Part shown: positions 1 to 28,751 of the stretch, in pieces
Layout: each line of letters opens with the position of its first letter
Position numbering within the stretch: the first letter of the stretch is position 1
Virus record (IMG/VR): IMGVR_UViG_3300034106_004770
Location: 1-28,751 of that record
From: a virus
Direction: 5' to 3' (one strand)
DNA: 28,751 bases
Made by a program: the position numbers and the translations under genes
Notes under the pieces: generated by a model
Told to the model about the DNA's origin: nothing
The model's database searches: none
Seen by the model: the letters and a program-made list of their open reading frames with translations, nothing else

Positions 1-513
1 ACGTCTAAAGCAAGAGACATGCTGCAGACAATCTATCACAGCTTCGATGGACTTGAGGACGCACGGTTCAAACACTACAGCACACGGCGCTACACTCACC
101 TGCTTAAACTATGTCTTCTGACTGCAGCTGCAGGATTGAGAACAGAGATAAAAGCAGAAGATGTACTCTTTGCAAACACACTGCTCACATACACTGAACA
201 TAGAATGCCAAGTGCAATGGGAGAGTTTGGCAAGGCAAAGAACTCAGATGTTGCTGCTAGACTTATCAGTGTGCTGACAGACGCCAAGGGCCCAATGGAC
301 ACCCCGAGCCTGTGGAAGCAAGTTCAATCTGATCTTGATAAACCTGAAGATCTCAATAAACTTCTCGCTGGACTTGTACAAGGAGGAAAGATTCAATACA
401 TCACACGAAGCAAGACAAGTAATGCACAGGGATATTTGCTTGTGCGCAAGATGCTAAGCAATCGTCATGTGTATTGTGATTTCTCATTGTTGAAGGAAAC
501 TAATCATGGGTGA
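1..513 (+). CDS. C-terminal part of a phage helicase/primase-like ATPase (partial, runs in from the left edge)
   Basis: The frame is open from base 1, so the true start lies outside the window and the ATG at 19 is probably internal. The visible 170 residues contain a helical segment of the kind RRYTHLLKLCLLTAAAGLR...I..EDV..A..LL, followed by a winged-helix-like tail (SLWKQVQSDL...LNKLLAGLVQGGKIQYI). This resembles the C-terminal region of phage DUF3987-type helicase/primase ATPases, where a 'hxHLhKLAhhLA' helix is followed by 'ITEEDh..A..LL'. The Walker motifs would lie upstream and cannot be seen, so the enzyme assignment is inference. The stop codon overlaps the next gene by 8 bp. The start of another DNA-binding or replication protein cannot be excluded. 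Confidence 0.4.
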   Translation, partial: TSKARDMLQTIYHSFDGLEDARFKHYSTRRYTHLLKLCLLTAAAGLRTEIKAEDVLFANTLLTYTEHRMPSAMGEFGKAKNSDVAARLISVLTDAKGPMDTPSLWKQVQSDLDKPEDLNKLLAGLVQGGKIQYITRSKTSNAQGYLLVRKMLSNRHVYCDFSLLKETNHG

Positions 514-1006
514 AACTGTAATTGTTAGCAGAGAGCTTTTGCAGCAGGCGCTGGAGGCGTTGGAAAGCCTGTTTAACTGGCAAGTTGACCCTGATCGCGG
601 GAAGCGTTGCAGTGACGCCATCACCGCCCTCCGCGCCGAGCTGGCGCAAGCTGGGCATGCAGAGCTGGATTTAGCCGCCGCCTATAATCGCCGACTGCGG
701 CGCCAACTTGAGCAAGAATGGTGTGACGTGCAAAGTATTAAAGCTGCGCAGCAGGAGCCGGAGCCGGTGGCGTGGCTGAAGACCATGTACTCAGGAACGC
801 GCCCAATGCTGGAAGTAGATCACCTACGGAAAGACACCTCAACACCAGTCTACACCGCCCCACCCCGCCGCGAGTGGCAGGGGCTGACGGATGTTGAGTG
901 GATGAACATCGTCAACAACTATGCGTGGTTCGGTATGCGGCCTGACGAAGTAGCGCATGAGGTATGCAAACTTACAGAGACCAAGCTAAAGGAGAAGAAT
1001 CAATGA
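506..1006 (+). CDS. Hypothetical phage protein with EPVAWL...YTAPP linker
   Basis: This 166-aa protein starts at an ATG that overlaps the previous stop by 8 bp. The N-terminal half is helical (LLQQALEALESL, ITALRAELAQ, a RRLRRQLEQEW coil). The second half carries EPVAWLK and a TPVYTAPP segment before a REWQGLTDVEW motif. Those short segments recur in many unrelated small proteins of proteobacterial phages, where they link variable ends. The function is unknown. Bases about 545-720 are clearly more GC-rich than the flanking genes, which suggests that the N-terminal part was acquired as a module. No catalytic motif is visible. Confidence 0.7.
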   Translation: MGETVIVSRELLQQALEALESLFNWQVDPDRGKRCSDAITALRAELAQAGHAELDLAAAYNRRLRRQLEQEWCDVQSIKAAQQEPEPVAWLKTMYSGTRPMLEVDHLRKDTSTPVYTAPPRREWQGLTDVEWMNIVNNYAWFGMRPDEVAHEVCKLTETKLKEKNQ

Positions 1007-1287
1007 CACATCGCACAAAGAAAATCCCAATGTATTTCTATGCGCTCATGTACTTCTCTGTGAATCCAGAAGAAGAACTCACAGCGCAGGACATCAAAAC
1101 AAAATTTGAAGTCTACGCCAGCCCGCACAACAATGTAGCAAACTCTCTGTACAATGTGATTGCTCTGGGTTGGATTTCCAAGCGAACAACCTATAGCAGG
1201 GGAATGAGAAACAGAGTTGTTTATTACAGCGCCGGGCCCAAGCTCCTTGAGCAGCTCGGAATCAATAAAGAACTTGCACGAGGATGA
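1003..1287 (+). CDS. Small winged-helix-like protein
   Basis: I chose the ATG at 1003 over the upstream in-frame ATG at 964. It has a strong ribosome-binding site (AAGGAGAA at 989-996) and an ATGA overlap with the preceding stop. The product is 94 aa. The order helix (ELTAQDIKTKFEVY), helix (SPHNNVANSLYNVIALGWI) and then a basic hairpin (SKRTTYSRGMRNRVVYYS) looks like a winged-helix DNA-binding fold, so it may be a phage transcriptional regulator. This is a fold guess from the pattern of residues. No family could be named, and a non-DNA-binding role is possible. Confidence 0.65.
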   Translation: MTHRTKKIPMYFYALMYFSVNPEEELTAQDIKTKFEVYASPHNNVANSLYNVIALGWISKRTTYSRGMRNRVVYYSAGPKLLEQLGINKELARG

Positions 1288-1288
1288 C

Positions 1289-1441
1289 GTGACACAGTAC
1301 CGAAATGAACCGCCGGACTTTGAGGAGGATGACTTCGATGACCTGGACAAAGAGTTTATCTTTTCGCTTCTTCTGTCTCTATCTGGCCTGTGCCTTGTGG
1401 TGGCTATTGCTTGTGTTGCCGCTTGGTTTCTCGTTAACTGA
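1289..1441 (+). CDS. Membrane microprotein, acidic N-terminus and one transmembrane segment
   Basis: The most likely start is the GTG at 1289, which lies just after the previous stop (1285-1287) and has GAGGA at 1280-1284 as a close ribosome-binding site. An ATG at 1217 in the same frame would give a longer form overlapping the upstream gene by about 70 bp, which is less likely in such a compact block. The 50-aa product has a very acidic start (PPDFEEDDFDDLDKE, residues 8-22) and one long hydrophobic segment (residues 23-49) ending in a short VN tail. The function is unknown. Small early membrane proteins of this type often act on host functions, but nothing here shows that. Confidence 0.5.
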   Translation: MTQYRNEPPDFEEDDFDDLDKEFIFSLLLSLSGLCLVVAIACVAAWFLVN

Positions 1442-1459
1442 TTTGTTGAAAGGACTCTC

Positions 1460-2104
1460 ATGACTGCTGCAAAACTTCAAGGTAACTTTGAGACTGTGGA
1501 AATCAAACTCACACTCAAAGTCAGCAAACAGCATAATGAAATGCTGGATATGATCGCCGGGCGTGTATATAACATGGATGGGATTGAAGATGTCACAGTC
1601 TCTTTACTCGAGCCCAACACTGAAACTGCATCTGCGGAGCCACCGGAAAGAGTTACACATTTTGATTCAAAGATTCGAGCATTCAACAAGTTCTACAATC
1701 TGGCCTGCCCTGCGGCCCCGACCATTCCTGCGCGTCCACAGCTTGTCCGGGAACTTAACCAGTTCTACGACATCCTGCTTGAGGAACTCAAAGAAGTTTA
1801 TCCCATCCTACAGTCAGCTGATCGTTCAGAAAGTCTGGAGTGCGATGAAGACATACTGACAGACATTGCTGACTGGCTTGGGGACATCATGGTTTATTGC
1901 GCCAGCCAGCTTGCCAAGTACGGACTGCAATCGGATGATGTCTTGGGAATTATCATGGCCAGCAACATGAGCAAACTTGGGCCAGACGGTAAGCCAATTT
2001 ATGATGAGCGCGGCAAGGTTCTCAAAGGTCCAAACTATTGGAAACCTGAGCCCATGATCAAGCGCATGATTCTTGCTAGGATCAGGCAATCAAGAAGTCT
2101 GTAA
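1460..2104 (+). CDS. MazG/phosphoribosyl-ATP pyrophosphohydrolase-like protein
   Basis: This 214-aa protein is predicted to be an all-alpha NTP pyrophosphohydrolase that hydrolyses (d)NTPs to monophosphates in the cytoplasm of the infected cell. The N-terminal 65 residues are not recognised. The domain runs from FNKFYNL (residues 75-81) through RPQLVRELNQFYDILLEELKE (E108, E109 and E112 are candidate metal ligands) and DIADWLGDIMVY (D138 and D142). It ends in the tail SNMSKLGPDGKPIYDERGKVLKGPNYWKPE (residues 168-197), which is typical of phage members of this superfamily. The ribosome-binding site GAAAGGA (1448-1454) supports the ATG at 1460. It is the last gene of the plus-strand block and is followed by a terminator. 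Such enzymes adjust nucleotide pools or ppGpp signalling; the substrate cannot be told from sequence. Confidence 0.75.
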   Translation: MTAAKLQGNFETVEIKLTLKVSKQHNEMLDMIAGRVYNMDGIEDVTVSLLEPNTETASAEPPERVTHFDSKIRAFNKFYNLACPAAPTIPARPQLVRELNQFYDILLEELKEVYPILQSADRSESLECDEDILTDIADWLGDIMVYCASQLAKYGLQSDDVLGIIMASNMSKLGPDGKPIYDERGKVLKGPNYWKPEPMIKRMILARIRQSRSL

Positions 2105-2116
2105 GCAGAAAAACAC

Positions 2117-2140
2117 AAGGCCCCTTTCGGGGCCTTTTTC
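2117..2140. terminator. Bidirectional intrinsic terminator between convergent blocks
   Basis: The stem AAGGCCCC (2117-2124) pairs with GGGGCCTT (2129-2136) around a TTTC loop. A T-run follows on the plus side. On the minus side the opposite reading ends in GTGTTTTT. It lies between the plus-strand gene ending at 2104 and the minus-strand gene ending at 2162, so it can stop both transcripts. Confidence 0.9.
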
Positions 2141-2161
2141 TTTGGGGCAGCAAAACTGCAT

Positions 2162-5100
2162 CTACTGACTTAGTGGCTCTCCGCCCATAATCTCAAACAG
2201 TTTTTGACTGAACGGATTCTGGTGTTTCTGCAGCATCTGGTTCACCACACTTTCATTTGCATCCCTTGTCCACCGCAGGAATGCTTGATTAAAAGTTTCT
2301 GCCCTTCCGCCGCTGCGCACATAGCGTGCCATGAAGTCCTCATACTCATCATCTGTAGGAACTTGGCCGTCATAGAGTTTAGTCTTCACGACTTCACCTA
2401 GACGCTCGATACGCAGTTTGTCTAGAGCTTCATATCTTTTCTCTCTGTAGAGAGCTCCTAGCGCCACGGCTTCATCCATTGGCCGCGAGCCAAGAATCCG
2501 AGTGATACCATTGTAGCTTACAACTCTATCCACTGTAGCTGCCAGCATGGAAGTAGTTTCAAATTCATTCGCAGCAGAAATCAAACTCCCCGTGCTTGTT
2601 GTACTCCTTCCGCCAAGGACCTGAGCAAAGCCAGCAAGTGGCCTGTTCCATCCTTGGTGCTCCAAAGCTTTCAGTAGCGACTCACTTACGTCTGCTCCCT
2701 GCACAACATTCTTGCCAAACTCACTAATCTGTCCCACAAGTTTAAGGCTTGCGCTGACAGCAGGCACATCAACAATATTAGTAGGCAGAATAGTAATATG
2801 ACGTGGATTGATATCACCACGAGAATAGAGCGCAGGAAATGAACCAGTGAACAGAGGAAACGCCGAAGCAGTCCCATACAGAAGCCAGTCGCCAAGCTCC
2901 TTGTTATAGGTGGGAAGCACACTGTACATATCCTTGTGTTCAGGATTATTGTAGAGCCACTGGCCAAGCAGATACGTATTGGCTGCGTCAAAAAATGGCA
3001 AGCCATTCAAGCCAAACATGCTTGCCTGCATTCCAGCAAACACGGCCAGTGTCTTCTTATCTCCAGCTTGAGTATGCCTAAGCAGCTGTTGGAGTACGTT
3101 GAAAGCATACGTTTGGAACAAGGAGACTGCTGCGCCAGTAGTGCCTTGAAAAATGATTGGCCTTTGACTGGTCACATAATTTCCCTGCACTCGATTTACG
3201 AATGTAGAGATATATGCATTCTGCTCCTTGACAGTCATCTTGCCAGCTTGCACCAGGGGATCAGACATGGCCCGCATGACATCCGCAGATACGAAGCGTG
3301 TGAAGTCTTCTGAAAAATTGTTACCCGTAAACGTGGCTACTTTCTCCGTAGCGTTGGAGAGCTTCTCAACCCATTGCTTCGGCGCAATATTGGGACGGTA
3401 CGCAAGATCATCCATCATCTCATGATAGATCTTACTGATGTCTTTGATCGCACCAATGTCACGATATCTTTGCAGCAGCAGTTCTTTCTGTGGAGAGAAG
3501 TAGTTCTGAACAGAATTTGCCAGCAGCTTTGTAGTGGACGGCACACTCGAATTCTGTCCGGGAACTTTAACCCGTGTTAGTTCTGCCAACTTTCCAGCAA
3601 GCTCAGGAGTTTCTTGCATCATACGCCGCACACTGGACATCTCAGTGGCCAGCATGATTGGCGTGGAGACAATATTGATCAGTGAGTTAAAGAAGTCAAA
3701 GCGCAGCGTGGTCGTGGCCAGAATAGCATTTGCTTTCTGGAAGAACTCACGGATCACATTGGGCGGGACAGTCTTATTTGCCTCAATGTATGCTTCAACA
3801 TTCTGATACGGCTGCGGCAGCCCGTAGTTCTGCGCAATCCTATTTGCGTCTTGCCAAGAAATAATTCCTTTCTCAGCCTGACCAAATGCAGTCTGCATCC
3901 CCTCACCGACTTTGATGCTGAGCTTGTCAATAAACTCGTTCAAAGAATCCAGCAGCGGGAACTCTTGTTGCTTGGAGATATTGAGTGCAGTCTTGATATA
4001 ATCTCCGAACGGGTCTGCAATCTTGGAGCGCAGCTTTGCACCAATGCCTCGAGTCATGGACTCTGGCACACGGCGATACTGCTCGCTCAGGAATTGCATC
4101 TCAGAAAAGAATTCACGATTCTTAACTTGCGTAGCAGTGCGAACAAGCTTTTCTTCTTGCTTTGCATGCCAGCCAAGCCAGTCATTCATAATATTTTCAA
4201 GCCGAGTTTCTGGGAAGAAATCAGCCAGAACGCCACGACGAGCCAGGTCACTGTTGACTGCCGCCTCGTTCAACGTATTCTGATAATCGTATTCACCCTT
4301 GGCTTTGAAATAGTTTTCCGTATCAGCTTTGAAGAAGACATCATAATCATCGCTTACTTGCGCAGCCAGCGTCCGAAGCTGATCTTCACTCCGGGCCACA
4401 ATCATAGAAGTATCTGATGCCAAGCCTAGCTTTTCCTTGGTCTTGACAAAAGCATGATACGGATACAATGCCGTATTGATCGGCGGGGCATAGACTACTC
4501 CGGCCGCCGGCTCATGCTTGACAAGTCCAGATGCATTGTAGAGTGTAGTAAATTTGCTTGACCGCACATCGTTAATCTTTGTGCTGGCCTGCAAAAAGTC
4601 TACAACTTCCTGAGACTGAATATCAAATACATGCGGACTGCGGCTGGGAGAATTGATTTGCAGAAGTCGTGCAGCTTCGTACGCATCTCCAGTAAACTCA
4701 TCATCCTTGAGCATTCTCAGCACATCTGCAGAAACAAGACGCCGAGACTGCATACCCTCGGTGGGATCAAAGAAGTATTTGTGCTCAGACTTGCGCAGTG
4801 CTGTGGTCAGAACGCCAAGCTCTGCAGATGCACGCTCACTGCCACGCAGTGCATTCACTGCCGGGGCGAGAGATTCAATCGTCTGATCCCGCAGCTTCTG
4901 AGCCAGCAATGCTACGTTCTTACCGACTTCCTGCACAAACAGTTTAGCTTTCTCTCCATATCCAGCATTCGATGCACCAAGCAAAGAAGCACCTGCACCC
5001 TCAATGCTGGCAGTGCGGCTCATCTTATTACCGACTCCCATGAAATCTGTCTCATGTGGAATCAGCGCAGCATCACTCCCCAGAACAGAATCAGCTGCAC

Positions 5101-7300
5101 TCATGTTAATTTTGCGTGCAATCTCAAGCTGATACTGGCGAGTAAGTTTATAGGTGACTAGGTGCCCTGGCCCCATGTTGAGATTATAAGCTTCTTCAGG
5201 CAGCAAATAATTGCCTCGGCCAGAAGTCACAGGTGAGAAATCCCAAGTCAGTTGCACAGTGCGGGGAGCTAGCGCACGGCTGGTGTCAAAAATTTGCCCA
5301 GCATTCTTGACATTTGCTTTTGCAAACCCCTGAGCAATAGTGTCTTCCACCCAGCGCCGATCAGTATTCAAATGAATGGCAACTTCTTGGCTCGATGGTA
5401 CCCGGCCTTTCTCTGCAGCTTTGCCAAACTGATCCGCCAGCAACTCAGTGCGCTTGGCAGTTGCCAAGTCTCGGAAGTTCACATAATCATCAAATGTGCG
5501 AATCTCTGCACCATCAACAAAGCTGAGAGTGCGCAGATACTTATCAGTAATCTCCCCGGTGTTATACAGCTCCGTCAGCCTGTCGAGAACCGCAAGGTCT
5601 GCAGTATCAACTTGATTGCCAATCACAGTCTTAAGCTGTGCACCAGAGAGTTTACTGGCCCAAGCAAATCGGGCACTGGCTTCCAGTGGGTCAGAAAAAA
5701 TATCCAGAGCGCGGGTGGCACCTTGCTTAAAAGACCTGTTCCCGATATATGCGGCGTCAGGTGCAAAGAGAAGTTTAGACTTCTGTGCGATGTCACCAAA
5801 AGACAGAACTGCATCTGTGGTCAGACCAAGCTCCTCCAGATCCATGAGCATCTTGAAGCGCACAGGGCTCTCACGGAACTTGAGAACTTTCGAAGAAAGT
5901 GGATTGACACGAATGCTGCCATCCGGAAGTTGCAGCAAATCTATATTGGGATTCTTGCGAAAATACTGTTTAACATTGGGAATGCCAGTCTCAGCAGAAG
6001 CTCGCAGCCAATCTTGCAGAGTCAAGTCCTCCGCAGTAACACCTTCAGACAGGTAATACGCCTGCTTACTTGTGACTTCCTCCCCCTTCTCACCTTTGCG
6101 CCGCGTCAGTGAGAACATGTCAGTCAGCTTGCGCTCACCCTTGGGCAAACCTTCTGGCTTGATAATCACATAGAATTTACGGGCTTCCAAGCCAAGCTGC
6201 TGAGGATCGATGCTCTTGACACTTTCCAGCAGATTAAGATATCCGTGAATGCTTTGAACAATCTCAGATGGAGACTGTCCAGTTTCACGCGCAGCTTGCA
6301 CGCCACGCTGCATAGATTCAAAGAATGCCTGGCCTAGAGTTTCATCTCCCTGCGCCAGCTCATTAAATTTCATCTTGAGCTTGTCAGTGCCTAGACGCTC
6401 TGCAGAGTCACGAGCTGCTTGAATAGGTGCAGCAGTTTGAAGCTCAATGCTTTGCGTGACGCGACGCCCAGCCTCATCAGTAGCCTTGTATTTAAATGTA
6501 AGATTATCAAATGTGGTAGGCAAAGATACAAGGCTCTCAGACAGCAGCAGCGCATCTGTGCCCTTGGTCAAGCCCATCTTGCTTGTATCTGTGAGCACAT
6601 CATTCAGCCGCATCTGGGCTTGAATTTCTTTCTGGGCAGATTTCAAAATGCCGCGCGCAGCAAAAGAATTAAATGCTGTGCCAATCGTAGTGCCGAAGCC
6701 AAGTCCGAGTGCAGCATTCCAACCAAACTCAGCTAGACCTGCATCATCAAATACAGGGCTATCATTCAACGCCGCTGCCACGCCGAGCTCGAAAGCTGCA
6801 GCAGTCATGGCCTGATCCGCAACTTCCCAGCCAAGCATCTTGCGGCGATTGGCAGATAGAATAGACTTGATTGCACCACCTTCAGCAGCAGTTTCTTGCA
6901 AAGCTTTCTGCAAATATTCATTCTTACGCGTGACGGGCAGGGCCAGGAATTTGCCAAAGTTCCCAGCTGCAGTGCCTCCACGCAACAGTTGCAAGCCTTT
7001 GACGCCCAAGCTGCCAGGAAGAATAGATGCGCCTACGAAACCAACCATGTCAACAGCATCTTTATGCTGGACATAGTAGTCTCCCATATTGTTGCCACCG
7101 TACTGACGAATGGCATTTTCAATATTAATCTCACTGCGGCTCGGCAGCACAGTGTTCACAATGCTCAGAGCACCAGACGCCAGTGCCGCCCCAGTGCCGT
7201 AGGTTATAGCATTGGTGATTGCCGAAAGCGTATTTGCTTGGTAATCAGTGGTGTTTGCAGCAAGAACTGCGGGATGGTATTCGGGAAACATCGTTGCCAT
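2162..7300 (-). CDS. Giant internal virion protein, LPD38-like (ejection/core protein)
   Basis: This 1712-aa protein is the largest and last gene of the late block. The N-terminus has Ala/Gly-rich hydrophobic stretches (around residues 25-50, 90-110 and 190-215). The middle is helical and polar. The C-terminal third carries a conserved pattern: FFNSLINIVSTPIML near 1210, FSEDFTRFVSADV near 1330, then TSQRPIIFQGTTG, LFQTYAFNVLQQLLRH and GLPFFDAANTYLLG near 1380-1440. I recognise this as resembling LPD38 of phage 'large polyvalent' proteins (established for that family; not searched here). Size, position after the endolysin and Ala-rich partners suggest an internal core protein ejected with the DNA. 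I see no lytic transglycosylase motif and no convincing single-subunit RNA polymerase motifs, so N4-type vRNAP identity is not supported. The start ATG at 7300 has AGAGGTAAAA upstream; a second Met lies at codon 4. Confidence 0.75.
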   Translation of the reverse strand: MATMFPEYHPAVLAANTTDYQANTLSAITNAITYGTGAALASGALSIVNTVLPSRSEINIENAIRQYGGNNMGDYYVQHKDAVDMVGFVGASILPGSLGVKGLQLLRGGTAAGNFGKFLALPVTRKNEYLQKALQETAAEGGAIKSILSANRRKMLGWEVADQAMTAAAFELGVAAALNDSPVFDDAGLAEFGWNAALGLGFGTTIGTAFNSFAARGILKSAQKEIQAQMRLNDVLTDTSKMGLTKGTDALLLSESLVSLPTTFDNLTFKYKATDEAGRRVTQSIELQTAAPIQAARDSAERLGTDKLKMKFNELAQGDETLGQAFFESMQRGVQAARETGQSPSEIVQSIHGYLNLLESVKSIDPQQLGLEARKFYVIIKPEGLPKGERKLTDMFSLTRRKGEKGEEVTSKQAYYLSEGVTAEDLTLQDWLRASAETGIPNVKQYFRKNPNIDLLQLPDGSIRVNPLSSKVLKFRESPVRFKMLMDLEELGLTTDAVLSFGDIAQKSKLLFAPDAAYIGNRSFKQGATRALDIFSDPLEASARFAWASKLSGAQLKTVIGNQVDTADLAVLDRLTELYNTGEITDKYLRTLSFVDGAEIRTFDDYVNFRDLATAKRTELLADQFGKAAEKGRVPSSQEVAIHLNTDRRWVEDTIAQGFAKANVKNAGQIFDTSRALAPRTVQLTWDFSPVTSGRGNYLLPEEAYNLNMGPGHLVTYKLTRQYQLEIARKINMSAADSVLGSDAALIPHETDFMGVGNKMSRTASIEGAGASLLGASNAGYGEKAKLFVQEVGKNVALLAQKLRDQTIESLAPAVNALRGSERASAELGVLTTALRKSEHKYFFDPTEGMQSRRLVSADVLRMLKDDEFTGDAYEAARLLQINSPSRSPHVFDIQSQEVVDFLQASTKINDVRSSKFTTLYNASGLVKHEPAAGVVYAPPINTALYPYHAFVKTKEKLGLASDTSMIVARSEDQLRTLAAQVSDDYDVFFKADTENYFKAKGEYDYQNTLNEAAVNSDLARRGVLADFFPETRLENIMNDWLGWHAKQEEKLVRTATQVKNREFFSEMQFLSEQYRRVPESMTRGIGAKLRSKIADPFGDYIKTALNISKQQEFPLLDSLNEFIDKLSIKVGEGMQTAFGQAEKGIISWQDANRIAQNYGLPQPYQNVEAYIEANKTVPPNVIREFFQKANAILATTTLRFDFFNSLINIVSTPIMLATEMSSVRRMMQETPELAGKLAELTRVKVPGQNSSVPSTTKLLANSVQNYFSPQKELLLQRYRDIGAIKDISKIYHEMMDDLAYRPNIAPKQWVEKLSNATEKVATFTGNNFSEDFTRFVSADVMRAMSDPLVQAGKMTVKEQNAYISTFVNRVQGNYVTSQRPIIFQGTTGAAVSLFQTYAFNVLQQLLRHTQAGDKKTLAVFAGMQASMFGLNGLPFFDAANTYLLGQWLYNNPEHKDMYSVLPTYNKELGDWLLYGTASAFPLFTGSFPALYSRGDINPRHITILPTNIVDVPAVSASLKLVGQISEFGKNVVQGADVSESLLKALEHQGWNRPLAGFAQVLGGRSTTSTGSLISAANEFETTSMLAATVDRVVSYNGITRILGSRPMDEAVALGALYREKRYEALDKLRIERLGEVVKTKLYDGQVPTDDEYEDFMARYVRSGGRAETFNQAFLRWTRDANESVVNQMLQKHQNPFSQKLFEIMGGEPLSQ

Positions 7301-7348
7301 TTTTACCTCTGGTATGCCCCATCGGGCAGAAGTTGAGGACTGAGAACT

Positions 7349-9088
7349 TTACTGTCCAGGAGCCGTAGGGCGCACAGGCGAAGGAATGCCAGTGAATCCA
7401 GGCGGCAGAGTGCTCATGTTTGCACGTGCAACTTTCGCCAGTGCAGCTTTCACACTCGCGAAGTTTGCAGCATTAAACATGATCGGGTCGCCCAGCAGGG
7501 ATTGTGCCGGGAGGCGAATCACATAAGAACTCTGAGCCGGAATGCCGAAGTTAGTATATTGATACGAGTCCAGATTACTGCGCATGCCAGCCGTATAGTA
7601 TTGCGTAATTTGTTGCGCTGCTTCATCGACGCCAATGACGCCCTTTGAGACAGAACTAATAATTCCTTGCAGTGCATTGACTTCCACTTCCGCGGGAAGA
7701 TTAGGCATGGATGAGATTTGCGTCTCACGTCCGGCACTAGCTCCAGTCAATGCCGCAATCATCACGTTGTTTGCAGGAACCTTAGGCTGCCCACTGAGCA
7801 TGATCTTGTGATTTACCCGGTAAGGATTAAACAGCGTGTCATACCGGGAGTCAGCGAGCCTTGCACCTTCCGGCGCCATGCTCGTAGCTGACGTCTCAAG
7901 CTCATTCAGATATTCATTGGAGACATAGGCATTGAATGTATCGCGCTTCTTGATAACCTCTTGCAGCTGTGGATTGGCCCGAGCCTGCATTTGTGCCGTG
8001 GCACGGTAACTGCCAAGCGCAGCTTTGATACCTTGGTACCCTTGGAATGCTAGCGGATTTTGTTGCTGGATCCCGGTAAGGTTACCGTAGGCTTCTAGGT
8101 TGTCAATGGACTCAGAGACACTGCCACCAAGCGTCCCCGTTGACGCCATCTTGTACCAGTCATTCTGGGCTCTCTGATTGCCAAGCCTGTCAAGTCCTTC
8201 AACTGTAGGCGCAGCATCTGGAGGAATGCCCAAAAAATTTGCAACAGCGCCAAGCCGCCCATTGAGCCCAGCAATGGCTGCAGCACGCGTCTCTCTATCT
8301 TTCAGGCTTGCATTCAATGCAGCCAGTCTTGCCTCGCGTGCTTCTTTCGTAGCTTCCCGTTGCTCTTGCAAACTTGCATAACGGAGAAGTTGGTCAGCAA
8401 ATCCTGCCTTGACATCCAGTGCCTTGTCTCCAAGCTGGAATGCCTGCATACGGATGCCTGCAATCTTTGACCCAAGATCAGCTTCCGCACGAAGTGCTGC
8501 TGCCTCAGCTGATTTTCTAGTAGCTTCAGCTTGCAGCAACGCCGTGGTCTTGAGTTCAGTGGCAACGTTAGGAATCTGCACGCTCTTTTGAGCAGCAGCA
8601 AGCTCTTGCCGCGTGCGAATATCCCGGATGGCTGCATCCCGTACGTCTATAATAGCATTGTGCTTTGCAGCCACAGATGGCAGTTTCAGCTGATTGATAA
8701 TATACCCGACAGGATTCTCAAGCAAAGAAGTTTGCGTAAGAGTATCGTACTCTTTGCGAGCCAGCTTGCGAGATTCTTCCGCAGCAGTGTACTCTGCAAG
8801 CCGAGTTTGGATTACAGAATTATTCTGGTCAGGATCTACGCCGTAAAGATCATCAATGCGCTGAATGCTTGAATTGACTTGAAAGTCAGTGTTTGCTTTT
8901 TGCGCTGCAGCTTCACTGGTTGCTTGAGCAGCTGCTCGGTCCATGCCAACTGCGCGTACACCCAGAGATTCGAGCTTGGCAGCATCTGCATTGATAGCTG
9001 CAGCTTGACGCTGAAGTGCTTGAGTCCTGGCATCGGTAGTCGCAGTCAGCTGACTGATCGACTGCTGAATCATTTGCATCAGATCCAT
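7349..9088 (-). CDS. Coiled-coil internal virion protein (hypothetical)
   Basis: This 579-aa protein is rich in Ala, Gln, Arg and Glu. The first 300 residues are almost all predicted helix or coiled coil (for example LTATTDARTQALQRQAAA and LQEQREATKEAREARLAALN). The C-terminal part is less regular and ends in a Pro-rich tail (TLPPGFTGIPSPVRPTAPGQ). It has no signal peptide and no visible enzyme motif. It sits between the other Ala-rich proteins and the 1712-aa protein, like the internal core protein group of short-tailed phages, so a core or ejection role is the best inference. The ribosome-binding site AAGAGGAAAC precedes the ATG. A structural protein of another kind remains possible. Confidence 0.65.
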   Translation of the reverse strand: MDLMQMIQQSISQLTATTDARTQALQRQAAAINADAAKLESLGVRAVGMDRAAAQATSEAAAQKANTDFQVNSSIQRIDDLYGVDPDQNNSVIQTRLAEYTAAEESRKLARKEYDTLTQTSLLENPVGYIINQLKLPSVAAKHNAIIDVRDAAIRDIRTRQELAAAQKSVQIPNVATELKTTALLQAEATRKSAEAAALRAEADLGSKIAGIRMQAFQLGDKALDVKAGFADQLLRYASLQEQREATKEAREARLAALNASLKDRETRAAAIAGLNGRLGAVANFLGIPPDAAPTVEGLDRLGNQRAQNDWYKMASTGTLGGSVSESIDNLEAYGNLTGIQQQNPLAFQGYQGIKAALGSYRATAQMQARANPQLQEVIKKRDTFNAYVSNEYLNELETSATSMAPEGARLADSRYDTLFNPYRVNHKIMLSGQPKVPANNVMIAALTGASAGRETQISSMPNLPAEVEVNALQGIISSVSKGVIGVDEAAQQITQYYTAGMRSNLDSYQYTNFGIPAQSSYVIRLPAQSLLGDPIMFNAANFASVKAALAKVARANMSTLPPGFTGIPSPVRPTAPGQ

Positions 9089-9113
9089 GATTGTTTCCTC
9101 TTAATTTGTAGTA

Positions 9114-10373
9114 TTAGGTATAACTCGCCTCAAAATCACTCAAGCCAGAATAGTCTGTTGCTGCCTCTGTACTGCCGCCAGACCCCATGGAAGACTCACT
9201 CTCAATCATCTGCTGATATTGTGCCATTTCGTCAAAAATAGCATTAACAACTTCAGGTGAAGTGCTAAATCCTGTGGGTGCTGGTGGAGGCTCTGCCACG
9301 GGAGGCGCAGGCGGAGGAGCTGCCAATTCTGCCTCACGTCCAGCAGTAAGTTCTGCCCAAGTAGGGCCAAAAAACTCGCTAATGTTGTTAAGTATGCTGG
9401 TGATAGCATTAGGTGCTTCAGGAGGAGTTACAGCTCCGCTCATTGCCTCCTGTTCCATAGCAATATCTGGGCCCAAAGCTGTAGTGCTTTGCATCGACTG
9501 ATCAACAGGCGTAGGCACGACAGTTTCTACGGGTGCGCCATCTAAAGACATTCCATCAAGAATATTTTGCGCACGCGCAGCGTCCAGTCTAGCAACTTCT
9601 TCCGGAGTTCTTGCAATGCTTTCATTAACTGGCGTCATGCCGCCTTTGATATTTTCTCCAATCGTATAACCAGTCAACCCTTTGACAACTGTATTGATAA
9701 GGCCTGGGACAATCGTATCCACACCTGCCCTGACAAGATCGCCAGGCGTCGAAGGTACAGGATCAGCAGCCATCATTAGACCCTGACCAAGTGCGTTACC
9801 AATAATAGGTACGCCAGCCAACGTACCCATACCTGACGCAACTTGTGACGCCGCGGCCAAGCTAGGATTGTAACCGTAGCGGCCAAGATCAGCATTACCA
9901 GCTAGACTTCCGCTGGCTTCATTCTGAGCGTTTATTTGGCGCTCAAGTTGCTCGCGAGCAGCATCGCCATAATATGCTTGTCCTGCATTGGTTATAGTTC
10001 CCACAGCGCGGCCAAGTGTTCCAGCATCAGGAATGCCAAGTAATGAACCAATTGTGCCAGCAGCGCCGGCAACATTGGCCATTGTTCCAAGTGTGCCAAG
10101 TGCTTCTAGTGGATTTACTGGAGTCTCGCTGCCTCCAGCACCTGCGGCGCCAGGCATCATGTCACTTATAGAATCTCCACCGCCACCCATGCTCATAGGA
10201 ATGCGCTGAGTTCCAATGCTAGGATTAAAATTTGCCAGCAAACTAGCAATAAGATCCCGCAAGACACCAGATTCGCCCAGCGCAGGCGTACCCGCTGCTG
10301 GCGCCATATTCCCGCCCATCAGGTTAGGAATATAATATGCCCTGTTTTGACCAAGCAGCGGAAGTGTTGCCAT
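9114..10373 (-). CDS. Gly/Ala/Pro-rich putative internal virion protein
   Basis: This 419-aa protein has low-complexity composition: Gly/Met-rich near residues 60-80 (MSMGGGGDS, MMPGAAGAGG), Ala/Gly-rich hydrophobic stretches near 90-130 and 175-200 (for example VASGMGTLAGVPIIGNALGQGLMMAAD), and a Pro-rich linker near 350-370 (AAPPPAPPVAEPPPAPT). The tail is acidic and Ser-rich. The hydrophobic stretches could insert in a membrane during DNA ejection, as proposed for core proteins of other short-tailed phages; that is inference. Only 2 bp separate it from the preceding gene (ends at 10376), so they are likely co-translated. No family could be named. Confidence 0.6.
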   Translation of the reverse strand: MATLPLLGQNRAYYIPNLMGGNMAPAAGTPALGESGVLRDLIASLLANFNPSIGTQRIPMSMGGGGDSISDMMPGAAGAGGSETPVNPLEALGTLGTMANVAGAAGTIGSLLGIPDAGTLGRAVGTITNAGQAYYGDAAREQLERQINAQNEASGSLAGNADLGRYGYNPSLAAASQVASGMGTLAGVPIIGNALGQGLMMAADPVPSTPGDLVRAGVDTIVPGLINTVVKGLTGYTIGENIKGGMTPVNESIARTPEEVARLDAARAQNILDGMSLDGAPVETVVPTPVDQSMQSTTALGPDIAMEQEAMSGAVTPPEAPNAITSILNNISEFFGPTWAELTAGREAELAAPPPAPPVAEPPPAPTGFSTSPEVVNAIFDEMAQYQQMIESESSMGSGGSTEAATDYSGLSDFEASYT

Positions 10374-10375
10374 GA

Positions 10376-11239
10376 TTAGTTCCCCAGTCCACGCAGCCAG
10401 TCAAAACCACCTTGAACTTGCTCACCCAGCCAATCAAGTCCTTCCAATCCCATCTCAATAGGTGCAGTAATAAGATTGGTAGCAGTGGAGACCGGAGATT
10501 CCAGGAACTGACCAAGTGCGTTCAAACCAGCTTGTACAGGCATAGTTGCTGCCGTCACAATGTCACCAAGACCAAAACCCTGTGCAGGTGCAGCAGTTAC
10601 TGCTTTTGCAGCCATAGGCTGTACAGTAACAGCAGGCATTACAGGAGCTGCCATTGGTGCCGCAGCTACGCCGCCACCAGCGCCAAGTCCACCCATCGCA
10701 CCAGTCAGGAGTTTCTTGGGAAGATCCAGAATATTTCCCTGGCCCTGTGCATCTTTACCTAAACTGTTAAGAGTCTGAAGAAGTAGCAACGCACCTACAG
10801 GAGTTCCCAGCGGATTGGCAGTCTTACCCGTAGTTGTTTGCGTAGTGCCGCGCGTAGCATTGGCAATGTTTGCTGCAACATTTGCCTGAATCTGCTGATT
10901 CTGATTGCGCTGTTCTGCAATTTGTTTCTGTGCAGTCAGCGTAGTTTGTTTCAGCAGCTCAGCCAGTGCAGCTTGCATCTGCGCATTGCCATACGTTCTG
11001 CCCATCGTGCGGCCATAGCCTGCACTGATGCCAGGCACAGCGCCACGCGCCTGGTTAAAAATAGATTCAAGCAGTGCGCCATAATCTGCACCTTGCAGCT
11101 CAGTTTGCAATGCTTGCAATCCACTGATGTCTGCAGGAGACAGCGTAGTGGTTTGGTTTGTGCGTTGCCCGCCAATAAAATTGGCCAGATTGATAACATC
11201 TGTAATGCCCCCGCCACCAGTAGGAAGCTTTTCAGCCAT
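10376..11239 (-). CDS. Putative internal virion/ejection protein
   Basis: This 287-aa protein has a Gly-rich start (KLPTGGGGITDVINLANFIGG), a Gln/Asn-rich helical core (residues 90-135: QAALAELLKQ, AEQRNQNQQIQANVAANIAN) and Ala/Met/Pro-rich hydrophobic stretches near 185-225. It ends with an amphipathic Trp-containing segment (GLDWLGEQVQGGFDWLRGLGN). It is the first gene after the lysis genes, with AAGGAGT as a strong ribosome-binding site before the ATG at 11239. The composition matches its two downstream neighbours, which suggests one functional group: proteins carried in the capsid and ejected. This is inferred from composition and position only. Confidence 0.6.
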   Translation of the reverse strand: MAEKLPTGGGGITDVINLANFIGGQRTNQTTTLSPADISGLQALQTELQGADYGALLESIFNQARGAVPGISAGYGRTMGRTYGNAQMQAALAELLKQTTLTAQKQIAEQRNQNQQIQANVAANIANATRGTTQTTTGKTANPLGTPVGALLLLQTLNSLGKDAQGQGNILDLPKKLLTGAMGGLGAGGGVAAAPMAAPVMPAVTVQPMAAKAVTAAPAQGFGLGDIVTAATMPVQAGLNALGQFLESPVSTATNLITAPIEMGLEGLDWLGEQVQGGFDWLRGLGN

Positions 11240-11331
11240 AATCTTTACTCCTTCCGAAATGCAAAATGCCTACTAGTATTCTAGGCAGCCCCAGAAATAC
11301 CAGCAGGCACACATCCTGTATCAAGGCTTAA

Positions 11332-11499
11332 TTACTTCTTAGCCTTGTCGTACACGCTCCACGCAACGCCAGCAGCGGCAGCGGCACCACCAATAATGAC
11401 ATCCATGGTACCACCATCAATGCCGTACTTGACAGCAAAGCCTCCCGCAATAGCGGTAAGAATATGGCGAACAAGAGCTTGAACAATACTCGAAGTCAT
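11332..11499 (-). CDS. Holin-like small membrane protein (55 aa)
   Basis: This ORF is short and easily missed. It starts at an ATG (plus-strand CAT at 11497-11499) that overlaps the endolysin stop as ATGA and ends with TAA at 11332-11334. It encodes MTSSIVQALVRH, a hydrophobic helix (residues 12-24), a short GIDGGTMD turn, an Ala/Gly-rich second helix (residues 32-50, IIGGAAAAAGVAWSVY) and a basic end DKAKK. Two short hydrophobic helices, a basic C-terminus and direct coupling to the peptidoglycan peptidase gene fit a small phage holin, which forms holes in the inner membrane to time lysis. A matching two-helix pattern is known in small phage holin families. It could also be another lysis accessory protein. 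Confidence 0.72.
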   Translation of the reverse strand: MTSSIVQALVRHILTAIAGGFAVKYGIDGGTMDVIIGGAAAAAGVAWSVYDKAKK

Positions 11500-11876
11500 G
11501 GATAAATCTCCCAGGGAAGTTGGAAATGAGGGCCATCACGAAACCGCTTCCAATCTCCGCCCCACTCGATTGGAATTTGTACAATCTTTGCAGCCTGCTT
11601 TACAGATTCAGAAAGGCGCTCATACAATGGCCAGTCCCAGCGCAGTTCTCGACCAATGAACGCAGCAACATCGACAGCATGTCCAGTCAGATGCCGAGAA
11701 TTCATAGTCTTTGATGCGCCCGCTTCTACCAGCTGTTTCTGTCTGTCCAGTGTCCGCAGACCTTCAGTTATTGCAAAGTCTACAGGACTGATTGCGATTG
11801 CGTACAGCATGACAACGCGCAGATCCTCGTGCACACCTTCAAGCCGCTGCATACTACGCTTTGAGAATTTGAACAT
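11496..11876 (-). CDS. M15-family peptidase endolysin (VanY/L-Ala-D-Glu peptidase type)
   Basis: This 126-aa protein is a single-domain zinc peptidase that cleaves peptidoglycan stem peptides (D-Ala-D-Ala or L-Ala-D-Glu bonds; which one is not decided by sequence). The family motif SRHLTGHAVD (residues 60-69) supplies zinc ligands H62 and D69. EWGGDW (residues 104-109) gives the catalytic Glu104, and GPHFQL (residues 115-120) gives the third ligand H117. RTLDRQKQLVEAGASKT is also typical. The length is normal for this class. There is no signal peptide, so export would need the holin encoded immediately downstream by an ATGA overlap. It lies after the fibre gene, with GAGG upstream of the ATG. 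Confidence 0.93.
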   Translation of the reverse strand: MFKFSKRSMQRLEGVHEDLRVVMLYAIAISPVDFAITEGLRTLDRQKQLVEAGASKTMNSRHLTGHAVDVAAFIGRELRWDWPLYERLSESVKQAAKIVQIPIEWGGDWKRFRDGPHFQLPWEIYP

Positions 11877-11885
11877 GGCAAGCCC

Positions 11886-12887
11886 TCACAGATTATTTGT
11901 GACAGTAAGAATCGCAGACGGAATCGCAGGCCTTGTGCCTGTAGCTGCAAAAGATTCCAGCAGTAGGGTAGTAGTGTCTACTTCCCACATAAGTTCAAAA
12001 TAATCGCCGGCGTTCAAAGGAAGCACAAAATTCCAAGCTGGCACTGTTTCAGAATCATTGTCTTTGATTGTGACAATAGAAGCTGAGGCTGCAATGTTAG
12101 TCCCATTGACGCGGGGCCAGACCCAGATAGATCCCTTGCCGCCAGATGTCTTGTCAACTTGCAGTGAGAACTGAAAATTATAAACTCCTTGCTTGTCTAC
12201 AACAATGCGAGAAGTCGGTGACCCTAGGCTGACGCCACGCGAAACCTGAGTCGTGTTGAACGTTACAGCCTGAGGCGTGTTAGCTGCCGCTGCAACCTGA
12301 TCCGTGGTGTCTACAAATGCGCCGTAAGAAGTATTGTGCGGCGACTCAATGGCTGCATAGAATCCTTCACTGCCAAGCCCGTAGCCAATAAATTGTGTAA
12401 TGATGCCAGGGCCCTGCGGCTTTGCCGCTTGCACTTGGCCAGCTGTACTCAAATAGTACGGCGTCATAAACGATGTGCCAGTGATGCCGCGCGTCTTTCC
12501 TGTCAGCAGCAGGGCTTCCCCAAACGCATTCAGCGCAATCCCGGCACTGGCATCAATGATTGCGTGTCCGGGTTTGGTCAAATTTCCAGAGTCTGCTTTG
12601 AATGCTACAACCTTGCCGCCAGACAAAGACAGCGTTACAACATTCCCATAGGCCAGAGCTTCGCCAGCTTTGACAAATATTCTCTGCTCTTTTGCAGAAA
12701 TCAGCTTTGTAAACTGATCAAGGACAGCCTGCTCTGCAGGACTGTATTGCACATTGCCAGTGTTCAGCGCAACTTGCTGGCTCAGGGCATTGATTGCATT
12801 ATAAATAGGGACAACGACAGATGCTTCCTTATCCGTAAGTCCGGCAGGATATAGCGGAAGTCCAGCGGAGATGAGGAATTGTGGCAT
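11886..12887 (-). CDS. Tail fibre/spike protein with C-terminal C1q/TNF-like domain
   Basis: This is a 333-aa protein. The N-terminal 60 residues (LPLYPAGLTDKEASVVVPIYNAINALSQQV) look like a virion-attachment helix. Residues 65-200 form a repetitive beta region (VTLSLSGGKVVAF, PGHAIIDASAGIALNAFGEALLL). Residues about 205-333 match the jelly-roll pattern common in phage fibres (GVYNFQFSLQVDK, SIWVWPRVNGTNI, PAWNFVLPLNAGDYFELMWEV). This domain usually trimerises and may bind the host surface. The ATG overlaps the previous stop as TAATG, so it is co-translated with the nozzle-like protein. Its position between tail genes and the lysis pair fits a receptor-binding or fibre role; the receptor is unknown. 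Confidence 0.72.
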   Translation of the reverse strand: MPQFLISAGLPLYPAGLTDKEASVVVPIYNAINALSQQVALNTGNVQYSPAEQAVLDQFTKLISAKEQRIFVKAGEALAYGNVVTLSLSGGKVVAFKADSGNLTKPGHAIIDASAGIALNAFGEALLLTGKTRGITGTSFMTPYYLSTAGQVQAAKPQGPGIITQFIGYGLGSEGFYAAIESPHNTSYGAFVDTTDQVAAAANTPQAVTFNTTQVSRGVSLGSPTSRIVVDKQGVYNFQFSLQVDKTSGGKGSIWVWPRVNGTNIAASASIVTIKDNDSETVPAWNFVLPLNAGDYFELMWEVDTTTLLLESFAATGTRPAIPSAILTVTNNL

Positions 12888-14614
12888 TAGAGTTGACTCG
12901 TTGGCATTGCTTCAAGAATGATCGTACTCAGATCAAATGTGCCTTCCACAATTAGATTAAAATTCTTGGCGTCAATCAGCGTGCCTAGGACTTTGAACTC
13001 ATCTATGGAGGAGATTGTAACCATAGACTGCGACGCTGCCAGTGTGCGGCCATCGTAAGATGGTGCAACATACACGGCGCCGGAACCTAGACCTTCAACT
13101 TCTGCGCGATTCAGTTGCACATTGCGCGCACGCGTGAGCTGTACTCTGCCAATGACTATGACGCCAGTGTCTTGTGTGCTCCTGATTTGTTTTGACCAGT
13201 CAGCAATTAGAACTTCACCAGTCTCAAGCAGGAATGCTAAGCCATGTGGCGCCGCAGTGAATGCGTTGCTTTGCTGAGTTGTAGCCGCATAGCTGGTGCT
13301 AGCAAAGGCGTCATAATCAACATCTCCCAGCATGGAATAAGTAATATCTGCAGTCACAACCCCATAGTTGTAATAAAAACAGTCACGATGCACAATGCGC
13401 ATTTTGCCCCAGCGTTGAACGCCGGCATCGTAGACAAGTGCAAAGGAGTAAACACCTGGATAGGTGCCGTAAGACAGGACAATGTATCTGTTTCCTACCG
13501 CCGAGAGCTTGACGTAAAAGTCCAGGGTGGTGGCATCTTGGGAAAGAGTCTTTGTTCCGCTATTGTATCTCTCAATCTGCCTGGCTGCAATAAAGTCACT
13601 CAGGTCAGGATAAACAAGCTCTGAAGAATTGAGTGAGACTTTCTGCACACCTGCAGTGGTGTACGCAATGACTGCCCCAAGATTGCTTTCTACCGTGGCT
13701 TGTTCATAGCTTTCCAGACCGCCAGCATCAGGCACTTCTCGCCAGACCCAGGGAATGGATAGAGAGTTAGGATTAAACTGTGCCCCTTGAGCATTGCGAT
13801 TTGTGAATGCAATAAATCCACCGGACACTTGAATGATTGCATTGATTGGACCCTTGACATCTGGAGGCACTACAGAGCCAGAGCCAGAAATTTCTCCAGA
13901 GATTGTAGTCTCAAAATTAAATACGCCAGCGGCCTGAGCCGGTGCCCAAGCAACTTGAATCCCAGACCAAACAATCAGATAGCCAGAAGACGAGGAGATT
14001 CCATCAATCTCGCCCACGACCATCTTGCCGCCCGTGGGGGAGACTAGATTTTGAATGACAGCACTAGGATCGGAGAATGTCTTTGTCGTGGGGTCCCAGA
14101 GCAAAATGCTCATGTCCACAGGGCTGGGATCATTGGACTTCAAGCGCGAAAAGCAGACAAATGTGAAGCCGTCTACGTACGCATATGTGACTTTACTATT
14201 TGCCGGATTGCTTCCCGCAGCAAGAGTCAGGCCATAAATGGAGGGGATAGTCTCCGTAGTCCAGGCACTGGTAGTGTCGTCATAGACATAGTTCTTACCT
14301 TTGCCAGGACTGTAAATTACATAATTCTCATCCTGATCGCGAAGCGGAAAGATAGAATCAAAATCTGTGTTGATGGTTGGCGCAATGAGCTGTTTGTATC
14401 CTACTGACCTGACGCCGTTGCCCACTGGCATGAAGTTCTCACCATAGATAATCTGCGTGAGATTATAATCGGCGGACTCATTTCCAGCCACGAAACCACG
14501 CGATGCACGGGCCGCAGTATCAAGCCCAGGCACAAACACAGCTCTAGGAGCTTCTGTCGAAACAAAAGGAAATGACGCATTGTTCAATGCCAGCTTGAAT
14601 CGTTGCACAGCCAT
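12887..14614 (-). CDS. Tail nozzle/stabilisation-like virion protein
   Basis: This 575-aa protein is all-beta in appearance, with repeated strands and YxxYGVV/TYPGVYSFALVYDAGVQRWGKM segments. The blade-like units (FTFVCFSRL, YLIVWSGIQVAWAP, GFIAFTNRNAQGAQF, YIVLSYGTYPGVYSF) suggest a beta-propeller, as in the nozzle or stabilisation proteins of P22- and T7-like phages. Length and position downstream of the head-tail adaptor agree. The start (MAVQRFKLALNNASFPF) lacks a signal peptide. The ATG at 14614 has GGGAGTGA upstream. A receptor-binding role is less likely. The identification rests on predicted fold and gene order, not on a recognised signature motif. Confidence 0.6.
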   Translation of the reverse strand: MAVQRFKLALNNASFPFVSTEAPRAVFVPGLDTAARASRGFVAGNESADYNLTQIIYGENFMPVGNGVRSVGYKQLIAPTINTDFDSIFPLRDQDENYVIYSPGKGKNYVYDDTTSAWTTETIPSIYGLTLAAGSNPANSKVTYAYVDGFTFVCFSRLKSNDPSPVDMSILLWDPTTKTFSDPSAVIQNLVSPTGGKMVVGEIDGISSSSGYLIVWSGIQVAWAPAQAAGVFNFETTISGEISGSGSVVPPDVKGPINAIIQVSGGFIAFTNRNAQGAQFNPNSLSIPWVWREVPDAGGLESYEQATVESNLGAVIAYTTAGVQKVSLNSSELVYPDLSDFIAARQIERYNSGTKTLSQDATTLDFYVKLSAVGNRYIVLSYGTYPGVYSFALVYDAGVQRWGKMRIVHRDCFYYNYGVVTADITYSMLGDVDYDAFASTSYAATTQQSNAFTAAPHGLAFLLETGEVLIADWSKQIRSTQDTGVIVIGRVQLTRARNVQLNRAEVEGLGSGAVYVAPSYDGRTLAASQSMVTISSIDEFKVLGTLIDAKNFNLIVEGTFDLSTIILEAMPTSQL

Positions 14615-14615
14615 G

Positions 14616-14810
14616 TTAAATCACTCCCTTCTGCTTGAGCCACAGATAGGCTCCTACAGATATTACGCCAACGATCCAGAATAGCTTGCTGATGACACTC
14701 TTGCCCACTTGTTTGTACATGTGGTCAGTCAGTTTGCGCATGGCGCGCTCGGCCGCACGCTCAGCAATTTCCTCAATCTGTTCTTCCGTGAGTGTAGTTT
14801 GCTGCTGCAT
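14616..14810 (-). CDS. Small membrane protein with coiled coil and C-terminal TM
   Basis: This 64-aa protein has an acidic amphipathic helix (TLTEEQIEEIAERAAERAMRKL, residues 6-27) followed by a basic linker and one hydrophobic segment (about residues 39-58, ending LWLKQKGVI). It lies between two tail genes, 1 bp before the nozzle-like gene. The arrangement (cytoplasmic coil plus one TM) is seen in small phage membrane proteins near lysis or tail genes, including some holin- or spanin-like ones, but this gene is not next to the lysis pair and no lipobox is present. The function is not assigned. Confidence 0.65.
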   Translation of the reverse strand: MQQQTTLTEEQIEEIAERAAERAMRKLTDHMYKQVGKSVISKLFWIVGVISVGAYLWLKQKGVI

Positions 14811-14822
14811 GAGTCCTAACTT

Positions 14823-15872
14823 TCAGACGTTCAAAGAAATTTGTCCTGGTCCATTCATACTGATAAGCCCTGCCGGACCAAAAATAAGTCTATTTCCCTG
14901 CTGTGCAAGGGCAGAGGTTACTGTATCAAAAGAATAAGTAGTATTGATCTTCCAAGTAGCTTCCAAAGTACCGGGAGGCCTCAGCTTAGCAAATTTGCTA
15001 AGATTTCCTGCAGCATCTTGAATAAGAAGCTGATCATAGCTAGGAAAATAACCAGCGCCAACAAATTTGTCTACTGGCAGGCCAATAGCGGCTCCAGCTA
15101 TGCCCACGCCGGCCGTAGTATACATGCTAGCACCAATAAGTGTGGAGGCTCCGGAGGCAATTCTGGACAGCACAAAAATATTATTGATTGCTTGATTATG
15201 AAAAATTACACAATCGCTATAGCTTCTAGAACCGTAAGCAGATTCAGTGATGAATGCAGAAGAACTTGCAGCAGTAGTACCTCGGTAAATGATTAGCTCA
15301 CCGTTCACTGTCTTCTGCATTCTGATATCATAATACGCCCCAAGACTTGGAATGAAAACAAGTCCCGCAGGTTCGTAAGTGCTGGATGAGTAATTTGCAA
15401 CTGTCCAAGTGCTGCCCGTAGCATTTGAATAAGCTCTGTTTGTAGCTGCAGAAATTTGAAAAGAGCCACTAGGAAAAAATGAACACCAATCAATATATTT
15501 TGGAATTGATAGGCCACCAGGTGTTACGTTTGTCAGTGTAGATACAGAAGCTGTCGTGCGAAAAATTCTAGCCGCACCGGCAGACTCTCCAATAAGAATA
15601 AGCGTGTTGTTTATAAGATCGTTATACGCCGCATCATACAAAATTGTATTAGCTACTGCAACTGGAGTGATCCAAGAAACTAGATCACTGGACGTACTGA
15701 CATAAGCTGTTGCACCATCAGCTGATTGTGCCAATGCAATATAAATTCCTCCAGAGTATTTTATACGCGTAACTGTAACAGTTGGGGTAATACTATCAAA
15801 AACAGCAGTCAGCAGGCTAAATCTATCAGCTAGATAGATTGGAGGTCTCCAAGCTGCACGAGTGCGAAACAT
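14823..15872 (-). CDS. Tail fibre-like protein, sialidase/propeller-type repeats
   Basis: I place the start at the ATG at 15872 (MFRTRAAWRPPIYL), which overlaps the upstream stop as TAATG. The open frame extends further up but would overlap the preceding gene by 127 bp. The product is 349 aa. It contains repeated units of the form 'sTDG.sW..' (SADGATAYVSTSSDLVSWITP, ATNRAYSNATGSTWTVANYS, RIFRTTASVSTLTNVTPG) typical of beta-propeller proteins. Its end carries FGPAGLISMNGPGQISLNV. It is likely part of the tail tip or side fibre, in a group with its two neighbours. No enzyme residues for sialidase are visible, so only the fold is suggested. Confidence 0.6.
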   Translation of the reverse strand: MFRTRAAWRPPIYLADRFSLLTAVFDSITPTVTVTRIKYSGGIYIALAQSADGATAYVSTSSDLVSWITPVAVANTILYDAAYNDLINNTLILIGESAGAARIFRTTASVSTLTNVTPGGLSIPKYIDWCSFFPSGSFQISAATNRAYSNATGSTWTVANYSSSTYEPAGLVFIPSLGAYYDIRMQKTVNGELIIYRGTTAASSSAFITESAYGSRSYSDCVIFHNQAINNIFVLSRIASGASTLIGASMYTTAGVGIAGAAIGLPVDKFVGAGYFPSYDQLLIQDAAGNLSKFAKLRPPGTLEATWKINTTYSFDTVTSALAQQGNRLIFGPAGLISMNGPGQISLNV

Positions 15873-16417
15873 TACACTGCTCCACCAAGGGCTACGCCAT
15901 AGACATCGCTGCCCACTTTTAGAATCTCTACAAACGTAGTTCCTGTGGCCAAAAGCGTAGGTGTAACACCATTGAGCCACTTGATGCCACTGGGCCAAGT
16001 TGCAGTGAAGGTTCCAGGATTGGTAATAAGCACTAGGACAGATTGTCCAGTCAGCATGGCAGTTGCTGTCAGCGTAATGTTGCCTGTTGGCGTTATAACT
16101 GTGATTTGCGACGACAATCCCAAACCAACAGTACCAGATGTGCTCAAAGTTGTTACTGTGGCACTGCTGTCCACAGGAATAAACGCAGAGCCATTGTGCA
16201 CAAACATCCGATAGGATGTAGTGTTGTAGTAAAAATCTCCTGCAGTTAGCGGATCACCAAGCGTGTCAGTAGTCGGCACCGTGGCACTTACACCTAGCCA
16301 CTGCCGCATGGCATTGACAGAAGCTTTTAGAACTCTAAATTCTTCTGCCGCGCTGAAGACAGTTTGGCTGGCAACTGGCTCAGTGGCTTGCGTGGCATTT
16401 GGAACGTAAGTGGCCAT
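15872..16417 (-). CDS. Tail fibre-type minor structural protein
   Basis: This 181-aa protein has an N-terminal helical part (AAEEFRVLKASVNAMRQWLGV, residues 24-44) like virion-attachment ends of fibre proteins. GDFYYNTTSYRMFVHNGSAFIPVD (residues 60-83) is a motif often seen in phage fibre or appendage proteins ('...YYNTTxxRL.VyNGsAW'). The C-terminal half (residues 85-181) is Thr/Gly/Val-rich beta structure (NITLTATAMLTGQSVLVLITNPGTFTATWPSGIKWLNG). It is coupled to the downstream fibre-like gene by TAATG. The ribosome-binding site TTGGAGAA precedes its ATG. A virion structural role is likely; the exact part of the tail is unknown. Confidence 0.65.
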   Translation of the reverse strand: MATYVPNATQATEPVASQTVFSAAEEFRVLKASVNAMRQWLGVSATVPTTDTLGDPLTAGDFYYNTTSYRMFVHNGSAFIPVDSSATVTTLSTSGTVGLGLSSQITVITPTGNITLTATAMLTGQSVLVLITNPGTFTATWPSGIKWLNGVTPTLLATGTTFVEILKVGSDVYGVALGGAV

Positions 16418-16431
16418 GTCAATTCTCCAAA

Positions 16432-17037
16432 TTAAGCAACGTTACCGAGCAGATGCGAAGACACAAGCATGGATTTAAATGGATCAACATGCTCAGTCTT
16501 AAACTGCCCTGCCATTTCTACATATCCAGTGCGTGCAAACACAATGCCTGCAGCCCACATGGCAAGTTCTTCAGCATAGGTGTCTGCAATCCAGCTACTG
16601 TAAGTTGTTTCCGCAACATCAGGATTCTGGAAGAAGTAAAAATTCAGCAGACCTGTCATAGACAGCGGATAGACTCGCGCAGTGGCTCCAATGAGTGTGT
16701 ACATGGAGCTACGCCGGCGGCCATCCCTGTCATACAGGTCATCGGCATCACGATATTCCAAAGATTCCGTAGGCGCAAAAGTTGTTGCATCAATGCTTTG
16801 CAAAAACTTCAAGCTGCGCAGGCGCGTGAGGCTTGTGTGAATATTTGGAAAATCGTAATAAACAGCAGTGCTAGACACTGGGTAGGAGAGTGCAGTGACT
16901 TGCAAATCACGCGGAAAGAAATCCGTGTGGTGAGCCCTGAGAGTAGCAGACTTGATTGCTGCCTTGGTGATATCTGGCACTTCTGGACGTCGCGTCTGAG
17001 CAACCACCAGAGTTTCCATTTCAGCAAAAGTAGTCAT
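16432..17037 (-). CDS. Head-tail adaptor-like protein
   Basis: This is a 201-aa protein. The N-terminal motif FAEMETLVVAQTRRPEVPDITKAAIKSATLRAHHTDFFPRD (residues 4-44) resembles the start of adaptor or tail-tubular proteins of short-tailed phages: 'ELxxLVxxxTRRPELxxhT..AIr.A..raH..DfF'. The C-terminus is helical (AEELAMWAAGIVFARTGYVEMAGQF). It follows the capsid genes and precedes the nozzle-like protein, which is the normal adaptor position. These proteins sit on the portal ring and receive the nozzle. The assignment rests on the N-terminal pattern and synteny. Confidence 0.6.
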   Translation of the reverse strand: MTTFAEMETLVVAQTRRPEVPDITKAAIKSATLRAHHTDFFPRDLQVTALSYPVSSTAVYYDFPNIHTSLTRLRSLKFLQSIDATTFAPTESLEYRDADDLYDRDGRRRSSMYTLIGATARVYPLSMTGLLNFYFFQNPDVAETTYSSWIADTYAEELAMWAAGIVFARTGYVEMAGQFKTEHVDPFKSMLVSSHLLGNVA

Positions 17038-17061
17038 GATTGTCTCTCAGGGCAAAAAAGA

Positions 17062-17427
17062 TTACGCCACGGCCTTACCAGCCGTGTCAGCAGCAGCCTC
17101 TGCAGCTTGACGCTGCAAAGCGCTCACAGTGGCCAAGCTTTCACGTTTGGTAAATACCAGACTTGCAGGCTTGTTTGCAATAGCATCTAGCTGCTGAATA
17201 ATCGCAGGATCATTCGTGGTCAGCTGACCGCCCATGAACACAACTTCCAATCCATCAGGCATGATAAATTTTGCACCAGCCACACTGTGGTAGTACGTTT
17301 TGGAGTTTGGATCCTGCAGAGCTTCTTGCGAAGTACCAAGAGATTCGCCGGAGCGAATGACAGCCGCAGGCTCAAAGCCTTGAACCGCGTGCTGACTGTG
17401 AAAAGAAGAAACTGCACCTACTGCCAT
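17062..17427 (-). CDS. Conserved-looking phage structural hypothetical protein
   Basis: This 121-aa protein has a central beta part (AKFIMPDGLEVVFMGGQLTTNDPAIIQQLDAIANKPASLVFT, residues 52-93) with a Pro-Asp-Gly turn, and a helical, Ala-rich end (SALQRQAAEAAADTAGKAVA). I have seen the pattern 'F.MPDG.EVhFhGGxh.TdxP.II..LDahANKP.S.hhT' next to capsid genes in short-tailed phages, where it is called hypothetical or head-related; this is a recollection, not a search result. It is the first gene after the terminator at 17477-17508. It has the ribosome-binding site GAAAGGC. Confidence 0.6.
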   Translation of the reverse strand: MAVGAVSSFHSQHAVQGFEPAAVIRSGESLGTSQEALQDPNSKTYYHSVAGAKFIMPDGLEVVFMGGQLTTNDPAIIQQLDAIANKPASLVFTKRESLATVSALQRQAAEAAADTAGKAVA

Positions 17428-17476
17428 GATTTGCCTTTCAGTTGGAGATGAGAGTGTAAAAACTACTCTCAGGATG

Positions 17477-17508
17477 AAAAAAGAGCCAGCTTGCTGGCTG
17501 GCCCTTTT
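17477..17508 (-). terminator. Intrinsic terminator inside the late block, after the capsid genes
   Basis: On the minus strand GGGCCAGC (17504-17497) and GCTGGCTC (17490-17483) form an 8-bp stem with one G-T pair around a 6-nt loop (17496-17491), followed by six T residues (17482-17477). It lies between the 64-aa gene and the 121-aa gene. An intrinsic terminator here would make capsid transcripts more abundant than tail transcripts, with partial read-through. Confidence 0.75.
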
Positions 17509-17515
17509 CTTATTC

Positions 17516-17710
17516 TCAGCCAGTAATCAATCTGATCCGAGAAATTTCTTGCACCAGTTTGGTTGCGGCAAGCTCATCTACTGTCACCTGGCCAGTAGTA
17601 GCATTTGGAGTCAGAGCAGTGGCAGAGCCATTAGTCCGAATCGTAATGCTACTGATGTAGCCAGAATCAGTAGAAAGCATGCCAGGAGTGTTCACTTGAA
17701 TCACTGCCAT
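17516..17710 (-). CDS. Small hypothetical protein downstream of the capsid gene
   Basis: This 64-aa protein is predicted to be beta-rich in its first half (MAVIQVNTPGMLSTDSGYISSITIRTNG), then has a helix (VDELAATKLVQEISRIRLITG). It lies 15 bp after the major capsid gene and has a good Shine-Dalgarno (GGGAGG) a few bases before the ATG. A capsid-associated role (decoration or small head protein) is possible from its position. Nothing in the sequence decides it. It is the last gene before the terminator, so it is likely made at the same level as the capsid protein. Confidence 0.55.
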   Translation of the reverse strand: MAVIQVNTPGMLSTDSGYISSITIRTNGSATALTPNATTGQVTVDELAATKLVQEISRIRLITG

Positions 17711-17725
17711 GACATGCCTCCCTGA

Positions 17726-18925
17726 TTAGCCTGCAGCAGCCGCAGTGAAGTTGTACAGAATGCCGAACGCTGCCGGGTTCTTGATCGTGGAAGTCAACTC
17801 CGTGGTCAGCGTGCCACCTTCCGCGTCAATGCCGTTGTCAATCACCGCACCGCTTGCGTTGTAACCAGCGTCACTGGTCTTGCGCAGGTAAGCCAGAGAG
17901 AAGGCGTTCAGATCGGCAATCACAGCCATTTTTGCCCAGGTGGAGTTAGCACCATAGGCATTGAACAGCGGATGCTCAATCATCTCGAAAGTGCCACGCG
18001 GCGTGCGAAGCATGTCGAGTTGCAGACCCCACGACGTTTCAGTCGTCTGAATCTGGTAAGTAGCGTTCAGGCGCGCAATGTTGTGAATGACACGGCGAGC
18101 CGTGCCACCGACAAACATCGTGCGGATGTTGCCACCCTTCGGATCAGTGACCGTCTCCAGCGTCTTGTCCATAGCCGTTTCCAGCTGCGTCCAGTTCGTG
18201 GTGGCGCCCAGAGTCGTGATGTTGCCAGCAGCTGCGGTCGTCACACGAGCAACAATACCTTCCATCGTGTGGAAAGGCTGACCATTGCGAGTGCCCATAA
18301 ACTTCTGACCGAAGAACAGAGCTTTCTCAATCGCCATTGCGTGCAACGCAGCACAATCCTGCTTGCTTTCGCTGACATAGCCAGCACCAGCAATCTGCGG
18401 AATAGCAGCAGCAGTCTTGGTGACAGCCCAGCTATTGCGGAAGATCTGCGTGTTGTTGACGTAGCGCGTGGCAATGATCGAAACTGCCGACGGACGAACC
18501 GAACCTTCTTCAAAGGCGTTGCCGATGGTGCGCCACAGATCGCCGTTGTTAACAGCAGCTGCGGTAGTGGTGCCCACTGCACGAACCACAGTCAGCGTGG
18601 TAGCGAGCGGCGTGGCAGTGACCAGCACGATTTCATTCGTGCGCTCGTTCAGCAGCAGATCGCCAGGAACAATGTCAGTGTTCGACGCGACGGTCAGCGT
18701 AGTATCGCCAGACGTTGCCGACGCCGTCATCGTTGCCGACGGAAAAATCATCGTCTTCGAGAAGTAGCCATGCTCGATGTTGGCAGCCGTCTCATCTTTG
18801 AGAAGGGCAGTCAGGCCAAACAACGGAGCAGTACCATTCGGCATCAGCCGAGTGATAGCTTGAGCAAAGCTGACCGCATTCAGGTTTTGCGGTGCGCTTG
18901 CAGAAGAAAGAAGTCCAACAGCCAT
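17726..18925 (-). CDS. Major capsid protein, SU10 family (DUF5309-like)
   Basis: This 399-aa protein forms the icosahedral shell with an HK97-type fold. The family signature as I know it appears near the end: LTTELTSTIKNPAAFGILYN (residues 371-390), plus MAVIADLNAFSLAYLRKTSDAG before it. The N-terminus, residues 1-45, contains ALLKDETAANIEH. Residues 60-120 carry an insertion-like beta segment (SATSGDTTLTVASNTDIVPGD). The length is typical. The gene starts at 18925 with AAAGGAAC upstream. It looks C-rich at third positions compared with its neighbours, as expected for a highly expressed gene. The scaffold lies immediately upstream and the 64-aa gene follows 15 bp later. Confidence 0.82.
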   Translation of the reverse strand: MAVGLLSSASAPQNLNAVSFAQAITRLMPNGTAPLFGLTALLKDETAANIEHGYFSKTMIFPSATMTASATSGDTTLTVASNTDIVPGDLLLNERTNEIVLVTATPLATTLTVVRAVGTTTAAAVNNGDLWRTIGNAFEEGSVRPSAVSIIATRYVNNTQIFRNSWAVTKTAAAIPQIAGAGYVSESKQDCAALHAMAIEKALFFGQKFMGTRNGQPFHTMEGIVARVTTAAAGNITTLGATTNWTQLETAMDKTLETVTDPKGGNIRTMFVGGTARRVIHNIARLNATYQIQTTETSWGLQLDMLRTPRGTFEMIEHPLFNAYGANSTWAKMAVIADLNAFSLAYLRKTSDAGYNASGAVIDNGIDAEGGTLTTELTSTIKNPAAFGILYNFTAAAAG

Positions 18926-18950
18926 TTCAGTTCCTTTCGCGCTTATGCGC

Positions 18951-19727
18951 TCAATTCAAGTAAGAAGAAAAATCAGTTTCTTTTGGAGCACTTGCAGCTT
19001 GAGCAGCTGCGCGCTTGGGTGCAGTAAGCACTTCAGCCATCTGGGTGAAATACTGTTCTGCCTGCTGTTGCACCGCTTCCGGTGATAGTTGAGGATTGGA
19101 TTGAGCAATCTGCATTTTGACAGCGCCTAGCATCGGAGCAACTGCTGGATGCGACAACGCCTCATGATTAGTATTTTGACTTTTGATCTGAAAGTTTCTG
19201 ATGCGCGAATCCAGTGAGCCATTCACACGCTCCGCAGCAGTGCGGGCGCCGTGCTCAACAAGGCCATGAGAGAGTTGCGCAGCTGCTGCAAACGCCTCGC
19301 GCGCAGCGCTATTGATGGCTTCTGTAAAAGCCTGAGCATCTCCAGACAAGGCTTTCTGCAAAGTTTCTTGCGGAATGCCAGAAGCAAAATTTGCTTGGGC
19401 AATCTGCTGCCTGAAAGCAGAAGGATCCAGCGGACCAAGCAAAGGATCTTGAAGCGTTGGAGCCTTGGGAGCATTGGGGTCCGCAGGCTTGGGCTTGAAC
19501 ATGTTGGAGAAATTATCCAGCGGATTAACAGCTGCGTTGGAGCCGTTAACCATCTGCTGAGGATTTGCACCAGGATTCGCCGGAGCTTGCTGCATAGATG
19601 CAGGCAACCCAGTAGGATTCTGATTCATGTTGACAGGCGGAGTGTTCGCCGGTTGCGGAGTTGCCACAGGTGCAGGCGCCGGGGCCGGTGCATTGCCACG
19701 ACCAAAAATACCAGGAAGAAAAGCCAT
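18951..19727 (-). CDS. Capsid scaffolding protein
   Basis: This 258-aa protein has a Pro/Ala/Asn-rich, disordered N-terminus (residues 10-85, with APAPAPAPVATPQPAN) and a Gln/Ala/Glu-rich helical C-terminal half (residues 100-245: QQIAQANFASGIPQETLQKA, AREAFAAAAQ, PEAVQQQAEQYFTQMAEVL). This is the usual makeup of scaffolds, which line the inside of the procapsid and leave before packaging. It sits between the 97-aa gene and the major capsid gene, with a portal further upstream, which is the standard order. No protease domain is visible, so self-cleavage is not shown. The ribosome-binding site GAAAGG supports the start. Confidence 0.75.
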   Translation of the reverse strand: MAFLPGIFGRGNAPAPAPAPVATPQPANTPPVNMNQNPTGLPASMQQAPANPGANPQQMVNGSNAAVNPLDNFSNMFKPKPADPNAPKAPTLQDPLLGPLDPSAFRQQIAQANFASGIPQETLQKALSGDAQAFTEAINSAAREAFAAAAQLSHGLVEHGARTAAERVNGSLDSRIRNFQIKSQNTNHEALSHPAVAPMLGAVKMQIAQSNPQLSPEAVQQQAEQYFTQMAEVLTAPKRAAAQAASAPKETDFSSYLN

Positions 19728-19729
19728 GA

Positions 19730-20023
19730 TTACCTTTCAGTTTGCTCAGGAGTTGCGAGAGCTGTAAGCAGCTCAGATTGAAGCTCTTGATAAGCATCCA
19801 CAAAACTGCGGAGCCTTTCGTGAGCCAGGATTGCTTCCACTTGCTTCCCTGGATCGGGATTATATGGAAGTTTGCTCTCTACGAGAGCGCTTGCATACGC
19901 CTCAATTTTGTTTTGAAGATACGCAAGGAACAAAGGAGAGACTTGCATTGCAAGGTTCTCATCCTCTGGACTCAGTGTGAGCCGGCAAAACCTACTGCCG
20001 GCATCAAGTGTTACTGTTCTCAT
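19730..20023 (-). CDS. Hypothetical protein between portal and scaffold
   Basis: This 97-aa protein overlaps the portal stop by 4 bp (ATGA), so it is translationally coupled to the portal gene. The first 25 residues are beta-like (MRTVTLDAGSRFCRLTLSPED) and the rest is helical (LFLAYLQNKIEAYASALVESK, AHERLRSFVDAYQELQSELLTAL). It may take part in head assembly, because of its position and coupling, but no family was recognised. Confidence 0.65.
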   Translation of the reverse strand: MRTVTLDAGSRFCRLTLSPEDENLAMQVSPLFLAYLQNKIEAYASALVESKLPYNPDPGKQVEAILAHERLRSFVDAYQELQSELLTALATPEQTER

Positions 20024-21936
20024 GCTGGTTGCGCTGTTGGCGCTTGCGGCGGTTGTTGAGCTGCAGAAGTCTGTTGGAGAGTCTGCAGGAATTGCTGCTG
20101 CTGTTCAGGACTGCGCTTGAAATCTTCAAGCCAGTATGCACCCTGCAACTTTGCCCAGTACAGGAACATACCAAGCACATCGTATTCTGTGCCGACTGCA
20201 GGCAGCGCCTGAGCAGTCTGCAAGAACACAGTCAGCAGATTGGAGTTGAGCATCTTCTCAGCAGGAAGTTGCCCGTCTGTGAGTTTGAACTCAAGAATTG
20301 CTTGACGCAGCGCCACAGGATCAACATCCACCATTGAGCGCTCTTCTCGGTTGAGAATAGTGCCAGGTTGCTGATATTGAAGCGTGTTTGACTTGACAAT
20401 CTCTTTGACTGGAGTCATGAACTGATGCTCAATCGTCAGCGAGCAAAGCTGCTGGCGCGAGTTCGAGTTCAACATCGTGGTTTCAAACTCAGTCTTAGTT
20501 TTGTTACCCTTCTGGAACTGGCCACGATCCACTTTGTTCTGCCCTGTGGCTTGATCCGCCATTGCAGAAATCATTTCAGACATCTGAATATTGGTGCCAG
20601 AATTGTCCTCACGATACGGGATCTGGTACACGGCCCGGGCCATAGCGTTATCATCTTTGGCCAGCGAAGCATTACGCAGCGGAATCCGGCTAACACTAGA
20701 AACTGCGTCAATATCTTTCTTGTCAATGAGTCTGGGATTGTAAATCAGACGATCAAAGACAAGCCGCCGCTTGGATTCCAGCGAAATATTCCACAAAGCA
20801 GAGCCCATGTCTTGGAATGGCAGCGCATTGTCAAGCATGGATTGCGTCTGATAGCCCAAGCCATCTTCATGCGGCTGCATGATGACCGTGGGAAGATAAT
20901 CGTATCCGACATTCAACTCTTCTACAAAAATCACAACAGACCAGTTAATAATGATCCCATGGTACAATTTAACTTGATTTCCACGCGCACCAAAATCTGA
21001 CGGCAAGGCACGGCAGAAAAAGTGCGTCATCAAGTAGTGATCACGGTACTCAAGTTTGTTATTACTCGAACCCGCCAAGCCCATCCATTGGCCCCAGTTA
21101 TTGGTGCCGTACTGCAGCTGGGACAGGTTAAGATACTTGTTGATTTCTGGAATGTAATAATTTATGGCAGACGAATCATCTTGGGAAGATCCAGTGAAGG
21201 GAGACTTGAATGCCTCAGCTGCGCTAGTCGTCTTTTGACTGTCAAGGACAGAAAACAAGCGCTTGAGCTGAATCCGGCTGATGATCTCATTGTAGCCAAA
21301 ATACTCACCATCCGTGTGCAACTGCGCAGGCGCCACGGTCATGTCCATAAAGCAGTTGTACGGGTCAACACGCTTGATGCAGTTTCCACCGTAGGAATAG
21401 TCTTTTAGTGCAGCAAGGCCTGCAGCAGAGATACTGGTGTCTGTAACAATGGATTTGAGCGGAGTCTTTTTCCACTCAACAACTGCCGCACCAAAATTAT
21501 ATTTGAAGCCGTCACGGAAAATTTTCATCAGCTCCCGTGCCCAGCCATAACGAATAGACTGATCGCCGAGCGCAGTTTCAAACTGCATGGCAAGAGACTG
21601 ATTCTGCGGCGTAGATACAACGCCAAAAATTGGATAAGACGTCAGAAAGACACCAGTCTGATAAGCAACTGCAGATTCAATCTGGGGCATGACAATGGGC
21701 ACAGTCATGTCTTGAATCTTACGAGCGTCTCCAAGCATGTTTGCACGGACAGCTTTAATGTGCTCATCCGTGACATTGAGCTGGCGCTGATATGCTTTGT
21801 CACGATAACGCAAAAGACTGCGGAAATCGGAAAGAGATGAATTGCTAAGACGCCAAGCGCAATCTTTTGCGTATTGCAAAAACTCCTTGCGCTGCTCGAT
21901 GTTCAGAGTGTTGACGAGAGAAATGCTCGTTGCCAT
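20020..21936 (-). CDS. Portal protein
   Basis: This 638-aa protein forms the portal ring, through which DNA enters and leaves the capsid. Typical portal features are an N-terminal helical clip/wing region (residues 30-100: YRDKAYQRQLNVTDEHIKAVRANMLGD), MVPIVMPQIES-type segments and a core YNFGAAVVEWKK (about residue 150). A metal-free DPYNCFMDMTVAP segment (about residue 192) and long C-terminal helices with Gln-rich ends (QQQQFLQTLQQTSAAQQ) follow. The length is in the usual 500-750 range. It lies between the large terminase and the scaffold. AAGGACTCC precedes the ATG. Confidence 0.8.
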   Translation of the reverse strand: MATSISLVNTLNIEQRKEFLQYAKDCAWRLSNSSLSDFRSLLRYRDKAYQRQLNVTDEHIKAVRANMLGDARKIQDMTVPIVMPQIESAVAYQTGVFLTSYPIFGVVSTPQNQSLAMQFETALGDQSIRYGWARELMKIFRDGFKYNFGAAVVEWKKTPLKSIVTDTSISAAGLAALKDYSYGGNCIKRVDPYNCFMDMTVAPAQLHTDGEYFGYNEIISRIQLKRLFSVLDSQKTTSAAEAFKSPFTGSSQDDSSAINYYIPEINKYLNLSQLQYGTNNWGQWMGLAGSSNNKLEYRDHYLMTHFFCRALPSDFGARGNQVKLYHGIIINWSVVIFVEELNVGYDYLPTVIMQPHEDGLGYQTQSMLDNALPFQDMGSALWNISLESKRRLVFDRLIYNPRLIDKKDIDAVSSVSRIPLRNASLAKDDNAMARAVYQIPYREDNSGTNIQMSEMISAMADQATGQNKVDRGQFQKGNKTKTEFETTMLNSNSRQQLCSLTIEHQFMTPVKEIVKSNTLQYQQPGTILNREERSMVDVDPVALRQAILEFKLTDGQLPAEKMLNSNLLTVFLQTAQALPAVGTEYDVLGMFLYWAKLQGAYWLEDFKRSPEQQQQFLQTLQQTSAAQQPPQAPTAQPA

Positions 21937-21968
21937 TTGGAGTCCTTGGTTGGAGGCGTCAGCCGAAA

Positions 21969-23441
21969 TTAATACGGCAACGCCAGTGTATCCGCGTGCG
22001 TAGCAGACACATTTTCAGAATCTACATCAAAGATCGTTTTTACAATCAGGTGCGGGTACTCACGCATGAGTTCATCCACATAGCCGATTGGATCAATGAT
22101 ATCGTCTACATTACTGATCTTGAGTGGATTCCAGTCCATGATCTGCGACAGGACTTTGCTGCGCACATTTGGATGCAGGTAAATTTCGCCTGAGATCAGC
22201 CGTAGCAGGCCGCGCTTGATACGATTATTCTTAGCCTGCCCTTTGGGACTGAGTTCTACAAACTCAAAACCAGAAATGCCTTCTTTTTCGCAATAAAATT
22301 CAAACCAGTAAAGGAGCGTAGATTGATACGCTACACCTTCCACAGCTATGAGTCGCGTGCCGCGTTCCAGTGCCAACCGAATGGCAGCCTGTATTGTCTC
22401 CAGTGGAGAGAATGTCCCATGAAGTAGATCATCAAATACGGGTTTACCATCACAAACGCTGTAATGGCTAATAGTACAGTCATCTGATGTTTTCTTTCCG
22501 GCGGAGGGGTCAATGATGATGAACGAACCTTCGGAATCTGCATCGTGATAATAAGATGGCAGGACTGGAATGCGAGAAATATCAATTCCACTCGCTGCTG
22601 CAATATCGGTGCTGTTCAGAATTTCTGAAATAAAGATGTCTGCATGGCCAAGTTCAGAGTCAGACTGATATTCGCTGATCAGTTCTTCGATTGGCCGCAA
22701 TTCTTCCCAAAGACTTGTGCCATCTGCAAGAATGCCACCGACGATAAAAGAAGTCCACTGAGTATTGTGCTTGAGCTTTTCAAGAATACAGTTTTGCGGG
22801 TACATGTTTCCAACATAGATGTATGTACACCCATCATTGGAACGAGCTTTCATCAGCGTACCCAAAATCCACTTTAGGAGTTGGTCACTGAGGTCTTTGT
22901 TCTCAGATGTTTCACGTTTTTGCACGTCATCCATAATGATGACATCTGGGCGCTTGTTTTTTCTGTTAATCCCGCGGACTGCAGTGCCAGCGCCAATGGC
23001 CCGGAGAATAATGTTGCGACCGCGAAAATGAAATACTTTTAAAGCCTGCGTGTCAACTTCTATCTGTGCTTGCCAGTTACCAAACAATTTGCGGATATTA
23101 GGACTGCCCAAAAGATCACAAATATCTGAGAGTGTATTAACGGCTAGGTCTTCACTAGCGCCAACGATCAAAATAAATTGCTTGTGCGAAAAAAGAATAT
23201 ACCATAGGCACAGGAGCTTGACAAAAGTAGTTTTTGCAAAGCCCCGTGGAATACCTATGGCATATCGTTCTAGCTTCTTTGTAAAGCTAGTTAAGAGTGA
23301 GAACAGTGTAATATAAAATGGCGGAAAGGAATATGTGAATTCCTCTGGCGCAGCCAACATTCCCAGGAAGTTTAGATCTCTACGAGAGAGCTCCGCTGCT
23401 TCCTGAGATGATGTTCCTAGTTCAGTAGTATTAGCAGTCAT
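21969..23441 (-). CDS. Terminase large subunit
   Basis: This 490-aa protein is the packaging motor (ATPase plus nuclease). Walker A-like IPRGFAKTT spans residues 64-72 and Walker B VIIMDD residues 167-172, with a YVGNMYPQ motif near 209. The nuclease domain has IIIDPSAGKKTSDD (residues 308-321; D311), AVEGVAYQST (residues 366-375; E368) and the final acidic cluster DDIIDPIGYVDEL (residues 446-458). The length is normal. The start is TAATG-coupled to the 99-aa gene and the Shine-Dalgarno is weak, so coupling may be important. It is separated from the small terminase by about 2.4 kb of fibre genes. Confidence 0.93.
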   Translation of the reverse strand: MTANTTELGTSSQEAAELSRRDLNFLGMLAAPEEFTYSFPPFYITLFSLLTSFTKKLERYAIGIPRGFAKTTFVKLLCLWYILFSHKQFILIVGASEDLAVNTLSDICDLLGSPNIRKLFGNWQAQIEVDTQALKVFHFRGRNIILRAIGAGTAVRGINRKNKRPDVIIMDDVQKRETSENKDLSDQLLKWILGTLMKARSNDGCTYIYVGNMYPQNCILEKLKHNTQWTSFIVGGILADGTSLWEELRPIEELISEYQSDSELGHADIFISEILNSTDIAAASGIDISRIPVLPSYYHDADSEGSFIIIDPSAGKKTSDDCTISHYSVCDGKPVFDDLLHGTFSPLETIQAAIRLALERGTRLIAVEGVAYQSTLLYWFEFYCEKEGISGFEFVELSPKGQAKNNRIKRGLLRLISGEIYLHPNVRSKVLSQIMDWNPLKISNVDDIIDPIGYVDELMREYPHLIVKTIFDVDSENVSATHADTLALPY

Positions 23442-23740
23442 TATGCTGGCGTGCTGCCTGCCATGTCAGGTTGATTTGCAACCCAGTTGTAGCACTTTGC
23501 CAAGAACTCAGTGCCAACCTGAGCTTCAATTTCCTCAAGCGGTGCAGGATAACGGCGAAAATCTACTGGATGTGTAGCCTCAGTTGGAGTACTAGTGCCG
23601 TATGCAGTAACATCAATAATTACAATAAATTTATGCTCCAAGAGTCGCTGCCGCATAATAGATGCGGACACTACTCGAAAATACGCGCCTGAAAACGGCA
23701 CACCAAATTGCGTGGTTTGAATGTCAAGCTCGAGTGCCAT
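23441..23740 (-). CDS. Hypothetical protein coupled to large terminase
   Basis: This 99-aa protein overlaps the terminase start by one base (TAATG). It has MALELDIQTTQFGVPFSGAYFRVVSASI at the start, then a beta/helix mix (HKFIVIIDVTAYGTSTPTEATHPVDFRRYPAPLEEIEAQVGTEFLAKCYNWV). A strong AAGGAGCC lies before its ATG. Similar short proteins near fibre genes in other phages are small virion or chaperone proteins, but I do not recognise a family. Its coupling to terminase hints at matched expression only. Confidence 0.55.
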   Translation of the reverse strand: MALELDIQTTQFGVPFSGAYFRVVSASIMRQRLLEHKFIVIIDVTAYGTSTPTEATHPVDFRRYPAPLEEIEAQVGTEFLAKCYNWVANQPDMAGSTPA

Positions 23741-23749
23741 GATGGCTCC

Positions 23750-25138
23750 TTAGATGTAAATTACTTCACAGGTTTCGACGGTAGCTACCCATCGTATGTT
23801 AAGTCCAGTGCCGCCAGTTGCAGTCACAGCAAGACCTCCATTTGTGGTGTCTACCGACAACGCCAAAGTCCAGCCAGGAACGTTACTGATTGCAGTAACA
23901 GTAGATGCCACAAGCGTTGTAGTTGCAGCGGTTAAATCCCGCCGGATCAATCCTTCAAGTTTCCAGGCTGCAGACTGCGTACCGGCAGACGTTTGCTGTC
24001 GAGCAACAACAAGACCCGTAAATGTATGCGCACTGTTGTTGGGAAGGATCACCTGGTTAGTCACCCCAGGGGAAGTAGAGCCATCCGTTGTCAGTACCCT
24101 GGGAGTTGTGCCAGCTGTTTGGTTTCTTAGAACGAATGTACCTTGTTGGCCGTCTCCAGCCGATGCAAACGCCCCAGAAGCATATGCAAGCTTACCCTGG
24201 ATTGCTGGGCGCGAATATGTACCAAGTGCTAATGTATAGTTAGCGTCAGCAACGCTCGCAAATCCAAGAGCCACAGAGCCACTGCCAGCAGCAGTTGTAG
24301 TGCCGTGGCCAATGGCTATAGCATCAGCTGCCGTAGCTGTTGCCAGCTGCCCAATAGCAATTGCCCGGGTAGCTGTAGCTTTTGCCCTATCACACAAAGC
24401 AATGCTTGATGTGCCTGTTGCGCCAAAACTTGTACTGTTATTTGCGATTGCAACCGCAAACGCGTCATTCCCGCTTGCATACGATGACCCCAAAACTATA
24501 GATCCGGGGCCTATTGAAACTCCTCCATTGCCAGTTCCACCTAATCCTATTGCAGTAGAATAGCTTCCGCTTGCAGTTGCCTTTGACCCATACCCGCCAA
24601 TAGCAACAGACGCAAGTCCGCTGGCAGTAGAATATCCTAGAGCAAGCGAATAAAGACCGGATGCTAAAGCATTATTTCCAATTGCTACAGCCGCCGTCGC
24701 TTGAGCCTCAGCGCGGGTAGCACTAGGCATATTTTCGGCGTAGGCCCGCATTGCTCTCTTGCCAACAACCTGCCAGTTTGTAGCTCCTTCGCCGTAAATT
24801 TGTATGCCCTCTCCCGGACGCAAAATAATCGAAGAAAATCCGTCAATACTGGAACCGGCCAAGGTAATAGTGCCAGTTCCAATATTGTTAATCCAGCAGT
24901 TGAACCCCGCATCTAGCGTCGCGGAGTTTGGCAATGTAATAGTAAAAGTATTTGCTGTGCAATTAATGATTCGGCCGTTATAAAACGCAATCATCGTAAA
25001 CGCGGCCGAAACGTTAATAGCTGCATAATTAATATTGGCGCCGTTAATAGGCCGAGGAAGACTGTATTGGTCGGCAGCCCCAGGCGCACGCAACTGCGGC
25101 GTGGTCGGATCAAGAGCTACAATTTGAAAATCTGCCAT
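23750..25138 (-). CDS. Tail fibre with YadA-type head repeats
   Basis: This is a 462-aa protein. Residues 1-130 form an N-terminal attachment-like and beta part (ADQYSLPRPINGANINYAAINV...TFTITLPNSATLDAGFNCWINNIGTGTITLAGSSIDG). Residues 148-308 contain about ten tandem units of the AxAxGxxAxAsg type (VAIGNNALASG, LALGYSTASG, VAIGGYGSKATASG, AIGQLATATA, AIGHGTTTAAG, VALGFASVA). These are the left-handed beta-roll head repeats known from trimeric autotransporters such as YadA and found in some phage fibres. Residues 330-462 are a C-terminal beta domain ending WVATVETCEVIYI. It is probably trimeric and may bind the host or help adhesion. There is no autotransporter anchor and no signal peptide, which fits a virion protein. 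Confidence 0.78.
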   Translation of the reverse strand: MADFQIVALDPTTPQLRAPGAADQYSLPRPINGANINYAAINVSAAFTMIAFYNGRIINCTANTFTITLPNSATLDAGFNCWINNIGTGTITLAGSSIDGFSSIILRPGEGIQIYGEGATNWQVVGKRAMRAYAENMPSATRAEAQATAAVAIGNNALASGLYSLALGYSTASGLASVAIGGYGSKATASGSYSTAIGLGGTGNGGVSIGPGSIVLGSSYASGNDAFAVAIANNSTSFGATGTSSIALCDRAKATATRAIAIGQLATATAADAIAIGHGTTTAAGSGSVALGFASVADANYTLALGTYSRPAIQGKLAYASGAFASAGDGQQGTFVLRNQTAGTTPRVLTTDGSTSPGVTNQVILPNNSAHTFTGLVVARQQTSAGTQSAAWKLEGLIRRDLTAATTTLVASTVTAISNVPGWTLALSVDTTNGGLAVTATGGTGLNIRWVATVETCEVIYI

Positions 25139-25147
25139 GATGAGTCC

Positions 25148-25354
25148 TTACGCAACAGTGTACGAAGTGCCAGCGCTGTCTAGCACAGTTTTTGTGACAG
25201 TGTAACTCGTGCCTGCAGAGTCAAGAATAGTAGTAGGTGCAGAATAACTAGTGCCTGCGGAATTTAGCACAGTAAAATTACCGCCAGGCGGCGGGCCACC
25301 TGCAATGGCATCGCGTAGCCTAGTTAGTGCTAAACTAAGACTTGACAGCTGCAT
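25148..25354 (-). CDS. Small triple-repeat structural protein
   Basis: This 68-aa protein has a helical start (MQLSSLSLALTRLRDAIAGG), a short Pro/Gly hinge (PPPGGN), then three near-identical 14-residue units: VLNSAGTSYSAPTT, ILDSAGTSYTVTKT and VLDSAGTSYTVA. The units are beta-like and resemble a small fibre or knob. It lies between the spike-base and fibre genes, with a weak Shine-Dalgarno but tight spacing (6 bp from the previous stop). It may be a tail accessory; the function is unknown. Confidence 0.6.
   Translation of the reverse strand: MQLSSLSLALTRLRDAIAGGPPPGGNFTVLNSAGTSYSAPTTILDSAGTSYTVTKTVLDSAGTSYTVA
25151..25270 (-). repeat. Three coding repeats with 14-residue period
   Basis: The three SAGTSY-containing units of the 68-aa protein have a 42-bp period (residues 29-42, 43-56 and 57-68). 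The amino acids match better than the bases, because the codons used differ. This suggests either old duplication kept by selection on the protein, or drift at silent sites. Confidence 0.75.
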
Positions 25355-25360
25355 GATTGC

Positions 25361-25594
25361 TTACCAGAGGGCAACAATGTTAGATGCCGTGGTACCAGTA
25401 GCATTCACACGCGTACATTGAACTGGAAGAATTCCAACAGCCACTGTGTTAAAAACTACAGTACCATTCAGCATCACAACAGAGATGTTTCCAGTTGTAC
25501 CTACATAAAGTGAGCGTGTAGGTGCAGCAAGGTTGATTGAATCAGAAGGAGTAACGGCAGCGCCGTAACGTGCAGGATCACTGACATTGCTCAT
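25361..25594 (-). CDS. Spike-base-like protein (RcGTA Rcc01079-like)
   Basis: This 77-aa protein is predicted to be all-beta. Its pattern is ...AVTPSDSINLAAPTRSLYVGTTGNISVVMLNGTVVFNTVAVGILPVQCTRVNATGTTASNIVALW. It strongly resembles the spike-base protein family known from Rhodobacter gene transfer agent: 'AVTPSDTTDLAxxTRxLYVGxxGDVxVxxxxGxxVxFxxVPAGxxLPVxxxRVxATGTTAxDIVAL'. It may form the base of a surface spike or decorate the head. It is the first gene after the structured 286-bp gap. A family search is not possible here, so the name is based on pattern recall. Confidence 0.7.
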   Translation of the reverse strand: MSNVSDPARYGAAVTPSDSINLAAPTRSLYVGTTGNISVVMLNGTVVFNTVAVGILPVQCTRVNATGTTASNIVALW

Positions 25595-25629
25595 TTTAAC
25601 TCTCCACGAGTGCTTGGTTGATTAAAGAT

Positions 25630-25665
25630 AGTATAGATAGATAAAGATATTAAAAGCTAAGTCAA
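25630..25665 (-). promoter_or_regulatory. Possible sigma70-like promoter for the structural genes
   Basis: On the minus strand TTGACT (25665-25660) lies 16 bases from TATCTA (25643-25638), and a better TATACT box lies at 25635-25630 but at a 24-base distance. The region is AT-rich and 36-71 bp upstream of the spike-base ATG. The -35 is good and the -10 is only fair, so the evidence is modest. Confidence 0.3.
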
Positions 25666-25757
25666 ATCTACGCTCCGCTCCACTTCAGGCGCGCAGCCGC
25701 CATGGCTAGCTTACTTCGGTGACTAACCCCAATCAAGGCAAACCCTTCGGGCTCCGT

Positions 25758-25778
25758 AAAATTTGCTTCGCAAATTTT
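25758..25778 (-). repeat. Perfect 9-bp hairpin with GAA triloop
   Basis: On the minus strand the arms AAAATTTGC and GCAAATTTT are perfectly paired around GAA. The core GCGAAGC is the well-known extra-stable DNA mini-hairpin sequence. It is followed 4 bp downstream, in minus reading, by another GAA-loop hairpin (25753-25741). A run of T residues closes the arm, so a weak terminator role is also conceivable. Confidence 0.75.
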
Positions 25779-25880
25779 CCTCCGGCCTTGACAGGGGACC
25801 CCGCGTCACCTCGTGGCTTCGCCATGCGGCCACGGCCTGGCGTTCCGCTACGCTATAATTCCTAAGCCCGTCCCCAGGAA

Positions 25881-26489
25881 CTAAAGCATATCCGCAGACA
25901 AGGGCAATGGCGCCCGTGGCGTGGCTCTGGGAATAAGAGATTTAGGTGTGGTCAACTTATCCAGCATCGCCGCCGCCTTTTCAGTTGCCGTGATTTGCGG
26001 CAGCCTAGGATCTTTGGCGTTGCGATCTGCCAGGATCTGGTCTAGGGTCTTGGCCGTGGCGCTCAGCATAGTCTGCCCTTCAACTTCAATGATTTCATTC
26101 TGACTGTTTGTTACGTATTTCGGGATTGCAGACTGTGGCAATGTGAGATTCACAGTCAGGCTGACTGCGGAATCTGCTTGCATGACTGGATCAGAACGCC
26201 GACGCGCAGTGTTAAGAATGCGGAATGCAGCAATGGCCTGGCCCATGTTGGCAAAGGGCAGATTCTTTTTAATCTTGTCCAACGCCAGCGCCTCAGCACC
26301 CTCCAGATCATGGTCAAATTCCATGTCTGCAATGCTTGCTGCAGCTTGCTGTTCTGCAATCTGAGTCTGAGCATCTGGGTCAGCTTTCAGTTGGCTGACA
26401 TAAGAGTCACTGACGCCACAGGCCGCAGCCACTTGTGAAGTGGGAATGCCTTGGGCAAGAAGTCTGATTGCATGTTCTTTGGTGTTCAT
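25881..26489 (-). CDS. Terminase small subunit
   Basis: This 202-aa protein recognises the packaging site and brings the DNA to the large subunit. The N-terminal helix-turn-helix is clear: AIRLLAQGIPTSQVAAACGVSDSYVSQLKAD (residues 7-37). A helical middle (residues 40-110, QTQIAEQQAAASIADMEFDHDLEGAEALALDKIKKNLPF) fits the oligomerisation core. SLTVNLTLPQSAIPKYVTNSQNEIIEVEGQTML (residues 129-161) is a beta segment like that of other small terminases. A near-perfect AAGGAGG lies 10 bases before the ATG and overlaps the previous stop. It lies upstream of the structured gap and about 2.4 kb upstream of TerL in transcription order. Confidence 0.75.
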   Translation of the reverse strand: MNTKEHAIRLLAQGIPTSQVAAACGVSDSYVSQLKADPDAQTQIAEQQAAASIADMEFDHDLEGAEALALDKIKKNLPFANMGQAIAAFRILNTARRRSDPVMQADSAVSLTVNLTLPQSAIPKYVTNSQNEIIEVEGQTMLSATAKTLDQILADRNAKDPRLPQITATEKAAAMLDKLTTPKSLIPRATPRAPLPLSADML

Positions 26490-26504
26490 GGGGCGTTGCC
26501 CTCC

Positions 26505-27656
26505 TTAGTATGAACGCTCTAGGCGCTGAATGTTAGGCAGCCTGCCAGGAGTCATATTTTGACTCTGCCGTGCCTCAACTTCTCCAAAAATATTTCTGTA
26601 GAGATTGTACAAATATGCATCTGGGTCTGCAGGCACTCTGGGAGATTTTAGTGTTGGGTACATGCTAGCGAAATCAATGTCTATTAATGTAGCTATTACG
26701 TCATCTAACTCTTGCTTCGTGCGAAATGAGCCCATTTGTTTGGCTTCTTCAATAGACTGCACTAATGGATCTATTGCCACTTGTGAGCCGCTGCGTGTGA
26801 AGCCGTAGCCTTGCCCACCATGCGTAAGTTCATGAATAAGTGTGCTTATAAAAGGAGACTCTGAAGTTGTTGCAACAGAACTAGGCAGCCCTATCCTATT
26901 ACTGCCAACATTATAGTACCCTAAAACGTTAGTATTATCTAAGTTTGGATCATGTATGATGCGCGTGCCCTTTAGCTCTGGCATAAGTTTATACAAACTT
27001 TCGTGCGGCAACACAGTCTCGACACGGACAGTATTTTGCCCTCCGAGTAGAGGCTTACCAAGATTTACAGCACCAGTTGCAGGATCTGCGGTAAAAAGTT
27101 GTGAACCAAAATTTGGCTTAAATGCTTGGTTTGACAATGACGCCCGCAGCTTCATGTCTGGGCCGACGTACATGCCCTCAACAGCCATGGGAAAATTTGC
27201 AGCTTTTAGTGCTTTATTCGACTCTGCAAGTACCTTGGCATTGTCGCCAGTTCTAGCATAAGTGCGCAGAGCTTGGTCTGCAATTTTAGAGACGCCAGCC
27301 CGCGTAGCTTGCGCCGCGGTGAAAGGAATAATAATAGCTTTGGCAGCGCCGCCGGGGCTCATCATGCCCAGCACGCTCTCTACAGTATTCTGCGTAGCAT
27401 TGTCAGATTTCTTTAGACCAAATGCTTCATTTATACTTTCACTGCCGCCCACGGGTTTTTTGCTCAGGCCCTGCAGTCCTCGCCCAGCCAATGCGCCAAG
27501 GAGCAAATTTGCTGTGTCAACCCCGGCACCAGCAAGAAGCCCAGGCACGCGCTTCACAGCATTCCAAACTGCAGAGTTTGACTTGGCATTTTCTGCCCGC
27601 AACGCCGCCACGATTTCTGCCTGGGTTTGCGCCGGCGCCGTCTGAGTTTGTGCCAT
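26505..27656 (-). CDS. Zincin-like metallopeptidase-type phage protein (LPD23-like)
   Basis: This 383-aa protein has a zinc-protease HExxH motif, HELTH at residues 275-279 (LIHELTHGGQGYGF), and a likely third ligand Glu in GEVEARQSQ (residues 358-366). The pairing 'LhHEh.HhhQ ... YR.hhGEVEAR..Q' resembles LPD23 of phage polyvalent proteins. The first 60 residues include a Gly-rich hydrophobic segment (GVDTANLLLGALAGRG). It is the first gene of the late block and ends at the small terminase Shine-Dalgarno. GGAG precedes the ATG. The target is unknown: it may process virion proteins, or be ejected and act on the host. A fused or split form of larger polyvalent proteins is possible. Confidence 0.7.
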   Translation of the reverse strand: MAQTQTAPAQTQAEIVAALRAENAKSNSAVWNAVKRVPGLLAGAGVDTANLLLGALAGRGLQGLSKKPVGGSESINEAFGLKKSDNATQNTVESVLGMMSPGGAAKAIIIPFTAAQATRAGVSKIADQALRTYARTGDNAKVLAESNKALKAANFPMAVEGMYVGPDMKLRASLSNQAFKPNFGSQLFTADPATGAVNLGKPLLGGQNTVRVETVLPHESLYKLMPELKGTRIIHDPNLDNTNVLGYYNVGSNRIGLPSSVATTSESPFISTLIHELTHGGQGYGFTRSGSQVAIDPLVQSIEEAKQMGSFRTKQELDDVIATLIDIDFASMYPTLKSPRVPADPDAYLYNLYRNIFGEVEARQSQNMTPGRLPNIQRLERSY

Positions 27657-27826
27657 AGGATCTCCAATGATTAATTTATTCTATCTCCGAGCTTGGTGTT
27701 TATAAGAAAGACAAATCCTCCCGTAGTTAAAAGTGCGAAGCAATCTAGTTTGAAAATTTTAGAAAATTCCGGAGGATGTCATAGGAATATTCCAACGACA
27801 CAACCCAAAAAGGGCCTGTACCCCCT

Positions 27827-28109
27827 TCAATCCTCATTTGTGCAGCGAAGCTGCGCTGCGCGTAAGCGCACTCGTCCATCTGGACGCGCCCCTGGCGCTA
27901 GCTCCGCACTACTTAAATACTTCCGGCCAATAGCAAAGCGCTGAATCAAAGCGAGGACGGAGTTCGAGTCAACCATCATTTGTTTTGTGAGTCGCAGACT
28001 CGTGAACGAACGAAGTGAGTGAACAATCAACCCTCTGTTTGGGCAAAGCCCATTCAACATTCACTTGACCCCAGCTGCGCAGCGAAGCGGAGCTTCAATC
28101 CTCTGTTTG
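27827..28109 (+). repeat. Recurring 14-15-nt box, each followed by a hairpin
   Basis: Copies: TCAATCCTCATTTG (27827-27840), TCAACCATCATTTG (27969-27982), TCAACCCTCTGTTTG (28027-28041) and TCAATCCTCTGTTTG (28095-28109), with a weaker TCAACATTCACTTG (28054-28067). Each of the first four is followed within 0-6 bases by a perfect hairpin of different stem sequence (27842, 27989, 28040 and 28109). The box is kept while the stem changes, so the units look functional rather than simple copies. In minus reading the box has a GAGG core. Confidence 0.75.
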
Positions 28110-28173
28110 GCCGTAGGCCTGGCCGTCAGGCCAAGCCGTAGGCCTGGCAGCGTAGCTGCCCCGGCGAAGCCGG
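27842..28173 (+). repeat. Array of short perfect hairpins with 3-4-nt loops
   Basis: Stems of 4-6 bp with loops in plus reading: 27842-27854 (GCAGC, loop GAA), 27857-27870 (TGCGC, GTAA), 27873-27886 (CGTCC, loop ATCT), 27886-27898 (GCGCC, CCT), 27989-28001 (GAGTC, GCA), 28040-28052 (TGGGC, AAA), 28084-28096 (GAAGC, GGA), 28109-28119 (GGCC, GTA), 28120-28133 (TGGCC, GTCA), 28146-28160 (GGCAGC, GTA) and 28161-28173 (CCGGC, GAA). A 10-bp palindrome GCTGCGCAGC (28074-28083) adds to this. Most loops are of GNA or GNNA type on this strand. Confidence 0.85.
28110..28148 (+). repeat. 14-bp direct repeat GCCGTAGGCCTGGC
   Basis: Identical copies lie at 28110-28123 and 28135-28148, 25 bp apart. Each contains a GTA-loop hairpin core (GCC-GTA-GGC), and the two copies can also pair with each other's GGCC parts. 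Confidence 0.8.
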
Positions 28174-28207
28174 ATTGTTTATCTGACTGTGAGCGAAGCG
28201 AACGCAA

Positions 28208-28236
28208 TTTTTTACGTAGCGAAGCGAAGTAAAAAA
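28208..28236. repeat. AT-rich inverted repeat at the edge of the hairpin array
   Basis: TTTTTTAC (28208-28215) pairs with GTAAAAAA (28229-28236). The loop holds two GCGAA units. On the plus side it is followed by nine T residues (28237-28245). It may act as a weak terminator or boundary. Confidence 0.55.
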
Positions 28237-28243
28237 TTTTTTT

Positions 28244-28301
28244 TTGGAATATAATGGCTAATAATATTATCTTGGAATATGTTTATTGGGTTTTGGAATA
28301 T
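28244..28301 (+). repeat. Three TTGGAATAT iterons in an AT-rich patch
   Basis: TTGGAATAT lies at 28244-28252, 28272-28280 and 28293-28301 (spacings 28 and 21). A fourth copy is on the minus strand at 27795-27787. An ATAATATTAT palindrome lies at 28261-28270 and a GGTATACC palindrome at about 28323-28330. This pattern fits an origin or a protein-binding cluster. Confidence 0.55.
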
Positions 28302-28414
28302 ATGGGAGTGGGATATATACCCCGGTATACCCCATTTTGTAAAAAACCACATCTGCCCGTGTTTAATAATTTGACCCACTTTATATGTGTCCTCGAGATA
28401 CTGGTTTTCCAAAA

Positions 28415-28440
28415 GAAAAAACCCGGGCTATTGCCCGGGC
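28415..28440 (-). terminator. Intrinsic terminator of the 67-aa gene
   Basis: On the minus strand GCCCGGGC-type arms (28439-28433 with 28428-28422, 7 bp) are closed by a 4-nt loop (28432-28429) and followed by six T residues. It lies 20 bp after the stop of the 67-aa gene and isolates it from the control region. Confidence 0.9.
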
Positions 28441-28458
28441 TTGATTATGTGCGGTGGA

Positions 28459-28662
28459 TTACTTTCCCTTGTAGATTCTCAAATCGGACAGTTGGTCGAT
28501 AATGTTCCAGCGTGCTCGATTGGCGCTGAGATCTGCCCTAATCAGTTTCTGGATTTGCTTTTCCAAAAGAATAATACTGTTGATTTTGTTATCAGCGTCG
28601 ATATCTGGGTCGTCGAGAACTTCGCGCTGGGTGTCCTTGATTTCTTCAATAAGTGATTTCAT
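28459..28662 (-). CDS. Small helical hypothetical protein (67 aa)
   Basis: The ATG (CAT at 28660-28662) has GAAAGGAAAA upstream, a fair Shine-Dalgarno, and a clean terminator follows the stop. The product is mostly helical and charged (IEEIKDTQREVLDDPDID, NSIILLEKQIQKLIRADLSANRARWNIIDQLSDLRIYKGK). It has no TM or enzyme motif. Its sequence resembles small phage proteins with coiled-coil pairing. The function is unknown. Confidence 0.6.
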   Translation of the reverse strand: MKSLIEEIKDTQREVLDDPDIDADNKINSIILLEKQIQKLIRADLSANRARWNIIDQLSDLRIYKGK

Positions 28663-28692
28663 GATTTTCCTTTCGTTTGTGGGAATATTGGA

Positions 28693-28727
28693 GGCCGGAT
28701 TATCTTTGTGGGTTTTGATATCCGGCC
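28693..28727. repeat. 8-bp inverted repeat in the leader of the 67-aa gene
   Basis: GGCCGGAT (28693-28700) pairs with ATCCGGCC (28720-28727) around a 19-nt loop. It has no T-run, so it is not a standard terminator. It lies 31 bp or more upstream of the 67-aa ATG and could be an operator or an RNA structure in the 5' leader. A neighbouring GGAATATTGG (28682-28691) recalls the GGAATAT core of the iterons. Confidence 0.5.
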
Positions 28728-28751
28728 CCTTGGATTAGATTAGGTCAAGAT

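Follow-up and report, generated by a model that had tools for sequence, protein, structure and literature searches.

A conserved, covarying RNA rod found at differing late-gene junctions of related phages

The window analysed here is a complete IMG/VR record (IMGVR_UViG_3300034106_004770) of 28,751 bases that is classed as linear. The minus strand carries its late genes, which include the portal gene, terL (21969-23441), the fibre genes, the small terminase gene terS and a gene for a 383-aa protein with a HELTH motif. By TerL the closest isolated phages are about 36-38% identical (119X/PaP2-group Pseudomonas phages, Polaromonas phage Tiera, EBPR podovirus 3 and Aeromonas phage P5). A preliminary description of this DNA had singled out a 286-bp gap between the small terminase and the fibre genes, and this gap is real (25595-25880), with terS as its upstream and a 77-aa tail-fibre gene as its downstream neighbour (Table 1). 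The remaining late junctions are indeed short (0-92 bp), as the apparent gap of 256 nt at 11240-11495 holds a 55-aa holin-like ORF (11332-11499) that leaves only 92 nt. A long hairpin follows this ORF at 11240-11331, the region 11240-11495 folding with a z of -5.1, and an unusually good fold on the coding strand (z -5.8) was also seen at 17540-17740, a mostly coding stretch beside the capsid gene.

Read on the minus strand, the gap contains a predicted unbranched rod whose tip carries two small hairpins (Table 1). Folded alone, the rod reaches -91.4 kcal/mol (z -4.7) and 0 of 200 shuffles were as stable; the z values are -4.1 for the rod as single-stranded DNA and -2.8 for the whole 286-nt gap. 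It is made up of short helices between small, mostly purine-rich internal loops, the feet consisting of GC pairs parted by GNA/GGA loops, and the loop sequences CACGAG, GAAGUAAGC and GUCAAGG are conserved. Predicted folds and covariation (below) agree on a transcript that forms one long stem-loop, as in repeats of the MITE/ERIC/NEMIS type. The GAA-loop hairpins previously noticed in minus reading, one of them with a perfect 9-bp stem, are present and prove to be the tip of this larger rod. The 9-bp stem is a perfect palindrome and therefore pairs on either strand, and its loop reads TTC in the relatives L110 and L111. The G-T pair noticed in the other hairpin does work in the minus strand only, where it is a G-U pair, the plus strand having an A-C mismatch at this position.

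Table 1. Features in and around the gap between terS and the tail-fibre gene
Feature	Position	Strand	Basis
Structured RNA element: rod without branches, 47-48 pairs, with two small hairpins as its cap	25668..25856	-	R1 228 bits, R2 182 bits; fold z -4.7; covariation
Rod apex: helix UCAAGGC/GCCUUGA around two hairpins, UU before the closing strand	25733..25791	-	Fold; layout shared with relatives and phage P5
Cap hairpin 1: AAAAUUUGC-GAA-GCAAAUUUU, 9 bp	25758..25778	-	Sequence; fold
Cap hairpin 2: AGCCC-GAA-GGGUU, with G-U pair	25741..25753	-	Sequence; fold
Covarying helix GGUGAC/GUCACC, 5' strand	25805..25810	-	Alignment; pair counts
Covarying helix GGUGAC/GUCACC, 3' strand	25718..25723	-	Alignment; pair counts
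AGCGTAG, 5' foot, repeated directly at the 3' foot; within a GC-(GNA)-GC foot helix	25848..25854	-	Sequence; empty site keeps one GCGTAG
AGCGTAG, 3' foot	25668..25674	-	Sequence; empty-site comparison
TATACTAT, contains TATACT; possible -10 element, outside the rod	25628..25635	-	Conserved about 40 nt before the next gene's start codon
Small terminase gene terS, upstream neighbour of the gap	25881..26489	-	PHROG 16503, E 1e-5
77-aa tail-fibre gene, downstream neighbour of the gap	25361..25594	-	PHROG 12296, E 2e-22

Searching for TerS, TerL and the 77-aa fibre protein yielded more than 100 loci, and the covariance models R1 and R2, both of which miss diverged rods, detected this rod in 12 different related sequences. 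Comparing the gap with relatives for stem covariance, as the preliminary description had proposed, revealed that its stems covary. In the 12-sequence alignment 91.2% of the pair cells hold standard pairs, 27 of the 47 pairs show two-sided changes and the covariation score is 0.42, as opposed to 27-41% paired, 3-8 pairs and a score of at most 0.06 in slid controls, for which the partners were moved by 1-3 columns in the same 12 sequences. Since this alignment is fitted to the model, we repeated the covariation test with six sequences aligned by MAFFT from sequence alone, where 96.5% of the cells are paired and 9 pairs have two-sided changes, compared with 25-43% and 0-3 in the controls. The helix GGUGAC/GUCACC of the window, for example, is replaced by GAUAGC/GCUAUC in L018/L111 and by AACUGC/GCAGUU in L007/L008. 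Covariation of this kind across relatives indicates that the predicted fold is not due to chance.

The two strands of the rod are not equivalent. For each of the 12 copies the fold of the coding-strand RNA is 9.1 to 20.7 kcal/mol more stable than that of the complement, and the paired columns hold 33 G-U cells versus 4 A-C cells, and 22 A-G versus 5 C-T cells; all these cell counts stem from the model-fitted alignment, the fold energies do not. This asymmetry is what selection on a transcribed RNA would give and, together with the more stable fold of the coding strand, argues for the minus strand as the functional one. The earlier suggestion to that effect, drawn from a single G-T pair, thus holds generally across the 12 copies, and reading the gap as an RNA element is likewise borne out by covariation and strand asymmetry. 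Comparison among the relatives shows that 25668-25856 (minus strand) is a conserved structured element, selected as RNA on the strand of the late transcript.

The position of the rod varies between relatives. It lies directly downstream of terS in the window, L002, L003, L005, L018/L019 and L110/L111, and diverged rods found elsewhere by R1 (E about 1e-11 or better) lie just before terL (L007, L008, L115), between terL and portal (L124), or between portal and the next gene (L118, and L119, there after an inserted 208-aa gene). Its orientation is sense in every case. In a TerL tree the copies before terL form one clade and the two copies after portal another, and the copies after terS are interleaved with records that gave no match. 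A close comparison is offered by L004, whose TerS and TerL are 95% and 98% identical to those of the window and which has a 92-nt gap without the rod at its terS junction. The join at this empty site keeps a single GCGTAG, and the window has AGCGTAG on both sides of the rod. L101 also lacks the rod that L111 carries before the same downstream gene, its empty site not being clean. Records that begin downstream of terS could not be counted as empty there. Fourteen records have one significant copy each, rather than the several copies per genome of repeats of the MITE/ERIC/NEMIS type, and neither R1 nor R2 has a match in the three long contigs G041, G046 and G047 (37-45 kb; possibly incomplete, and the models miss diverged rods). 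The rod is shown by this comparison to occupy differing late-gene junctions in related phages and, as it can be absent, to be dispensable.

The preliminary description had taken the neighbouring terminase gene as grounds for a possible packaging start site. If the rod were a packaging start (cos/pac), or a packaging RNA like that of phi29, its place next to terS in the window and just before terL in L007, L008 and L115 would be accounted for. The phi29 packaging RNA is a structured phage RNA of a length similar to that of the rod, and the rod is near packaging genes in some relatives; unlike the phi29 RNA, however, it wanders off the packaging genes, can be missing at the terS junction and has no Rfam match. 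It follows portal in L118 and L119 and is absent from the terS junction of L004, even though the terminases of L004 are near-identical to those of the window, and these two observations make a packaging start very unlikely. In 119X, moreover, terS lies about 2 kb after the start of the deposited genome, whose ends may differ from the physical ones, and for Shea, a phage of the 119X/PaP2 type, terminally redundant ends alone are reported (PMC13348215).

A promoter had been proposed for the gap as well. The strong hairpins of the rod and the conserved TATACT downstream of it would fit a promoter or a transcription terminator/attenuator. However, the coding strand of the gap has no sigma-70 promoter (TTGACA - 16-18 nt - TATAAT), the TATACT standing alone with no -35 box, and no intrinsic terminator (a GC-rich stem followed by a T run), there being no T run after the rod. 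The TATACT is conserved whether or not a relative carries the rod and, as it is present in the rod-less L004 and L101, is independent of the rod; it may be part of a promoter of the fibre module. That the rod itself is a promoter or terminator is therefore most improbable, and the promoter proposal is not supported.

Rfam 15 (4227 covariance models) has no match up to E 1 at 25400-26000 of the window, and none at gathering score in the window or in L003, L005, L008, L018, L111, L118, L119, L124, L170 and L173. R2 found nothing in 200 genomes of one bacterial family, and pattern matches in bacterial genomes were due to chance, with 0 confirmed by R2. The DNA of the gap has short chance matches only among deposited phages, and terL searches seeded with P5 and 119X added 0 relatives. 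The rod represents an apparently undescribed family of structured phage RNA. A 6S-like RNA, considered for GUCCCCUG, was rejected (no large central bubble, no Rfam match), as was the guide RNA of an IscB-like protein (no Rfam match, and no gene for such a protein seen nearby). Elsewhere in the window, the non-coding stretch at 27815-28240, upstream of the 383-aa gene, is the hairpin array named in the preliminary description; it has many GNA-loop hairpins and GCGAAGC-type repeats, and R2 gives a chance-level match only (28190-28229, E 0.08).

The conserved loop sequences point to a specific protein or fold, as plain RNase III sites would not need them. One explanation is that the rod is a trans-acting non-coding RNA, an accessory gene whose product is excised from the late transcript and binds a host or phage protein via its internal loops. 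Compact conservation over the full length would agree with this as the conserved loops do, and variable position and dispensability would fit an accessory gene. Nevertheless, the rod has no promoter or terminator of its own that we could find, is always embedded between late genes and lacks an Rfam relative, and we regard a trans-acting RNA as distinctly unlikely.

Possible kin were found in two isolated phages. In Aeromonas phage P5 (L173) a full-length but weak R2 match (28 bits, E 1.5e-4, fold z -6.6) lies in sense orientation and takes up the whole space separating two late genes. Long palindromic rods number at least five in P5, at 5009, 12157, 18016, 38015 and 45122, in early and late operons, and all have the type of cap seen in the window (here TCAAGGG - two hairpins - CCCTTGA); two of them are 73.5% identical over 117 nt. 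The P5 rods show no strand bias, which makes their kinship to the RNA element tentative. Pseudomonas phage 119X carries a strongly sense-biased rod (z -5.75) between gp09 and gp10. This rod could be a circular permutation of the window family, its two halves beating most shuffles (3/300 and 14/300, post hoc), which is suggestive only.

The P5 rods also bear on the idea that the rod is chiefly a mobile DNA palindrome of the MITE/ERIC/YPAL kind, with a structure that serves its own movement rather than the phage. Consistent with this are the several junctions occupied in relatives, the filled and empty sites, the AGCGTAG direct repeats at the feet and, in P5, the five or more rods, of which the two similar ones share a DNA strand even though their operons run in opposite directions. 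Yet the copies of the window family are all sense and selection favours the RNA strand, one copy per record was found, and no transposase or terminal inverted-repeat signature was seen; the direct repeats at the feet could equally be microhomology. A repeat that serves mainly itself is therefore unlikely in our view.

We tentatively favour the reading that the rod acts in cis within the late transcript as an RNA of changeable position, a boundary element for mRNA processing or stability. In its favour we count the covariation, the sense-strand bias, the four kinds of junction, the filled and empty sites of the window and L004, and a coding strand of the gap without terminator or sigma-70 promoter; against it count the conserved loop sequences and the dispensability of the rod, which relatives lack at the terS junction. 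The rod would be transcribed within the late polycistronic mRNA and act in cis, its double strand being recognised and cut by RNase III or a similar nuclease, or else blocking exonucleases, such that the terS mRNA and the downstream fibre/packaging mRNA would become separate pieces of unequal stability. Movement of the rod from one junction to another, as well as its loss, would probably proceed via the short direct repeats, rich in GCGNA, that lie at the feet.

A precedent for such a boundary element, of similar size, is provided by ERIC and NEMIS. ERIC, NEMIS/Correia and YPAL/RU-2 are palindromic intergenic repeats of bacteria, about 100-170 nt in length, that are transcribed into a long and stable stem-loop; mRNA stability is changed by ERIC, and for NEMIS cutting by RNase III has been proposed (PMC2229807). 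The rod resembles them in its intergenic location and long stable stem-loop transcript, but was found here only in phages, covaries over its full length with conserved internal loops and, in the window family, occurs once per record and always in sense orientation. RNase III sites of the T7 type are intergenic rods in polycistronic phage transcripts. In contrast to these, the rod has a conserved sequence and a cap common to several phages, and varies in position between relatives. The PeSL of T4-type phages, which are mobile regulatory cassettes with an early promoter and short hairpins, are small non-coding stem-loops that move between phage genes as the rod does; the rod differs in its length of 160-205 nt, in lying in late operons and in having no promoter inside.

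There are few records of structured RNAs shifting position within phage operons, and the present case combines strong covariation, a clear RNA-strand bias and filled and empty sites in close relatives with tentative relatives in two phages amenable to laboratory culture, P5 and 119X. The role of the rod and its movement are thus directly testable. If a wider family of capped rods is real, many unexplained intergenic gaps of phages may have one origin. Such a superfamily, large and undescribed, would have near-free palindromic arms and a conserved cap made up of TGTCAAGGG, one or two mini-hairpins and CCCTTGACA, would have spread between phage genes, with a circularly permuted form in 119X, and would be read by a protein that recognises cap or loops; that the rod belongs to it is conceivable but doubtful. 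The symmetric cap pattern occurs in 97 stretches of viral contigs, about 20 of which have very long, mutually differing palindromic arms; a search of 369 genomes from a single bacterial class found no match. These matches do not establish the wider family, since the pattern contained TTGACA, had no control motif in the viral collection and some matches are promoter-like; the P5, cap-pattern and 119X links are tentative, leads rather than established kinship.

Several individual palindromes came to light in these searches. Very long ones with the TGTCAAGGG/CCCTTGACA cap and differing arms lie in the metagenomic viral contigs L230 (2172), L242 (774 and 1626), L251 (118), L256 (9326), L221 (3590) and L206 (8938), and L251 and L256 also have the base of the arms in common. 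In L188 the right half of a capped palindrome (10391-10440) reads TTGACA - 17 nt - TATAAT, a perfect sigma-70 promoter, so that some matches to the cap pattern may be promoters and not kin. A perfect palindrome with a NotI-like core in EBPR podovirus 3 (L172, 9386-9550) repeats the last bases of the record and is for this reason probably a cloning or assembly artefact. Finally, the HELTH metallopeptidase-like motif occurs near the rod in two otherwise dissimilar proteins (window 26505-27656 and L119 4214-4840), the gene lying directly before the rod in L119 and one gene before it in the window.
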